Both the position numbers and the translations under genes were made by a program. A stretch of DNA of 64,000 nucleotides from Phycisphaera sp. (GTDB taxonomy: Bacteria > Planctomycetota > Phycisphaerae > Phycisphaerales > UBA1924), in the NCBI GenBank assembly GCA_025916675.1, contig CP098402.1, positions 801,205-865,204 on the forward strand. Direction: 5' to 3'. Positions 1 to 64,000 of this stretch are shown here, piece after piece. A model generated the notes under the pieces. That model was not told the origin of the DNA and did not search any database. It was given only the letters and a program-made list of their open reading frames with translations. Within the stretch, counting starts at the first letter, position 1. Each line of letters begins with the position of its first letter.

Positions 1-500
1 AAGATCGTGTTGTTGCTGGTAAAGTGCAGGTAAGCCGGCTTGTCGGAGTTCTTGATGTCGGTGGGGATGTGGTCGAAGTTGCTGTCCTCGCTGCTGGCGG
101 CGACGTTGACGTTGCCGTACAGCTTGGCCTCCTTGATGGCCTTCTTCGACCATGCGCCGGTATTGATGTAGTCGGCCGTGCCGCCGTCGGGCAGGTAGTT
201 GCCCGGGACCATCGAGAACTGCGTCGACGCGCCGCCCTGTACGTACATGACCACGTAATCATCGGGAATGTTCGCCAGCTTGCGGCAGGCCGCCTCGGTG
301 CGCTCCCACACACCATCGACCACGGGCCCCCGGTGGCTGTGCTCCATGATGCCGATGCCGCTACCGTCGATGTCCCAGATGTCCTGCTGCACACGCCGGA
401 TCACGGCCTCGGGCAGTGCCGCCGGGCCGGCCGAGAAGTTGTGCGTGCCGCGCGTGTTCTCCGAACCCGTGAGCGTGCCTTGCGTTGCCGATGCCGTCAT
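1..500 (-). CDS. serC: Phosphoserine aminotransferase, N-terminal part (cut by window edge)
   Basis: PLP-dependent enzyme that converts 3-phosphohydroxypyruvate to phosphoserine, the second step of serine biosynthesis, in the cytoplasm. Read on the minus strand from the ATG at 500, the frame stays open to base 1 and gives about 166 residues of a family that is normally about 360-380 long. The N-terminus carries the hallmark HNFSAGPAALPEAV near residue 20. Later come GIGIMEHSHRG, a D-W-E-R turn and YVQGGASTQFSMVP, which are typical of SerC. AGAGGAGG lies about 8 bases before the ATG. It follows serA on the same strand after 56 bases, so the two form a serA-serC operon. The PLP lysine lies outside the window. 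Confidence 0.93.
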   Translation of the reverse strand, partial: MTASATQGTLTGSENTRGTHNFSAGPAALPEAVIRRVQQDIWDIDGSGIGIMEHSHRGPVVDGVWERTEAACRKLANIPDDYVVMYVQGGASTQFSMVPGNYLPDGGTADYINTGAWSKKAIKEAKLYGNVNVAASSEDSNFDHIPTDIKNSDKPAYLHFTSNNTI

Positions 501-556
501 CGTATGAGCCTCCTCTTGCGATCCATCTGGGTGTTGGTTCTGTGTTGGGTGTGCTG

Positions 557-1540
557 TCAGGCGGGCTGGAGCGCGTTGACCATGTTGATGAACTGGCCGG
601 TCTTCTGGTACTCGGTCACGATCCGCACCGTCTCCTGGGCCACGGCCTGCTGGGCCTGGTCGGTCGAGGCCCCGCAGTGGTGCGAACAACACACGCTCGG
701 GTTGCCGGCCAGCGAGGTCTCGAACGCCTCGTTGGGCGTTCCGGGCTGGTTCTGGTACACGTCGGTGCCGGCGCGCAGGCCCTTGGTCTTGATCGCGTCG
801 AGCAGGGCCGCCTCGTCCACCAGCGTGCCGCGCGCGGTGTTGATGAAGTACGCCCCATCCTTCATCGCGCCAAAGAACGACGCGTCGCACATGCCCTTGG
901 TCTCGGGCGTGGCCGCAACGTGGACGCTCACTACGTCGGCGTCGCCCAGCAGCTTCCTCAGGTCGTCCTGGCTGCTGCCACCAAAACGCACGCCCATCTG
1001 CTCGGCGCTCTGCGGCGTCAGACTGCGAGACCAGCCGACCACGTCTATACCAAAGGCGTTGGCCCGCGTGGCGACCTCACGCCCGATGGCGCCCATGCCC
1101 ACCAGCAGCAGCGACAGACCCTTGAGCCCCCTCGCCTTGGCGTATTCCTTCTTATTCCACTGCCCGGTCCGGATCTCGGCGTCCTGGGCGGGCAGGCGGC
1201 GGTCGCAGTTGATGATGTGGCCCATGGCCAGTTCGGCCACTGCCACGGCGTTCATGCCCGGGCAGTTGCACACCGCCACGCCCTTGCCGCTGGCCGCCGC
1301 AGAGTCGACGTTGTCGTGCCCCGCGCCAGCCCGGATGATGCCCTTGAGCGAGCCCTGGCCCTCGATGACCGCCGCGGGCACCTTGGTCGATCGCACAATC
1401 AGGATCTCCGGCCCGTGCGTGGCCAGGGCCTCGGGCAGCGTGTCGGGGCCAAGCCCCGGGTCAACCACAACCTCGCATCCGGCGGCCTTCAGGGCCTGGA
1501 CCCCGGAATCCTCGAATTTGTCGGCAATAAGCACTCGCAC
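557..1540 (-). CDS. serA: D-3-phosphoglycerate dehydrogenase, short form without ACT domain
   Basis: First enzyme of the phosphorylated serine pathway: it oxidises 3-phosphoglycerate to 3-phosphohydroxypyruvate with NAD. I place the start at GTG 1540, because AGGAGG lies 8 bases upstream and the protein then begins VRVLIADKFEDSG; the frame is open to 1594, but that extension has no homologous look. The 327-residue product is a D-2-hydroxyacid dehydrogenase: substrate half, then the Rossmann motif LVGMGAIGREVA around residue 145, then the catalytic Arg in NTARGTLVDE, and the catalytic His in CCSHHCGAST. It stops there, so the C-terminal ACT/serine-feedback domain of longer SerA proteins is missing. 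Another hydroxyacid substrate cannot be excluded, but the serC neighbour supports SerA. Confidence 0.9.
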   Translation of the reverse strand: MRVLIADKFEDSGVQALKAAGCEVVVDPGLGPDTLPEALATHGPEILIVRSTKVPAAVIEGQGSLKGIIRAGAGHDNVDSAAASGKGVAVCNCPGMNAVAVAELAMGHIINCDRRLPAQDAEIRTGQWNKKEYAKARGLKGLSLLLVGMGAIGREVATRANAFGIDVVGWSRSLTPQSAEQMGVRFGGSSQDDLRKLLGDADVVSVHVAATPETKGMCDASFFGAMKDGAYFINTARGTLVDEAALLDAIKTKGLRAGTDVYQNQPGTPNEAFETSLAGNPSVCCSHHCGASTDQAQQAVAQETVRIVTEYQKTGQFINMVNALQPA

Positions 1541-1616
1541 CGGGCATACCTCCTGAACGCTCGCGAGCCCGCCAAGGGCCCGCGCTGGCATCACCCGAAC
1601 AATAGCGCGTCACCAA

Positions 1617-1645
1617 TGAAAACGGCCCGGCACTGGGCCGGGCCG
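1617..1645 (-). terminator. Intrinsic terminator after pseudopilin 1
   Basis: A 9-base-pair GC stem (arms 1623-1631 and 1637-1645, 5-base loop) is followed on the minus strand by TTTTCATT. It lies 31 bases beyond the stop of the pseudopilin at 1676 and before serA. Confidence 0.75.
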
Positions 1646-1675
1646 AGAGGTTGGTTTGAGGGCGAGACGCCAGGC

Positions 1676-2743
1676 CTAGCGGCCCAACTGGCCGGTGTTG
1701 ATCTCGGTGCCGCCGTAATCGACGCCACGCAAGCCGCCACGTGTCCAGCGGTAGTAGCCGTCGACCGGGGCCGGGCTGCGGGCCTGTGGCTCCCACTGCG
1801 AGGCCGAGGCGTCGAACACGAACCGCATAGCCCGATCTTCGCGGGGGAAGCGTGGATCCCAACCGAGGTTGGAGTCGTCTGTCACACGCTGGCCGGCGGA
1901 CAGATCGAACATGAGCATCGTGATCTTGGCGTCCGGGAAGGCGTAGAACAGCTCCAACTTGCTGTAGCGATCGTTGCTGTCGTGCATGAACACCTTCTGG
2001 GCCGGGGCATCAACCGACGTGATGCGCAGGCCACCAATGGTCGCGTTGCCGGGGATGCGGTACGAGCGGTGGCTGCTGGGATTCTGGTACATCCGCTCGG
2101 ACTCGTTCCGGCCAGCGTCGTACGACGCGGGGACCGCTTGGTAGCTCGAACTGTACGGCCAACGAATGTTCTCATTCGTCGCGGGCTCCTGGAAGGGGAA
2201 CCAGTAGTTGCTGTCGAACAGTTCCCTGGGATCCTGCTGCCAATTCAGGCGGTAGCGATCCATGGGCGAGACGACCATCTTCTCGGGCAGCTTCTGGGCC
2301 AGGTAGTCGTTCACCACAAGGTGGGTGTAGAGCACGTTGGGAATCCAGTTCGAGGGCTGGTTGAACTCTGGGCGGTTGGCCCGGAAGCGGATGATGTCGG
2401 TCGCCTGGGCGGCCGCGGCGTCCGTGGCGTCGGCACCGCTCAGGGCACCACCCTCCTTGCTCTGGCGGAACTGGGCCACGTCCTGCTGGTCGTTCCAGGT
2501 GAACGAGTAGATACGATCCTGGTAATCAGCCGAATACGTACCCAGCGCGAAACCAAATTGCTTGAGATTGCCGAGGTCGATCGCGAGTCGCGCCGTCTTG
2601 CGTGCCTCGCCCAAAGCGGGCAGCAGAACGCTGATGAGCAACGCGATGATCGCGATGACCACCAGCAACTCGATCAATGTAAAGCCCGACCGGGCGGAGC
2701 GAGTCCTGCGCCCGCTGGCCATTCGATTGAGTATCTGATTCAT
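1676..2743 (-). CDS. Prepilin-type N-methylation domain protein, array copy 1
   Basis: Secreted pseudopilin-like protein of 355 residues. A basic leader ends in [19 protein letters not shown], the prepilin peptidase site (cleavage after Gly, Glu at +5), followed by a hydrophobic helix and [12 protein letters not shown]. The body contains [21 protein letters not shown] and [11 protein letters not shown], and it ends in the array-wide signature [18 protein letters not shown]. The common planctomycete H-X9-DG tail was not seen. GGAG lies about 7 bases before the ATG. It is the last copy in transcription order of five paralogues on this strand. Neither prepilin peptidase nor secretion ATPase genes are nearby, so the role (minor pilin, surface filament or other secreted protein) is open. 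Confidence 0.88.
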
Positions 2744-2973
2744 GGTGTTCTCCGTTGCCGCCCCGTGGGGCTCCTTGGATAGCGAACCGAACGTGCGCTC
2801 AGGTCGATAGCAAACAATTAGATGTCAAACAGACTTCCCGGCGTCCATCGAGCGTTGGTCGACGGCCTGCCTCGGACGATTCATGTTCGCCAGCCGCTGG
2901 CTGGCGGATCCGCACGAGCAACTTCCTGGTAACACCTGGTGCGGTCGCGGAACGAATTGCCATATACGACAAC

Positions 2974-3008
2974 CAAAAATCCGGCCGGTGTGTTCCCACA
3001 CCGGCCGG
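2974..3008 (-). terminator. Intrinsic terminator after pseudopilin 2
   Basis: A perfect 12-base-pair stem (2981-2992 with 2997-3008, loop TTCC) is followed on the minus strand by ATTTTTGG. It lies 41 bases past the stop at 3050. The rest of the 306-base spacer 2744-3049 holds the leader of copy 1; I found no clear promoter there beyond an isolated TTGACA (minus strand, 2823-2828). Confidence 0.88.
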
Positions 3009-3049
3009 CGATTTATTCATCAAATCAGAATGTCAACCCTTCGCGGGCC

Positions 3050-4093
3050 TCAGAACGGCTGGCCGGTATCGATCTCGGTGCCGCCAAAGTCGATGCCCTT
3101 AAGGCCGCCGCGGGTCCAGCGGTAATAGCCCGTCACCAGCGAGTCGGCCCGGGCCTGGGGTTCCCACTGCGAACCACCGACAAACCTGTACGTTGTCGGC
3201 TGGGCAGACCTGGGTGAATTTGGCATCCACCCCTCGTTCGAGTCGTCGGTCACGCGCTGGTTGGCCGACAGATCGAACATCAGGATGGTGGGCTTGGCAT
3301 CGGGGAAGGCGTGGTACAGCGGGGTCTTGGTGTAGCGATCGACGTTGTCGTGCATGAAGACCTTCTGGGCCGGAGCGTCGACGGCCGTGATCCTCAGTTC
3401 ACCCAACTTCACCGTGCCGGGAACGAAGTACCCCCGGTGCGTGGCTTGCGAGATGCGGCTGCCCTCGAGCGATGCGTCGTAGGACGCTGGCACGACCTGA
3501 TAGCTCGAGCTGTAGGGCCAACGCTTGTTCGAGCCACTAGCCGGCTCTTGGAATGGGAACCAGTAGTTGCTGTCGAACAATTCCTGAGGATCCTGCTGCC
3601 AGTTGAGGCGGTAGCGATCCATAGGTGAGACCACCATCTTTTCGGGCAGCTTCTGGGCCAGATAGTCGTTCACGACCAGGTGCGTGTACAGCACGTTGGG
3701 GATCCAACTCCTCGGCTGGTCGAAGTCGGGCCGAGTCGCGCGGTGGCGGATGATGTCGGTCGCCTGGGCCGCTGTCGCTTCGATCGGCGTGCCGCCTCGC
3801 AGATCGCCGCCGTCGCCCTGCTCGTTCCGACGGATGTCGTCCTGATCGTTCCACGTGAACGCGTAGATGCGATCCTGGTAGTCGGCCGAGTATGTGCCCA
3901 TGGCGAAGCCGAACTGCTTGAGATTACCCAGGTCGATGGCCAAGCGGGCGGTCTTGCGAGCCTCGCCCAATGCGGGCAGCAGCACGCTGATGAGCAGGGC
4001 GATAATCGCGATCACCACCAGCAGCTCGATGAGGGTGAATGCACGCAGCCCACGGCCACGACCGGTTACGTCGACAACAGAACGCGTCTTCAT
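3050..4093 (-). CDS. Prepilin-type N-methylation domain protein, array copy 2
   Basis: Pseudopilin-like secreted protein of 347 residues and close paralogue of its neighbours. I start it at ATG 4093 (MKTRSVVDV), with AAGGGGAC just upstream, instead of at the long upstream extension, which would run across the promoter. The processing site is [19 protein letters not shown], so the residue before the cut is Ala where the other copies have Gly; prepilin peptidases usually want Gly. The body shares [21 protein letters not shown], the block around [16 protein letters not shown], and the C-terminal [18 protein letters not shown]. It is transcribed alone between its own promoter and terminator. Confidence 0.87.
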
Positions 4094-4193
4094 GGTTGTC
4101 CCCTTTTGTCCGTCTCGGACTGTCCCGCGGATATCTGGCCCGGCCGGTGAATCACCGAATGGCAGGTGGCCCGACCGTGAAGCAATTTCACCC

Positions 4194-4222
4194 AGAATAC
4201 CCGAAAACTCGCCATTTGTGAA
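4194..4222 (-). promoter_or_regulatory. Sigma-70-like promoter of pseudopilin 2
   Basis: On the minus strand TTCACA (4217-4222), a 17-base spacer, then TATTCT (4194-4199). This would give a leader of roughly 94 bases. The sequence just upstream of the -10 (GAGTTTTCGGG) matches the same place before copy 3 (GAGTTTTCGTG). Confidence 0.6.
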
Positions 4223-4283
4223 GAACAAGTTTCTTGTCGGGTTCAGAACACCGGGATAATACTCAAATTTAAAGCAGATATAC

Positions 4284-4311
4284 AAGAAAACCCGTATGAA
4301 GGTCATACGGG
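4284..4311 (-). terminator. Intrinsic terminator after pseudopilin 3
   Basis: A 9-base-pair stem (4291-4299 with 4303-4311, 3-base loop) is followed on the minus strand by TTTTCTTG. It sits between copy 3 and the promoter of copy 2. Confidence 0.82.
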
Positions 4312-4353
4312 CAACATGAAATTCGGGCTATCGAGATCAGGCTTTCTGGCCGT

Positions 4354-5409
<1,056 letters not shown>

Positions 5410-5507
5410 GGTGTTCCCCTAAAACAAGTCCTTGGATGTGAACGCATCGAGCCGCAATTCCTAGTAAACACCGATCGAGCAGGCCGGTATTTTTGCGGCA
5501 TCGGAGC

Positions 5508-5536
5508 AGCTTACACGAAAACTCAAAGCGATTCCA
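5508..5536 (-). promoter_or_regulatory. Sigma-70-like promoter of pseudopilin 3
   Basis: On the minus strand TGGAAT (5531-5536), a 17-base spacer, then TAAGCT (5508-5513). The predicted leader is about 92 bases. The block from the A-rich stretch through TCGTGTAA is shared with the promoter of copy 4. Confidence 0.55.
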
Positions 5537-5568
5537 GTAAATTTTTCGTTCGAGAATCAAACAAATAC

Positions 5569-5607
5569 CAAAAAAAGCACGCCCTGCACCGGGAGGTGCG
5601 GGCGTGC
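5569..5607 (-). terminator. Intrinsic terminator after pseudopilin 4
   Basis: A long stem (5577-5590 with 5595-5607, one bulged base, loop GGGA) is followed by seven T on the minus strand. It lies 26 bases past the stop at 5633. Confidence 0.9.
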
Positions 5608-5632
5608 GACTGTTCAGAAATCGGGGGGCCTC

Positions 5633-6682
5633 TTAGAAGGGCTGGCCGGTATCAACTTCGGTGCCGCCGTAATCGACACCCTTCAGTCCGCCGCGGGTCC
5701 AGCGGTAGTAGCCGTCGACGACCGACGGGCTACGAGCTTGTGGCTCCCATAGCGACCTCGTGGCGTCGAACTGGAACCGCATCGTTTGAGCGGTTGTCGG
5801 GGAGTTTGGCCTCCAACCGAGGTTGGAGTCGTCGGTGACGCGCTGGCTGGCCGAGAGGTCAAACATCAAGATGGTGCACTTCGCGTCGGGGAACGCGTAG
5901 AACAACTCCAGCTTGCTGTACCGATCGTTGCTGTCGCTCATGAACACCTTCTGAGCCGGGGCATCGACGGCGGTGATGCGCAGGCCGCCGATCTTGCCGC
6001 CCAGCACGCGGTACGAGCGGTGACTGCTCGTGCTCTGCTCGATGCGTTGTCCCACAAGTCCGGCGTCGTACGACGCGGGGACGACCTGGTAGCTCGAGCT
6101 GTACGGCCAGCGCTTGTTGCTCTCGGAGGCGGCCTCTTGGAATGGGAACCAGTAGTTGGTGTCAAAGAGATTCTGGGGGTCCTGCTGCCAGTTGAGGCGG
6201 TAGCGGTCCATCGGCGAGACGACCATCTTCTCGGGCAGCTTCTGGGCCAAGTAGTCGTTCACGACCAGGTGCGTGTACAGAACGTTGGGGATCCAACTCC
6301 TCGGTTGGCTGAAGTCGGGTCGGTTAGCCCGGAACCGGATGATGTCGGTCGCCTGAGCCGCGGATGCTTCGAGCGGCGTGCCACCTGACAGGCCGCCCTC
6401 GTCGGACTGCTGGCTGCGGCGGATGTCGTCATCGTTGTTCCACGTGAACGCGTAGATGCGGTCCTGATAGTCGGCCGAATACGTGCCCATGGCGAACCCG
6501 AACTGCTTGAGGTTGCCCAGGTCGATGGCCAGGCGGGCGGTCTTGCGGGCCTCGCCCAGGGCGGGCAGCAGCACGCTAATGAGCAGAGCGATGATCGCGA
6601 TCACCACCAGCAGCTCGATGAGGGTGAAGCCACGCAGGCGCCGGCTGATGCCGACCGTGGCAATGGTGCTTCGAGTCTTCAT
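5633..6682 (-). CDS. Prepilin-type N-methylation domain protein, array copy 4
   Basis: Pseudopilin-like protein of 349 residues. Leader [18 protein letters not shown], then [18 protein letters not shown] and [12 protein letters not shown]. It keeps the family blocks [28 protein letters not shown] and [14 protein letters not shown]. Its middle (SHRSYRV) and the segment with [19 protein letters not shown] are closest to copy 1, while its first half looks like copies 2 and 3, a mosaic pattern. The end is [24 protein letters not shown] lies 9 bases before ATG. Own promoter and terminator. Confidence 0.88.
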
Positions 6683-6782
6683 GTTTTGAAACTCCCCTAT
6701 TGGGCCTTGGACGGCTTAGCAGATGCACGCAACAGCGACTAAGTGGCACGCTGCCGTATCGGGAGCGTTGCCCGACGGTGAT

Positions 6783-6811
6783 AGATTACACGAAAGTTCC
6801 GGCAATGTCCA
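6783..6811 (-). promoter_or_regulatory. Sigma-70-like promoter of pseudopilin 4
   Basis: On the minus strand TGGACA (6806-6811), a 17-base spacer, then TAATCT (6783-6788). The predicted leader is about 94 bases, nearly the same as for copies 2 and 3. Confidence 0.62.
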
Positions 6812-6833
6812 GTCAATTTTTACAGGCAATAAG

Positions 6834-6860
6834 TAAAAACCCGCATTGTCCATGCGGGTT
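6834..6860 (-). terminator. Intrinsic terminator after pseudopilin 5
   Basis: A 9-base-pair stem (6838-6846 with 6852-6860, 5-base loop) ends in a T run on the minus strand (6834-6839). It lies 29 bases past the stop at 6890. Confidence 0.8.
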
Positions 6861-6889
6861 CTGTGGTCATGCGGAGCTGTTCGGGGAGA

Positions 6890-7933
6890 TCAGAACGGCT
6901 GGCCGGTGTCGACCTCGGTACCGCCGAAGTCGATGCCCTTGATACCACCGCGGGTCCACCGGATCTTGCCAGGGGTGATGTCGGTACTGGCACCAGTGAA
7001 GGTGGGGGCCTCCCACGCACGCGGCTGGTAACTGATTCGCGTGAATTGGGCGCTCGTGGGTTGGTAGGGAAGCCAGCCCAAGTTGTAGTCTTGGCTCAGG
7101 CGGACGACACAAGAGCCGTCGTACGCTTGTACAGGCTGCCGGCAATTGTCATAACCCAGCCAGACGGGCTTCTTGCCGAAATGCCGTCCTTCGGCATCAT
7201 GCATTTGCACCTTCTGGGAGGGGTGATCGACGTCCGTCAGCCGCACATCGCCGAGCCTCGTGCCACCAGTGCTGCCGTACGAGTAGTGAGTGCCGCCCTG
7301 ACGTACACGATCTGAGGCGATGGCCGTGCGGTCGTACCCAGCGGGCACGAGTTGGTAGCTTGAGCTGTAGGGCCAACGCTTGTTGCGTGCGGTGGCGGTG
7401 GGCTGGCGCGGGAACCAGTAGTTTGTGTCAAACAAGTCCGCCGGATCCTCCTGCCAGTTCAACCGGTCGCGGTCGGCCGGTGACACCACCATCTTCTCGG
7501 GCAGCTTCTGCGCCAAATAGTCGTTCACGACCAAGTGGCTGTAGTACACGTACGGGATCCAACCTGTCACGCGGGGCATGTCATCACGTGTTGCCCGACG
7601 CCGCAGGATGTCGATCGCTTGATCAGCGGCTTGCTGCATCGGGCCGCCACCGGCGCGGAGGTCGGGATATTCTGATTGCGCGGAGTCTGCCTGATCGTTC
7701 CAGGTAAAGCCCCATTGCCGATCTTGGTAGTCGGCCGAGTAGGTGCCAGTAGCGAAGCCAAACTGCTTCATGTTGCCCATTCCGATCGCCAAGCGGGCGG
7801 ACTTGCGGGCTTCTCCCAGGGCGGGCAGCAGCACGCTGATGAGCAGGGCGATGATCGCGATCACCACCAAGAGCTCGATGAGGGTGAAGCCGGGGCGGTC
7901 GCCCAGCCGGCGGAGCCTTGAGGTTGGCATCAT
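6890..7933 (-). CDS. Prepilin-type N-methylation domain protein, array copy 5 (most divergent)
   Basis: Pseudopilin-like protein of 347 residues. I choose ATG 7933 because AGGAAGG lies 9 bases upstream and the length then matches the other copies; the frame is open to 7960. Processing site [21 protein letters not shown]. It differs from copies 1-4 throughout ([51 protein letters not shown]) yet keeps the framework and the end [17 protein letters not shown]. It is the first copy in transcription order and could be the founder or a functionally distinct member. Confidence 0.87.
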
Positions 7934-8073
7934 GTCGTCCATCCTTCCTGGATAGCCCATCGATCCATGGGCGTTTGTCGAGGCGTGTGACCTCGGAGCA
8001 AGAACCCCCTACGACCCGGCGAACGGTTGATCTGAACCGCGAAAATATCCGAGCCTGTCCTTGACGTTTTCTC

Positions 8074-8102
8074 AGTGTACCCGATCAATTCGGAATGCCG
8101 CA
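8074..8102 (-). promoter_or_regulatory. Weak promoter candidate for pseudopilin 5
   Basis: By alignment with the promoters of copies 2-4: TACACT (8074-8079, minus) with a poor -35 TGCGGC 17 bases upstream. It overlaps the start of the divergent gene at 8095. Supported mainly by the shared layout. Confidence 0.35.
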
Positions 8103-9120
8103 AGCAATTTTTCTGTCTTCTGCCCCTCTTTTGTCGTCGTCCGGTCGTTATTTGCGCCAGATTGGGCTCATTGTCAGCATCTTGTTCGCTATTGGATGCT
8201 CGGGCGGCTCGAACACGCCCGAAACCGGCGCTCGCCCGAGGGGCGGCACCCTGTCTTCAAGGGCGGCCCTGGTGGACGGCACGCTGGTGACACGTGACGA
8301 CCTGTGGCCCCTGCTGGCCGAGCGTGTTGGGGCGGCCGCGCTGGAGGCGATCGCGCTCGACCGAGCGGTGGGGCGCGAGGCGGATCGTCGGGGCCTGCGC
8401 GTGACCGAGGCCGACCTGAGGGCAGAGCGGGAGATCGTCGAGCGGGCGCTCATCGGCACGGGCCTGACCGATCGGCAGCAACGCGGGCGCGTCGTGGCGG
8501 AGGCCCGCGCCCGGCGGGGGTGGGGGCCGGAATGGTTCGATGGGCTGCTGCGTCGCAATGCCCTGGCGCGGAAGCTGACCGCGGCCAGCGTGCAAGAGCC
8601 GGGCGAGGCGGAGATCGTCCGCTTGTACGAGGTCATGCACGGCGCCCGACGCGAGGTGCGCGTGATCGTGATGGCCAGCGAACGGGATGTGGCGCGGCTC
8701 CGGGCCGAGGTGGCCGCGGCGTTGGCGCAGTCTCGCGCGACGGGCGAGGCGCGGTTCATGATCCTGGCGACCGAGCAGAGCAGCGACGTGTCGGCGGCGC
8801 GTGGCGGCCTGCTCGACCCGGTGGGGCGTTTCGACGCGACCTACCCGGACGCATTCCGCGAGGCCGTGTTCGAGACCGGGGTGGGGATGTTGACGCCGGT
8901 CGTGGCGCTCGACGAGGGCTTCGCGGTGGCGTTGGTTGTGGGCGAGCGTTCGGGTGGCGGGCTGGATTTCGAGATGGCGCGAGCCGAACTGGTCGAACGC
9001 TTGAGCCTCGACGCCCAGCAGCGGGCGATGGCCGCGCTGTTCGAGCGGCTGCGGGCCGCCATGCGGGTAGAACCGCTGGACGACTCGCTAGAGTGGAGCT
9101 GGGAGCAGCGGGGCCGGTGA
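8095..9120 (+). CDS. PpiC/SurA-like peptidyl-prolyl isomerase lipoprotein
   Basis: Probable envelope folding factor of 341 residues. A hydrophobic segment ending LFAIGC gives a lipobox with Cys at about residue 36, so the mature protein would be lipid-anchored. Residues 55-160 are a helical arm rich in Arg and Glu, as in SurA/PrsA N-domains. Residues about 215-300 have the parvulin pattern: ILATEQSSD, then ARGGLLDPVGRF, PDAFREAVFE and MLTPVVALDEGFAVALV. The track start ATG 8095 gives a long leader; TTG 8152 would give a more usual signal peptide. It is divergent from the pseudopilin array and may help fold exported proteins, which is inference. Confidence 0.75.
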   Translation: MPQAIFLSSAPLLSSSGRYLRQIGLIVSILFAIGCSGGSNTPETGARPRGGTLSSRAALVDGTLVTRDDLWPLLAERVGAAALEAIALDRAVGREADRRGLRVTEADLRAEREIVERALIGTGLTDRQQRGRVVAEARARRGWGPEWFDGLLRRNALARKLTAASVQEPGEAEIVRLYEVMHGARREVRVIVMASERDVARLRAEVAAALAQSRATGEARFMILATEQSSDVSAARGGLLDPVGRFDATYPDAFREAVFETGVGMLTPVVALDEGFAVALVVGERSGGGLDFEMARAELVERLSLDAQQRAMAALFERLRAAMRVEPLDDSLEWSWEQRGR

Positions 9121-9235
9121 GGGCGACGGGCAGGGCTTGCCAATTAGGTGGATGGCTCTGAGCGATTGCGACGATTCAAAGGCTCTGGGAGTTTGTGGAT
9201 ACACCGGACAAGGAAGCGAATCTGAGGGGAATCAG

Positions 9236-10645
9236 ATGCTCAAGTACTCGTGCGGATCTCTTGCTTTCTGGGTAGTTGTTGCCTCCCCAATATTGGGCAT
9301 GATGATCTCGGGCTGCTCGGCCCCACCCGATCTGACGGGCTACCCGGCCAACACGCCCAAGACGTACAGCGAGAACAAGGTGTTCTTCCTCGACCGCCTC
9401 GAAGGCGATGCCCAGTACGAGCAGCTCCACGTCGACCTCGAGCACCTGTACGAGGTCCGGACCGACAAGGGGCTGCGCCGCGAGGATGTCATCAATCCGA
9501 ACGATCCCGTCTCGGTCGTGCTGCAGGGGGTCCGCCTGCCCGAGGACGCCTACTCGGGCACACGCGATATCGCTGTGGTGCTGGACATCCACACGTCCAA
9601 CGCCCGCGGAACGACCACGCTCGTGGCCTTCTACCAGCGCGACGTGCCGGCCGGGCAGATGCTCAACTTCAACAACCTGCTGGTCTACGCCGATCCGCAG
9701 TGGGACGAGCGGACGGCCCCGTACTTTCGGATCCGTGTGCTCGACGTTAAGGCCGAACGCAATCGGCGCACGGGCGCGATCATGGAGAAGGTCGGCAACA
9801 TCAGCGCGCAGATTGGCGGCATGATCCCCCATCCCGCGGTTCCGATCGTGACGACCGCGATCGACGCGGCCGGCCTGATCCTGAGTAACCAGCGCAACAA
9901 GATGCTGCTGGATTACCAGATCCAGTTCTATGGCTCGCGGCACCGCAACAACGCCGGCGGAGCCACGCTCGGCCCCTTGGTCGCCGGGCCGTGGATCGTC
10001 GTGGGGCGTGGTCGTGGCGCGGATTCGAGCTTCTGGACACCAAGGCTCTATCTCGACCGCCAGACCGATCGGCTGATGCACGATGTTGAATTGGATTCGA
10101 GCGTGGGCACGTCTGGGGAAGCGTGTTCGGGGGAGGCGTGCGAGGGCGTCGCGTGCTGCGCATCGGTCGTGGATGGGGCGAGAACGAACGTGCCCGTGCC
10201 TTATGTGCTCGTGACGCTCATGCGCGCCGATGCCCAGGTCCCCAAGCTCGTGCTCGATCGGTCCGAGACGCTGATGAAGCTGCTCAGCTCCCCCACGGGC
10301 AAGAGCGACATCGACGCGGTCACGCAGGCGAGCGAGAACTTGATGAGCGCGATCGGCGCGTTCGCGGTCGAGGGCCGGCTGCGGAAGTACCGTTCGACGC
10401 TGGATCTCCAGGAGATCATCGACAAGCTGGACACTCAGGGCGATCAGGCGGACAAGCTCAACCCGGCAGAGGAACGACGCCTGATGTACGTTCTCGATCG
10501 GGTGACCGGTAATGATGTCAGCCAGACCACCGCGGCCCAATGGGTGGACTGGTGGGAAAGCCTGACGCACGCCGACTGGGAACTTGTCGAGGATGCTCAC
10601 GCGCCGATGGGCGTGATTTATCGAAAGAAGCACACCGTCCACTGA
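9236..10645 (+). CDS. Lipoprotein of unknown function, 469 residues
   Basis: Start ATG 9236 has AGGGGA 6 bases upstream; the open extension to 9137 has no support. A signal peptide with a lipobox (MMISGC) ends at about Cys 25. The exported part starts with TGYPANTPKTYSENKVFFLDRLEGD and has no motif I recognise. Residues about 180-225 form an amphipathic or weakly hydrophobic stretch (NISAQIGGMIPHPAVPIV). A Cys-rich loop SGEACSGEACEGVACC lies near residue 295-310. The last third is helical. The next gene starts 34 bases downstream, so the pair is probably co-transcribed. Confidence 0.65.
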   Translation: MLKYSCGSLAFWVVVASPILGMMISGCSAPPDLTGYPANTPKTYSENKVFFLDRLEGDAQYEQLHVDLEHLYEVRTDKGLRREDVINPNDPVSVVLQGVRLPEDAYSGTRDIAVVLDIHTSNARGTTTLVAFYQRDVPAGQMLNFNNLLVYADPQWDERTAPYFRIRVLDVKAERNRRTGAIMEKVGNISAQIGGMIPHPAVPIVTTAIDAAGLILSNQRNKMLLDYQIQFYGSRHRNNAGGATLGPLVAGPWIVVGRGRGADSSFWTPRLYLDRQTDRLMHDVELDSSVGTSGEACSGEACEGVACCASVVDGARTNVPVPYVLVTLMRADAQVPKLVLDRSETLMKLLSSPTGKSDIDAVTQASENLMSAIGAFAVEGRLRKYRSTLDLQEIIDKLDTQGDQADKLNPAEERRLMYVLDRVTGNDVSQTTAAQWVDWWESLTHADWELVEDAHAPMGVIYRKKHTVH

Positions 10646-10679
10646 CAAGGCAATCGTGTGATCAACGGAGGATTTGCGG

Positions 10680-11099
10680 GTGGCCGACTACCAAGCGGGC
10701 TACACGTTCGACGACGCCTGGATACTCAGCCTGGCTCTCGATCACGATGGGGTCGCCGAACGCATCGCGGCGCTCCGCGGGATGCTGATGGCCCTCGATG
10801 GCCGGAGCGGCATATCGGCCCCGGGCGTGCTCGAAGACGGCCAGGTCGTCGTGCGTGTCACGACGGGGGCCGACAAGGCCAAGTGGGCTGTTCCATACCA
10901 CCTGGCGTGGCCCGAGCCACGCCTGAACAACCATCATCTGACCGCGGTGAAGTTCTTGAGCTGGAATGTCGTGGGTGAAAAGGGGCCGGTGACCGCCGGT
11001 CGAGCGCGCCAGACTGCGCACGATCGGCTCCGAAAGGCCATCCAGGATCACGTCGACACCGGCGGGCCGCTGGCCAAGCGGATCAGGATTCTTCAGTAG
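10680..11099 (+). CDS. Hypothetical protein, 139 residues
   Basis: Start GTG 10680, because GGAGG lies 8 bases upstream; the in-frame TTG at 10674 is too close to it. Soluble, no signal peptide and no recognised domain. Features are DDAWILSLALDHDGVAERIAALRGML and a strand-rich middle (GVLEDGQVVVRVTTG). It shares a short spacer with the lipoprotein gene upstream and its last 17 bases overlap the convergent coaX. Confidence 0.55.
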   Translation: MADYQAGYTFDDAWILSLALDHDGVAERIAALRGMLMALDGRSGISAPGVLEDGQVVVRVTTGADKAKWAVPYHLAWPEPRLNNHHLTAVKFLSWNVVGEKGPVTAGRARQTAHDRLRKAIQDHVDTGGPLAKRIRILQ

Positions 11100-11889
11100 C
11101 GATGAGTTCCTCGTACGCCCGCGCGAGCCCGGCGAGTTGGAGGTCGGGCACGACATGCTCGATGATCTCGTCGTTCTCGAAGAGCGGCAGCGCGTCTCCG
11201 CCGGTGGCGATGACTCGCGGGTAGCCGCCGTATGCCAGGGCGAAGCGATCGACGAGGGTGTGGACAAGGCCGACGGCCGACGCCTTGGCACCAAGGGCCA
11301 TGGCGGGCTCGGTGTCCTCACCCCAGGGCTGGTCCTCAGGCTGGGTGAACGCGAACGCCTGGGTGGACGAGAGCGCGGGAAGCGCGGGGGCGGCCGCGTG
11401 CAGTCCGGCGAGCATGGCACCGACGCCCGGCGCGATCGCGCCGCCGTGGTGGGTGCCCTCGCCGTCCACGAAGTCGACCGTGATCGCCGTGCCGGCGTCG
11501 ATCACGATGCAGGCCTGCTCGGCCATCTTGAATGCGGCCAGGCAGCACAGCAGGCGGTCGATGCCCACACGCTGGGGTTGGGTGACGGTCGTGCGCAGCG
11601 GGATGGCGAGGTCGGTGCCGGCGAAGGCGACCTGCTCGACGCGGCCGTCCAGTGCCCGGGCCGCCGCTCTGGCGGCAGGTTGGTTGACGCTGGCGATCAG
11701 CAATGGTGCGCCGTGGTGGTCATCGAAGAAGGGGGCAAGGGCCTCGGCGATGGACGCCGAGTCGGTGGCGTCGTGCGATGAGGAGTGGTGGACCGCGCCA
11801 TCGGCGAAGCTGGCGGTTCGGGCACGCGTGTTGCCCACGACCAGGAGGGCGGCGGGAGGGGCGGGGGTGTGGTCGGCGTCGTTGGGCAC
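11083..11889 (-). CDS. coaX: Type III pantothenate kinase
   Basis: Phosphorylates pantothenate, the first step of coenzyme A synthesis, in the cytoplasm. I start it at GTG 11889 with CGGAGG 7 bases upstream (268 residues, family usual 250-270); the frame is open to 12204, but that part only mirrors the neighbouring dockerin gene. Visible motifs: LLVVGNTRARTASF at the N-terminus, GIDRLLCCLAAF, VIDAGTAITVDFVD, HHGGAIAPGVGAMLAGLH and the late ATGGDALPLF. The Asp that usually precedes the first Gly-Asn is Val here (VVGNTR). Convergent overlap of 17 bases with the hypothetical gene at 10680. Confidence 0.86.
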   Translation of the reverse strand: MPNDADHTPAPPAALLVVGNTRARTASFADGAVHHSSSHDATDSASIAEALAPFFDDHHGAPLLIASVNQPAARAAARALDGRVEQVAFAGTDLAIPLRTTVTQPQRVGIDRLLCCLAAFKMAEQACIVIDAGTAITVDFVDGEGTHHGGAIAPGVGAMLAGLHAAAPALPALSSTQAFAFTQPEDQPWGEDTEPAMALGAKASAVGLVHTLVDRFALAYGGYPRVIATGGDALPLFENDEIIEHVVPDLQLAGLARAYEELIATEES

Positions 11890-11941
11890 AGATCGGCCTC
11901 CGGTGGATTGGACGAGCAAGGAGCGTATGGGGCCGGAGCGC

Positions 11942-11985
11942 AAAAAACCGGCCCCGACCGCGTGTGTTGCCGCGGCGGGGCCGGT
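11942..11985 (-). terminator. Intrinsic terminator after dockerin protein A
   Basis: A perfect 10-base-pair stem (11947-11956 with 11976-11985) ends in TTTTTT on the minus strand. It separates the gene at 12036 from coaX. Confidence 0.85.
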
Positions 11986-12035
11986 GATCCGACGAGCTTC
12001 ATCGTCGAGAGAGAGGGGGGCGATTTGGAGTTGGC

Positions 12036-12203
12036 TTACTCGCAGCCGGCGTCGAAGGCGTTCTGGAAGGCCAGGAAGTCGAAGAGGGTGAGGCTGCCGT
12101 CGCCGTCGAAGTCGGCGGCCAGGTCTCCGGCGTCGAACAGGTTCTGGAAGGCCAGGAAGTCGAAGAGGGTGAGTTCGCCGTCGCCGTCGATGTCGGCGGC
12201 GCA
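12036..12203 (-). repeat. Dockerin-tail coding repeat, copy A
   Basis: The last 56 codons of the gene. By eye only a handful of bases differ from 12831-12998 over 168 bases, including third positions, which suggests a recent duplication or gene conversion. Less similar tails lie at 48333-48500 and 61265-61429. Confidence 0.85.
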
Positions 12204-12767
12204 CACGTCGCTGGCGATCTCCATCGAGACAAAGTCGATCTCCATGGCGACGTTGTCGGGGAAGATGCTCCAGATGGTGAAGTTGAAGCGGGTCAGGCCG
12301 GCAAACTCGTAGAGGCCCAGGGCGTCGAGGATCTCAAGCGAGTCGAGCGTGCTGCCCTCGTAGCCCAGGTCGCAACCGAGCTGGAACGGGGTGGTCTCGA
12401 GCGGCACGCCGCCGGGCGACGTGCGAGATGTGGAGAGGATGAAGCCGTCCGAGACGGGGAATCCGTCGACCAGCGTGAAGAAGGCCTCGGTGCCCGGCAC
12501 CATCGTGGTGCTGATGCCGTCGAAGTCCAGAAGGAACGAATCTTCGTTGACCGGGTAGTTGCGCAGGTCACCCGGAAGGACGTCGAAGAAGTCGTCCGAA
12601 TCGACCTGGAAGGTCACAATGGTGGTGTCGCCGGGGGAGACCCCCGCCAGATCGCCATCGGTGATGCGGTTGGAGACGACCTCGCCGGTGAAGGTGACGT
12701 TGATCGGGTCGGCCTGGGCGGCGGTGCCGGCGGCTGCGAGCACGCTCATCAGAATCAGCTTGTTCAT
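12036..12767 (-). CDS. Secreted protein with GC-type dockerin tail (A)
   Basis: Exported protein of 243 residues: signal peptide MNKLILMSVLAAAGTAAQA, then a beta-rich domain of about 165 residues without a known motif (starts DPINVTFTGEVVSNRITDG), then the tail from about residue 189. The tail holds two calcium-loop-like repeats, [19 protein letters not shown] and [19 protein letters not shown], and ends DAGCE. This is the GC-type dockerin arrangement of Phycisphaerae, thought to serve attachment or sorting; its partner is unknown. AGGAGAG precedes ATG. Its tail is nearly identical at DNA level to that of the next gene. Confidence 0.82.
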   Translation of the reverse strand: MNKLILMSVLAAAGTAAQADPINVTFTGEVVSNRITDGDLAGVSPGDTTIVTFQVDSDDFFDVLPGDLRNYPVNEDSFLLDFDGISTTMVPGTEAFFTLVDGFPVSDGFILSTSRTSPGGVPLETTPFQLGCDLGYEGSTLDSLEILDALGLYEFAGLTRFNFTIWSIFPDNVAMEIDFVSMEIASDVCAADIDGDGELTLFDFLAFQNLFDAGDLAADFDGDGSLTLFDFLAFQNAFDAGCE

Positions 12768-12830
12768 GTGTTCTCTCCTGCGTTGCTTGGGGAGTCGCGA
12801 TACGTGGAGTTGCTGCCGAAACCGATCGGC

Positions 12831-12998
12831 TTAGGCGCAGCCGGCATCGAAGGCGTTCTGGAAGGCCAGGAAGTCGAAGAGGGTGAGGCTGCCGTCGCCG
12901 TCGAAGTCGGCGGCCAAGTCGCCGGCGTCGAACAGGTTCTGGAAGGCCAGGAAGTCGAAGAGAGTGAGTTCGCCGTCACCGTCGATGTCGGCGGCGCA
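12831..12998 (-). repeat. Dockerin-tail coding repeat, copy B
   Basis: Partner of the repeat at 12036-12203, offset 795 bases, same strand and frame. Confidence 0.85.
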
Positions 12999-14084
12999 GG
13001 TGTCGTCGCCCAAATTCACCACCCAGGTCTGAGTAGTGGCGGGCGACCCGTCGTTGCCCCAACCGGCGATCCACTGGCCGTCGGACGAGATGGCACTGAT
13101 AAAAGCAAACACGTATCCATCGGGGTAGGTGATGCCCTTGCTATCGAGGAAGTCGTCCATACGCATGGTGCCGACACCCTCTTGCCAGATGAACGCGTTG
13201 CCGAAGGTGGCCGGGCCAAAGCCCCAAGTACCGCCGCCGACCATGGTGCCGTCGCCGCTAATCGCCGCGCCAGCCATGAAGCGAGCGGCACCGGTGGCGA
13301 GTTGGGGCAGAACCTCGTAGGTGTCGGTCGAGGTGTTGTACCGGTAGGCGTTGCCGGGGACGACGGGGTTGCCCACGCCCATGCCCGAGACCCACACGCC
13401 GTCGTCGGACACGTCGAAGGCCTCCTGCGAGGAGGCGCCGGTGTCGGTGAAGATCAGTTCCTGCACGCCGTCGACCCAGGCCGAGCCCTGACGGCCGGCG
13501 CCGTCCTGCCAGCCGACGACGACGGTGCCATCAAAGTTGACGCCGTTTGCTCGAGAAGAGTCGCCCACGGCGGCGCTGCCAAGGTCGATGATGCCAACGC
13601 CCTCTGTCCATTGGATCGCGTGGGCGTCGGCGGTGCCCAGGATGGTCCAGCCAAGGCCCACCACATGCTGGCCGTCACCGGAGATCGCCCAGCCGCCTGA
13701 GACTTCGGCGTCGATCTGGGTGCCAATGTCGGGGATCGGGCCGAAGCCGGTCCACTCGCCAGTGGCCACGTCGTAGCGCGACAACTCGTGCCAGTCTTCC
13801 GTTGCGTTGTAGGTGCTGCCGCTAATGAAGAGGCCATCGCTGGAGATCTTGCCTTGGCCACCCACGCCGCTGCCAGGGCTCACGCCGCCGATCTGCATGG
13901 CCCCGCCGTCGGCAGTCCACATCCAGTACTGATCGCCGAAGCCGCTCGAGCCGCTGACGACACCCGTGTTGCTGACGTCGTCGGCTAGCCCCTGGCCCAC
14001 GGGGATGGTGAAGAACTCTTGGGCGCTCGCCAGACCGGCGATGGACAACAGGGCGGCAGCGGCCGTGATCGTTCGGTTTTGCAT
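12831..14084 (-). CDS. Secreted HAF-repeat-like protein with GC-type dockerin tail (B)
   Basis: Exported protein of 417 residues. I start at ATG 14084 (signal peptide MQNRTITAAAALLSIAGLASA, GGGAG about 8 bases upstream); the frame extends to 14261 without support. The body is a run of about seven short units of the type ISGDGQHVVGLG...AIQWTEGVG, that is SxDGxxVxG followed by AxxW, as in HAF-repeat extracellular proteins, which are predicted to form a beta-propeller. The last 55 residues are the paired dockerin repeats ending DAGCA. Transcribed separately from gene A: 63 bases lie between them. Confidence 0.83.
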   Translation of the reverse strand: MQNRTITAAAALLSIAGLASAQEFFTIPVGQGLADDVSNTGVVSGSSGFGDQYWMWTADGGAMQIGGVSPGSGVGGQGKISSDGLFISGSTYNATEDWHELSRYDVATGEWTGFGPIPDIGTQIDAEVSGGWAISGDGQHVVGLGWTILGTADAHAIQWTEGVGIIDLGSAAVGDSSRANGVNFDGTVVVGWQDGAGRQGSAWVDGVQELIFTDTGASSQEAFDVSDDGVWVSGMGVGNPVVPGNAYRYNTSTDTYEVLPQLATGAARFMAGAAISGDGTMVGGGTWGFGPATFGNAFIWQEGVGTMRMDDFLDSKGITYPDGYVFAFISAISSDGQWIAGWGNDGSPATTQTWVVNLGDDTCAADIDGDGELTLFDFLAFQNLFDAGDLAADFDGDGSLTLFDFLAFQNAFDAGCA

Positions 14085-14348
14085 CTTTGTTGCTCCCGAG
14101 CCGGATTCGCGGCTCGCTCTCATGGGTAAGCCCGGGCGTTCTCGCTCCTGGGCGGTGGGGGCCTCCGGACCCCGAAGTTCGATACGTCTTCGAAGGGTTA
14201 TACCACGAGCCATCATGCTTCGCAAGTTTCTTCGGGGAAAATCTCGGAAAAATGTTGCCAATCTGGCGGATTTCGACTACGATTGCGTTGTGAGCAGCCG
14301 CGAAACCCGGCAATTACCTATCGAAATGCGAACCCGAAGGAATCAGGT

Positions 14349-15533
14349 TTGACCACGACCACCCAGATGACGTTCCAGGAGCACTGCCGCGAGACGGTGC
14401 GCGAGCTGCGTGGAGCGTTATTAGACATGTACGTCCAGGTCGGTGCCGACCCGGACAAGCCTCAGGACGTGTCGCGGAAGCTCGAACTCAATAAGAACCT
14501 GACGTGGAAGCTCTCGCGGGTGATGCAAGCGGAAGACGCGTTCGAGGCGCTGCCCCTGTTGCCGGGGATGGCCGGACTCGATCTCGCGCTCGATGCGATG
14601 GCCAAGGCTGGTGCCAGCGAGTACGCCATCGAGCGTGTTCGCAGCGCGATCGCCGAGGTTGACTCGATGGTCGAGATCCACGGTGGCGATCGTGCGACCA
14701 TGGAGCTCATGCTCGACAGCATGGGCAGCAACGGCTTGGAGAAGAGCCGCAAGCTGGCGTACCGGGGCAACGCGGGGTTGTGGGGCATGCTCGCCAAGGT
14801 GCGTGTGACGGCCCAGTTTATCGCGCCGAGCGCGACCGATCCCGACAAGCTCGACGCGGTGCAGATCGCCGGCTTGCACCAGGTGCGGCGCTTCCGACCC
14901 GTTCCGCGATGGCCGGTGTTCCGGCTGGGTCGATATCTGGTGAGCGGCGAGTCGGGGCAGTTCCCGATCGAGGACGAGGACGGCTCGCACGAGGGGATGC
15001 TCTCGTCTTTCAGCCGCGGCCCGATGCCCGAAATCCATGCCAAGAAGGAGGGCGACGGGCTCGTCTACGAAGTGGGCGATGGGCCCGTTGGCAAGACCGG
15101 CGAATTCAGTTGCTACTTCGGGTTTGGGCACCGCAATTTTGTTCCGCGGTATACCAAAACGCCCGGCGAGACCGGCTCGCTCGCGGCGGCGGTGGGCATG
15201 CCCGTCGAGACGCTGCTGTTCGACCTGTTCGTCCACAAGGACCTGCGCGAAGCACTAGCAGCCGACGCGGCGGTGTACGGCGGCCCCTGGCTGGGCACGG
15301 CCGCGTTCCCGGAGCAAGCCAAGCTTCCGGTAAACGAGCGATTGATCAACCTTGGCCGGGGCGGAAACCTCGCGACGCCGCTGGTCGATCAGTACGCCCC
15401 GATGATGAAGCTGGCGTTCGAGCGGGCCGGTTGGGCGTCCGAGGACTTCTATTGCCTGCGGCTCGTGGTCGAGCACCCGCCGATGCCGTCACGTGCGGTA
15501 ATCCGATTCCCGTTGAGGCAGAAGGGGGCGTAG
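14349..15533 (+). CDS. HTH-like protein of unknown function, paralogue of 62102-63319
   Basis: Protein of 394 residues. I start at TTG 14349 with GAAGGAA about 7 bases upstream; ATG 14367 is the alternative. Residues about 40-58 (DVSRKLELNKNLTWKLSRVM) look like a helix-turn-helix. Then come a helical region with IHGGDRATMELMLDSM, the block YRGNAGLWGMLAKVRV, and a long strand-rich C-terminal part with LLFDLFVHKDL and a final LVVEHPPMPSRAVIRFPL. The same blocks in the same order occur in the minus-strand gene at 62102. No signal peptide or membrane segment. Probably a DNA-binding regulator with a large sensor part, but this is inference. Confidence 0.65.
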   Translation: MTTTTQMTFQEHCRETVRELRGALLDMYVQVGADPDKPQDVSRKLELNKNLTWKLSRVMQAEDAFEALPLLPGMAGLDLALDAMAKAGASEYAIERVRSAIAEVDSMVEIHGGDRATMELMLDSMGSNGLEKSRKLAYRGNAGLWGMLAKVRVTAQFIAPSATDPDKLDAVQIAGLHQVRRFRPVPRWPVFRLGRYLVSGESGQFPIEDEDGSHEGMLSSFSRGPMPEIHAKKEGDGLVYEVGDGPVGKTGEFSCYFGFGHRNFVPRYTKTPGETGSLAAAVGMPVETLLFDLFVHKDLREALAADAAVYGGPWLGTAAFPEQAKLPVNERLINLGRGGNLATPLVDQYAPMMKLAFERAGWASEDFYCLRLVVEHPPMPSRAVIRFPLRQKGA

Positions 15534-15564
15534 GGGCGCTCGCTGTTTGTGGGTACCGAAATCC

Positions 15565-16491
15565 TCAGACCACAACCGGCTCCACCGGCTCGCCAAGCAA
15601 CCCCGCCCCAGACGCTTCGGCATACAGCCTCGCGAGGGCCTCGCGTCCGGTCTCGCCCATGCTTGCCGTCATGTCGCTGACGTACATGCCCAGGTAGCGA
15701 TCGAGCAGGTCGGCGTTGTTCCATTCCGGCCGGGCGGTGCTGTGGAGTTGGAGGTAGGCGCGGGTGTCTTCGGGGTTGGCGCGCGCGTGGGCGACCGACG
15801 CGCTCAGCAAGCGGCTGATCTCTCCGACCGTGCCATCGCCGTGCTCGGTTTCCAGGCCGATGCGGATGACATTCAGGCCGAGCGGCAAGGGTTGGGCGGT
15901 CTTGCGGTGCCACCATTGGCCGAAGTCGACAACCTGCTTGAGCCCCATCTCGGCGAACGTGAGCTGGGCCTCGTGGATGAGCACGCCCGCGCCGACGCGG
16001 CCGTCGAGCACGGCCGGGGCGATCTGTTGGAACGGCATCTCGACGAGTGTGATGGCATCGCGCGATTGGCCGAGCACGAGCTTGAGCACCAGCGCGGCGG
16101 TGGTGTTGGCACCGGGGATGGCGATGTCGGGCTTCTGGCTGCGCACGCAGCCGTCGCAGTGGAGCGGCGCGTCCTGCCTGGCAACCAGCTTGGGGCCGTA
16201 GCCCTCGCCAAACGAGGCCCCGCAATCGGTGATGGCGTAGAGGTCGCTGAGGGCCGGCCACGCGGCGGCGGAGATCGCCGTGATGTCCAGGGGTTGGGAC
16301 CGCGCGGTCTTATTGAGTTGTTCCACGTCCTCGGGCTTGGGCGTAAAAGCGAAGCGGCCGGTGTCGATCGCGGGCGGGCGCAGTTGCTCGCCGGCGGGCG
16401 AGAGGAACCCCGTCAGAGGCCACCACATGGCCATGTCATCGGCATCCGGGGAGTGGGCAAGCGTGAGAGGGATCGTTCCGGTCTGGGGCAT
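15565..16491 (-). CDS. mqnD: 1,4-dihydroxy-6-naphthoate synthase (futalosine pathway)
   Basis: Enzyme of the futalosine route to menaquinone that acts on cyclic dehypoxanthine futalosine. Length 308 from ATG 16491. The protein begins with IPLTLAHSPDADD MAMWW, the typical MqnD opening, and continues with ITAISAAAWPAL, GEGYGPKLVA, IAIPGANTTAALVLKL, VLIHEAQLTF and FGQWWHRKT, giving a periplasmic-binding-protein-like fold. No signal peptide, as expected for a cytoplasmic enzyme. No other mqn gene is in the window. No clear ribosome-binding site precedes the chosen start; a start at 16539 is possible. Confidence 0.87.
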   Translation of the reverse strand: MPQTGTIPLTLAHSPDADDMAMWWPLTGFLSPAGEQLRPPAIDTGRFAFTPKPEDVEQLNKTARSQPLDITAISAAAWPALSDLYAITDCGASFGEGYGPKLVARQDAPLHCDGCVRSQKPDIAIPGANTTAALVLKLVLGQSRDAITLVEMPFQQIAPAVLDGRVGAGVLIHEAQLTFAEMGLKQVVDFGQWWHRKTAQPLPLGLNVIRIGLETEHGDGTVGEISRLLSASVAHARANPEDTRAYLQLHSTARPEWNNADLLDRYLGMYVSDMTASMGETGREALARLYAEASGAGLLGEPVEPVVV

Positions 16492-16728
16492 GCCGGAAGG
16501 ATAGGAAGGGCGCCTTGCGGTTCTGGATCGGGAAATCACCGACTTGAATTCGCGTTCAGGCGAGCGGTTGCCTATTTCCCCTCAGCGTACCATTTCATCA
16601 TGCGGAACTGGTATGGCCCGGGGCCCCGACGGAAGCACTCGGGTGCGCAGCGCGCGTCCGGGGATTCGGTTCGGACGCTCGAGAAGCACAATCGAACGAG
16701 GCGAGCGTGGCGTGTCATCTGGCGACGC

Positions 16729-17787
16729 ATGCCCAGGATTTCGATCGAAACGGGTTCGGCTCGCGGCCGGCCGGTGTATTCGATCCTGATCTCGGTGGCC
16801 GTGCACGTGGTGCTCATCGTGCTGCTTGCTCTAGCGCTCAGCGGCGTTGCTCGGCACGGCGTGGGTTCGGTCGTGAGCCTCGACCTCGGCGCGGGGCCGA
16901 GTGAAACGGCCAGCTTCGAGGCCCCGAGCGTCCAGGCCGAGGCATCCGAAGTGCCAACAACGCCCGAGGATGCCGCCGCGATCGCCGCGCAAGCGTCAGC
17001 GGGGCTGACCGGAGCGATCGCACGCGTAAACTCGGCAACCGTGGACGCCCCCCGTGGAGCGGTCGTTCCACGCGGGGCCGGCAAGGGGTCGGCGCCCCTG
17101 CTCGAACGTGGGCCGGCGGTGGGGGGGATGTCGAACCTGAGTACCACTGGCATGACGCCGACGCTCGATGGTGCCAGCTTCGCGGGTGTTCGCGCCAAGC
17201 GGGCTCGGAGCGTGGTCTACGCGGTCGATGCCAGCGGGGCGATGATCACGAGCCTGCCGTTCGTTCTCGACGAACTCCGGCGGTCGGTTTCGGCTCTGGC
17301 TGCCGATCAGAAGTTTGCCGTCGTGCTCTTTGGCCGGCGTGCCGGCGAGGCGGACGCATCGGCCGGCGTGCGGCCGTTCCCCGACCAAGGGATGCGATCG
17401 GCGACGCCAGCGAGCAAGGCGGAGTTCTTTGCCTGGCTCGATGAGGCGCAGGCCCGTGGGGCGAGCAATCCGCTCGATGGCCTGCTGTCGGCGCTCGATC
17501 GCGAGCCCGAGGTGGTGTTCCTGCTCTCGCGAAGCATCCGGCGGACCGATGGCCGAGAGACCGCGGGCGACTGGGGCCCGGGTCGCGAGGCGATCCTGGC
17601 AGAACTCGAACGGGCCAACCCGGTGCGCAAGAGCATCTTCGGACCGCCCGCTCGTGCGGTGCAGGTCAAGTGCGTGCAGTTCCTCGAAGAAGATCCGAGC
17701 GGCGTGATGCAGGCCATCGCCGAGGTGCACGGTGGTGGCGCCGGCTCGTACCGATTGTTGCCCGAGTCGGAGTTGCGTAGGCGATGA
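16729..17787 (+). CDS. Membrane-anchored VWA-domain protein
   Basis: 352 residues from ATG 16729 (upstream starts such as 16600 are possible). Residues about 17-40 (SILISVAVHVVLIVLLALALSG) are a single membrane helix. Next is an Ala/Pro-rich linker, then a von Willebrand A domain from about residue 160: VVYAVDASGAMITSLPFVLDELRRSV, FAVVLFGRR, then PLDGLLSALDREPEVVFLLS. The metal-site motif DxSxS is changed to DASGA, so metal binding may be lost. Its stop overlaps the next start in ATGATGA, so the two are translationally coupled. Similar VWA/TPR pairs occur in batA/batB-like clusters, but no AAA ATPase is present here. Confidence 0.72.
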   Translation: MPRISIETGSARGRPVYSILISVAVHVVLIVLLALALSGVARHGVGSVVSLDLGAGPSETASFEAPSVQAEASEVPTTPEDAAAIAAQASAGLTGAIARVNSATVDAPRGAVVPRGAGKGSAPLLERGPAVGGMSNLSTTGMTPTLDGASFAGVRAKRARSVVYAVDASGAMITSLPFVLDELRRSVSALAADQKFAVVLFGRRAGEADASAGVRPFPDQGMRSATPASKAEFFAWLDEAQARGASNPLDGLLSALDREPEVVFLLSRSIRRTDGRETAGDWGPGREAILAELERANPVRKSIFGPPARAVQVKCVQFLEEDPSGVMQAIAEVHGGGAGSYRLLPESELRRR

Positions 17788-19919
17788 TGAAATTCGTGAT
17801 CGTGGCTGTTGTCGTCGTTCTCGCAACGGGCGCGCTGGCGCAGGATCGAGCCGAACTCTTAGAACGAGTGCAACGGGCTTCGGACCGAGCGAACGCTTCG
17901 CGGGTCCCGGTGAGTGATCGCTTGGAAGCGCTCGATCGTGCGATCGCGGCCCGCGTCGAACTCATGGCTGCCTACCCCGCCGACGCGTACCGGCCGATCT
18001 GGCTCTTGGATCAATCCGCCGACACACTGACCAGATTGACCCTGAAGATGGCCGATGTGCGGCTGATCGTGGGCTTGCTCGACCGGTGGGAGCGCGCCGA
18101 GGCCCTGGCGGCCGCCGAAGAGGCGTATCTCATGGCCGACACGGCGGGCACACTGATCGAGACCAGATTCGAGCAACACCGACGCATTCTCGAAGCCGGC
18201 GGTGAACTCGCCGAGGGTGATCGCACGCTCAACCGGCGACTAGCCGAGACCGAGCAGGGCGTCCGTCGGCCGCTGCTGATGGGCCGCGCGATGGCGCTTC
18301 AGGTTGCCGGTCGCGGTGGGGTCGCCGATCCACGGAAGGCGATCGACTTGCTCGACGGCTTGCGTGTGGGATCGGGCACGGCCCGCGTCATCCGCGATAA
18401 CGCCCTGGCTGTAGCGCACGTCGGGCTGGGCGGACCAGAGAACCGCCAGCGGGCCCTGGTGTTGTTGGATGGCGTGATTGCCGACGCGCCGATGGAAGCC
18501 GGGTCCCTCACGCTGGCCGAGGCGGTGCTACTCCGTGGGCGGCTGGCCGATGGTGTGGATGCGAGAGCGAAGGTGATGGCCGATGCCGCTGACCACGCAC
18601 CGTTCATCGATGAGCAGGGTCTGGGCGACCCGGCCTTGCTCCTGCTCGCTACGGAGGCGCGGGCCCGGGTGCTCGCCGAGGGCGGTCGGCTCGAATCCGC
18701 GGCGCGCACGCTCATGGCGTTGGGAGATCGGCGCGATCTGGGGGGCAGCCCCGAGCAATGGGCTTCGCTCGCGGATGATCGGTTAGCGTCGATCGCCCAG
18801 AGCTATGACGATTGGCAAGGGGTCGCGCCCGAAGTCGTGTTGCGCACGGCACTGGCGTTGGTGGCGCAGGATCGGCGGCCGCTCGACGCTCGGGCTGTGG
18901 TCGTGCTCGACACGCTGCTCGATCGATTCGCGGCAGAGCAGCGTGGCGCACGTGAGGCTGGTGAGCCTTGGACCGAGCCGCCAGAGCGTGCGCCTGCGAT
19001 GGAGCTGCTGGCCCGCTTGCACTTCGCCACGGCTGAAACGCGCGCCGATGCGATCGAGGCGGATGGCCAGCGAAAGCGAGCGGTCCTCCTGGTGTGGCAG
19101 TTGACCGAAGCGCAGGGAGTTGACTTGGCGGGGCTGCTGCCCCAAGCGGCGACGCTCTCGCTGGGTACGGTGGGCGAGGGCATCGAAGGGCAGCAACGCC
19201 GCGACCTGCTCGAGGCGGCACTCCAGCGTGTGCCGGGGCATGCCCACGCCGACCGCTGGCGGCTGGGTTTGGCGGCGATGCTGATCGGGGCCGGCGAAGA
19301 CTGGGCCGGAGCTTTGGACCTTGCCGAGGCTGCGATGCGGAGCCCTGATGCCGCGACCCGGGACGACGCGACGGCCTTGGCGGGGGCGGCCCATGCGCTG
19401 TTGGTTGCACGAGCAGAGGACGATGATCCTGCTTCGCTCGCCGTACTCAGGCGGGCTCTGGCCTTCATCAAGACGAATCCGTCGGCGACCGAACTCAACG
19501 CCCGCGCGCTGGGTGTGCGTGTCGCGCGGATCCTGGTTGCTCGGGACTCGAGGGAGCACGCGCGAGAGGCCATCGACGCGTTGCGGGGCATGTCAGGTAA
19601 GGACGCGCTCGTCCTGCGGGCCAGGGCGCTCGATGTTCTCGGCGAAGCCGACCGGGCGTTCGTGGCGTATCACGCCGCTTCCGAGGTCGTGAGCCCGCAG
19701 GCCGACGGGGATGGCTATTGGCACGTTCGCGTGCGGTTCCTGGAGTTGCTCGATGCCGAACGGCGGCGGCGCGAGTCGACCCAAGGCGAGGAGGCCGCCG
19801 CCCTGCTCAAGGCCAACATCCGGGCGCAGCTGCTGAAGCTCAAGGCGGTCGATGCCAGGCTCGGTGGGCCGCCCTGGTCCGATCGGCTTGCGGCGATTGA
19901 GGCTGGCCTCGAGACCTGA
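17784..19919 (+). CDS. Secreted helical-repeat (TPR-like) protein, 711 residues
   Basis: Signal peptide MMKFVIVAVVVVLATGALA with cleavage before QDRAELL. The rest is almost entirely alpha-helical, rich in Ala, Leu, Arg, Glu and Asp, with recurring units of the LLDGLRVGSG and ALVLLDGVIADAP type, compatible with degenerate TPR or solenoid repeats. No catalytic motif. It overlaps the VWA gene by 4 bases and probably works with it at the cell envelope. Confidence 0.7.
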   Translation: MMKFVIVAVVVVLATGALAQDRAELLERVQRASDRANASRVPVSDRLEALDRAIAARVELMAAYPADAYRPIWLLDQSADTLTRLTLKMADVRLIVGLLDRWERAEALAAAEEAYLMADTAGTLIETRFEQHRRILEAGGELAEGDRTLNRRLAETEQGVRRPLLMGRAMALQVAGRGGVADPRKAIDLLDGLRVGSGTARVIRDNALAVAHVGLGGPENRQRALVLLDGVIADAPMEAGSLTLAEAVLLRGRLADGVDARAKVMADAADHAPFIDEQGLGDPALLLLATEARARVLAEGGRLESAARTLMALGDRRDLGGSPEQWASLADDRLASIAQSYDDWQGVAPEVVLRTALALVAQDRRPLDARAVVVLDTLLDRFAAEQRGAREAGEPWTEPPERAPAMELLARLHFATAETRADAIEADGQRKRAVLLVWQLTEAQGVDLAGLLPQAATLSLGTVGEGIEGQQRRDLLEAALQRVPGHAHADRWRLGLAAMLIGAGEDWAGALDLAEAAMRSPDAATRDDATALAGAAHALLVARAEDDDPASLAVLRRALAFIKTNPSATELNARALGVRVARILVARDSREHAREAIDALRGMSGKDALVLRARALDVLGEADRAFVAYHAASEVVSPQADGDGYWHVRVRFLELLDAERRRRESTQGEEAAALLKANIRAQLLKLKAVDARLGGPPWSDRLAAIEAGLET

Positions 19920-19922
19920 AAG

Positions 19923-20402
19923 TTAGAGCTGTGCTTCGAGCCAGGCCAGATACTTGTCGGCATCGGCGGCTCCCTCGAGCATCGCGATGGGCTGGCCATC
20001 GCGCACGACAATCGTGCTCGGGAACACACGGACGCGCAATTGTTCGAGGGTCGGCCTTGAGGCCTCGTAGCTGGTGCCGTCGATCATCACCGGCTGGGCC
20101 TTGCTTGCCAGAAGATCCCGCACGCGCTGGTCGCTGAGCGCGTTGCGTTTGAGTTGCTGGCACGGGCGGCACCAGTCGGCGGTGACAACGGCAACGATGG
20201 GCTTGTCGCCCTCGAACGAGATTGAGGCCAGGTCGGTAGTGACGGGCATGAACTCGGGTGCCGGTGCGGTGCCACCGCCTATCAGCATGCGCGCCATGAG
20301 CAGGCCTGCCACCACAACGATGGCCGCCGTGGTGATCAAGCCCCCGAGGGATTTTTGAGGCTTGGTCGCGGCTTCGGCGGGCTGGCTCGGCGTGCTATCC
20401 AT
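19923..20402 (-). CDS. Membrane-anchored thioredoxin-fold protein
   Basis: 159 residues from ATG 20402 (GGAG about 8 bases upstream; the open extension to 20447 is unsupported). One membrane helix (GLITTAAIVVVAGLLMARMLIG, residues about 21-42), then a thioredoxin domain facing outward with the active site TADWCRPCQQL and the cis-Pro context RVFPSTIVV. The classic Gly of WCGPC is Arg, as in some envelope thiol proteins. A likely reductant or disulfide exchange factor. Convergent with the TPR gene, 3 bases apart. Confidence 0.82.
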   Translation of the reverse strand: MDSTPSQPAEAATKPQKSLGGLITTAAIVVVAGLLMARMLIGGGTAPAPEFMPVTTDLASISFEGDKPIVAVVTADWCRPCQQLKRNALSDQRVRDLLASKAQPVMIDGTSYEASRPTLEQLRVRVFPSTIVVRDGQPIAMLEGAADADKYLAWLEAQL

Positions 20403-20488
20403 GTGTCGGCTCCAATCGGTACCCTGTGGGTGAACCCAGAGCGGCACGCGAGTATTCGTCCGAACTTGGGTATGCAGAACGCACGCGG

Positions 20489-21457
20489 TTACTGGACGAG
20501 TAGCGGCTCGGTCAGGTCGTTGAGGCTCACGATGCCGGCGGGCTTGTCGTTCTGTACCACGATCGCCAGATCGGCCTCGGCGGCCAGGATGCGACGGATG
20601 GCGACCACCGTGGGTGTGTCAGGGGAGACCAGCACCGCCGGGCGGAGGTGGTCGGGCTCGATGGGATCGCCGGCCAGCAGGGATATGGCCGACGCGACGC
20701 CCAGCACCCGCCCTTGACCATCGGTGACGGGCACGGTGGTGGCGGGCTTGGTGCCGAGCGTCTTGCGGATGCGAGCGTGCGACCAGTCGGCGTGGACCTT
20801 CTGGGCCATCGACCACGAGAGCATCTCGTCGCCCACGCGGCCGCGCCCCAGCGCGAGTGCGCGGTCGAGCAGCGTCGAATGGTCGTCGCTCATGCCGGTC
20901 GGGCCGCCGGCTTCCTTCAGTATGTTGGCCATGCGTTGGCGTGCGTCCGACGAGCCACCAAGGCCGCCGCCGCCGATGAGTCGCGTCATGAGGCTGCCGG
21001 CAAGCATCACGAGCGGGACGATGCCGATCATGACATAGAACGTGCGTAGCCCGCGCAGGACCGGGGCGAAGAGGTAGGTCAGCCGGTCGGCACCGGTGCG
21101 GAAGAGTTCCTTGGGCAACGATTCGCCGAAGATGAGGATGATTGGCGTGACCACGATCGATTGCATGACAAGCGTGAGGATCGGGCCCAGCCCGGCCGAA
21201 CCCAACAGGGCGGACACGCCCAGCACGCCGATGTAGTTGCACACGTTGTTGTGAACGAGCAGTGTCGAGAGCAAGCGATCGGTCCGGCGGATCTCGGTGC
21301 GCAGCATGACCGCCGCCGGCTCGCCGTGCAGCGCGCGGGTCTCGAGGCCCAGCCGCCCCAGCGCGTAGACGCCCATCTCCAGCCCGCTGGCGAGCGCCGA
21401 CCCAGCCAGACCGATCAGCGCGAGCAACGACCACAGTGCCGCTTCGCCCCAACTCAT
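20489..21457 (-). CDS. CNNM (DUF21) and CBS-domain membrane protein, short form
   Basis: 322 residues. N-terminal CNNM/DUF21 membrane domain: ALWSLLALIGLAGSALASGLEMG, the HNNVCNYIGV helix and IVVTPIILIFGESLPKELF, the typical GE-hairpin. A pair of CBS domains follows (from about TTVPVTDGQGRVLGV to IVVQNDKPAGIVSLNDL). The C-terminal CorC/HlyC domain is absent. The family is linked to magnesium or other cation export. Its ATG overlaps the stop of the longer relative upstream by 4 bases (ATGA), so the two are co-translated and may form a heteromer. Confidence 0.85.
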   Translation of the reverse strand: MSWGEAALWSLLALIGLAGSALASGLEMGVYALGRLGLETRALHGEPAAVMLRTEIRRTDRLLSTLLVHNNVCNYIGVLGVSALLGSAGLGPILTLVMQSIVVTPIILIFGESLPKELFRTGADRLTYLFAPVLRGLRTFYVMIGIVPLVMLAGSLMTRLIGGGGLGGSSDARQRMANILKEAGGPTGMSDDHSTLLDRALALGRGRVGDEMLSWSMAQKVHADWSHARIRKTLGTKPATTVPVTDGQGRVLGVASAISLLAGDPIEPDHLRPAVLVSPDTPTVVAIRRILAAEADLAIVVQNDKPAGIVSLNDLTEPLLVQ

Positions 21458-22788
21458 GGCTGGTCCTCGGGAGCGGGCATCGGTTGGGCAACCGGGCGCA
21501 CCAGCACACGCTCTATGGTGCGGCCCGCGACGCGTTCGACCTCGACGTGGACGGGGCCGAAGTCCACCGAATCGCCCACCTCGGCCAGCCGCCCGAGTGA
21601 GGCCATGACCGCGCCGGCGATGGTGACCGCCTCGGGCGGAAGGCCGAAGTCCTGCGTGCGATGCTCGGTGAACAGGCGGGCCAACTCGCTCACGGGCATG
21701 CGCCCCGGTGCGCTCCAGCAGCCAAGGCCGACCATGATGATGCCATCCGCGCCGGTCTGGCCTTGCTCGATGGGCATGCCGACCAGACCGCGCAGGAGGT
21801 CGGCAAAGCCGAGCATGCCGGTGCTCTCGCCGTGCTCGTCGACGCACACGGCTGTGCGGGCCTTGCGCTCGCGGAGCTGGTTGAGGACGCGATCGAGGCG
21901 AGCATTCTCGGGCACGTAGATGGGCATATCCAGGACGGGCTTGCCCTCGGCCAGCGTGGCCTTGACGTCGAGGATGCGGGTGATGGTGACCCCATGCTCG
22001 TCGAACACGGGCAGGCGATGGTTACCGGCGCGGTGGGCGTATTGCACGAGTTCGTCGATGGGCATCTGCGGCGTCACCGAGTGAAGGTCGAGGCGTGGTG
22101 TCATCGCCACACGAGCACGGACCGCGCTGAGGCCTACGACGCCTTCGAGCAGTTCTTGCTCATGGTCGTCGATCGTTCCACCGTGCGCGCCGGCTCGAAT
22201 GAGCGTGCGCACGTCCGAGTGATCGTGGTGGGGCGCGTCTCCCGGTGAAGGGCGGACCAGACGCGACAGCGGGGCAACCATGAGCGAATCGATAGCCATC
22301 AGCAGGCCGCCCAGGGCGAGGCTAACCGAGAGCAGCAGCGGGGCGGCCAAGCGTGCCCAGTGGGTTCGGAACGTGTCGGCGGCGAGTTTCGCGAGAATCT
22401 CGCCGAACAGGATGATCGCCACCAGTGGCAGCAAGGCCGCCAGCACACCCATGAGCGGTGAACGCGTTGTTTGCAGCAGCAACGCGGCGGCGGCGAAGTA
22501 CAGCACGTTCACTACCATGTTCAGCAGGAGCACGCAGATGAGCAGGCGGCGTGGCTTGCCCAGCAGGTCGTCGATGATGCCCGCGGCCTTGGGCGACTGG
22601 CGGCGCAGGGCCACGCGCTCGCCGTGCGTCAGGCCGAAGAGCGCCGTCTCGCTGCCCGATGCCGCGGCCGAGGCAACCAGCAGGCCGGCCATGAACACGA
22701 CCAGACCGATGGCCAGCCCGCCGGAGTCCGGCATCGCCTGGACTGCATCTGAGACGGTTTCGGTGGAGGTGGAGGGGGTCGGCGTCAT
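21454..22788 (-). CDS. Hemolysin-family CNNM-CBS-CorC membrane protein
   Basis: 444 residues from ATG 22788. Four hydrophobic segments of the CNNM domain (LAIGLVVFMAGLLVASAAASGSETALFGL; LLICVLLLNMVVNVLYF; LLPLVAIILFGEILAKL; LLSVSLALGGLLMAID), a DDHEQELLEGVVGLSAVRARVAMTPR linker, two CBS domains (RLPVFDEHGVTIT; TAVCVDEHGESTGML) and a C-terminal CorC/HlyC domain with VTIAGAVMASLGRL. Probable cation efflux or homeostasis. Operon with the short form downstream and the HscB-like gene upstream. Confidence 0.86.
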   Translation of the reverse strand: MTPTPSTSTETVSDAVQAMPDSGGLAIGLVVFMAGLLVASAAASGSETALFGLTHGERVALRRQSPKAAGIIDDLLGKPRRLLICVLLLNMVVNVLYFAAAALLLQTTRSPLMGVLAALLPLVAIILFGEILAKLAADTFRTHWARLAAPLLLSVSLALGGLLMAIDSLMVAPLSRLVRPSPGDAPHHDHSDVRTLIRAGAHGGTIDDHEQELLEGVVGLSAVRARVAMTPRLDLHSVTPQMPIDELVQYAHRAGNHRLPVFDEHGVTITRILDVKATLAEGKPVLDMPIYVPENARLDRVLNQLRERKARTAVCVDEHGESTGMLGFADLLRGLVGMPIEQGQTGADGIIMVGLGCWSAPGRMPVSELARLFTEHRTQDFGLPPEAVTIAGAVMASLGRLAEVGDSVDFGPVHVEVERVAGRTIERVLVRPVAQPMPAPEDQP

Positions 22789-22806
22789 GGGGTGTTCGTG
22801 GGCCAA

Positions 22807-23316
22807 TCAGGCATCGGGCGCGTGCGCCGGCACGCCCACCTGTTCGAGCATGCGCTCAAAGTACCGCCATTGCTGCAGCACGCCCGCCGCGGTTGCGGCA
22901 AGTGAGGGATCCAGTGGGCCGTCGCCCGCACCGAGCAACTTCGCGAGTTCATCGGCGAGATCTTGCCGGCGATCGGCAGCCCATGCACGCCAGCGCTCGA
23001 CGGCCTCCTCGTTGCCCGACTCTATTGCTTCCTCGGCTTCCTGCCTGACCTCGAGAATCTCGGCGAGGAAGTCGGGCGGGAGCGGCGGGGCCTTGGCGCC
23101 CGGGGCTCGGACGGCCAGCACGGCCCGAGCCCGTTGCTCGGGATCCAGCAGGGTCTTCCGGGCGTCGTTGAGGCTGGATGAGTCCGCCGAATTCTCTGGG
23201 CCGGCCAGATCTGGGTGGGCAGTCGCAATCCTGACCAAATAGGCTTGTTCGATATTTGCAAGGGAAATATCGAAGCTGACGGGCAAGCCAAGGGTATCGA
23301 AGGGGCTCTCGGCCAT
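22807..23316 (-). CDS. hscB: HscB-like J-domain co-chaperone
   Basis: 169 residues from ATG 23316 (MAESPFDTLGLP). The J-domain opening and the catalytic HPD tripeptide (residues 34-36) are present, followed by NDARKTLLDPEQRARAVL and a C-terminal helical domain with PPDFLAEILEVRQEAEEAIE, the pattern of HscB, which delivers the scaffold IscU to HscA in iron-sulfur assembly. No iscU or hscA lies nearby, so the assignment to HscB and not another short J protein is moderate. The stop is 18 bases before the CNNM start. Confidence 0.72.
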   Translation of the reverse strand: MAESPFDTLGLPVSFDISLANIEQAYLVRIATAHPDLAGPENSADSSSLNDARKTLLDPEQRARAVLAVRAPGAKAPPLPPDFLAEILEVRQEAEEAIESGNEEAVERWRAWAADRRQDLADELAKLLGAGDGPLDPSLAATAAGVLQQWRYFERMLEQVGVPAHAPDA

Positions 23317-23435
23317 AATGTGCAGACAATAGGCCGGCGGGGGTTTCGGTTGACCGGGCCCCCTCGATCGGCGAGGATGAGCCTCGTGGAAGGCGTGCCG
23401 AGCGAGGGTGCGGCCCGCAGGAACGGAGGCCACCG

Positions 23436-24140
23436 GTGCCATCACAACACGTCGGGATCGTCGCGGTCAGTCCCGAAGGCGCCGCTCTGGCCTACCGCCA
23501 GTTCCACCGCCACGCCACGCAGATGACCATGCCCGAGGATCGCCCGTGCGTCACGCTGCACGGCGAGCCATTCGATAAGTACCTCAAGGCCGTTGCCGAT
23601 CAAGACTGGGAGACCATCGGCATGCTCTTGCGACGCTCGGCCGAGTGCCTGGCGGCGGCGGGGGCAGATTTTTGCCTGACGCCCGACCATGTTGTCCAGC
23701 ACGCGGTGCAGATGGCCGAGACGGGGTGCCCGATTCCTTGGCTGACTATGGCCGAGTTGCTAGCCGACGAGGTGAGCCAGGAGGGCCGCCAGAGCGTCGG
23801 CATCCTCGGCACGCGCATGGTGACCAACGGCTCGGCGTACCAGACCCACCTGGGCCTCAAGGGGGTCAAGGTCATGACGCCGTCCCCCGAGGAGGTGGAC
23901 GAGGTCGACTCGATCATCTTCCAGGAATTGGTGCTCGGCGAGACCCACGACTCATCCCGGCAGCGGCTGGGCGAGATCATCGCCCGGCTGGCCGACCGCG
24001 GCGCCGAGGCCATCGTGATGGGCTCGAGCGAGGTGCCGTTGCTGTTGTCGAGATCGAGTTGCCCCCTTCCGCTGTATGATCCGGGCGAGATCCAGGTCGT
24101 CCGGGCAGTTCAGATGGCCTCGAGCGTGCGACCAGGCTAG
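23436..24140 (+). CDS. Asp/Glu racemase-fold protein lacking both catalytic cysteines
   Basis: 234 residues from GTG 23436 (GGAGG 6 bases upstream). The fold is that of aspartate/glutamate racemases: HVGIVAVSPEGAALAYRQ at the start, AAAGADFCLTPDHVVQHA where the first catalytic cysteine motif (PCNTAH type) should be, SVGILGTRMVTNGSAYQ, and AIVMGSSEVPLLL where the second (GCTE) should be. Both positions are changed, to Asp and Ser; the Cys in DFC is four residues earlier. It may be a hydrolase, a binding protein or a racemase with other chemistry. It stands alone, divergent from hscB. Confidence 0.7.
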   Translation: MPSQHVGIVAVSPEGAALAYRQFHRHATQMTMPEDRPCVTLHGEPFDKYLKAVADQDWETIGMLLRRSAECLAAAGADFCLTPDHVVQHAVQMAETGCPIPWLTMAELLADEVSQEGRQSVGILGTRMVTNGSAYQTHLGLKGVKVMTPSPEEVDEVDSIIFQELVLGETHDSSRQRLGEIIARLADRGAEAIVMGSSEVPLLLSRSSCPLPLYDPGEIQVVRAVQMASSVRPG

Positions 24141-24555
24141 CGGAGAAACGCTAACAGATTGCGATCAGGCCGGCAGCAAGGTCAATCTGGGAAGCCCTTT
24201 CTTGACAGTTCGGGCTGCAACCCGGTTGGAGGAACGCACGAATATGTGCATGCCAAGATGCTCGGAGAGGGAAAATAGGCTGGACAAGTGGGGGTGCCCA
24301 CTGGTATCCTGACCCCGAGTAGATCCGCGTGCAAGGCGGGAGCCGCCGACTGGCGGTATCCTTCGACGACCGATGGAGTATGCGGTCGAGCGAGGGCCCT
24401 GCATTTCGCCCCACGCGAGCGTGCTGGTAAGACCTTACCAGCGAACAATGAGGCCCCGACCCAACCAGCCCCGGGCATGGGGCCCACCCAGTGAACCCGC
24501 ACAAGGGTCCAACCCACGGCACGGCTGAACGCCGATCGATATCTGGAGCATGAGC
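24141..24555 (+). other. 415-base gene-free leader region of the giant surface protein
   Basis: No convincing gene. It holds a near-palindrome at 24423-24442 (arms GCTGGTAAG and CTTACCAGC, 2-base spacer) and a smaller hairpin at 24342-24356. It could be a long structured 5' leader or an operator. I could match it to no riboswitch, SRP, RNase P or tmRNA consensus. Confidence 0.4.
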
Positions 24556-27500
24556 ATGAGTGGCCAACGTAACGGATCGTCCTGCCACGCCAAGGCCCCC
24601 TTCGGCCTCGGCCGTCTCCGTTCGCTGTACAACCGGGCCGGGCGTGCGCCCGCGAAGCGCTCCGCTGCCAAAGAAGTGGGCTCGGGCCAGGTGATGGAGC
24701 AACTCGAAGCTCGCATCCTGCTGGGTGGCGACCATCCCAGCTTTGATTTGCCGCTCTCGCCGACCTCGGGTACCGAGATCATCATCAACGGCACGAACGG
24801 TGAGGGCACCGAAGACGGCACAATCGAGGGCGTGACACCCGACGTGGCCGACGACCTATTCCGCTTCGTGGCACCCGAGAGCGACTTCGTGACGGTCTGG
24901 GGCGACACCGTCAACGTGGGCGGCTCCGACCTGGACTCGCGCGTCGAGGTGTACGACATCGACGGGATGCTGATCGCCGAGGGCTCGTCGCAGGGCCAGC
25001 TCACCGGCGGTTTCTTCGATGACGGCTGGACGCACTTCCTGGCCGAGGCTGGCGAGACGTACTTCGTGCGCATCCTGAGCGACGTCGACAACTTCGGGCA
25101 GATGACCACGGGCGACTACACCGTGCGCATAGACGCCATCACCAACAAGAATCTGGTGATCGAGACCGATCCGATGGCCGCTCCTCCAGCACGGTTCGGC
25201 GCTGGTGCGGCGACGGGCACGATTACGATCGCGGGCGATGACGCGGTGTATCGCGTCGAGGCCGGCAGCGACAGCGCCTTCAACTCGCTCGCAACGTTCT
25301 ACGCGGGGCTCCAGAACTTCCCGCCTTCCGATCTCGACACGCGTGTGGACGTGTACAACGAGCAGGGCCAACTGCTCACCGGCAACAGCGACACGGGCCG
25401 CCTGCAGACCGGCTTTGATCTTGTCCAATCGGCCGCCGACGCGGTCTTCTTCGTTCGCGTCCGGAGCGACCGGTTCGACCCCGCCCTGACGACGGCAACC
25501 GGCGCCTACACGATCAGGGCCGAGATGGTGGCCACCACGATCGACATCGACCCGGTGACGCGGCGTGGCCAGGTGTTCGACGGCATCGCCGACGCGTTCG
25601 ACACACGCATTTATCGGTTCACGACGCAAGGGAGCGGCCTCACGTTCGCGGGCGCTGTTGGTGCCGGGCTCGTGCCGCTTCCCCAGCCGGCCCTCCGTCT
25701 CTACGACATGGACACTTCCCTGGCGGGCTTCAGCGATCTGGCTGGTCTCGCCGATCTGCAGATCCAACTCGAGACCAACACCGAGTACTTTATCGTTATC
25801 GAGACCTTCGATAACCCGCCCGGCGGCACGTACAACGTGTTCATCGAGTCGAACCACACGTTCATCCCGACGCAGGACGTTGACGACCACCAGGACCGCC
25901 CCACGGGTGAAGACCCCGATGGCGAAGACCTTGAGTTTGGCGATGACGAGGGCTTCACCAACCCCGCCCAGTTCGACTTCATCCGCCGCCAGTTCGACCA
26001 AGCCACGCCCCTGCGGTTTAGCGATCCCTTCCTGTACACCCGCACGTTTGTTGATCCCCTCGGGATGTTCGATGACGTTGTGAACCCCGTGTCAGATCGC
26101 AGCTATGTGCAGCAGGCATTGGGATCGGGCCGCATCCACAGCTTCGGCGACACCGACCTGTTCCAGTTCACCTTGCCGTTGGACATGCTGGGCGACTACG
26201 AGGGCGACGACGGAGACGAGGGTGACGCGCTCTTTGCCGGCGGCGAGGGCGACTTCATCATCAAGGGCACCGACAACGATACGGGCGGCCCGATCACGCG
26301 CAGCTTCCTGGGTATCTGGGACGCGCAGGATTGGTGGCCGGTACGCGCCGGCGTGGACATGACCATCTACTCGATGGAGACCTGGGAGTACGACCCCGAT
26401 GCCGACATCGGCGGCACGGCCCTGATCCTGGGCGGTGAATTCCAGTTTGCCGATTTCCAGGCGGCCCCGTTTGTCGCCGCATACGCCTATGACCCGCTCG
26501 TCGGAGAGTACGTGCTGACACCGCTGGCTGGCGGCCTCGACGGAGCCGTGTTCGACTTTGGCGTGTTCGACTTCGATACCACGGACGACATCGAGTCGCA
26601 ACTCATTGTCGCCGGTGAATTCACCGGTGGCATCGCGCAGTATCAGGTGCAGCCGGGCGACTTCATTGCCGACGGTGCGTTCTTCGGGCTGCCGATCCTG
26701 CCGACCGGCGGGAACGTGTACGCCATCGAGGTCTGGGATCCGGCCGATCCTGAAATGGGCGACGCGAACGAGCTTGGCTTGTATTACGGTGGCGACGGCG
26801 GATTCGTCGAGTCGATCGTCATCGTCGATGACGCCCCCGAAATCGGCCCGACGATCGACATCAACCAGGGCGCCGGTGATGGCGTCGTGCTCGACCTGAA
26901 GGTCATCCAGATTCCCGACGACATGGGCGGCGATCCCACGCCTGCACTGGCCATTGGTGGGTCGTTCGACGACGTCGACGGCCAGGGCGGCAACAACGTT
27001 GTGACCCTCAACGTCGATCCGGCGACGGCCATGAATCCGGGTGAGTTCACGTATGACATCATGGCGAACGGTGTGAACGACACGGTTCGCGCTCTCGAGA
27101 CATGGGATCGTGATGGTTCAGGCACTGACTTCGACGAGGAACTGATCGTCGGTGGCGACTTTACCGCAACGACGGGTGGTCAGGCACTGGGCTTCATTGG
27201 TACGTATACAGGCGCATGGGCGGACGTGAGCACGCCCGTGACTCTTGGCGCGACACCGGGCTTCAATGCACCGGTGCATAGCCTGCGTGTGTTCATCGAT
27301 CAAGAGTTTGGTGTTGGTACAGCGCCATTCGCCGAGAACCCGGTGCTCTACGTCGGTGGTGAGTTCACGATGGCCGACGGCATCGCTGCCAGCCGCATCG
27401 CCCAGCTCACCTTCGATCCGTTCTTCCTCGTCTGGACTTTCACCCCGATGGGCTTCGGCTCGACCGATACGGTCTTCGCCCTGGCCAACTTCAACGATGA

Positions 27501-30500
27501 ATTGCCCGACGTGTGGGATCGCGACGATCGCACCGCGGCCCGTGCACGCCTGACGATCAGCCCCGACTTCCTGCCGGGTGCGCAGACGTTCGTTCGTGTC
27601 TATGACTCGGCCTTCCGCGTGGTGTACACCAACGACACCATCGCGCCGCCATTCCCCGATCCCTCGGGCGCACTCGATCCCTCTCTGCTGGGCGCTGACA
27701 ACGATGGCGGCGACCTCGTGATCGACATCGGTGGCGACCAGGAGTCGCAGTTCTGGGCCGGTGAGACGTACTACCTCGAGATCAGTTCGATTGGTGGCAA
27801 CGGGCGCTACAGCTTCTCGATGGTCACCGACGCCCTTCCGCCCGACGTAGACGGCGATGGCACCTTCGATGACGTCATCAGCCAATACGGCGAGCCCGGC
27901 GGATCCGATCTGATCCGTTCGGAATTCGACGCGGCCCAGGAGATCGTCCTTGGCACCACCACGAGCGGTGATGGCCGCAACTTCCTGGCCCTGCCCAACG
28001 CCGCCTACCAAGTGCGCAGTTTCGATGTGACGCCCAGCGGCTTTGCCGTGACCCAGTATCAGGAACTGGGCATGATCGAGCGCATCGAGGACTTCGACAT
28101 CTTCTTCTTCCGTGCCCCTGACAACGGCACGACTGAGATCCGCTTGGCGACCCAGCAGATCACCGACGAATTCGTCGAGGACATCGTCGATCTGAACGTG
28201 GTCCCCCCAGCGCTGGACCGTCGGATCGTCAATAAGACCTACGACAGCCCGCTGGATGGCAAGATCCGTGTGTTCAACAACGACCTCCAGCTGGTGGCCA
28301 GCAATAACGACAACGATGGCTTCGCGGGCACACGCTCGCAGGAGCTCATCGGCACGCTGGACCTCATCGGCGACACGCTCTACGGCGCCGGCGACACCGA
28401 GATTGAGGGCCGCATCTTCAACAACGTCGATCCGCGCGTGGTGCTGCCGATCGAACGCGGCGAGGTCTACTTCGTCGTGGTCGAGAGCGGCCAGCTCGAC
28501 GCGTACACGGAGGATCCCGATCTGGTCGATTGGCGCCGGGCGCTGGGCTCGTACGAGTTGCTGATCAACAGCGCGCCGAACCTGGAGTTCGCCGACGACC
28601 ACCAAGATATCAGCCCGCTCTTTATCGACTTCTTCACCAACGACTCGGTTCTGCCGATCGACGAGCAGGGCCGCGGCGAGATCCGCGGCGAGATCCGGAC
28701 TCGCAGCGGCGGGGTGGAAGACAACGACGCGTTCGTGGCCTTCGCCGTGGGGTCGGGCGACATCAGCATCACCGTGACGGCCGACAACCCGGGCGAATTC
28801 CGCCCGCGGGTGACCATCTTCGATTCCGAGGGCAACCAGCGCGTCAGCCCGACTTCGGCCACGAGCACCGCTCCGGCCGAAGTGGAATTTGGAGCCATCA
28901 AGGGTGAGCGCTACATCATTCGCGTGGATGCCAACGTGGGTGAGCAGGGCGGCTATACCATCGAGGTTGACGGCCCGGCTTCGGTCGACGATTATGCCGA
29001 TGCACACCGTCCGATTGGTGCCCAGGATATCGAGATCCTGGACTTCCTGGGCCGTGGTGAGATTTCCGGTGCGATCGACGCATCGGGCGACACCGACATC
29101 TTCAAGTTCACCACGCCGGGCTTCGGTGAAGTCCAGATCGATGTGGAGTCGACCGAGTTTGGCTTTGATCCCATCGTGCGTGTGTACGAGGTGAGCGAGG
29201 ATCCCGCCGGGAACGCGATCTTCCTGCCGATCGCCTTCAACGACAACCGCAGCGGCGGCACGGTCGATGCTCGCGTGCTGTTCCCCGTCAGCGGTGCCGA
29301 TCGCACCTCGACGCTGACCATGAAGACCTTCAATGACTACTACGTCGTCGTCGAGGGTGCCAACCAGCAGGGCAGCAGTGGCACGTATGACCTGACGATC
29401 ACCTCGACGCCGACCGACGACCACCCCGACGAAGGTGAGTTCGCGTTCGCTTCGGATCTCTTCGTTGCTCCGTTGACCGGGCAGGGCGAGCGTGCGGGCC
29501 TCATCGAGGTCGAGAACGACGACGACCTCTTCACGTTCATCGCGCCCGCCGGCGGCGAGGCGCTGCTCTCGGCCGTCAGCAACGAGCTGAGCACGTTGCG
29601 GCCGACCATCCGCGTGTTCGATGCCGACTTCAACCCCGTCATCAACCTGACCACGGGCACCGATGCCGTCGTCACCGGCCCCGACGGGATCTTCTCGGCG
29701 GCGAGCTATCGCTTCGACGTCACGCGGGCGGCCCGGTACTACGTGCTGGTCGGAAGCGATGCGACCGGCAGCGCGACGACCGGCACCGGCGCGTACACGC
29801 TCAACGCGACCACGCCCACGGCCGACGAGCACGCCAACGAGGGCGAGTTCGAGCTGGCTAGCGAGATCGTGCTCTCGACCGAGACCGGTGCGGGCGAGCG
29901 TGCGGGCAACATCGCCACGATCAACGACACCGACCTGTTCTTCTTCGACAGCATCGTCGACGCGTCGACCACGCCCCAGGAGCACACCGTGCGTGTGGAT
30001 GCCTCGGGCGAGACCGTGACCCCGGTACTCAGCGTGTTTGACGCCGGCACGTCGCTGCTCTCGACCGTCGTTGATGGCGGTGCGGGCGACCTTGCTCCCG
30101 AGGACGGCATCATCGAAGTCGATATCTCGGTTTCTGGCACGCCCGGCCAGCGTTTCTTCCTTTTGGTCGAGTTGGACGACTCGAGCATGTTCCCCACCGG
30201 GGCGTACACGGTCACCGTCGAGGGGCCGATCCCCGACGTCATCCCCACGCCGGGCGACGACCACGCGAACCGCGGCCAGTTCAGCCAGGCCACGGTTATC
30301 GATCTGGACGAGCGCACCGGCAACGCCGAGATCACCGGCCGCATCGATCCTTCGGCCGACAGCGACCTGTTCCGCATCAACCCGCTTTCCGGCGGCCTGA
30401 CCTTCGTGCAGGTTGTCACGCCCAGCGGTTCGCTTCTGGACGTTGACCTTACCGTCTTCGAGCAGTTCGGCGGCGGCGGCACTCCGGTGCAGATCGACCG

Positions 30501-31992
30501 TGATACCACCGGCTTCCAGGGTGTCAATGCCGGTGTCGAGTTCGACATCGCCGGCGTGGGCACGCCGTACTTCCTGCTGGTGAGCGGCCTGAACTCCGCG
30601 ACCGGCGAGTACACGCTGCGTGTCGATACGCAGCCCGAGACCTTCTTCCTCTATTACCCAGAGGGCTTCGTCAACGAGGACATCAGCGAGTTCGTTTCCA
30701 TCAGCAACCCGAGTGCGAGCGAGACGGTCAGCTACACCATCCGCTTGTTCTACGAGAACCCCGACCTTGCCGACATGACACTGGTCGAGAACGAGACGCT
30801 CCAGCCGGGCAGCCGCGGCGGTGTGACCATCGCCGAGCGCGGCGGGTTCGTCTTCCCGGGTGTGCAGACCGACGAGCCGTACTCGATCGTGATCGAGTCG
30901 ACCGGCCAGCTCGGTGCCACGCTCTCGCATTATGACTTCGAGGGCGCGATTGGCGAGGCCTTCACGCCGATCACCAGCGACACCTGGGCCTTCGGTCGCC
31001 TCGAGCGCAGCCCGGGCCAGGTCGAGTCGTTCCTTGTGTTCTTCAACCCCAACCCCCACGACGTGATCGTGACCCTGACCGCCAACAACGGCGGCTCAGA
31101 GATCCAGATCCAACAGACCGTCGAGGCGACCAGCCGCGGTGGCTGGGAGTTGAGCGCCCTGGGCCAGTTGCCACTGGGTGTCTTCGGTGCCACGCTCACC
31201 AGCGAGCCGGCCGACACGACCGGGCAGCCGAGCATCGGCATCGTCGCGGCCCTGAGCCACTACGACCTGGTCGCCGGCGAGGCCTTCGGCGTGCTGGGCG
31301 ATCCGACCGGCGGTTCGACCTTCAACGTCGTCCCGAGCTTTACCTCGGGCTCGGAGGTCACCGGTGAGCTCGTGCTCTACAACCCGGGCGATGCCGCTGC
31401 CACCGTCACGATCACCAGTGACTACGTGACCGCGCCATTGCCAAGTGTGCAGGTCCTCCGCACCGTCAACGCCGGCCAGACCGTGGTGCTCCGCGCCAGC
31501 GACCTGAGCCTGGCTGCCGATGTCACGGCCGGTATCACTATCTCGTCGACGCAGCCCCTGGCAGGCGTGGTTCTGGAACAACAGAACGGCGATGCGAACG
31601 CGATCGCGACGCAGAGCACTGCGGCGTCGACCTGGTTCTTCGGCGATGCCTTCCTCAACAGTGCCGAAGCCGGCCTGACCTACTTCGAGACCCTGAGCTT
31701 CTTCAACCCCACCAACGAGTCGATCGCCGTGGAGATCACCCTGTTCTTCAACGATGGCACGACCGAGAACACCGTCCGCCAGGTCGGCGCGGGCGGCTTC
31801 AACAACCTGCGCTTGGACGCCTTCGCTCCGATCCTTGATCGCCAGATGCTCAACTTCTTCTCGATCCAGGTGAGCTCGAACCTGCCGATCATCGCATCGC
31901 TGACGCACTACGACCTCGAGCTCGACGGCGGCTGGACCAACGCCGGCGCCCCGCTCGGCCTGACCAACCCGCTGGAGCGCATCGTCATCTGA
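24556..31992 (+). CDS. Giant surface protein with LEPR-XLL-like motif and PPC-type repeats
   Basis: 2,478 residues; ATG 24556 has GGAG 7 bases upstream, ATG 24550 is too close to it. A basic N-terminus is followed by MEQLEARILLGGD (residues about 48-60), a variant of the planctomycete LEPR-XLL export motif. Residues 60-530 hold beta-sandwich units of the pre-peptidase C-terminal (PPC) type (TYFVRILSDVDN, GAYTIRAEM). Residues about 530-990 hold repeats with LILGGEF, LIVAGEF, LAIGGSF and LIVGGDF, suggesting a propeller. From about 1345 to 2020, five more PPC-like units begin with DDH or DEH at roughly 130-145-residue spacing. The last 450 residues are four units of about 108 residues, three with LSHYD or LTHYD. 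Very acidic, no cysteine-rich part, no end anchor seen. Likely an outer-surface or secreted structural or adhesive protein. Confidence 0.85.
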   Translation: MSGQRNGSSCHAKAPFGLGRLRSLYNRAGRAPAKRSAAKEVGSGQVMEQLEARILLGGDHPSFDLPLSPTSGTEIIINGTNGEGTEDGTIEGVTPDVADDLFRFVAPESDFVTVWGDTVNVGGSDLDSRVEVYDIDGMLIAEGSSQGQLTGGFFDDGWTHFLAEAGETYFVRILSDVDNFGQMTTGDYTVRIDAITNKNLVIETDPMAAPPARFGAGAATGTITIAGDDAVYRVEAGSDSAFNSLATFYAGLQNFPPSDLDTRVDVYNEQGQLLTGNSDTGRLQTGFDLVQSAADAVFFVRVRSDRFDPALTTATGAYTIRAEMVATTIDIDPVTRRGQVFDGIADAFDTRIYRFTTQGSGLTFAGAVGAGLVPLPQPALRLYDMDTSLAGFSDLAGLADLQIQLETNTEYFIVIETFDNPPGGTYNVFIESNHTFIPTQDVDDHQDRPTGEDPDGEDLEFGDDEGFTNPAQFDFIRRQFDQATPLRFSDPFLYTRTFVDPLGMFDDVVNPVSDRSYVQQALGSGRIHSFGDTDLFQFTLPLDMLGDYEGDDGDEGDALFAGGEGDFIIKGTDNDTGGPITRSFLGIWDAQDWWPVRAGVDMTIYSMETWEYDPDADIGGTALILGGEFQFADFQAAPFVAAYAYDPLVGEYVLTPLAGGLDGAVFDFGVFDFDTTDDIESQLIVAGEFTGGIAQYQVQPGDFIADGAFFGLPILPTGGNVYAIEVWDPADPEMGDANELGLYYGGDGGFVESIVIVDDAPEIGPTIDINQGAGDGVVLDLKVIQIPDDMGGDPTPALAIGGSFDDVDGQGGNNVVTLNVDPATAMNPGEFTYDIMANGVNDTVRALETWDRDGSGTDFDEELIVGGDFTATTGGQALGFIGTYTGAWADVSTPVTLGATPGFNAPVHSLRVFIDQEFGVGTAPFAENPVLYVGGEFTMADGIAASRIAQLTFDPFFLVWTFTPMGFGSTDTVFALANFNDELPDVWDRDDRTAARARLTISPDFLPGAQTFVRVYDSAFRVVYTNDTIAPPFPDPSGALDPSLLGADNDGGDLVIDIGGDQESQFWAGETYYLEISSIGGNGRYSFSMVTDALPPDVDGDGTFDDVISQYGEPGGSDLIRSEFDAAQEIVLGTTTSGDGRNFLALPNAAYQVRSFDVTPSGFAVTQYQELGMIERIEDFDIFFFRAPDNGTTEIRLATQQITDEFVEDIVDLNVVPPALDRRIVNKTYDSPLDGKIRVFNNDLQLVASNNDNDGFAGTRSQELIGTLDLIGDTLYGAGDTEIEGRIFNNVDPRVVLPIERGEVYFVVVESGQLDAYTEDPDLVDWRRALGSYELLINSAPNLEFADDHQDISPLFIDFFTNDSVLPIDEQGRGEIRGEIRTRSGGVEDNDAFVAFAVGSGDISITVTADNPGEFRPRVTIFDSEGNQRVSPTSATSTAPAEVEFGAIKGERYIIRVDANVGEQGGYTIEVDGPASVDDYADAHRPIGAQDIEILDFLGRGEISGAIDASGDTDIFKFTTPGFGEVQIDVESTEFGFDPIVRVYEVSEDPAGNAIFLPIAFNDNRSGGTVDARVLFPVSGADRTSTLTMKTFNDYYVVVEGANQQGSSGTYDLTITSTPTDDHPDEGEFAFASDLFVAPLTGQGERAGLIEVENDDDLFTFIAPAGGEALLSAVSNELSTLRPTIRVFDADFNPVINLTTGTDAVVTGPDGIFSAASYRFDVTRAARYYVLVGSDATGSATTGTGAYTLNATTPTADEHANEGEFELASEIVLSTETGAGERAGNIATINDTDLFFFDSIVDASTTPQEHTVRVDASGETVTPVLSVFDAGTSLLSTVVDGGAGDLAPEDGIIEVDISVSGTPGQRFFLLVELDDSSMFPTGAYTVTVEGPIPDVIPTPGDDHANRGQFSQATVIDLDERTGNAEITGRIDPSADSDLFRINPLSGGLTFVQVVTPSGSLLDVDLTVFEQFGGGGTPVQIDRDTTGFQGVNAGVEFDIAGVGTPYFLLVSGLNSATGEYTLRVDTQPETFFLYYPEGFVNEDISEFVSISNPSASETVSYTIRLFYENPDLADMTLVENETLQPGSRGGVTIAERGGFVFPGVQTDEPYSIVIESTGQLGATLSHYDFEGAIGEAFTPITSDTWAFGRLERSPGQVESFLVFFNPNPHDVIVTLTANNGGSEIQIQQTVEATSRGGWELSALGQLPLGVFGATLTSEPADTTGQPSIGIVAALSHYDLVAGEAFGVLGDPTGGSTFNVVPSFTSGSEVTGELVLYNPGDAAATVTITSDYVTAPLPSVQVLRTVNAGQTVVLRASDLSLAADVTAGITISSTQPLAGVVLEQQNGDANAIATQSTAASTWFFGDAFLNSAEAGLTYFETLSFFNPTNESIAVEITLFFNDGTTENTVRQVGAGGFNNLRLDAFAPILDRQMLNFFSIQVSSNLPIIASLTHYDLELDGGWTNAGAPLGLTNPLERIVI

Positions 31993-32027
31993 CGTACGCT
32001 TCCAGAGTCCGGATCCTGATCCCAACG

Positions 32028-32059
32028 CAACGCCCCCGGCATCCGGGGGCGTTGTTTTT
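32028..32059 (+). terminator. Intrinsic terminator of the giant gene
   Basis: A perfect 12-base-pair stem (32028-32039 with 32043-32054) with a 3-base loop is followed by five T. It lies 35 bases after the stop. Confidence 0.92.
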
Positions 32060-32116
32060 ATCTACCTCGTTCTGAATCCATCTCGTTCTGGCGAATTCGA
32101 CCGAACCGATACTGCT

Positions 32117-32626
32117 TTAGGGGACAGGCCGCCTTACGTCGCGCGGGGCGTCTCGCTGGGGCTCGTTCTGCGGCTCACCCGACTCGATCGGGAAGCCCGC
32201 GTCGGCCCATTCCACGACGCCTCCGCCGAAGAGCCGGGTCTGGTCGTAGCCCAAGACGAGCAGCCTCTTGGTCATCGCCCGGCCCGAAAGCGCCCCGGGC
32301 CCCTCGGCGTACACCACGATGCGGTCGTAGGCGTTCACACTCGGGTCGATTTCGCTCTCGAGCGCGAGATCGGGCAGCGTGACGTGGACTGCACCGGGCA
32401 GGCGTGAGCCCTCGAACGCACCACGACGCCGCGGGTCGATGAGCAACACGAGCGGCTCGTTGGTCTTTTCCTGCTGCTCAAGCCAGAGCAACCGGAGTTC
32501 GGTAAGGGTGATGTTATCGATATCCGCGTCGGTGATGCCGGTGTCGCATCCCGCCACTACACCGATGCCAACGGCCAAGAGGATCCCAGTTGTACGGGAG
32601 GGTGTCGGCTGGCGCATCCATGGCAT
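32117..32626 (-). CDS. Rhodanese-fold lipoprotein without catalytic cysteine
   Basis: 169 residues from ATG 32626 (GGAG 6 bases upstream). Signal peptide with lipobox VVAGC. The mature part is a rhodanese domain: PLVLLIDPRRRGAFEGSRLPGAVHV, then VVYAEGPGALSGRAMTKRLLVLGY and LFGGGVVEWADAGFPIESG. The active-site loop, normally starting with Cys after the VVY strand, reads AEGPGALSG, so sulfur transfer is unlikely and a binding or structural role is inferred. Divergent from the DsbD-like gene. Confidence 0.78.
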   Translation of the reverse strand: MPWMRQPTPSRTTGILLAVGIGVVAGCDTGITDADIDNITLTELRLLWLEQQEKTNEPLVLLIDPRRRGAFEGSRLPGAVHVTLPDLALESEIDPSVNAYDRIVVYAEGPGALSGRAMTKRLLVLGYDQTRLFGGGVVEWADAGFPIESGEPQNEPQRDAPRDVRRPVP

Positions 32627-32770
32627 GGTCATCTCCGGGTCGGATGGCTAGGGATACCATGTATCCAAAGCCCAGATTGCCCGTTCTGTGGAATAGGGCC
32701 CAGGAGCCCGACGTTACGCACGAACACTATTCTTTGTCAGACCTCAATGGTCAGACCAAAAGGAACCCCC

Positions 32771-33706
32771 TTGCCAACCAGCCTAAAGCCGATTGCCCGA
32801 ACTCTGGTCGCGATCCTCGCCGCTGGGAGTTCGCTCGCGTGCGCTCAAGAGGCCGACGAGGTGTCGCAGGCCTCGCTCATCACCGAAACGACGCGGGTGA
32901 CGCCGGGGCAGACCCTCCTTCTCGGGCTGCACTTTGACCTGAAGGACAAGTGGCACATCTATTGGGATGGCCGCAACGACACGGGCTTCGCGCCCACGGT
33001 CGAGTGGACGCTGCCCGAGGGGGTGAAGGTTGGCCCGATGCTGTGGCCAGCGCCCCACCGGTACGAATCGCCTGGCGAGATCCTCGACCACGTGTACGAG
33101 GGCCGGCCGACGATCCTGATCCCCGTGACCATCGAGTATGGCACGGTCCCTGGCACGAAGCTGGAGATCGCCGGCGAGGTCGAGTGGCTGGTGTGCAACG
33201 ACATCTGCCTTCCAGGCTTCGGCCCGGTCTCGATCGACCTGGATGTTGTCCGCATGGGGAATTCGTCGGCGCTCACACCGCCCAAGCTGTCGGTCAGCGA
33301 CCCGATCGGCCATGCTGCCGCGAACCTGCCCGAGCCCATCCTGCCCGGCGAGGCGGTCGAGGGCCTGGAACTGGGGTGGACCGATGACACGGTGACCATT
33401 CGATACGAGGGCGCGAGCGAGTTGGCGTTCTATCCGGCGATGGAATCGACGTCCTTGATCTCGGCGCTCAAGGACGGCGTGGCAAAGGGAGACACGCTCT
33501 CGCTGCACCTCGCATCCGCGGAGCGTGACCTCTCCAAGAACGAAGAACGGCGGCTTGTGGGTGTGCTGGCCGTGGTTCCCGAAGCGGGGGAGCCGCGGTG
33601 GTACACGATCGATTTCGGGGCCGACGGCCTGCGGAAGCCCGCGAACGCCGACACGATCGCGCGTGTGCGTGATCGAGTGGAACCGAAGCCCGAATCGGGA
33701 CAATAA
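32771..33706 (+). CDS. Stand-alone DsbD-alpha-like domain protein
   Basis: 311 residues. AAGGAA lies 6 bases before TTG 32771, so I prefer it over ATG 32747, which has no site. Signal peptide ends ...SSLACAQ. The domain is that of the N-terminal DsbD region: WHIYWDGRNDTGFAPTVEW, GPMLWPAPHRY and the redox pair WLVCNDICLPG. The membrane and thioredoxin parts of DsbD are missing. It would accept electrons and pass them to envelope thiol proteins. The next gene encodes a redoxin 59 bases downstream, so the two probably form an operon. Confidence 0.78.
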   Translation: MPTSLKPIARTLVAILAAGSSLACAQEADEVSQASLITETTRVTPGQTLLLGLHFDLKDKWHIYWDGRNDTGFAPTVEWTLPEGVKVGPMLWPAPHRYESPGEILDHVYEGRPTILIPVTIEYGTVPGTKLEIAGEVEWLVCNDICLPGFGPVSIDLDVVRMGNSSALTPPKLSVSDPIGHAAANLPEPILPGEAVEGLELGWTDDTVTIRYEGASELAFYPAMESTSLISALKDGVAKGDTLSLHLASAERDLSKNEERRLVGVLAVVPEAGEPRWYTIDFGADGLRKPANADTIARVRDRVEPKPESGQ

Positions 33707-33765
33707 CTCGAATCGAACACGATGCACCGGGCCCGACGCGGCCCTATGGCACAAAGGAGTCGAAC

Positions 33766-34437
33766 ATGACTTGGTTCAAACGCAATGGTCTCGCGATGGT
33801 GAGCACGATCGCGGCGATGTCCGCCGCCACCAGCCTGTCGGTGGCCCTGGCCAACCAGGACGGCAACATGGGCCAGCAGCAGCAGAAGCTGGGCGTGACC
33901 ACGGGCGAGAAGGCCCCGATGTTTACGCTCAAGGACACCAAGGGTGAGAAGCACAGCCTCAAGGACGTGCTCGCCAAGGAAGAGACCAAGGCCGTCGTCA
34001 TTGAGTGGTTCAATCCCGACTGCCCGTTCGTCAAGAAGCACCACCAGAACGCCACCACCATGACGGCCCTCGCCAAGAAGTACGCCGAGCAGGGCGTGGT
34101 GTGGATCGCGATCAACTCGGGTGCCGAGGGTCTCCAGGGTGCCGGCCTTGAGCGCAACAAGAAGGCCATCGAAGAGTACAAGATCGACTATCCAGTCCTG
34201 ATGGACATGGACGGCAAGGTCGGTCGCGAGTATGGTGCCAAGCGCACCCCCGAGATGTACATCATCTCGAAGGACGGCACCGTGGTCTACCACGGCGCGA
34301 TCGATAGCGACCGCAGCGCCCGCAAGATGGGCGAGATCAACTATGTTGCCGATGCCCTGAAGGCCCACCTGGCCGGCGAGACCATCGCCACCAACCGCAC
34401 GCAGGCCTACGGCTGCACGGTGAAGTACCGCAACTGA
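33766..34437 (+). CDS. Secreted redoxin (AhpC/TlpA-like thioredoxin family)
   Basis: 223 residues, strong AAAGGAG about 7 bases before ATG. Signal peptide up to about residue 30 (LSVALANQDG). Domain begins KAPMFTLKDTKGEKHSL, with VVIEWFNPDCPFVKKHH as the active loop: only the first cysteine of a CxxC is kept (DCPF). Next is GVVWIAINSGAEG, PVLMDMDGKVGREYGAKRTPEMYII (cis-Pro region) and a second Cys near the end in AYGCTVKY that might be the resolving residue. A peroxiredoxin-like or thiol-transfer role in the envelope, partnered with the DsbD-like protein. Confidence 0.82.
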   Translation: MTWFKRNGLAMVSTIAAMSAATSLSVALANQDGNMGQQQQKLGVTTGEKAPMFTLKDTKGEKHSLKDVLAKEETKAVVIEWFNPDCPFVKKHHQNATTMTALAKKYAEQGVVWIAINSGAEGLQGAGLERNKKAIEEYKIDYPVLMDMDGKVGREYGAKRTPEMYIISKDGTVVYHGAIDSDRSARKMGEINYVADALKAHLAGETIATNRTQAYGCTVKYRN

Positions 34438-34535
34438 CCGGATTCGCACATCGCAGTTCCTCGGGCAGGCGGTAAGACGCTCGTCCGGGCTTGGCTACAG
34501 GCCACCCCCGCCCGGGTCCGATCTACTATCCAGAC

Positions 34536-36635
34536 ATGGCCCAGATCCTCCCCTTCGCTTCGACCGCCTTCGACCTACTGCTTGTGGTAGTGGGGTTCGG
34601 CTTTATTATCGTTATCCACGAACTCGGCCACTTCGTGGCGGCCCGCTGGGCGGGCATCAGGGTCTTCGCCTTCGCCGTGGGTTTCGGGCCGGCGGTCTTC
34701 AGCTTCCGCAAGGGCATGGGCTGGCGCCGGGGCAGCAGCGAGCGGGAGTATCGGACGCTGCTGGCCGACCGCGACGTGAGCATCCACGACCTGCCGCCCA
34801 CCGATATCAGCCCGACGGAGTACCGCCTGAACTGGTTGCCACTGGGTGGATACGTGAAGATGCTGGGCCAGGAAGATGCCAACCCCGGCGCGACCAGCCA
34901 TGCGCCCGACAGCTACCAGACTTGCCATCCCGCCAAGCGGCTGGTCGTCATCTCTGCGGGCGTGGTGGCCAACGTCATTCTCGCGGCGCTCGTGTTCATG
35001 CTCGTCTTCATGGTGGGACTCCGCACCGAGCCGCCCCGATTGGGCATGGTCGCATCCGATGGTCCGGCCGCCACCGCGCTGCCCGGAGATCCTGAGATCG
35101 TTGATGCCGGGCTTGAGCCGGGCGACGATGTGCTCCGCATCAATGGGCGCGAGGCGCGGAGCTTCAACGACCTCATGCTGGCCTCGGCCATGGCCAGGCC
35201 CGGCAAGCCAATCGACGTGCTCGTGCGGCGTGATGGCTTCGACACGCCGCTGGCCTTCGAGGTCGTGCCCCAGAAGTCCGAAGCGACGGGCCTCCAGGGC
35301 ATCGGTGTCGCCCCAGCGCAGTCGACCCAGCTCTACGGCGATGGCGGCGATATTGAGGGCTACAAGCGGGTGATGCGCCGCATCGGCTTGGACACGATCC
35401 CCCCCGGTTCCACGCTCGAGTTGGTTCGGGTCGGGGAAGGCTTCGCGCAGGACATCGATGATTCGGGCGTGCTGGCAAGGGTGTTCGCCGAGTCATCGGG
35501 CCGGCCCGTGACGCTCACGTTCGACCTCGACGGCACGACGCACGAAGCGACGCTCGAGCCCAGGCCGGTGCTGCAGGAAGCCCTCGTTCCCATGCCATCG
35601 GGCGCGAAAACGACGCAGACCCACCTGCTGGGGTTCACGCCGGTGATGACCGTGAGTCCATTGGAAGAGACCGCTCGTGGCTACCAGCAGGGACTGAGGA
35701 CGGGCGACGTGTTCGCCAGGCTTGGCTCGCTCGAGTTTCCCAGCGTGGCCAGCGGCATCGCCGAGATCCGCCGCAATGCCGGGGAGACCATGCCCATCGT
35801 CGTGCTGCGCGATGGCGAGCAGGTCGAACTGCAAGTGAGTGTGACGGGCGACGGGACCATCGGGTTCTATCCCGACCAGGACCTCGATAGCACGCTCCTC
35901 GCGCTGCCGCCCAGCGGCGCCGAACTGGGTGAGCCGGTGGTCGATCGCCCAGGCGTCCGCGTGGTCACGGTGGGGGGGCGTCAGGTCTCCAGCTTCGCCG
36001 ACATCCGGTCGGCGCTGATCGCCGCAACGGAGGGGGCCTTCGCGGCCGAGTCGGATGCCGAAATCGATCTCGAGTTGCTCCTGCCCACAGCCCAAGGCGT
36101 CGACGGGGAACGCATCGAACACTCGGTTCGACTTCCGGCTTCCGAGGTCGCTTCGCTGCACGGGCTTGGGTATGGCCCGCCACCGGGCTTATTGAGCGTG
36201 TTCACGCCCGCGGAATTCACGCTCAAGGCCGAAGGCCCAATCGACGCCGTCGGTGTTGGTCTGGCCGAGACGCACCGCGTGATGATGATGACCTACCTCA
36301 CGTTTGCCCGCCTGTTCCAGGGCAGCGTGAAGGTTGAGCACCTGAAGGGCCCCGTAGGTATCGCCCACCTGGGCACGCGCGTGGCCGACCGGGGCTTGAT
36401 CTGGCTGCTGTTCTTCATGGCGCTCATCAGCGTGAACCTTGCGGTGGTGAACTTCCTGCCCTTGCCGATCGTCGACGGCGGGCAGTTCCTGTTCATCATC
36501 TTCGAGTGGATCCGTGGCAAGCCCGTGCCTGAGGCCGTTCAGAGCATCGCCACCGTCGCCGGCCTGCTGCTCATCGGGGCGGCGTTCCTGGTGGTTACCT
36601 TCAATGACATCCGCAACGTGTTCACCGGGCTCTGA
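34536..36635 (+). CDS. rseP: Site-2 intramembrane metalloprotease with PDZ domains (RseP-like)
   Basis: 699 residues from ATG 34536, longer than the usual 360-450. First helix carries the zinc motif FIIVIHELGHFVAARWAG; LNWLPLGGYVKMLGQED follows, as in RseP. Two membrane helices flank a large extracytoplasmic part with two or three PDZ domains (DAGLEPGDDVLRINGREA; YQQGLRTGDVFARLGS; VVTVGGRQVSSFADI). The end has NFLPLPIVDGGQFLFIIFEW, the third zinc ligand Asp. It cleaves membrane anti-sigma factors or signal peptides. An ECF sigma/anti-sigma pair lies 3 kb away, and RskA-type anti-sigma is a plausible but unproven substrate. The stop abuts the next ATG. Confidence 0.88.
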   Translation: MAQILPFASTAFDLLLVVVGFGFIIVIHELGHFVAARWAGIRVFAFAVGFGPAVFSFRKGMGWRRGSSEREYRTLLADRDVSIHDLPPTDISPTEYRLNWLPLGGYVKMLGQEDANPGATSHAPDSYQTCHPAKRLVVISAGVVANVILAALVFMLVFMVGLRTEPPRLGMVASDGPAATALPGDPEIVDAGLEPGDDVLRINGREARSFNDLMLASAMARPGKPIDVLVRRDGFDTPLAFEVVPQKSEATGLQGIGVAPAQSTQLYGDGGDIEGYKRVMRRIGLDTIPPGSTLELVRVGEGFAQDIDDSGVLARVFAESSGRPVTLTFDLDGTTHEATLEPRPVLQEALVPMPSGAKTTQTHLLGFTPVMTVSPLEETARGYQQGLRTGDVFARLGSLEFPSVASGIAEIRRNAGETMPIVVLRDGEQVELQVSVTGDGTIGFYPDQDLDSTLLALPPSGAELGEPVVDRPGVRVVTVGGRQVSSFADIRSALIAATEGAFAAESDAEIDLELLLPTAQGVDGERIEHSVRLPASEVASLHGLGYGPPPGLLSVFTPAEFTLKAEGPIDAVGVGLAETHRVMMMTYLTFARLFQGSVKVEHLKGPVGIAHLGTRVADRGLIWLLFFMALISVNLAVVNFLPLPIVDGGQFLFIIFEWIRGKPVPEAVQSIATVAGLLLIGAAFLVVTFNDIRNVFTGL

Positions 36636-37565
36636 ATGGTGGAGAGCGTTCTCGGCCTCCTGCTCCTGCTGGCCATCGGAGCGGTGCTGTACTGGCTCAT
36701 GCTCGTCGTACTGACCGCGCGCACGCTGACCCACCCCCCGCGCCAGACCTACGCCAGCGCGGTCTCGCGCGGGCAATTCGGCGACCCGAGTGAACTGGAC
36801 AAACCCAGAGAGTTCGAGGCGTGGATGCTCCGCAGCCAGGGCCGTGACCTCTCGGTGTGGGATGTGCCAGGCGAATCGCCCGATGGCCCGATCGCGATCG
36901 TGACCCACGGCTGGGCCAGCGGCAAGGTGAACTCGATCCGGAGGCTGCCGCTGCTGGCGACGCTGTGCTCGCGCGTGGTGTTCTGGGACATGCCCGGCCA
37001 CGGCGAGAGCGGCGGGCGTTGCACGCTCGGAGTGCAGGAGACCAACGATCTGCTGGCGATCATCGAGCGCGTTGGCCACGACCGGCCCATCGTGCTGTGC
37101 GGCTCGTCGATGGGTTCGGGCGTGTCGATCTCGGCGGGCGTGCGCGCCACGGGCATCGCACAGGTGATCGTGGAGGCACCCTACCGCCTCGCACCGACGC
37201 CCGCGCGGAACGTCATGGTGTTCAAGAAGGCACCGGTCAAGTGCGTGCTGGGGCCGGCGCTGGCGTACGTCGGCCTGGCCGCGTGCGGCCGATGGACCGG
37301 GCCCGGATTGTCTCGGGGCAAGGACCAACCGTTCAACCGAGAACTCCTCGCCGCCAGGCTGGGATGCCCCTTGCTGGTGTTCCACGGCGACGCCGACCCA
37401 ACGTGCCCGATCGAGGACGGCCGAGCGATCGCCCAGGCGTGCCCGCAAGGCCGATTCGTCGAAGTTCCTGGCGGAACGCACCAGAACCTGTGGAAGGACG
37501 AGGCTTGCCGTGCGATCATGGAGCGTGAGTACACCAACGCCATCGCCGCCCTCGCCAAGCCCTGA
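36636..37565 (+). CDS. Membrane-anchored alpha/beta hydrolase
   Basis: 309 residues, starting directly after the protease stop (TGAATG). N-terminal helix VLGLLLLLAIGAVLYWLMLVVLTA. The hydrolase core has IAIVTHGWASG, VVFWDMPGHGESGG, the nucleophile elbow LCGSSMGSGV, the acid in LLVFHGDADPTCP and the His in VPGGTHQNLW, so the triad is complete. Substrate unknown. The 3' end overlaps deoC by 56 bases. Confidence 0.83.
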   Translation: MVESVLGLLLLLAIGAVLYWLMLVVLTARTLTHPPRQTYASAVSRGQFGDPSELDKPREFEAWMLRSQGRDLSVWDVPGESPDGPIAIVTHGWASGKVNSIRRLPLLATLCSRVVFWDMPGHGESGGRCTLGVQETNDLLAIIERVGHDRPIVLCGSSMGSGVSISAGVRATGIAQVIVEAPYRLAPTPARNVMVFKKAPVKCVLGPALAYVGLAACGRWTGPGLSRGKDQPFNRELLAARLGCPLLVFHGDADPTCPIEDGRAIAQACPQGRFVEVPGGTHQNLWKDEACRAIMEREYTNAIAALAKP

Positions 37566-38334
37566 CCTGCTGCGCCGCCTCGTGGGCGTGCTCGACCTGA
37601 CCACGCTCGAGGGCACCGACACCTTCGAGCGGGTGCGTGACTTGTGTGCTAGGGGACTTGAACCGCTGGGTGATGGCTCGGCGACGGTGGGGGCCATTTG
37701 CGTGTATCCGACGATGGTGCCGGCGGCCGCCGAAGCACTGGCGGGATCGGCCGTACGGCTTGCATCGGTTGCCGGTGCGTTCCCGAGTGGTATGAGCCCC
37801 CTGCGCCTGCGCGTGGCCGAGGCGGCGTGGGCGGTCGAGCAGGGCGCGAACGAGATCGACATGGTCATCAGCCGGGGTGAATTCCTGGCCGGCCGCACCG
37901 AGCGCGTTGTCGAAGAGGTGCGCGAGATCCGGGCGGTCATCGGCGATGCCTCGCTCAAGATCATCCTCGAAACCGGCGAACTCAAGACCGAAGCCAACAT
38001 CCGCGCTGCGAGCGAGTTGGTCGTGCCTTTGCTGCGCGATGGCGACTTCATCAAGACCAGCACCGGCAAGATTCAGCCCGCGGCAACGCTTGGAGCCACG
38101 GCGGTGATGCTGGGCGTGCTGGCCGAATGCTGGCGCACGGGCGGTCCGAAGGTTGGCCTCAAGCCCGCCGGTGGGGTGCGCACGGCCGACGACGCGATGG
38201 CGTATTGGTCTCAGGCCAAGGAGATCATGGCGGGCCACGGCGATTGGGAACGGCCCGACCCGCGATGCTTCCGCATCGGTGCTTCGAGCCTGCTTGGCTC
38301 GCTGGTTGATGCACTCGCTCAGGGGCCCAGGTAG
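37510..38334 (+). CDS. deoC: Deoxyribose-phosphate aldolase
   Basis: Cleaves 2-deoxyribose 5-phosphate to glyceraldehyde 3-phosphate and acetaldehyde in nucleoside catabolism. 274 residues, GTG 37510 with GACGAGG about 6 bases upstream; family usual 215-260. Motifs: LLRRLVGVLDLTTLEGTDT, AICVYPTMVPAAAEAL, SVAGAFPSGMSPL, NEIDMVISRGEFLAG, the Schiff-base lysine FIKTSTGK and the second lysine VGLKPAGGVRTADDA. It overlaps the hydrolase gene upstream, so it is coupled to it, and overlaps the convergent channel gene by 16 bases. Confidence 0.9.
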   Translation: MRSWSVSTPTPSPPSPSPDLLRRLVGVLDLTTLEGTDTFERVRDLCARGLEPLGDGSATVGAICVYPTMVPAAAEALAGSAVRLASVAGAFPSGMSPLRLRVAEAAWAVEQGANEIDMVISRGEFLAGRTERVVEEVREIRAVIGDASLKIILETGELKTEANIRAASELVVPLLRDGDFIKTSTGKIQPAATLGATAVMLGVLAECWRTGGPKVGLKPAGGVRTADDAMAYWSQAKEIMAGHGDWERPDPRCFRIGASSLLGSLVDALAQGPR

Positions 38335-39395
38335 ATCTCGATCAGGTCGTGCCAAGCGGCACTGCTGGTCTCGGCCAGGATGGCCCGGTTGATCGATTCT
38401 CGCAACTCGCTGCCCTCGGGCAACGCCATGCCGTAGCTCTGGGGTGCGAACGTCGCTTCGAGCACGCGGAGGTCCGAGCGGTCTCGCAGCAATGACTGGA
38501 GCACCGGCGCGTCGTACACCACGGCGTCGGTTTCGCCGTTGGCCAGCACGCGGAGCGCGTCTTCGACGGTCGCGACCTCGTTCGGGCGCACGCCAGAATC
38601 GCGAAGATATTCCACCGCCGTCGTGCCCTCGGGCACGGTGACCCGGACCCCCGGCAGATCCTCGGGGCCACGCACCTTAGTGTCGAGGGCTCCCACGGTG
38701 ATCGCGCTGGCGATGCCGCCGGTGAACGCCGCGATGATGATGATGCTGGTGAACATCCACACCAGCGCGATGACGCGACCGGGGAACGTGACGGGTGCCT
38801 TATCGCCGTAGCCGACGGTGGTCATCGTGACCGCGCTCCACCAGAAGCCGTCGCCCATGCCCTTGATGCCCTTGGGAAATTGCTCGGCATTCTTCTTACG
38901 CTCGAAGAACCACATGAGCAGGCCGCTGATGAGCAGGACGAGTGACAGCGCGCCGATTGCTTGCAGGAAGGCCAGGCTCAGCATCCCCTTCACGATGGCT
39001 ATGAACCCCGAACCGGCGGCGTTCTCGTTGTTGACGGCGATGCCAAGACCGGACTGGTAGTACGCGTGCGTAAAGTCGAGCGTGGCCTCACGCTCGCGGG
39101 AGATCGTCAGCGCCGCGATCGCCACATCGGCCTCTCCGCCGCGCACGCCATCCAGCGCGCCCGTGAGCGTTGTCACGTTCCACTCGGTTATCACGTCGAG
39201 CCGATCGGCCACGCGGTTCCACAGTTCCACGTCGATGCCCGAGAGTTCGCCGTCCTCGTCCTGGATGACGAAGGGCGGGGTCACCGTCGTGGCTATTCGA
39301 AGGGATTGGGGGCTCTCGGTCGTCTCGTCTTGTGCGATGGCAGCAACGCAGAACGCACCCAGGGCGAGGACGGCAATCGTGAGGAGTCGGGCCAT
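38319..39395 (-). CDS. Glutamate-receptor-like ligand-gated potassium channel
   Basis: 358 residues from ATG 39395, signal peptide MARLLTIAVLALGAFCVAAIAQ. A periplasmic amino-acid-binding domain (SBP type 3) is split by a channel: lobe 1 is LRIATTVTPPFVIQDEDGELSGID to IAALTISREREATLDFTHAYYQSG, in which the Arg of SRERE is placed to hold a ligand carboxylate. The pore has helix ALSLVLLISGLLMWFFE, a pore loop with the potassium filter TTVGYGDKAP and helix VIALVWMFTSIIIIAAFTGG. Lobe 2 runs from VRGPEDLPGVRV to YGMALPEGSELR. This is the GluR0 architecture: an amino acid outside opens a potassium pore. Confidence 0.88.
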   Translation of the reverse strand: MARLLTIAVLALGAFCVAAIAQDETTESPQSLRIATTVTPPFVIQDEDGELSGIDVELWNRVADRLDVITEWNVTTLTGALDGVRGGEADVAIAALTISREREATLDFTHAYYQSGLGIAVNNENAAGSGFIAIVKGMLSLAFLQAIGALSLVLLISGLLMWFFERKKNAEQFPKGIKGMGDGFWWSAVTMTTVGYGDKAPVTFPGRVIALVWMFTSIIIIAAFTGGIASAITVGALDTKVRGPEDLPGVRVTVPEGTTAVEYLRDSGVRPNEVATVEDALRVLANGETDAVVYDAPVLQSLLRDRSDLRVLEATFAPQSYGMALPEGSELRESINRAILAETSSAAWHDLIEIYLGP

Positions 39396-39454
39396 GCTCG
39401 CACGATACGGAGGAAGCGCGGGTGAAGCCAGTATTCGGGGGAATGCCGGTGGGA

Positions 39455-40417
39455 TCAACCCTCGCCGCGCGGGGCGACCACGACGCGACGGCGAAGATCG
39501 GGCACCACAATGCCGCCGGGCTCCTCGACCGTGATGGCGAATAACGCCACGCGGCCGATGTCGAGAGCCGGGTCGATGGGCACGATGATCTCGCCCTCTG
39601 CGGTCGCGTTGAACACGCCGCCGCTGACCTTCTGCTCCATGCCGCGGTCGTCGATGACCCACACCTGGTACTGCTCGACGTCGGGATCGTTCACGTCCAG
39701 GCCGACGAACCGCAGGTAGCCTTGCTCGAGTTCCTCGTTCCACACCACGTCGCCGGTCACGTCCCGCTGTTCGGCCGGATTGTCAGGGAGGTCGAACGGG
39801 CTCCACGCCAGCCGCATAGTGCCCGGAACGTCGAGCAACTTCTGGCGATTGGTGGCGAGGGTCGCCGGATCAACGGGTTCCTCGTACCGCGCGATGCGGA
39901 GTTCTGCCGATTCCAGGTCACTCGTCACCAATGCAAGGCGCTCGGCGAGTTCCAGACGCTCCTCGTCGGCGGTTGCCAGGGCGGTCTGGGCCTCGCTAAG
40001 TTCGCCGGTTCGGGCGTTGAGTTGCTGCCGCAGGTCAGCCAAGAACGTCTGGTTCTGCTCGGCCTGCTGTTTCGCGCTCGCAAGCTGGGTTTCGAGTTCG
40101 GAAATCCGGGAGTTCTTGCCGTCCAGGTGGACGGTGAGCACGGCCAGCCCGATGCCCGCGCCGACCATCAGCACTGCCGCGATGCCGAGCAACGCCCATG
40201 GCGTCTTGCGGCTGGGCATCTGGATCGGCCCGCTATCCTGAGGGTGCTCGCTCTTGCGGTCGTTCATTGCAGCTTGTCCCTGGGCCTCCAGGCTTGCCAC
40301 CAGAGCTACGGGCATGCGCGCATCTTCGGTCATGCTCGCGAGCAGCAGGGCCTCGGCCCATTCGTCCTCGGAGGGGCGCTCGAAGGCGGCGTCGTGTTGT
40401 GACCGCTGTGCGCTCAT
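39455..40417 (-). CDS. Anti-sigma factor, RskA-like, membrane-spanning
   Basis: 320 residues. Short cytoplasmic N-terminus (EDEWAEALLLASMT) that should bind the sigma factor, one helix TPWALLGIAAVLMVGAGIGLAVLTV at about 73-97, a coiled coil of about 80 residues (ISELETQLASAKQQAEQNQ), and an RskA-type beta domain at the end (YQVWVIDDRGMEQKVSGGVF, ALFAITVEEPGG). No zinc-binding ZAS motif. Its start overlaps the sigma stop by 4 bases (ATGA), the classical arrangement for a regulator and its inhibitor. Confidence 0.85.
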   Translation of the reverse strand: MSAQRSQHDAAFERPSEDEWAEALLLASMTEDARMPVALVASLEAQGQAAMNDRKSEHPQDSGPIQMPSRKTPWALLGIAAVLMVGAGIGLAVLTVHLDGKNSRISELETQLASAKQQAEQNQTFLADLRQQLNARTGELSEAQTALATADEERLELAERLALVTSDLESAELRIARYEEPVDPATLATNRQKLLDVPGTMRLAWSPFDLPDNPAEQRDVTGDVVWNEELEQGYLRFVGLDVNDPDVEQYQVWVIDDRGMEQKVSGGVFNATAEGEIIVPIDPALDIGRVALFAITVEEPGGIVVPDLRRRVVVAPRGEG

Positions 40418-41073
40418 GATGCGGCCCCCCCTGGGCCAACTGGACCGTGCGACGACACGCTCGATGGTTCAAGCTCCCCAGCCTGGACTTCCTCACGAAC
40501 TCTGGCCAATCCACGCCGGATGTGGCTCTTCACCGTCCCCAGCGGCACGCCGGTGGCGACGGAGATCTGTTCGTGGGTGTGTCCCGAAACGATGAACAAA
40601 CGCAGTACCATTCTTTGGGGTTGGGGCAGATTTTCGAGGGCCCGGGCTGCTTTTCGGACGTCCTCGGCCTGGCTCGACAGCCCAGGGGCGGGTTTGGTGT
40701 CGACCTGGCTATCCAACTGGCTGGCCTCGACGGCCGACTCTTGCGACGCTCCGCGCCGGCGAAGGCGATCGACCACGCGCCGACGGGCAATCACCGCGAT
40801 GAACGTCTTCTCGCTGCCCTTGGTCGGGTCGAAACGCCCGGCGTCCTTCCAGATCGACGCGAACACGTCCTGGACCACTTCCTCGGCGTCGTGCTGCTGC
40901 TGCTGGCCTGAGAAGCGGGCCCGCACGATGCTCCACACAAAGCCGCCGTAGCAGTCGATGAGCGGGCGGACGGCAGTCCCGTCACCAGAGGCGATTCGCT
41001 GGAGCAGCGTGGCCTGGCCGGTCGCTGCGGCGGGTTGGGTTGAGCCGCCTTGGGGCGGGCGCTGGGCCGTCAT
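40414..41073 (-). CDS. ECF-type RNA polymerase sigma factor
   Basis: 219 residues from ATG 41073; the open extension to 41211 lies in a gene-free region. Region 2: GGFVWSIVRARF, DAEEVVQDVFASIWKDAGRFDPTKGSEKTFIAVIARRRVVDRLRRR. Region 4: ALENLPQPQRMVLRLFIVSGHTHEQIS with GVPLGTVKSHIRRGLARVRE as the recognition helix. Related to the SigK group. Co-translated with the RskA-like anti-sigma. The target genes cannot be deduced here. Confidence 0.9.
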   Translation of the reverse strand: MTAQRPPQGGSTQPAAATGQATLLQRIASGDGTAVRPLIDCYGGFVWSIVRARFSGQQQQHDAEEVVQDVFASIWKDAGRFDPTKGSEKTFIAVIARRRVVDRLRRRGASQESAVEASQLDSQVDTKPAPGLSSQAEDVRKAARALENLPQPQRMVLRLFIVSGHTHEQISVATGVPLGTVKSHIRRGLARVREEVQAGELEPSSVSSHGPVGPGGAAS

Positions 41074-41501
41074 AGGCCTCAGTCTATCGCTGGTGAGGTG
41101 AATTTTCATCGAGGCCCGCATCGCGCCAGTCCGTGGGACCGAAGCGTGTGGCGGAAGAAGGGAGAGCCCTGGGAGGGGTGTTCCAAGGCCAAGACTGCGT
41201 GCATCCTCCACCTCTGTATGCCTTCCAACAGTCTTGGCACAAGGCCGTCGGTCGTTTTATCCTTGGTTGCCTTCCGTTTCAGATCCTGGGCATCGTCGGA
41301 ACGCCGTTCGTGCGTGTTTTCTGACATTTGTGATGTAAATGTGCGTCGACGAGCACTTCAGGGTTTGCCCTTTGCGCCATCGGCGTACACAATTCGTATC
41401 TCGGGATTCGGGCCCGCGCTGGCGGGTGCCGACGCCGCGTGGCTGGCCAGCGCCATCCATCACGCGAGATTTCCCCATTGTGCGCCTTAGGACTACCTCC
41501 C
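41074..41501. other. 428-base gene-free divergent region
   Basis: Between the sigma gene (minus) and the TPR lipoprotein gene (plus). It has lower GC in the middle (41310-41340) and must hold promoters for both directions, but I could not fix one. An open frame at 41050-41490 has no start site or protein-like composition. Confidence 0.45.
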
Positions 41502-43199
41502 ATGTCTCGACGAACGCCAGCGATGCTGCTCTCCCTCGCCCTCCTTGCCGCGACGGGGTCTTCCTTCGTCGCCTGCAACCATTCCGGAGGCTCAGCAAGC
41601 GACGGGGGGACCGCAAGCCACGCCAGTAGCCCCGCGCCCACGCTCTACGACGGCTTCGGTGGGTATCACCGTGAGGTCACCACCGACTCGGCGGATGCCC
41701 AGCGCTGGTTCGACCAGAGCCTGCAACTGCTCTATGGCTACAACCACGACGAGGCCATCCGCTCGTTCAGGCACGCCGCCGGGATCGACCCCACCCTCGC
41801 GATCGCGCACTGGGGCGAGGCGTACGCCAGGGGGCTGCACATCAACAACCCCGTGATGAGCCACGAGCAGAGCGAACTGGCCTACGCCGCCTCCCGGCGC
41901 GCTCTGGACACCATCGAGCACGCTTCGCCCGTTGAGGCGGCGCTCATCCGGGCCGTGGCCGAGCGCTACGCCATGCCCGTGCCAGAGGACCGGGCGTATC
42001 TCGATCAGGCGTACGCCGACGCGATGGAACAAGTCTGGTCGCAATATCCGGATGACGCCGATGTGGGCGCGCTTTACGCCGAGAGCCTGATGAACCTCCA
42101 GCCTTGGGACCTGTGGACCAAGGACGGCCAGCCCAAGGGCCGCACGCTGGAGATCGTCGCCACGCTCGAGCACGTCCTCGAGATCAACCCCAACCACCCG
42201 GGTGCAAACCACTTCTACATCCACACCGTCGAGGCCTCCAACGAGCCCGAGCGTGGCGTGGCCTCGGCCGACCGCCTGCGCACGCTGGTGCCCGGCAGCG
42301 GCCATCTCGTGCATATGCCCGCGCATATCTACGCCCGGGTTGGTCGCTGGGCCGACGCCAGCGACGCCAACGTGGCCGCGATGAAGGCCGATCGCGCGTA
42401 CTTTGCCAAGGCCCCCGAGCCGGACTTCTACGCGCTGTACTTCATCCACAACATCCACTTCCTCGCGTGGAGCGCCATGATGGAGGGGCGCTACGAGACG
42501 GCCATCACGGTCGCCCGCGAGCTCGAGCGCGACATACCCCAGCACTTCCTCAAGGAATGGACCTTCATCGCCGACGGCTTCATGCCCGTGACCTACCACG
42601 CCATGATCCGCTTCGGCAAGTGGGACGATGTCCTGAACGAGAAGAAGCCCGAAGACTACCGCCGGCTGAGTCTCTCGCTCTGGCACTACGCCCGGGGCAT
42701 CGCGCTGGCCAATACCGGTCGCGTGAGCGAAGCTCGCACAGAGCTCGAAGCGTTTGAGGAAGTCGCTGCCACCGTTCCCGAGGATTGGGTCGTGGGTAAC
42801 AGTGCCGCCAGCGACGTGCTGGCCGTTGCGCGCCACATGCTCAATGGCGAGATCGCCTACAAGGCCGGCCATCCCGACGAGGCGTTCGCGTTCCTTCGCC
42901 AGGGCATCGTGCTCGAGGACCAGCTCAACTACGACGAGCCGCCAGATTGGATGCAGCCGGTCCGCCACGCCCTGGGTGCATTGCTGATGGCCGAGGGCCG
43001 GCACGACGAGGCCAAAGCGGTCTACCTTGAAGACCTCAACAAGTACCCCGAGAACGGCTGGGCACTGCTGGGCCTCAGCCAGGCGTTGGCCGCCGCCGGC
43101 GAGGACACGACCGCGGTCGATGCCCGCCGCGCCAGGGTGTGGGCCCGGGCGGACGTGAAGCCGGTCGCCTCGTGCTACTGCCACCCCGAGGCGGAGTAG
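41502..43199 (+). CDS. TPR-repeat lipoprotein, 565 residues
   Basis: ATG 41502 opens a signal peptide with lipobox SFVAC. A Ser/Gly/Ala-rich linker is followed by helical TPR units: AQRWFDQSLQLLYGYNHDEAIRSFRHA, AIAHWGEAYARGLHINNP, ETAITVARELERD, PDEAFAFLRQGI and EAKAVYLEDLNKYPENGWALLGLSQAL. A central His-rich part (NPNHPGANHFYIHTVEAS, LVHMPAHIYARVGRW) is characteristic of a widespread secreted TPR family of unknown function. The C-terminal ASCYCHPE adds two Cys and a His. Likely an envelope scaffold or metal-binding protein. Confidence 0.8.
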   Translation: MSRRTPAMLLSLALLAATGSSFVACNHSGGSASDGGTASHASSPAPTLYDGFGGYHREVTTDSADAQRWFDQSLQLLYGYNHDEAIRSFRHAAGIDPTLAIAHWGEAYARGLHINNPVMSHEQSELAYAASRRALDTIEHASPVEAALIRAVAERYAMPVPEDRAYLDQAYADAMEQVWSQYPDDADVGALYAESLMNLQPWDLWTKDGQPKGRTLEIVATLEHVLEINPNHPGANHFYIHTVEASNEPERGVASADRLRTLVPGSGHLVHMPAHIYARVGRWADASDANVAAMKADRAYFAKAPEPDFYALYFIHNIHFLAWSAMMEGRYETAITVARELERDIPQHFLKEWTFIADGFMPVTYHAMIRFGKWDDVLNEKKPEDYRRLSLSLWHYARGIALANTGRVSEARTELEAFEEVAATVPEDWVVGNSAASDVLAVARHMLNGEIAYKAGHPDEAFAFLRQGIVLEDQLNYDEPPDWMQPVRHALGALLMAEGRHDEAKAVYLEDLNKYPENGWALLGLSQALAAAGEDTTAVDARRARVWARADVKPVASCYCHPEAE

Positions 43200-43218
43200 A
43201 ACGCCGCTACAGTCCTCG

Positions 43219-43488
43219 ATGGACCAGCCCGCCGCGAACGAGCCCACCATCGCCCAACGCCTCGCCGCCGACCGCACGCGCCTGGCCAACGAGCGAACGT
43301 TCCTGGCCTACGTCCGCACGGCCCTGGGTATGTTGGTAGTGGGGGGCTCGCTGCTCAAGTTTTTCGATGGCGGGCTGACGAACGCGTTGGCGGTCGTGTT
43401 CCTGCTCGCGGGCGGCGCGATCGCCGCGCTGGGCTTCTACCGGGCCGTGCGAACGCGGCGGGCGATCAAGCGATTGATGGGCGGCTAA
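43219..43488 (+). CDS. DUF202 (YidH-like) small membrane protein
   Basis: 89 residues. The DUF202 pattern is clear: RLAADRTRLANERTFLAYVRTALGMLVVGGSLLKFF, then a second helix NALAVVFLLAGGAIAALGFYRAV and a basic tail. Two membrane segments; function of the family unknown. 19 bases after the TPR lipoprotein stop, so co-transcribed. Confidence 0.85.
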   Translation: MDQPAANEPTIAQRLAADRTRLANERTFLAYVRTALGMLVVGGSLLKFFDGGLTNALAVVFLLAGGAIAALGFYRAVRTRRAIKRLMGG

Positions 43489-43557
43489 CTGGGAGATTTT
43501 TGGGCCGGCATCGGGCCAAGCGCCGAGAATACGGCTGCTTACTTCAAGGAGGATCCC

Positions 43558-43791
43558 GTGCGTCGCGAACCAACCAAACGTGTCGTTGCTCTGATCTCGG
43601 GCTCGGTCTGCGTGCTCGCGATGGCGGGCTGCAGGCCCGACATCCCGCTGATCCCGTTCATCAAGTCCGACCGGCAGGCCTATGGGATCACCGTGCGCGC
43701 CGACGAATTCCCTACACCCCCCGATCACTCCCCCCTAGCGAATCCAGGTCTGCTCCGTACCTCTCCCGTAGCGGCTCGACCACTTCCTTGA
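43558..43791 (+). CDS. Small lipoprotein overlapping the 3' end of purB
   Basis: 77 residues from GTG 43558, preceded by a very strong AAGGAGGATCCC. Signal peptide RREPTKRVVALISGSVCVLAMAGC with lipobox at about residue 25, then a 50-residue tail with no motif. The last 80 bases run antisense to the end of purB, so the tail sequence after GITVRADEF may be an accident of that overlap or the gene may be truncated. Confidence 0.6.
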   Translation: MRREPTKRVVALISGSVCVLAMAGCRPDIPLIPFIKSDRQAYGITVRADEFPTPPDHSPLANPGLLRTSPVAARPLP

Positions 43792-45313
43792 GGAATCGCT
43801 CGGTCTGCTCGACGCTCCGCCCCACGTACTTCATCGGGTCGAGCAACTGGTCCTCGGTCAGCAGGTGGTGTACGGCCCCGAACGCCTCGTCGGCCCGCAG
43901 CCGTTCGATTAGGTCGTTGTCCTGGCCCTCCTGCTTGACCTTCATGCCAGCCGCCTGAGCGTGCACGCGGATCTTCTCGTGCAGCTCCTGCCGATCGCCG
44001 CCGAGCTTGACGGCCTCCATCATGATGTTCTCGGTCGCCAGGAAGGGCAGCTCAGCCATCAGGTTCTTGCGGACCATGGCCTCGTGCACGACCAAGCCCG
44101 ACGCCACCTGGTGCATCAGGTCGAGCGCGCCATCGAGGGCGAGGAACGCTTCCGGCAGAGACAACCGGCGATTGCTCGAGTCGTCGAGTGTGCGTTCGAG
44201 CCACTGCGTGGCGGCGGTGTCGTAGGCGTTGCCCACCAGGTTCATCACGAAGCGCGTGAGCCCGCAGATCCGCTCGCACTTCATCGGGTTGCGCTTGTAG
44301 GGCATGGCCGACGAGCCGATCTGCTTGGCACCGAATGGCTCGTCGATCTCCTTGCGGTTGCTCAAGAGGCGGATGTCGGTGGCGATCTTGTGGAGGACGG
44401 AGGCGGTGGAGGCGAGATCGGCGAGGACGAAAGTGTCATAGACGCGCGGATACGTCTGCGTCGTGAGCTTGTGTCGTGGTACCCATTTGTTGTACTCGCA
44501 TAGTCGCTCAATAAAGTTCGCTTCGAAGTAATCGATCAGATCCAGATCACCATCGAAGAGATTCACGAACGATGCTTGCGTTCCAGATGCTCCGCGTAAG
44601 CCTCGCCACAGCATCCGCAGCGAGTCCGGATCCGCTTGGTCGCCTACACGATCTTCACACAGCGACAGTTCGTAGCCCCATTGAGCGGCACGGCGTCCAA
44701 CCGTTGTGGGCTGAGCGGCTTGATAGTGTGTGAACGCCAGAGTGGGAGTCTCTCGCCATTGATGGGCGAACTCGCTGAGAGAACGGATCACGCTTGCGAG
44801 CTTCAATTGCGTGAGCCGTGCAGATTCCAAGATCGTTAACAAATCCGCATTACACACCACATCCTGGCTCGTACACCCCAGGTGGATGATCCCCTTCGCC
44901 TTGGGGCACTGCTCGCCCAGGCAGTGCACGTGGGCCATCACGTCGTGGCGCAGGTCGCGTTCGAGCTCGCTCGCGCGGGCGATCTCCTCGTCGGTGATGC
45001 CTCGCTCGACCACCGCTCGAAGCTCATCGAGCTGTTCCTTGGTGACCAAGGGGCCTTGCCCCAACGAGCCCCCCGCGCGAGCGGGGGGAATGGCCGCATC
45101 ATGTGCCGGAGGTACCGCAGTCCCCTCGCTTGCGCGAGGGGCTCGTTGGGATCCCCAGCCCTTCGTCACCTCGTGCTGGGCCTCGGCCACCGCCAGCCAG
45201 ATCCGCCGCCAGGTGTTGAACTTGTGCCTCGGGCTCCAGATGCGGAGCATTTCCGGGGACGCGTTGCGGGAGGCGAGCGGGGAGGTGTACGTGTCGTTGG
45301 CTGAATTGGTCAT
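43712..45313 (-). CDS. purB: Adenylosuccinate lyase with an in-frame palindromic insertion
   Basis: Converts SAICAR to AICAR and adenylosuccinate to AMP in purine synthesis. 533 residues; relatives of this type have about 480-490. N-terminus SPEMLRIWSPRHKFNTWRRIWLAVAEAQ resembles the eukaryotic-like type. Active-site features: GIIHLGCTSQDVVCNADL, FTHYQAAQPTTVGRRA and the fumarate-lyase signature GSSAMPYKRNPMKCERI. Residues 55-85 (PPARAGGSLG and neighbours) come from the element at 45060-45150 and have no counterpart in the family. Bases about 44425-44875 have a lower GC content and codons such as TTA, TCT, GCA and AAT that the flanks avoid. The frame is intact, so the protein is probably functional. 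Confidence 0.9.
   Translation of the reverse strand: MTNSANDTYTSPLASRNASPEMLRIWSPRHKFNTWRRIWLAVAEAQHEVTKGWGSQRAPRASEGTAVPPAHDAAIPPARAGGSLGQGPLVTKEQLDELRAVVERGITDEEIARASELERDLRHDVMAHVHCLGEQCPKAKGIIHLGCTSQDVVCNADLLTILESARLTQLKLASVIRSLSEFAHQWRETPTLAFTHYQAAQPTTVGRRAAQWGYELSLCEDRVGDQADPDSLRMLWRGLRGASGTQASFVNLFDGDLDLIDYFEANFIERLCEYNKWVPRHKLTTQTYPRVYDTFVLADLASTASVLHKIATDIRLLSNRKEIDEPFGAKQIGSSAMPYKRNPMKCERICGLTRFVMNLVGNAYDTAATQWLERTLDDSSNRRLSLPEAFLALDGALDLMHQVASGLVVHEAMVRKNLMAELPFLATENIMMEAVKLGGDRQELHEKIRVHAQAAGMKVKQEGQDNDLIERLRADEAFGAVHHLLTEDQLLDPMKYVGRSVEQTERFLKEVVEPLRERYGADLDSLGGSDRGV
45060..45150. repeat. 91-bp palindromic element inserted in purB
   Basis: An imperfect inverted repeat of 29 bases (45060-45088 against 45122-45150, 3 mismatches). 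The outer 11 bases CCCAACGAGCC / GGCTCGTTGGG match perfectly, and each arm itself folds into a hairpin (8-bp stems around 45069-45088 and 45122-45141). Centre of 33 unpaired bases. It carries no gene and resembles a small non-autonomous or REP/RPE-like element. It is flanked by similar 10-mers (GTGACGAAGG and GTCACCAAGG on the minus strand). Confidence 0.82.
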
Positions 45314-45352
45314 GCGGGCGATGATATTCGCCCGGATCGGTCCAACCCGTGC

Positions 45353-45709
45353 TCACGCACCCCGGATCGCCGCCGCGTCCACCTTCCGCTGCTCGGCCCT
45401 GGCGTACTGGGCACGGATCACCGGTAGCAGCATGCCGAAGATCAGGGCGCACGTCACCCCGGGTGCCAGGAACACGAACCACACGTGCCAGGGCTGGCCC
45501 ATGACCAGGGCCACCAGCCCGGTGAGCGCGAGCCCGATGCCGATGAGTAGCCCAAGGGCGAAGATGCCCAAGACGAATCCCTTGGCCTTGCCCATGCCCG
45601 CCAGCGGCCCGCCCACGCCGCCGCCGATGCCGCCGAAGCCGGCCCCCAGCCCCACGCCGATGATCGTGCCCACCATGCCCGCCGTCTGCTCGGTAAACCA
45701 AGGATCCAT
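45353..45709 (-). CDS. Small membrane protein partnered with DUF2089 regulator
   Basis: 118 residues from ATG 45709 (MDPWFTEQTAG). A Gly-rich first helix (MVGTIIGVGLGAGFGGIGGGVGG), then GFVLGIFALGLLIGIGLALTGLVALVMG and VWFVFLAPGVTCALIFGMLLPVI: three membrane segments and a short charged tail. No known domain. The start overlaps the upstream stop by one base (TGATG), so it is translationally coupled to the regulator. Confidence 0.7.
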   Translation of the reverse strand: MDPWFTEQTAGMVGTIIGVGLGAGFGGIGGGVGGPLAGMGKAKGFVLGIFALGLLIGIGLALTGLVALVMGQPWHVWFVFLAPGVTCALIFGMLLPVIRAQYARAEQRKVDAAAIRGA

Positions 45710-46086
45710 CACGACACCCCCTTCAGGTTGTTCTCTTGTCCGTTCTCCGCCCGCTCCCGGGCCGCCGCCAGCACCCGCCGGGCCCCGCCCGCCGATAGCT
45801 CGCCCCGCTGCACCATTTCGGCCAGTGTCTCGGCCAGCGGGTCCCGCGGCCGGTCTTCCACCGCCGCCCGCAGCCGCTCGATGACCCCGTCCAGCCGGCC
45901 CCGAATCGTCGGATAGCTCACGCCGTACTGCTTGGCTAGGTCCTTCAGCGAGCCCGAGCACAGCACGAACTCGACGACGAGCGAGAGGTCATCGGCGGGC
46001 AGCCGGGCCAGCGGGGACCGTTCCAGGGCCGGCTTCTCGGACGCCTGCGGGCTTGTTTGGTTGGTGAGTGGGTGCTGCATGGTCAT
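45709..46086 (-). CDS. DUF2089-family HTH regulator
   Basis: 125 residues. The central part LPADDLSLVVEFVLCSGSLKDLAKQYGVSYPTIRGRLDGVIERLRA is the DUF2089 pattern with a helix-turn-helix (KDLAKQYGVSYPTIRGRLD). Disordered N-terminus; C-terminal helix with LAEMVQRGELSAGGARRVL. DUF2089 genes usually regulate an adjacent membrane protein gene, as here. Start at ATG 46086 or the next ATG at 46080. Confidence 0.82.
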   Translation of the reverse strand: MTMQHPLTNQTSPQASEKPALERSPLARLPADDLSLVVEFVLCSGSLKDLAKQYGVSYPTIRGRLDGVIERLRAAVEDRPRDPLAETLAEMVQRGELSAGGARRVLAAARERAENGQENNLKGVS

Positions 46087-46112
46087 CTTGCAATATATTC
46101 AGTTGGCAATGA

Positions 46113-46142
46113 ACAATATGCATCCAATGTTGACATTGTCAA
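46113..46142 (-). promoter_or_regulatory. Sigma-70-like promoter of the DUF2089 operon
   Basis: On the minus strand TTGACA (46137-46142), an 18-base spacer and TATTGT (46113-46118). It lies in an AT-rich island about 30 bases before the regulator start. The region 46087-46408 otherwise holds the tandem repeat and the G-runs listed next and no gene. Confidence 0.6.
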
Positions 46143-46186
46143 GCATGACATCAATAAATCGCAAGCCAATCCAAAATCTTCGGTGA

Positions 46187-46290
46187 CCGATCGTCGACTG
46201 TCGGTCATCGATAGGCGACTGCCGGCCGTCGGCAGCCGACCGCGGGCCCCCGGCAGCCGACCACCGGCCGCCGCCAGCCGATCGCCGGTC
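46187..46290. repeat. Imperfect 21-bp tandem repeat, about five units
   Basis: Units of 21-22 bases with core GGCAGCCGACCNCCGGCC repeat from 46187 to 46290, with growing divergence to the left. Each unit is partly self-complementary (GCCGG...CCGGC), so the region can fold on either strand. Between two divergent genes. Confidence 0.6.
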
Positions 46291-46346
46291 GCCTTGGGTC
46301 GGGTTCTCGCGATGGCGGAGGCTTGCGTGGGGTTGGTTGGGTTCAT

Positions 46347-46373
46347 GGGGGTTCGTGGGGGTGGGGGTGGGGG
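46347..46373 (+). promoter_or_regulatory. G-quadruplex-forming motif before the serine hydrolase gene
   Basis: Four runs of five G (46347-46351, 46357-46361, 46363-46367, 46369-46373) with loops of 5, 1 and 1 bases. It ends 35 bases before the ATG at 46409 on the coding strand, so it can form in the leader RNA or in DNA. Confidence 0.6.
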
Positions 46374-46408
46374 TGCAGGTTGGGGGTTGGACTCGGATAG
46401 CCTTGGCC

Positions 46409-47650
46409 ATGCCCGTCCACCCCATCGCTCGCGTCGTGCTGGTCCCGCTGCTCGTCCTGGCCCTTCCCATGTCTGCGGCCGCGCGGCAGGCCAACAACCC
46501 CCACGCAGACCCAGACGACAACCCGGCACGGGGTGCCCTGGAAGCCATCCGGGCCCAGCATGGCGTGCCCGCCCTGACCGCCTACGGCGTGCGATGGGAT
46601 GGTGAGGCGGCGACGAGCGCCGGCCCGTGGGCGGTCGGCGACCGGGCCATCGGCCCGGGTGGTCCCTCGGGCGTGCCCGCCACCACCGGCGACCTCTGGC
46701 ACATCGGCTCGTGCACCAAGGCGTTCACCGCCACGCTGCTGGCCACCTATGTCGCCGAGGGCAAGATCCGCTGGACCGACACGCTTCGTGAAGCGCTGCC
46801 CGAAGTGTGCGAGGAGCTTGGCGACGAGCTGAGCGAGCACGCCGCGAGCGCCACGCTTGCCGAACTCGTGCGGCACAGAGCCGGTCTGCCGGCGAACCCC
46901 GATGCTGCATTGATGCGGCGGTTGTACGTGACCGAGCGCGGAGAGGCACGAGAGGACGTGGTGCGTTACGCCATGGAGGCCGGGGGCGAACCACCCGCCG
47001 AAGGCGAGCCTGGTGTGTACTCGAACTGCGGGTACATCGTGGCCGGTGCGGTCTGCGAGCGATTGGGTGGCAAGCCGTGGGAGGACCTTTTAGCCGAGCG
47101 CGTTCTCCTGCCGCTGGGCATCGAGCGGGAGGCGTTCGGCTTTGGCGCCCCGCCGGCTGGTGACGATCCCGCCAGTCCAACCCAACCGCTCGGGCATCGA
47201 CGAGCGGGCAACGAATGGCAGGCCCAACCACCCAACATTGCTGGCGACAACCCCGCGGCGTTTGGCCCCGCCGGCACGCTGCACATGACGATGGAAGCCT
47301 GGGGCCGATTCGCCTTAGCGCACGCGCGCGGCGACGACCTCGAAGAGGGCCAGCGCGACGCGATCGGGCTCTCGCGTGAGAACTACGCCGAGTTGCACCG
47401 GCCGGTGGGCCCGCCGACGTTCTCCGCCGCTGCGGGCTGGTTCGTGGGGCAGAGGCCGTGGGCCAGGGGTGAGGGCGGCGACGGCACCGTGCTGACGCAC
47501 AGCGGCAGCAACACGATGTGGTTCGCCGTGGTCTGGGTCGCGCCCGAGCGCGATGCCGCCCTGCTGAGTGCTTGCAACGCGGCGGGCCAGGGTGGCCCCG
47601 CCGCAACCGACGCCGCGATCGGCGCGGCACTCCAGGCGTTCAGGAACTAG
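46409..47650 (+). CDS. Secreted serine hydrolase, class C beta-lactamase family
   Basis: 413 residues from ATG 46409; the earlier frame runs through the G-rich motif and is rejected. Signal peptide ends ...LPMSAAARQ. Penicillin-binding-protein fold: SxxK as GSCTKAFTATLLATY, YxN as VYSNCGYIVAGAV and the third box as LTHSGSNTMWF (HSG for KTG), typical of EstB-like esterases or D-aminopeptidases as much as beta-lactamases. Substrate unknown; a role in peptidoglycan or ester hydrolysis is possible. Confidence 0.83.
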   Translation: MPVHPIARVVLVPLLVLALPMSAAARQANNPHADPDDNPARGALEAIRAQHGVPALTAYGVRWDGEAATSAGPWAVGDRAIGPGGPSGVPATTGDLWHIGSCTKAFTATLLATYVAEGKIRWTDTLREALPEVCEELGDELSEHAASATLAELVRHRAGLPANPDAALMRRLYVTERGEAREDVVRYAMEAGGEPPAEGEPGVYSNCGYIVAGAVCERLGGKPWEDLLAERVLLPLGIEREAFGFGAPPAGDDPASPTQPLGHRRAGNEWQAQPPNIAGDNPAAFGPAGTLHMTMEAWGRFALAHARGDDLEEGQRDAIGLSRENYAELHRPVGPPTFSAAAGWFVGQRPWARGEGGDGTVLTHSGSNTMWFAVVWVAPERDAALLSACNAAGQGGPAATDAAIGAALQAFRN

Positions 47651-47657
47651 GCGCAGA

Positions 47658-48227
47658 TCACACGGCGACGGCACCACCCGGCCACAGCAGCGCGAAGATC
47701 AACCCGGTCAGCAGCCCGTACACGGCGCCATCCAGGAAGTCCATCACCTTCGCACGCAGGGGCTTGGTGAACCATACCTCGCCGATGACCCCGCCGGCGG
47801 TGTGGGCCAGCACGCCCGCCGTCCCGGCGAACTGGAACACCTTGATGAACTCGGCACCGGGCTGCAACGCGATCGACGCGAGGTACGCGATCACGACGGT
47901 GATCACCAGGAAGGCAGCAATCGTCGCTGCCATATTCTTGCCCATGTTGACCTCGCCAGGCCACACGCGGAGCAAGCCCCAGGGCCCGGCCTTGTAGCGG
48001 GCGACCATCTCCGGATTCTTCGAGTCGGCGTGCTCGCACTTGGGGAACATGTACTGGCCCGGCGTCAGGTTCTGCGCCTTGATGATGGCAAAGAGCGCAT
48101 CCTCGTCGGGCAGGTACTTGATGTCGGGCTTGTGGTGCGGCGAGAGCGCCCACGCCACGAAGCTGGCAAAGAACAGCACAACCGTGCATACCAGGATTGG
48201 CAGCCACAGCGACAACAGCAGGTCCAT
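47658..48227 (-). CDS. Membrane protein of unknown function, 189 residues
   Basis: AGGAGACC precedes ATG 48227. First helix LLLSLWLPILVCTVVLFFASFVAWAL, then a soluble loop (PHHKPDIKYLPDEDALFAIIKAQNLTPGQYMFP), a second helix MAATIAAFLVITVVIAYLASIAL, a third in FQFAGTAGVLAHTAGG and a last one AVYGLLTGLIFALLWPGG. No named domain. Convergent with the hydrolase gene, 7 bases apart. Confidence 0.7.
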   Translation of the reverse strand: MDLLLSLWLPILVCTVVLFFASFVAWALSPHHKPDIKYLPDEDALFAIIKAQNLTPGQYMFPKCEHADSKNPEMVARYKAGPWGLLRVWPGEVNMGKNMAATIAAFLVITVVIAYLASIALQPGAEFIKVFQFAGTAGVLAHTAGGVIGEVWFTKPLRAKVMDFLDGAVYGLLTGLIFALLWPGGAVAV

Positions 48228-48273
48228 GTTGGTCTCCTGATTCGGGCGCGGGCCAGAGGGATCCCACGAAAGA

Positions 48274-48306
48274 GGGCCCGCGGAGCGTTTATCGTACCGC
48301 GGGCCC
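48274..48306. terminator. Inverted repeat between two minus-strand genes, probable terminator
   Basis: A perfect 10-base-pair stem (48274-48283 with 48297-48306, 13-base loop) lies 27 bases past the sugar dehydrogenase stop. The T run is weak on the minus strand, so termination is likely but not certain. Confidence 0.5.
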
Positions 48307-48332
48307 GTTGGGCAGGATCTCGGGCTCCAAAA

Positions 48333-50309
48333 TTACGGGCAGCCCGCGTCGAATTCGTTCTGGAAGGTCAGGAAGTCGAAGATCGTCAGGCTGCCGTCGC
48401 CATCAAAGTCGGCGGCGGGGTCGCCCGCGTCGAAGAAGTTCTGGAAGGCCAGGAAGTCGAACAGCGTCGGGACGCCGTCGCCGTCCAGGTCGGCCCGGCA
48501 GGCCGCGACCAGCCGGTAGACCTCGCCAAAATCACCGAACGGGCCAAGGTTCCGGCCGGCCAGCACGTAGACCTCACCGGCGTCGTCCTGGCCGAAGCCC
48601 TTGACGAAGGTGTCCAACCCGGCGACGCTCGACGGGAACTCGAGCAGTTCGCCAGCGTCCAGATCGGCGTGGAACAGCCGGCCCGTTGGCGTGTCGAACG
48701 CCAGCGAGAAATCGCCGAACACGTAACGCCCCCTTAATGCGGGGATGGCTGCTCCGGTGTAGACGTACCCGCCGATGGAACTCAGCCCCTCGTCGTGGTC
48801 ATATTCGACCGCGGGATCGACGAGGTCACTCGGCACGCCGTCGAGGTTGTCGATCACGAATCCGTTGCCCTCGCCGTTGGGCACGAAGCGGAAGCTGCCC
48901 TCGAGGATGCGCCAGCCCAGGTTGTCGCCGTTGCCCGCGAAAGAAACTTCTTCCAGGTCGTTCTGGCCCACGTCGGCGACGATCATCCGCCCATCGGGGG
49001 CGAACGCGAAGCGGAACGGGTTGCGCATGCCGTAGGCGAAGATCTCGTCGACGCCATCGGAGCCAACAAACGGGTTGTCGCCGGGCACGGAGTACTCACC
49101 GTTGGCGCTGGGGGCACCCACGGCCCCGAGCGGATCGATGCGAAGGATCGAGCCGAGGGCGGTGGAGGTGTCCTGCCCGTTGCCAGCGGGCCCGTGGCCG
49201 AAGACCGGGCCGCCGAAGCTCGGCTGCCCGTCCTCGTCGTCCGCGCCGCCGCCGTCGCCCAGGGCGATGTACAGCAGGCCATCGGGGCCGAACTCGACAT
49301 GCCCCGCGTTGTGATTAAACTGGGGCTGGTCGATGCGCATGAGCTCACGCACGCTCGCGGGGTCGACGCGATCCGGATCGGCCGCGTCGACCTGCCACTC
49401 GTGGATCACCGTCTGGTGGTCAAATTCACGGCCTGCGGGCGGCGGCGAGGCGGTGGTGAAGTCCGCAGCGCCGGCAACAGGCTCGCTGATGTAGGTGTAG
49501 AGCTTGCCGAAACCCGGCGCGCCGGCGTTCGCATAGTCGGGATGGAACGCCAGGCCCAGCAGCCCGCGCTCGTCGAAGTCGCCGAACGGGTCGCCCGTGC
49601 CGAAGATGCCCAGGTCGACGAGCCGGTCGGCGACGTCGAGGAACGGCGTTGCCAGCAGGGTGCCGTCTTCGATGATGCGTACCTGGCCCGCCTGGTCGAC
49701 CACGAACAACCGGCCGCTGCCGTCGGGCGCGGTGATCAGCAGGTTCGGGGCGGCCATCCCGTCGGCGACCAGTTCGAGGCGCACGTCGACGTCGCTCGTG
49801 GAAATCCTTTCGGCGATCGGGTTGGCGAGCCGGCGGACGGCGCGGAAGCCGAAGTCGTCGATGACCGTTGATTCGCCCGTCTCTCCGTCGGTATTGACCA
49901 CCTCGATCGCGGCGATCGGCCCGAGGCCTTCCAAACGCTCGTTGGTGAACTCGAGCGTTGGGTCGATGGTCGCCAGCGTCTCGCCCGACAGCCCGAAAAC
50001 GCGGACCTCCCCGGCCAAGAGCGGTGCGGAGTCGATCAGCCAGAAGTCGACGATGTCCGCCGGGGCGTCGAAGTCGATGCGGCCGACGCGGCCGTCGTCG
50101 AACACCATCCACGAGAACAGGCCCGTGCGGTATAACCGGAGGTCGCCCACCGATATCGAGTCTCCGCCCGTGAAGTGGGCGCTGATCGGGGGCGTGCCGA
50201 TTACGAAGTCGCTGGACGTGATGTCCTCGAAGCTCGTGGTCTCGTCGAGCTGGGCCAGGGCCAGCGAGGCGGGGGCGAGGAGCCCAACGGCGAAGAGTCT
50301 GGTGTTCAT
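48333..50309 (-). CDS. PQQ-type sugar dehydrogenase with GC-type dockerin tail
   Basis: 658 residues from ATG 50309 (signal peptide [20 protein letters not shown]). Residues about 20-150 form an extra beta domain. From about 170 comes a six-bladed propeller of the soluble aldose/glucose dehydrogenase family: [57 protein letters not shown] (PQQ-site His), [34 protein letters not shown] and [13 protein letters not shown]. The last 55 residues are paired dockerin repeats ([38 protein letters not shown]) ending DAGCP. It would oxidise sugars outside the cell or in the periplasm. Confidence 0.87.
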
Positions 50310-50535
50310 GGGGTTGCCTTTCTGGTGTTTGGAAACGTGCCCCGGGCCCGGGTCGAGGGGGGGCTTGTCACTGGCGGGCACGGTACGAGGTATGCCGGCA
50401 ACCCGGCCGTTGCACCGGGTGGGCGGGGTCGTTTGGTGCCTGCCACCGTCCGAACGGGCGAACCCCGGTGGGCCGGAGCCCTACCATGTTTACCGAACAA
50501 GATTCCATCATGAATGTCCCCGTGGAGCCCAGACC

Positions 50536-51669
50536 GTGACCACCATGACCGCGCCCAAGACCGCCAGCCGTGACATCGCTTCGATCCTGGGCGGCGACGC
50601 CGACACCCTGCTGGGGTACTCGGCCACCGGCTTCGACAAGGGCAGCCTCTACCTGCCCGGGCCCGACTTCATCGATCGCGTGGTCGCTCAGGGCGACCGC
50701 CCCGTGCCCGTGCTGCGGAACTTCCAGACGATGCTCAACCATGGCCGGCTGGGCGGCACCGGCTATGTCAGCATCCTGCCCGTCGACCAAGGCATCGAGC
50801 ACTCGGCCGGTGCCAGCTTCGCGCCAAACCCGCAGTACTTCGATCCCGAGAACATCGTGAAGCTGGCCCTCGAGGGCGGCTGCAACGCCGTCGCATCGAC
50901 GTTCGGTGTCCTGGGCTCGGTGGCCCGCAAGTACGCCCACAAGATCCCGTTCCTGGTCAAGTTCAACCACAACGAGCTGCTGACCTATCCCAACGTCCAC
51001 AGCCAGACGCTGTATGGCACCGTCCAGCAGTGCTATGAGATGGGTGCTATCGCCGTGGGCGCGACGATCTACTTCGGCAGCGACAACTCGCGCGAGCAGA
51101 TCCAGTACGTCAGCGAGATGTTCGCCCACGCCCACGCCCTGGGCATGGTCACGGTGCTGTGGTGCTACACCCGCAACGACGCCTTCAAGGTGACCGGCCC
51201 CGACGGCAAGAAGACCGACTACCACGACAGCGCCGACCTGACCGGCCAGGCCAACCACCTGGGCGCGACCATCCAGGCCGACATCGTCAAGCAGAAGCTG
51301 GCCACCAAGAACGGCGGCTACGCCGCGCTCAACACGGGCGATTCCAGCTACGGCAAGTTCAACACCAAGATCTACACCGAGCTGGCCGGCGGCGACGAGA
51401 ACGGCCAGGGCGGTCACCCCATCGAGCTCGTCCGCTACCAGCTCGCCAATTGCTACATGGGCCGCGTGCCGCTGATCAACTCGGGCGGCGAGAGCAAGGG
51501 CGAGAGCGACCTGCAAGATGCCGTCCGCACCGCCGTTATCAACAAGCGAGCCGGCGGCATGGGCCTCATCTCGGGTCGCAAGGCCTTCCAGCGCCCAATG
51601 AACGAGGGTGTTGACCTGCTGCATTCCATCCAGGACGTCTACCTCGATACCAACGTCACGATCGCGTGA
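50536..51669 (+). CDS. fbaB: Class I fructose-bisphosphate aldolase, DhnA/FbaB type
   Basis: Cleaves fructose 1,6-bisphosphate to two triose phosphates (or the reverse) in glycolysis or gluconeogenesis. 377 residues from GTG 50536 with TGGAG 8 bases upstream (ATG 50545 is possible). Motifs: [74 protein letters not shown] and [13 protein letters not shown] before [17 protein letters not shown]. The Schiff-base lysine is in the last third of the protein. Metal-independent. Monocistronic, divergent from the sugar dehydrogenase. Confidence 0.87.
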
Positions 51670-51712
51670 GCCACGAGGCCCCGGCGCATGCCCGGGCCCT
51701 CCATCCCCCAGC

Positions 51713-52210
51713 ATGAAGCGAGCCATCCAAGTCATCCTCGTTGTTGGTGCCATGCTCGGCGTGGCATCGCTGGCCGCATGGGGTTTGGCCGTCTGGTTCC
51801 TCGGCCCGTACATCATCTGGGCGCCCGAGGGCATCGAGGTGACCGCCGAAGCGCCCGCCGCTGTTGCCGTGGGTGACCGAATCGAGATGACCGTCCGCGT
51901 GCGCAACAACGGGCCCGAGGACCGCACGCTCTCGGCCATCACCATTGAACTCGGTTTCATCAAGGGCTTCTCCGTCAACGGCGTTGAGCCGCCCTTTGTC
52001 AGCAGCGAGGCGGCCACCGACTATCGGGTGTACCGCTTCGACCATCCCATACCCGCCGGCGAGACGACCGCGGTCCGTTTCACGCTGCTGGCGATCGGCG
52101 AGGGCATCCGAGAGGGCGAGGCCTTGCGTGAGGGCCGTGTTGAGGTCCAGTTCGAGAGCGAGAGCCGCATCAGCTCCACAACAGTCTCGACCGCCGTCAG
52201 CGAGCGGTAG
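51713..52210 (+). CDS. Single-pass membrane protein with an extracellular beta domain
   Basis: 165 residues from ATG 51713. Helix KRAIQVILVVGAMLGVASLAAWGLAVWFLG, then a beta-sandwich of the CARDB/DUF11 type (EVTAEAPAAVAVGDRIEMTVRVRNNGPEDRTL...PAGETTAVRFTLLAIGEGIREG). No catalytic residues. 43 bases after the aldolase gene, perhaps co-transcribed. Confidence 0.65.
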   Translation: MKRAIQVILVVGAMLGVASLAAWGLAVWFLGPYIIWAPEGIEVTAEAPAAVAVGDRIEMTVRVRNNGPEDRTLSAITIELGFIKGFSVNGVEPPFVSSEAATDYRVYRFDHPIPAGETTAVRFTLLAIGEGIREGEALREGRVEVQFESESRISSTTVSTAVSER

Positions 52211-52340
52211 GCCCGATTGCCCACGAATTCGGGATTCCAGATGAAGTCTGGCGATTTTGCCTGCGGCCTGACGATGCTACAAAAGGGTCTGGCGTGGGAG
52301 TCACGCCGGTGTCTCACAGGTCTACCGAGGGAGCGACGAA

Positions 52341-53282
52341 TTGAGCCTGTTCCAGCGATTCATGCGCGTTTTGACCCATCCCCAGCACGCCGGCGAGCCC
52401 ATGACCCAGAAGAAGGCCAAGGCGCCGAGGGCTCCCAAGCCCGCCAAACCGATCGCTCCAGCAATGAAGGTGGCCGGCAAGCCCAAGGCCCCCAGCACCG
52501 GTACCGCGATGCGCCCGGTGTCCCATGCTTCGAGTTCGGTCGCGGTTGCTGACCAGCCGAAGGTGCCGGGAACGCCCGCCCGTCCGATCGAGGTCTTCGC
52601 CCCGAATCGCCCCGGGCAGGACGAGCCGGACGGTGCCCTGGGCTCCGGCTCGCTCCTCGAAGACATGGACGACTCGACCCTCGGCTTGGTTCACCCCGAG
52701 CCCAAGGCCGACAAGCCACCCAAGACCACAGCCATTGAGGCCGCCCCTGAGCCCGAGCTGCCAACCGGCCCGGAAATCGGCGAGGTCGTCGACCTCATCG
52801 AGAAGCTCCGCACCCATGTCGACGCCCAGGGCGGCCGCTTCGATCAGGCCATGGGCGTGCTCGACCAGATCCGCGAGTCGGCTGCTGCCCTGCCCGAGAT
52901 TCGCGAACGGATCGACACGATGCTCGCCTCGATCGACGAGCTCAAGGCGAACCAGTTCAAGGGCCATGAGAAGGTCGAGCGAGCCCTGGCCACCCAGAGC
53001 GCTCGGCTCGATGAGATCTCCCAGGCGATCGCCCACGCCACCCAGCGTGAAGAGAAGCTCGCCCAGAGCCTTCTGGAGATCAACCAGACCATCCTGGCCG
53101 TCTCGGGCACCAACGACCGCCTGGCGAGTGCTATCGACGCCATGCGACGCCACGAGGCCGAGCGAGACGCCCGCATCGGCCGTGCCCTGACCGGTGCCCA
53201 GCGCTGGCTCGTCGTTCTCACGCTGGTCATGGTCGTGGGCATGGTGGCGACCATCATCACCGCTATCGCTATGGGCAACTAG
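52341..53282 (+). CDS. Coiled-coil tail-anchored membrane protein
   Basis: 313 residues from TTG 52341, with GAGGGAG 7 bases upstream. Residues 1-130 are disordered and rich in Pro, Lys and Ala (KAPRAPKPAKPIAP). Residues about 145-285 form a long coiled coil (EVVDLIEKLRTHVDAQGGRFDQAM, LLEINQTILAVSGTNDRLASAIDAM). A membrane helix WLVVLTLVMVVGMVATIITAIAMG ends the protein. Orientation suggests a cytoplasmic coil anchored by its C-terminus. Function unknown. Confidence 0.65.
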   Translation: MSLFQRFMRVLTHPQHAGEPMTQKKAKAPRAPKPAKPIAPAMKVAGKPKAPSTGTAMRPVSHASSSVAVADQPKVPGTPARPIEVFAPNRPGQDEPDGALGSGSLLEDMDDSTLGLVHPEPKADKPPKTTAIEAAPEPELPTGPEIGEVVDLIEKLRTHVDAQGGRFDQAMGVLDQIRESAAALPEIRERIDTMLASIDELKANQFKGHEKVERALATQSARLDEISQAIAHATQREEKLAQSLLEINQTILAVSGTNDRLASAIDAMRRHEAERDARIGRALTGAQRWLVVLTLVMVVGMVATIITAIAMGN

Positions 53283-53354
53283 CCCGGCCGGACCGGACCA
53301 TGAGGATTTCGTGAACGTTCGCCTGCCCCCGCCTCGCGGGGGTACGGTTGTTCG

Positions 53355-54911
53355 ATGAACGACTATTCCCGACCCGTCTTCTGCTCCGTCGCTGCCAGCA
53401 TCGCCCTAACCGGCCTCGTGCTTGGTGGATGCTCCGAGGATTCGCCACCGGCCCCCGTCACGATCGTCGCGACCGCGGAAGTCCCTGCCGAGACCGAAGC
53501 CGCGGTGTTCCAGTCCTGGTCGGGCAGCCAGACCATCACCCTCGACGGCGATATCAGTGAGTGGCCCGGCGACGTGGCCGCCGTGGCCGATGCCAACTGG
53601 CTGTACTTGCGGTTTTCGCTCGAGGGCCCCATGCGCACGCTCCAGGGCATGGACTCCGCGATGGCGGTCTACATCGACGCCGATGGCGATCCTGGGACAG
53701 GTCGATCGATCGAAGAGCCGACCGTGCGTGGCGGGTTGGGCGCCGACATCGAGGTCATCTTCTCCCCGCGCGAGCCCGACGCCCCGCGCATGGGCTCGGG
53801 CGTCATGTTCCGCGTCCACGCGCCCGATGGCACGGCCCGCGTCGTGCCCCACGAGCGGCTGGGCTTCTCGTTCACGCCCACGCACGCCGCCGAGTGGTAC
53901 GAGGCTCGCATCGCGCGTTCGGCAACCGACGAACTCGGGCTGAGTACCCGGGGCTTGGGCGGTTCGGGGCGAGTCGCCGGCGTCGTGGTCATGTATGACG
54001 GCCGGGGAGAGGTCAGCGGCTGGGCCGATCCGTTCGAGGTTACCGCGCCGCCCGCGAGTCCGTGGCAGCCTCAGGACGTCCATGTGCCGGCCAGGCCCGA
54101 TAATGCCGTCCGCGTGCTCACGTACAACGTCGAGCACACCAGCCCCGCTCGAAACCCGGAGCCGTTCGCCCGTATCATCCGCGTGCTCGATCCGGACGTG
54201 TTGCTTTTCCAGGAATGGGCCGAAGGCGACGCGAGCACCGTGAAGGCCTGGCTGACCGCCCACATTGACGATTCGGCCGACTGGCAGGTTCTCAAGGGCA
54301 AGGCCTGGGGCGTCGCGGTTGCCTCCAGGCACCCGCTCTCCGAACTCACGCCCATGGACGCGCCCAACCCGGTCAATGCCCAGGAGGCACTGCGTTTTGT
54401 TGGCGGGTTGGTGCGAACGCCCGTCGGACCATTGGCCGTTGGCTCGACGCACCTCAAGTGTTGCGGCACTAAGGACAGCTCGGAAGACCGCAAGCGTTCG
54501 GCCGAAGCAACCACGATCGCCAACATGGTCGCCGAGGCGCTCGCCGAAGCCCCCGGCAGCGAGGCGTGGGGCGTGGTGATCGGCGGCGACCTGAATCTCG
54601 TCGGATCCCTTCCACCACTCGAGGCGATCGCCCGGGGTGTCGACCTCGACGGATCACCACTCGCGGTTTCGCCGGCGATGCGCCTCGGCGATCACGCGAT
54701 GTACACCTATTACGACAAGGGCAACACGTACACGCCCGGCCGGCTCGACTTCTTGTTGTATAGCGATGCCGTGGCCGAAGCGGTGAACAGCTTCGTGTTC
54801 GACACGAGCGTGCTGAGCGAAGCGGCGCTCGCGCGTCTCGGCCTCGACTCGGACGATACCGGCCAGAGCGACCACCTGCCGGTCGTGCTCGACGTTCGTC
54901 CTTCCAAATAA
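53355..54911 (+). CDS. Lipoprotein with CBM9-like and endonuclease/exonuclease/phosphatase domains
   Basis: 518 residues from ATG 53355. Signal peptide with lipobox VLGGC. Residues about 55-235 form a CBM9/DOMON-like sandwich (ITLDGDISEWPGDVAAVADANWLYLRF, AVYIDADGDPGTG). Residues about 250-515 are the EEP fold: VRVLTYNVEHTSP, PDVLLFQEWAEG, VAVASRHPLSEL, VGSTHLKCCG, VIGGDLNLVGS, YTPGRLDFLLYS and SDHLPVVLDV, with the catalytic Asn, Glu, His, Asp and final Asp-His all present. It is a predicted metal-dependent nuclease or phosphodiesterase on the cell surface; the substrate is unknown. Confidence 0.83.
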   Translation: MNDYSRPVFCSVAASIALTGLVLGGCSEDSPPAPVTIVATAEVPAETEAAVFQSWSGSQTITLDGDISEWPGDVAAVADANWLYLRFSLEGPMRTLQGMDSAMAVYIDADGDPGTGRSIEEPTVRGGLGADIEVIFSPREPDAPRMGSGVMFRVHAPDGTARVVPHERLGFSFTPTHAAEWYEARIARSATDELGLSTRGLGGSGRVAGVVVMYDGRGEVSGWADPFEVTAPPASPWQPQDVHVPARPDNAVRVLTYNVEHTSPARNPEPFARIIRVLDPDVLLFQEWAEGDASTVKAWLTAHIDDSADWQVLKGKAWGVAVASRHPLSELTPMDAPNPVNAQEALRFVGGLVRTPVGPLAVGSTHLKCCGTKDSSEDRKRSAEATTIANMVAEALAEAPGSEAWGVVIGGDLNLVGSLPPLEAIARGVDLDGSPLAVSPAMRLGDHAMYTYYDKGNTYTPGRLDFLLYSDAVAEAVNSFVFDTSVLSEAALARLGLDSDDTGQSDHLPVVLDVRPSK

Positions 54912-54916
54912 TTCGG

Positions 54917-55660
54917 TTACTTCGCGTCGGCGGCTTCGATCAGACGGATCTCGCCGTCGTTGGTGCGTTCGATCAGCCCGATCTGGTGGAGCGCTTCGAG
55001 GGCGGCGAGCTGCTCGGCCCGCTTCTTGCTCTGCCCCCATTGTGGCGGGTACACGTGGCCGTCGATCTCGACGCCGATCTTGAAGCTCTTGGCGTGGTCG
55101 GGACCCTGCTCATCGATCACGCGGTAATGGGGGGTTGCGCCGAGTTGCTGCTGGGCGTGCTGCTGGAGCACGCTCTTGAAGTTCTCTTGGTGGCCCAAGC
55201 GTGCGGCCTTCTGGATGCACGGGTCAAGGTGAGGCGACAAGAACTCCCGCGCCGCGTCCAATCCACCGTCGAGGTAGATCGCCGCGATGATGGCCTCGAG
55301 CGCGGCGGCGGCCAGCGAGCGCGGCAGCGGGGCCCCGCCACGCATGCCCTTGCCCAGCAAGAGCAGGTCGATCAGGCCCATCGCGTCGGCGATGTCGGCG
55401 CAGGTGCGCCGGGACACGGCCGTCGACTTGATTTTGGTCATCTCGCCTTCGAGCAGGTCGGGGAAGAGCGAGAAGATTCGTTCGCTCGTCACCAGCCCAA
55501 GGATCGAATCGCCCAGAAACTCGAGCCGCTCGTTGGAATCCACACGCGCATCGGTCACCGAAGCGTGGGTCAGTGCCTTCACCAACAGGCAGGAGTTCTT
55601 GAACGTGTACCCGACGGCCCGCTCGGCCGTTTCGATACACAACTCGCCGGAATCTTCCAT
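54917..55660 (-). CDS. rnc: Ribonuclease III
   Basis: Double-strand-specific endoribonuclease for rRNA and other RNAs. 247 residues from ATG 55660 (GAGG a few bases upstream); the frame is open to 55708, which lacks a site. Signature NERLEFLGDSIL near residue 43 and the second metal region LAAAALEAIIAAIYLDGG contain the catalytic Glu and Asp. From about residue 157 a double-stranded RNA-binding domain (FKSVLQQHAQQQLG, SFKIGVEIDG, SKKRAEQLAALEAL) with extra tail. Convergent with the nuclease lipoprotein, divergent from rpmH. Confidence 0.92.
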   Translation of the reverse strand: MEDSGELCIETAERAVGYTFKNSCLLVKALTHASVTDARVDSNERLEFLGDSILGLVTSERIFSLFPDLLEGEMTKIKSTAVSRRTCADIADAMGLIDLLLLGKGMRGGAPLPRSLAAAALEAIIAAIYLDGGLDAAREFLSPHLDPCIQKAARLGHQENFKSVLQQHAQQQLGATPHYRVIDEQGPDHAKSFKIGVEIDGHVYPPQWGQSKKRAEQLAALEALHQIGLIERTNDGEIRLIEAADAK

Positions 55661-55810
55661 GTCAACCTCGGCACGGCCGGTGCCATCCGGGGGCAACCGG
55701 TCAAACATCAGCCAAGCGATTCCGGCATCTCGCGGTCGACCAGCACCATTGATCGCCGACAGCGGGATGCGGGAACCCGGATCTCACTAGTCTACACGAT
55801 CATCGGCGGA

Positions 55811-55842
55811 CTACCAAGTGAATTTCACTTCTCACTTGGTAG
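55811..55842. repeat. Perfect inverted repeat upstream of rpmH
   Basis: Arms CTACCAAGTG (55811-55820) and CACTTGGTAG (55833-55842) with a 12-base centre. A third half-site, CACTTGG, occurs at 55854-55860, at the -35 of the predicted rpmH promoter. Possible operator. Confidence 0.65.
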
Positions 55843-55855
55843 AAATGCCCAGCAC

Positions 55856-55884
55856 TTGGCCCCGCCGAGGATGGGGCCTACACT
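55856..55884 (+). promoter_or_regulatory. Predicted rpmH promoter
   Basis: TTGGCC (55856-55861), 17-base spacer, TACACT (55879-55884). It would give a leader of about 50 bases. Confidence 0.5.
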
Positions 55885-55942
55885 CTGGGCTCCCCCAAGC
55901 GGGGCCGATTGGCCGTTTTAGGGTTTTCCCGAGGTTTGAGCT

Positions 55943-56080
55943 ATGCATTATCCCCGTCGCCTCAGCAAGATCTCTCGAGCCCGCAAGATGGGCTTCCGCG
56001 CCCGCATGCGGACCAGTGGCGGCCGGAAGATGATCAACCGCCGCCGTCGCATCGGCCGGTCGCTGAACTTCAAGAAGTAG
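55943..56080 (+). CDS. rpmH: Ribosomal protein bL34
   Basis: A 45-residue basic protein of the large ribosomal subunit. It begins MHYPRRLSKISRARKMGFRA and ends with RRRRIGRSLNFKK, the bL34 pattern (normally KRxRxHGFRxRMxTxxGRxVxxxRRxKGRxxL). GAGG lies about 8 bases before ATG. The usual downstream partner rnpA is not here; the next gene is a minus-strand TPR protein. A predicted promoter and a strong terminator flank it, so it is a single-gene unit. Confidence 0.95.
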   Translation: MHYPRRLSKISRARKMGFRARMRTSGGRKMINRRRRIGRSLNFKK

Positions 56081-56107
56081 ACCACATCTGAGCGACCAAG
56101 TAGACCA

Positions 56108-56132
56108 ACCCCGGGCAGTGCCCGGGGTTTTT
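56108..56132 (+). terminator. Intrinsic terminator of rpmH
   Basis: A 9-base-pair GC stem (56108-56116 with 56120-56128, loop AGT) runs into TTTTT. Confidence 0.93.
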
Positions 56133-56144
56133 GTATTAGTGCGC

Positions 56145-57866
56145 TCAGGGCAAGGCCTGATCGAGCCGGCGGCGAAGGCGTTCGGCCTCGCGCTCTCGAC
56201 CGGCGTCAAGCAGTAGCTTCTCGTAGCGTTCGCCGATAAACATGAACGCGCTGGCGCGGGCCTCGGCCTCTTCTGAGGTTCGCGGTGCACGGAAGCGGCG
56301 GTGGCTCCGGGCGTAGAGCTCGAAGATCTCGGCCTCGCGCCCGTCCTGGGTGATCATGGATTCGAGCCGGGCAAACGCGTCGAGGGCCAATGGCGTGGCG
56401 TCGGCTTGGCGGTTGAGCACGTCTTCGTACGCCTTCTGCGCCGCCTCGCGATCCCCGCTGGCCAGGGCGGCGTCGCCGATGGCGAGTTGGGCTGTGGCGT
56501 AGCGGTGGGGGTCTCGCCGGCTGGTGAGCGCCATCCATTCGAGCAATTCCGAGCCGTCGGCACCCATTGAGCCGATCGCGTCGAGCGCCAAACGGGTGGC
56601 CAGCAGGGGCGAAAGCTTGTCGGCTTTGTCGAAGAACTCGATCAGCACGCGCTGCGGGCCGTCGAGGTCGCCCTTGGCGGCTTCCAGCTTCAGGCCGAGC
56701 GTGTGGGCCCAGGCTTCCGCGAAGCCCATCGTGCGAGACCGTGAGGCTTCGAGCATCGGCAGCCTTGCGGCTGGCTCGGCCAGCTTGGCGGCTTCGAGCA
56801 GGGCCCAAGCCTCGCGGGTGGTGTCCGTCCCGGCGCGAGCGAGGTCGGCGGTCACCACCAGTTCGGGCAGCGGCATGGGCTCGCCGGTGACCGGGTGCTT
56901 TGTCGATCCGAACGCGAGGTCGGGGTGGTCTGGGAGCGCTTCGAGGTTCCAGGCATAATTGCGGCGTTGCTTCTCAATGAACACCGGTGCCAGAAAACGC
57001 TCGTCGGCCAGATGGCCCGTGGCCAAGGCGACTGGATAGCCAAAGGCCTGGCCCAGTTGCTCGGCGTAGAAGCCGCGGAGCGGGCCGAGGCCGCCGCGCT
57101 CGGCGATGCGGTCGAAGGTGAATTCCTCGGGAGGCAGGGCGGGCTCACCGGCCAAGAGACCGGCCTGCTTGTAGGGCACGGTGCGGTAGAGCTCGAGGGG
57201 GTCCTTGCGGCGGCGATCCTGGTACATCGTGCGGATGCCCTCGCCGGTAAGGGCGGTATCGGCCATATAGATGAGGATCTCGGCGGGCAGTTCGTCGAGG
57301 GGCAGGGCCATCACGCGGCGGTCCTGGTGGGCGAAGACCAGGGCATCGAACACCTCGGCGCCGCCGGGCAGGATGGCGCCCAGCCCGGGGTACGTGCGCG
57401 GGCGATCGAGCACGACGCAGACCGCGGCGGCCAGGTCTGGGTAGTGCCCGAGTGCGTCGGGGTTGGCGGCGGCGATGGCCTGGGCGATGGTGGCCACGCT
57501 GGCTCCGTCGTTGGCGTCGGTGTATACCCGGGCCAGGGCACCCATGAATCGCGGGTGGCTCTCCCACACCTGGGCCAGCAGCGTGCGGGCCGATGCGGGC
57601 AATGGGGCCAGCATGTGCGCGATGGCGTGGTTCTCTGTGGCATCGGCCAGAGCGTCGACACCGACGGCGGGCCAGTCGGCGATCGCGGTGTCGCGAGCCT
57701 TCGCTGCCGCCTCGAGCGCGGCCTGGGGGGCGCCCGCAATCTGCTCGATGTACGGGCTCGCCGGTCCCGCAGCGGGTGGGGTGGGCGTGTCTTGGGCCAC
57801 CGTGGAGGTAGGCCCAAGCAGCGACAGCGCGACAATGACAACGACGGCAGTGGCGTGGATCTTCAT
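56145..57866 (-). CDS. Secreted helical-repeat (TPR-like) protein, 573 residues
   Basis: Signal peptide MKIHATAVVVIVALSLLGPTSTVAQ from ATG 57866. The rest is helical, Ala-rich, with units such as AAKLAEPAARLPMLEASRSR, LGLKLEAAKGDLDGPQRVLIEFFDKADKL and LAIGDAALASGDREAAQKAYEDVLNRQ that fit TPR repeats near the end. The middle (FAHQDRRVMALPLDELPAEILIYMAD) matches nothing I know. It probably lies in the periplasm; no catalytic motif. Confidence 0.68.
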   Translation of the reverse strand: MKIHATAVVVIVALSLLGPTSTVAQDTPTPPAAGPASPYIEQIAGAPQAALEAAAKARDTAIADWPAVGVDALADATENHAIAHMLAPLPASARTLLAQVWESHPRFMGALARVYTDANDGASVATIAQAIAAANPDALGHYPDLAAAVCVVLDRPRTYPGLGAILPGGAEVFDALVFAHQDRRVMALPLDELPAEILIYMADTALTGEGIRTMYQDRRRKDPLELYRTVPYKQAGLLAGEPALPPEEFTFDRIAERGGLGPLRGFYAEQLGQAFGYPVALATGHLADERFLAPVFIEKQRRNYAWNLEALPDHPDLAFGSTKHPVTGEPMPLPELVVTADLARAGTDTTREAWALLEAAKLAEPAARLPMLEASRSRTMGFAEAWAHTLGLKLEAAKGDLDGPQRVLIEFFDKADKLSPLLATRLALDAIGSMGADGSELLEWMALTSRRDPHRYATAQLAIGDAALASGDREAAQKAYEDVLNRQADATPLALDAFARLESMITQDGREAEIFELYARSHRRFRAPRTSEEAEARASAFMFIGERYEKLLLDAGREREAERLRRRLDQALP

Positions 57867-57932
57867 GCGCTGGATTGTTCCCCCCCTGCATCGGGAAGTC
57901 GGCCCCGCTCGCGTTGCGGAATCGAGGGCGGG

Positions 57933-58496
57933 CTAGACCCGAACGCCCACCGGCTGGGGCGTGCTCTGGTGGGTGGGTTGGACGGCGATGCCCAGGGGCA
58001 CGCGTTTGCCATCGGGGCCCTTGGGGGGGATCCCGTGATCGTCGATGATGCGCTGGATGGCCATGATGCCCTCGAGCAGCATCTCCGGGCGTGGGGGGCA
58101 GCCGGGGATGTAGACGTCCACGGGGATGAACTGGTCGATGCCCTGGACGGTGGCGTAGGTGTCGAACACGCCCCCGGTGGATGCGCAGGCACCCATCGAG
58201 ATGACCCACTTGGGCTCGGCAACCTGCTGGTAGATGCGTTGGAGCACGGGCATCATTTTGATACCGACCCGGCCGGCGACGATGACAAGATCGGCCTGGC
58301 GGGGGCTGAAGCTCATGCGCTCCATGCCGAAGCGGGCCAGGTCGTAGCGGCTCGACGCGGTGGCCATGAGCTCGATACCGCAGCACGCGGTGGCGAAGGG
58401 GATGGGCCAGATGCTGCTGCGACGGGCCCAGTTAATGACCCGCGAGAGCTGTGTGGTCAGGATGGCGTCGGTTGGGAGTGCGGCTTCGATGCCCAT
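57933..58496 (-). CDS. nuoB: NADH-quinone oxidoreductase subunit B
   Basis: Carries iron-sulfur cluster N2, the last in the chain to quinone, in complex I. 187 residues. The cluster ligands are all visible: [27 protein letters not shown] and [10 protein letters not shown]. Also [24 protein letters not shown]. No other nuo gene lies around it: neighbours are a TPR protein, a lipoprotein and YihY. So the subunit is encoded apart from at least most of complex I. It could also be the equivalent subunit of a related hydrogenase-like complex, but the length and motifs fit NuoB. Confidence 0.9.
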
Positions 58497-58544
58497 GATG
58501 GCTCCAGACGGGGAATTGCGGTCCGTATGACAGTTTAGGCGGGC

Positions 58545-58778
58545 CTACTTCTCGCGCTCGCGTGCGGAGCGGACTTCCCGCTTGTCGCGTCGGTTCTCGG
58601 TGGTCATGAAGTCGAGCGGCCGGCTCTCGTACTCGCTGCGGAGCTTCACGCTATCGGCACCGATGCCACGGGAATCTACTACCTTCCGGTAGCAACCACC
58701 CATGCCGAGAGCCAGCGCTCCACAGGCGGCCAGTAGTGCCGGGGTGGTCAGTGCCCTGGTTGCGGTTCGTCGCTGCAT
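58545..58778 (-). CDS. Small lipoprotein, 77 residues
   Basis: Signal peptide with lipobox MGGC (TPALLAACGALALGMGGC), then a charged tail of about 45 residues (YRKVVDSRGIGADSVKLRSEYESRP). The start overlaps the yihY stop by one base (TGATG), so it is translationally coupled. No known domain. Confidence 0.65.
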   Translation of the reverse strand: MQRRTATRALTTPALLAACGALALGMGGCYRKVVDSRGIGADSVKLRSEYESRPLDFMTTENRRDKREVRSAREREK

Positions 58779-60289
58779 CAGTCCTCGCTCTTCTGTACGC
58801 CGTCTGGGGTAGTGGGGGTTGCCGTGGCAGCCACAACCCTGGAGTGTAGGGTCGCGTCGCCCAGGGTTTTGACGGCGGCCTGAGACAGCTCTGCGGCGGC
58901 CGATCCCTCGCGCGAGGCGGCACCCGAGGTCGCGGCCTTCGCGATGTCGGCCAGGCGGATCTTGTCGGCTGGCATCGAGAGCGTGAACCCGCCGCCGTCG
59001 TCGAGCTGGCGGATGAACCCGGCCTTCTGCAGGCTCTCGACGATGCGGGTGCTCTGGTCGCTGGCCAGCGAGAGCTCATCGGCCACATCGGAACTGCGGG
59101 CGCTCTGGCCGGCTTCGAACCGGCGAGCAATGACCGCGGCAGCGTCGATCATGACACCCGGGCCGGCCAGCAGCAGCGATGGCTCGTCGCTGTTGTCTTC
59201 CTGGTGGATGCCGTCTTCGAGCATCTGCACGCCGTACGCGACTTGCAGGCCGAAAAGGATGATGAGCCATGTGAGGAAGATCCACATCATGAAGAGGGGG
59301 ATGAGGGCGATCGAGCCGTACACGTTGGCGTAGGTCGAGTCCGATCCGGTGGCGAAGCCCAGGTATTGGGTGAAGCCCCACTTGGCGGCTTCCCACCCGA
59401 CGGCTGCGACCGATGCGCCGGCGATCACCGGCCGGAACCGCAGGCGTCGATTCGGGAGGATCATGTACGCGAGCGTGAGCAGGCCGGTGCTGATGGCCAC
59501 CGTCACGAAGAAGCCCGCGGCCCCGATGATGAAGCGGCCGAAGGCGTCACCTTCGCCTGCCATGGCGCGCACCCATTCTCTGAATTGCACTCCCACCAGA
59601 AAGGTGAGCGCGATGAGGATCGCGCCCAGGGTCATGAGCGTCCAATATTGAGTGATGCGTCGTACCCAGCTCCGGCCGGACTTTGCCCGGCAAATCTGGT
59701 TGAAGCAGCGCTCAACCTCGACGATCATCGCCAGTCCGGCATAGATCAGGACGAGGCCACCAACGAGCCCGATCGTATTGAATCGGATGCCGGCGAAGTT
59801 CTTGACGATATCGTCAACCCAGGCTTCGAGGCTGCCGGGCGGCGGTGGCGGTTCGGACCCGTCGTAGTCGTATCCTTCCTTATCCCCCGATGGATCGATG
59901 CTCGCGAGCGCTGCTTGGAAGCTCAGGCTGCGGGTGAAAGGCCAAGGCAGGGCCATTGGCCCCGGCGGCAGGGGCGCGTCCACGTCACCCAAGGCTTCGT
60001 CGGCGGCGGATTCCCCGACATCGGTTTCGATGACCTCGGCGATGCCCGTGAACTCGACCGCTTGCTCGACGAGGCGCTTCAGGTCGGCGTCGCCCACGAA
60101 CATGCGGACGATGACCAGCGCGACGATGCTGATGGGCAGCAGGCCGAAGAGGGTGCGATACGCCAGGGCGGCGGCCATCTGCGGCAGGCGGCTGCTCAGC
60201 AGCGTGCGCAGGGCCATGCGACTGACGTGGGTGGCGCGCGCCATCTCCTGGGTATCGGGCAGTTTCATCCAGTCGGGGAGGCCGGGCAT
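58778..60289 (-). CDS. YihY/BrkB-family membrane protein
   Basis: 503 residues. The family helices are visible: ALAYRTLFGLLPISIVALVIVRMFVG, NTIGLVGGLVLIYAGLAMIVEVERCFNQIC, WTLMTLGAILIALTFLVGVQF, FIIGAAGFFVTVAISTGLLTLAYMILP, PVIAGASVAAVGWEAAKWGF and SIALIPLFMMWIFLTWLIILFGLQVAY. An extracytoplasmic insertion of about 80 residues with a PPPPPG stretch lies after the first helix. The C-terminal 130 residues look like a winged-helix domain (SDVADELSLASDQSTRIVESLQKAGF). Function of the family is unclear. Operon with the lipoprotein downstream. Confidence 0.85.
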   Translation of the reverse strand: MPGLPDWMKLPDTQEMARATHVSRMALRTLLSSRLPQMAAALAYRTLFGLLPISIVALVIVRMFVGDADLKRLVEQAVEFTGIAEVIETDVGESAADEALGDVDAPLPPGPMALPWPFTRSLSFQAALASIDPSGDKEGYDYDGSEPPPPPGSLEAWVDDIVKNFAGIRFNTIGLVGGLVLIYAGLAMIVEVERCFNQICRAKSGRSWVRRITQYWTLMTLGAILIALTFLVGVQFREWVRAMAGEGDAFGRFIIGAAGFFVTVAISTGLLTLAYMILPNRRLRFRPVIAGASVAAVGWEAAKWGFTQYLGFATGSDSTYANVYGSIALIPLFMMWIFLTWLIILFGLQVAYGVQMLEDGIHQEDNSDEPSLLLAGPGVMIDAAAVIARRFEAGQSARSSDVADELSLASDQSTRIVESLQKAGFIRQLDDGGGFTLSMPADKIRLADIAKAATSGAASREGSAAAELSQAAVKTLGDATLHSRVVAATATPTTPDGVQKSED

Positions 60290-60292
60290 TGC

Positions 60293-61141
60293 TCAGCGTT
60301 TCTCCGGAGCGGGGCGTCGCTTGGGGCGAGTGCCCTTGCCTGCATCGATCAGACCCACGGCCATCTTGAGGTCTTTGAGCTCGCTGGGCTTGATGTCTCG
60401 CCAGTGGCCGCGGCGGAGGTCGGCCAGCTTGACCGGGCCGATGGCCACGCGCTCGAGTTTGCGTACCGGGCAGCCGACGCGGGCGAGCACGCGGCGGACC
60501 TCGCGATTGCGGCCTTCGGTCAGCGTGATCTCGAGGTGGGCACGGTCGCGCAATTGCTTGGTGACGGCCACCTGGACGGCTTGGGTACGCTCGGCACCCC
60601 TGGTCTTGCCCTGGGTGCGGTGGGCGAGCACGACCCCGCGTTCGAGGTCGGCCAGGCTTTCTTTGGTCATGACGCCGCTGACGATGGCTCGGTAGGTCTT
60701 GGGGACCTCGTATCGTGGGTGGGCCAGGCGGTTGGCCAGTTCGCCGTCGTTGGTGAGCAGGAGCAGGCCCGTGGTGTCATAGTCGAGGCGGCCGACGGGG
60801 AACAGGCGCGGGGCCAGGGGGTGCTGCACGATGTCCATGACCGTGCGGCGGTCCATGCCGGGCTCGTCGGCGGCCGTGGTGAGGGTGGCCGTGGGCTTGT
60901 TGAAGACCACGGTGACGCTGGCGTCGGGCAGCCGGATACGACGGCCGTTGACGCGGATGTCGTCGCGACTGGGATGGGCGAAGGCGGGCAGGTCGGTGAC
61001 CAGCTGGCCGTTGACCTCCACGTTGCCCTCGCGGATGAGCTCCTCGCAGGCGCGGCGGCTGGCAACGCCGGCGTCGGCCAGGATGCGCTGGAGGCGTTCG
61101 TAGCCCTTGGGGGCGGCGGCGGTGTCTTTGGCAGGTGGCAC
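60293..61141 (-). CDS. rluB: RsuA/RluB-family pseudouridine synthase
   Basis: Makes pseudouridine in rRNA. 282 residues from GTG 61141 (no clear ribosome-binding site). N-terminal S4 RNA-binding domain (ERLQRILADAGVASRRACEELIREG), then the catalytic core with the Asp in GRLDYDTTGLLLLTNDGELANRL, KTYRAIVSG and LTEGRNREVRRVLARVGCPVRKLERVAIGPV. Basic tail. RluB, RluE, RluF and RsuA are hard to separate by sequence alone. Its stop is 4 bases before the yihY start, so the genes are co-transcribed. Confidence 0.86.
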   Translation of the reverse strand: MPPAKDTAAAPKGYERLQRILADAGVASRRACEELIREGNVEVNGQLVTDLPAFAHPSRDDIRVNGRRIRLPDASVTVVFNKPTATLTTAADEPGMDRRTVMDIVQHPLAPRLFPVGRLDYDTTGLLLLTNDGELANRLAHPRYEVPKTYRAIVSGVMTKESLADLERGVVLAHRTQGKTRGAERTQAVQVAVTKQLRDRAHLEITLTEGRNREVRRVLARVGCPVRKLERVAIGPVKLADLRRGHWRDIKPSELKDLKMAVGLIDAGKGTRPKRRPAPEKR

Positions 61142-61199
61142 GCGGGATGGTACGCGCGGGACGGGTTCACCTACGGCTCAGCAATACCCCCTGGAAGTT

Positions 61200-61237
61200 G
61201 CAACGGCCCGCCCCAGGGAGGCGGGGCGGACCGTTGC
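61200..61237. terminator. Long inverted repeat after dockerin protein C
   Basis: A 15-base-pair stem with one mismatch (61200-61214 with 61223-61237, 8-base loop). No T run follows on the minus strand, so it could be a barrier to RNA decay or a weak terminator. Confidence 0.5.
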
Positions 61238-61264
61238 GGATAGGAGATGTGTTCGGAGCGGTGC

Positions 61265-62053
61265 TCAGCAGCCCGCGTCGAAGGCGTTCTGGAAGGCCAG
61301 GAAGTCAAACAGGGTCAGGTTGCCATCGCCGTCGAAGTCAGCAATGTCATCGCCCGCGTCGAAGGCATTCTGGAATGCGAGGAAGTCGAAGAGGGTGAGC
61401 TCACCGTCGCCATCGATGTCGGCCGGGCACGCGGTACCGCCGAAGTCGATGTCGTCGATCAGGATGCGGGGCAGCGAGAACTCGTCGCCGAAGGTGGCGT
61501 AGAGGTGGAGCTCGTCGAACTCGACACCCGAGATCGACAGGGTGCCCAGCGCGATGCTGTCTCGACCGCCCAGGTCGCTGATCGTGATGGTGTCGCTGCT
61601 GCCCACGACCTCGCCGAGTTGGATCGCGTCGAGGTGGAAGACGATGCCGCCCCAGGGGCCGTTCTCGTAGTAGGCGATGTCCATGGTGACGCTGGTCTGG
61701 TCCTCGTCGAGCACCATCGTGGCCGACGAGATGCGGCCGATCGATAGGTTGTCGCCCGGCACGAAGGCGTTGGCAAACGTCAGCGCGTTTTCGGGGCTGC
61801 CCCACTCGGGAAAGTCGTTGTAGAAAAAGGTGGCGTCTTCGATGACGACCTCGTCGAACTCTTGCGCGCCGAAGGTCGAGCCATCGGGGAAGACGCCCGA
61901 GACTTGATTGATGTCCTGGAAGAACATGCCCCCGTACTCGAAGGTCTTGCCGTAGAAGCCCTCGGCGAGGTCCTCGAAATCGACCACCTGCGCGGTTGCG
62001 ATGGTGGGGGCGGTGATCAGGCCCAGGCCGATCATGATGCTCAGGTTCTTCAT
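61265..62053 (-). CDS. Secreted protein with GC-type dockerin tail (C)
   Basis: 262 residues from ATG 62053, with AGAGGAA about 7 bases upstream. Signal peptide MKNLSIMIGLGLITAPTIATA. The body is a beta-rich domain that begins VVDFEDLAEGFYG and holds FFQDINQVSGVFPDGSTFGAQEF and LHLYATFGDEFSLPRILIDDIDF, similar in style to PEP-CTERM-type extracellular proteins. Tail of two repeats, [19 protein letters not shown] and [19 protein letters not shown], ending DAGC. The final Cys is the very last residue. Confidence 0.82.
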   Translation of the reverse strand: MKNLSIMIGLGLITAPTIATAQVVDFEDLAEGFYGKTFEYGGMFFQDINQVSGVFPDGSTFGAQEFDEVVIEDATFFYNDFPEWGSPENALTFANAFVPGDNLSIGRISSATMVLDEDQTSVTMDIAYYENGPWGGIVFHLDAIQLGEVVGSSDTITISDLGGRDSIALGTLSISGVEFDELHLYATFGDEFSLPRILIDDIDFGGTACPADIDGDGELTLFDFLAFQNAFDAGDDIADFDGDGNLTLFDFLAFQNAFDAGC

Positions 62054-62101
62054 CTGCGTTCCTCTCTTTGGAATCGGTGCCCCCACCAATGGAATACGGG
62101 A

Positions 62102-63319
62102 TCAGGGCTCCAGCCAATCTGGGGCCGCGGGGAGTTCGTGTCGGATCATGACCGAGGTGGTGAGCGGCGGGTACGCCATGCGAACCCGGTGGAGTGCGAA
62201 GTCGGTCGGATTCCAATCGCACTTCGAGAACGCGTGCCGCAGGAGCTTGGCGTAGCCCGGCACGTCGGGTGTGTGGACGTTCGAGAGCCCACTACCCATG
62301 GGCTGGATCTGCTCGGGCACGCGCAATCGGTCTTGCTCGTCGGAGGTGAACGGCCGGCCCAACTCGCCGAACACGCACAGCTCGCGCTCTACGGCGCCGA
62401 ACAGGTCTTTATGGACGAAGTGGTCGTAGATCAGTACCTCGGCCGGTGTGCTCACGCCGGTGCTGAAGAGGGCTCGGTCGCCGTCTTCGATCGCGTAAGC
62501 CGGCGCGAGGTTGCGCACGACCTCGCCGGTCGTGATGGTGAGCTGGCCCGCTTGACCGATCTCGCCAGGCAGTAACTCGTCGAGCAAGAGCCCGGTGCCG
62601 GTCTCGCGGCGTTCGAGGTTCGGCAACGGGTTGGTGGTGAAGCTGCCAAGCACAGGAACACCGCCGGTGATGCGCGCCGTCTCGGCATCAAGCGGTTCGC
62701 GGTCGGGTGTGTCGGGAGCCGAACCCTCGCGGAACACGACGGCCTGACCGATCATCCATCGCGTGCCGGGGCGAGTGCGTCGCAGGTCGATCAGGCTGCG
62801 GGCCTGGGCCATGTCCATCCAGCCGCGTCTGTCCTTCGAAGGCGCGAGGATCGAGCACGAGAGCATGCTGCGGGCCTGCACGCCCCAGATGTAGCTATTA
62901 CCCTCGAAGGCGCGCTGACGCCAACGCGTATCGATGTCCTCGCTCGGCTCGGCCACGCACGATTCGAGCAGCATGTCCATGGCCGTTCGGTTGCCGGCGT
63001 GGGTCTCGATGAGGTGCTCGAACTTGGCCGAAGCCTCGCGGACGCTGTCGAGCAGGTCCCGATCGATTCCATGCTCTGCCGCCGAGCGAATCCAGGTCTC
63101 GATGCCCTTGGGCGTGGGCATGTAGCGGGCGGCAAAGAAAGGGTCGTCGCCGTAGGCCACCTTGGTGAGCTGCCAGGCGAGTTTGCGGTGGATGCCGAAG
63201 CCTTCGCAGATTTCGGGCAGTCCAGAGCCCGGCCTGCACTTGGTCTCGATGACCTGTGCGAACAGATCCCGGATCTCGGCCACTACGGCGGCGGCGTCGT
63301 CCTGGAAGGTGACGGGCAT
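62102..63319 (-). CDS. HTH-like protein of unknown function, paralogue of 14349-15533
   Basis: 405 residues from ATG 63319. Residues about 38-57 (EICEGFGIHRKLAWQLTKVA) resemble a helix-turn-helix. The blocks HAGNRTAMDMLLESC, FEGNSYIWGVQARSML, EVLIYDHFVHKDLFG and FALHRVRMAYPPLTTSVMIRHELP line up in order with the gene at 14349. No signal peptide or transmembrane helix. The C-terminal two thirds are strand-rich and unknown. Divergent from the partial gene at 63623. Confidence 0.65.
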   Translation of the reverse strand: MPVTFQDDAAAVVAEIRDLFAQVIETKCRPGSGLPEICEGFGIHRKLAWQLTKVAYGDDPFFAARYMPTPKGIETWIRSAAEHGIDRDLLDSVREASAKFEHLIETHAGNRTAMDMLLESCVAEPSEDIDTRWRQRAFEGNSYIWGVQARSMLSCSILAPSKDRRGWMDMAQARSLIDLRRTRPGTRWMIGQAVVFREGSAPDTPDREPLDAETARITGGVPVLGSFTTNPLPNLERRETGTGLLLDELLPGEIGQAGQLTITTGEVVRNLAPAYAIEDGDRALFSTGVSTPAEVLIYDHFVHKDLFGAVERELCVFGELGRPFTSDEQDRLRVPEQIQPMGSGLSNVHTPDVPGYAKLLRHAFSKCDWNPTDFALHRVRMAYPPLTTSVMIRHELPAAPDWLEP

Positions 63320-63622
63320 AATCAGAGGATACCACGAATCGAAATAATGTCAATAACAGTTTCTGAAACAATACATGGGCGTGTGTTTCTGGGTAAACTG
63401 GGCTGGTTGGCCTCAAGCCCGATTACGCTCGGTCGGGCTGGGCGATGGGTCCGAGAACCGCATATACCCGCCGCGTGACCGCGAGGCGTTCCGGAGCAAG
63501 ATGGGCGTGCTCGAAGGCTCCCGCGGATGCTCTGGCAGGGGAGCCCTTGGCCACACGTGCTCTGTCTTACGCTTCGTCCTTTGGTCTTAGAGCGGGACCG
63601 GGTGCCGGTTGTCGTGAACACC
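63320..63622. other. 303-base gene-free divergent region
   Basis: AT-rich near 63340-63380, so promoters for the divergent genes probably lie here, but none could be fixed. Two open frames (63375-63590, 63445-63630) lack a start site and protein-like composition. Confidence 0.4.
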
Positions 63623-64000
63623 ATGCTTGAGCGAATCCAGAACACCGAGCGGCACATCCTTACGTCTGCCGGGGCAACGGTGGATTACGGCGACTATCTC
63701 GTGGCACGCTCGTCTCGGTACCCGAAGTGGTATCAGGCAAACATGATGGAGTTGCGTGTCAGCGGCGGCCGCTCGTTGTCAGATTGGGAGCAACTGTTTC
63801 ATTCTCACTTTGATCGGACGAGCTACCAGCACCTGATGCTGTACATCCCTGCGCGCAAGGGCTTCGAAGCCTTGTGCGATGAGGTCGACGAGATGACATC
63901 TGCGGATCAACTGGGTGCGCCGCCGCTTGTTGTCGAACGGATTGTATGGATGTTTGCGAACGAGTCGCGAAAAACCGCGCTCCCTGAAGGCATGGAAGTA
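63623..64000 (+). CDS. Hypothetical protein, N-terminal 126 residues (cut by window end)
   Basis: Begins MLERIQNTERHILTSAGATV at ATG 63623; in-frame GTG codons at 63602 and 63614 are alternatives. Visible: VDYGDYLVARSSRYPKWYQANMMEL, SLSDWEQLFHSHFDRTSYQHLMLYIP. No signal peptide. It resembles the front part of some planctomycete acetyltransferase-like proteins, but the diagnostic part would lie beyond the window, so I give no function. Confidence 0.6.
   Translation, partial: MLERIQNTERHILTSAGATVDYGDYLVARSSRYPKWYQANMMELRVSGGRSLSDWEQLFHSHFDRTSYQHLMLYIPARKGFEALCDEVDEMTSADQLGAPPLVVERIVWMFANESRKTALPEGMEV

Follow-up and report, generated by a model that had tools for sequence, protein, structure and literature searches.

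A REPIN within the reading frame of planctomycete purB, and the recurrence of extra residues at the same loop

The purB gene of a Phycisphaera sp. contains a 91-bp palindrome which, read on the minus strand, spans residues 55-85 of the 533-aa adenylosuccinate lyase (PurB). How does a palindrome come to lie in frame within the gene for an essential enzyme, and why at this place? The gene is part of a stretch of 64,000 nucleotides, here termed the window, from a genome designated G000 (other G numbers are relatives compared with it). The explanation favoured as a whole, with a probability of about 0.78, is that a mobile REPIN moved by a RAYT landed in a loop of PurB and survives there through the permissiveness of that loop. 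The features concerned are in Table 1.

Table 1. The palindromic element and its host gene, in window positions
Feature	Position	Strand	Basis or remark
REPIN (assignment nearly certain), 91-bp palindrome: two inward-facing REP units + spacer	45060..45150	.	
REP unit 1 (CAACGAGCCCCCCGCGCGAGCGGGGGGAATGGCCGC)	45062..45097	+	covariance-model match G000:C1:846266-846301, 57.1 bits
Spacer separating the REP units	45098..45112	.	between both covariance-model matches
REP unit 2 (CAACGAGCCCCTCGCGCAAGCGAGGGGACTGCGGTA)	45113..45148	-	covariance-model match G000:C1:846317-846352, 49.5 bits
purB, adenylosuccinate lyase, 533 aa	43712..45313	-	reads through the element without a stop
Helix-helix loop with insert, residues 55-88	45050..45151	-	low model confidence; congener homology split at 54/88

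The palindrome, its family and its transposase

The palindrome has arms of 29 nt that match at 26/29 positions, and the imperfect 29-base inverted repeat of 91 bp described in an earlier sequence-only reading is borne out. The ends are identical as that reading had it, though over the outer 13 nt and not 11. A hairpin of its own is present in each arm, again as described. Folded as single-stranded DNA, the element reaches −41.3 kcal/mol, whereas its shuffles average −20.9 (z −7.7), and none of 200 does as well. Allowing up to 3 mismatches, the window has two copies of the 25-nt REP core, both of them inside the element; the mean over 100 shuffles is 0.00. A palindrome arising by chance in a GC-rich gene, and immobile, has in its favour that the genome is GC-rich and that the fold of the adjacent purB stretch, too, is somewhat better than that of its shuffles. 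Against it stand the fold score, the two cores where none is expected and the 24 loci that the REP family occupies in G000. The element is real and unlikely to be chance; the chance reading is vanishingly improbable, being already ruled out by the repeat family.

The whole-genome search that the earlier reading had proposed returned 39 matches in G000 to the element with its short flanks. A covariance model of the 36-nt REP unit (28 sequences, E ≤ 0.01; both units of the purB element belonged to its own training set) was then used on 25 genomes, with the best 150 first-look candidates scored per genome. It finds 40 units at 24 loci in G000. Fifteen of these loci have two inward-facing units, eight have one, and at the remaining locus a RAYT gene stands between two units. 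The offset from unit to unit in the REPINs is typically 43-44 bp (range 36-78). The consensus reads (A)ACGAGCCCC..., with a conserved core ACGAGCCCCTCGCGCGAGCGAGGGGAAT and a foot ACGA(G). Units are also present in G003 (19), G006 (9), G009 (8), G001 (6), G014 (4), G005 (3) and G004 (1); the remaining 17 genomes have none among the 150 candidates scored for each. By a home-made codon-usage caller supplemented with homology, 22 of the 24 loci in G000 are intergenic and the remaining two are in frame, within purB and priA. Many copies, mostly intergenic and some in frame, is what had been predicted for a mobile family.

Pfam Y1_Tnp matches two places in G000. One is a 156-aa open reading frame at G000:C1:97002-97472, an IS200-like (Y1/HUH) transposase gene (PF01797, 34.5 bits against a cut-off of 23), in which the motifs NHVH, a W-T pair and Y----Q, as YVRNHQ, can be made out by eye. 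It is flanked, in inverted orientation, by REPs of the purB-element family, at 96936 (+) and 97493 (−), as is usual where REPs accompany a RAYT. The second RAYT (at about 1762168, locus L311) is flanked by a different inverted REP, GAGCCGCGTGCGTGAGCACGCGG, of which the window has no copy at up to 3 mismatches. At two loci, near 1396321 and 1814034, GAGCCGCGTGCGTGAGCACGCGG also stands close to a single REP of the first family. RAYTs probably act on REP hairpins when the DNA is single-stranded. The element consists of two inverted REPs that fold as one long hairpin, its family is dispersed, multi-copy and mostly extragenic, and a RAYT gene of the same genome is flanked by the same REP inverted; it is almost certainly a REPIN.

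REPINs are described as inverted REP doublets, dispersed and mostly extragenic (PMC3116915, PMC2817692), and the present family is like them in each respect. In the Pseudomonas case of those papers the most abundant 16-mers occur 1,067 times and overlap genes in only 14 cases, whereas the present family has a copy within the reading frame of an essential enzyme, at a site that recurs across the planctomycete family. The foot also differs, ACGA(G) in place of the GTAG or GTGG of the REPs described there. Class 3 TnpA-like HuH proteins are reported from Planctomycetes and Acidobacteria (Quentin 2018, PMC6006769). In the RAYT of G000 the NHVH, WT and Y----Q reported for that class can be made out by eye, and it is flanked by repeated hairpins like a REPtron. 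It lacks the fuller motif YV[VI][AENY]EQ, having YVRNHQ, and the reported 5′ foot beside the hairpin is CnGA whereas here it is ACGA. Because of the foot, it is class-3-like only.

In-frame intragenic monomers and dimers of GTAG/CGTC REPs, in repair genes among others, have been described, as have different REPs at about the same recB site in two Xanthomonas species (Di Nocera 2013, PMC3733652). The purB-element family is likewise found in frame inside genes. Its consensus has neither tetranucleotide tag of those superfamilies and so it is not filed in them, and the recurrence here, in at least 20 of 141 genomes and with several REP families, compares with two recB genes in that report. The same paper already names Planctomycetes as REP carriers, and with the class 3 proteins this leaves the earlier statement that no planctomycete counterpart was described only partly valid. 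The main text of PMC3733652 makes no mention of purB. The earlier comparison with Rickettsia palindromic elements holds for the in-frame insertion of a palindrome into genes. Those elements, as described, are about 150 bp, with a conserved peptide, and in frame in many unrelated genes (PMC10969869), whereas the present one is 91 bp, a REP doublet and tied to a RAYT, so that REPIN/RAYT systems are the better comparison. A search of main texts, mostly of freely accessible papers, for mobile or palindromic insertions in adenylosuccinate lyase gave none that looks relevant, judged by title and start of abstract. REPs within reading frames have precedents in other bacteria; what is new here is a single landing site in such frequent use.

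Filled and empty purB genes

PurB of G000 has the Pfam domains Lyase_1 (PF00206) and ADSL_C (PF10397), and its model has the fold of human-type ADSL (5nxa, Z 46.0, rmsd 2.4 over 457 residues). The linker is 70 aa in G000 and 38 aa in the congeners, and it is since this net addition is 32 codons (96 nt) that the frame is kept. The addition of residues 55-85 with the frame intact is as first read, though 91 bp by itself is no multiple of three. The AlphaFold model (36 sequences) has a mean pLDDT of 88.8. The insert is in a low-confidence loop between model helices 28-50 and 92-104, with values below 50 for residues 60-74 and block averages of 45-68 over 51-90, and on this model the loop appears disordered.

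An internal purB start after the element was considered, and rejected because residues 1-54, beyond the element, are conserved in congeners. The codon-based gene caller did place the start downstream of the element, and the case is a warning that annotation can misplace gene starts. A decayed target duplication, suggested from similar 10-mers on both sides (taken here to be the VTK codons flanking the insert, EVTK...LVTK), is not sustained. The empty purB genes of G012 and G126 already hold both flanks, as VTR/LTK and LVTK, so these provide no evidence of duplication.

A purB gene is present in all 41 relatives examined. The alignment that had been proposed shows the residues to be missing from most relatives of PurB. 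All six congeners are without the insert, with residues on both sides conserved and the match breaking at about 54/88. Among the best 80 of 593 PurB loci from named genomes, 53 share a linker of 29 aa by the measure of that comparison and two, both from Phycisphaerales MAGs (L201, L197), have an insert. On these comparisons the insert is not an ancestral feature of PurB. Neither uniqueness of the element nor conservation of its residues across homologues, which together would have spoken against mobility, was found.

Of 150 genomes of the same family 141 had a match, and a genome was counted when the match continued through a lengthened linker. Extra residues are present at the purB loop in at least 20 of the 141, G000 and at least 19 others. 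In all 19 the insert is in frame, and the sequences differ. (G119, a 50-aa piece, was dropped; G116 has 14 extra residues and is treated as filled in the tree below but not here.) Folded as RNA, the insert has a z of −3.7 or lower in 11 of the 20 (G000, G158, G101, G076, G142, G045, G100, G144, G054, G125 and G024), the adjacent purB stretches used as control ranging from −3.0, in G000, to 1.9. In 11 (G000, G135, G076, G045, G114, G104, G054, G125, G123, G120 and G118) it scores at least 19 against a REP that flanks a RAYT, whether in its own genome or in another. With thresholds for both set after the values were known, 17 of the 20 filled genomes have a strong palindrome, a match to a RAYT-flanking REP or both, and several REP families are involved. 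The inserts of G161, G106 and G019 have neither. An 85-nt piece of the G045 insert has 38 matches in G045, 25 in G054, 19 in G125, 18 in G114, 8 in G104 and 0 in G142. A query from locus L106 (330-438, covering the insert at 399-506 in part) matched purB in G144 and, over 24-44 nt, 6 other places of that genome; it also matched purB elsewhere.

Relatives of the G000 RAYT are present in 12 of 26 genomes, many flanked by inverted repeats of their own, and the query had no match in the other 14. Nine genomes negative by this search have a filled purB (G045, G054, G142, G144, G100, G024, G118, G106 and G019). Where a genome has both insert and RAYT, the insert matches the REP flanking that RAYT in 7 of 11 cases (G000 itself, G135, G076, G114, G104, G125 and G120), with local scores of 23-28 against medians of 10-16 for other genomes. 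Only for G114, G125 and G120 does the own flank match best; the inserts of G000, G135, G076 and G104 match RAYT flanks of other genomes equally well or better. There is no match to the same-genome flank in G161, G123, G101 and G158. In two genomes of one genus a RAYT gene adjoins purB, on the upstream side in one and the downstream side in the other (G076, L308: RAYT 827-1285, purB from about 1416; G114, L309: purB to 4352, RAYT 4581-5033). The REP beside the G114 RAYT matches the purB insert of its genome.

The distribution of the two states was followed on a core-only PurB tree of 60 proteins (21 filled, 39 empty), from which the linker and the variable segments had been removed and for which filled genomes were deliberately paired with relatives, a non-random choice. 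It requires 17 changes (bootstrap range 14-18, the bootstrap not having settled), at least 11 of which, gains or losses, are forced by well-supported branches. Filled and empty members occur within ten genera (g1, g3, g7, g13, g15, g47, g48, g75, g81 and g88; the empty member of g48 has a slightly long linker). Filled G120 is 96 and 95% identical in the core to empty G088 and G139, and filled G125 is 95% identical to empty G012. Such close pairs amount to a natural experiment on how RAYT-linked palindromes choose their sites or survive in them.

Tolerance, target choice and other readings

The insert is almost certainly a non-autonomous mobile palindrome (a REPIN) of the REP family, and the RAYT-type Y1 transposase of the 156-aa reading frame most likely moves that family. 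It would have landed between the helix that ends at residue 50 and the one that starts at residue 92, and would persist because the loop is apparently disordered, the net change is a multiple of three and the frame is open. The insert peptide is probably translated and tolerated. Several REP families have entered the same loop repeatedly across the planctomycete family. Insertions elsewhere in purB and in most genes were presumably purged by selection; tolerance and not target choice would then determine the site. REPINs are usually treated as extragenic, and here one loop of an essential enzyme has been entered many times, by several REP families. The case illustrates how selfish DNA may lengthen an essential protein.

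Two control genes only were compared, picked from the window without knowledge of inserts and presumed from their sequences to be D-3-phosphoglycerate-dehydrogenase-like and RNase-III-like. No excess of 15 aa or more was present in 73 near-full-length orthologues of the former from 100 genomes; among the matches listed, none exceeds the query span by more than 30 nt. Nor was there any in 139 near-full-length single matches of the latter among 142 matched genomes, the largest excess being 33 nt. In-frame REPs are nevertheless not confined to purB, since the interdomain linker of priA also holds REP-like DNA: there is an in-frame REPIN in G000 and G003 (L020, L121), and by eye REP-like DNA in 5 of 22 genomes (G000, G003, G131, G158 and G111). 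G006 has one REP in frame within an ABC ATPase gene. In G045 and G054 together, 4 of 28 loci with stronger REP matches were called genic by the home-made caller. Three are in Pfam-recognised genes of G045 (L276, L280 and L284), those for LytB/IspH, carbamoyl-phosphate synthase large chain and topoisomerase VI B.

That permissiveness of the loop is the reason for the recurrence is put at even odds. Selection for a permissive loop is still the likeliest cause, with target preference a serious rival, and tolerance alone does not obviously account for the excess of purB over the control genes. A target-site hotspot, with several RAYTs preferring this purB DNA for its sequence or single-strand structure, is on balance unlikely. 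It would explain why the point of entry, in many genomes and for different REP families, is at about the same codons, and it gains from the adjoining RAYT genes in G076 and G114, members of one genus, and from the two control genes without inserts of 15 aa or more. However, the empty sites vary in sequence and length (ExGLPV in some, EVTKxWxxPLV in others), and the second recurrent site, in priA, is likewise a protein linker, which fits tolerance as well. Lower still in probability is an adaptive insert, a peptide or mRNA hairpin that alters the regulation, stability or surface of PurB so that filled alleles are favoured. One site is used recurrently, and three helical segments of these PurB proteins show unusual diversity, both of which suit it. 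But no peptide is common to different REP families (APRASEG and PPARAGGS are common only to the inserts of one, in G000, G135 and G076), most genomes are empty and the loop is disordered in the model.

A single ancient insertion, inherited with its REPs overwritten by gene conversion and with many losses, is very improbable. The three sampled genomes of genus g69 are all filled, and many species have a longer empty linker, which could be a scar left by excision. Yet both states are present within ten genera, the inserts vary in size and in sequence family, and the core tree forces at least 11 changes, though these may be losses. Repeated entry of REPINs into a permissive loop remains the preferred account.

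Variable PurB segments and neighbouring observations

Within this family, the median identity at PurB residues 161-190, 211-232 and 251-282 is only about 25%, even where the cores are at least 93% identical (26% over 25 pairs, five of them at 50% or more). Outside the family these segments track the core, with a median of 79% at a core identity of 85-90% (7 pairs). Among 14 pairs examined, those that share an allele have dN/dS of about 0.09-0.14 in the segments, and in those that differ synonymous sites are saturated or nearly so. A few alleles are common to different genera, at 54-57% identity. From these comparisons the diversity looks like the exchange of old alleles and not fast point mutation. 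In the window itself, the corresponding stretch (44468-44833, PurB about 161-282) has a saturated difference between congeners whose cores are about 90% identical. A second length-variable place, near residue 275, was considered as an insert site and set aside, as it falls within the variable segments; no REP is seen there in the part of the alignment listed.

Because the segments look like exchanged old alleles, PurB of this planctomycete family might be a diversifying protein, with swappable alleles and an N-terminal loop that takes up REPINs as an added source of variation, driven by an antagonist or partner. This is a doubtful proposition; if true, REPINs would be raw material for remodelling the surface of an essential enzyme. 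Adenylosuccinate lyase is not named among the matches listed in a search of the literature on PurB variability.

Elsewhere in the window, similar proteins whose N-terminus is pilin-like are encoded in tandem at 1676-7942, and positions 24550-31992 hold a single open reading frame of 2480 aa.
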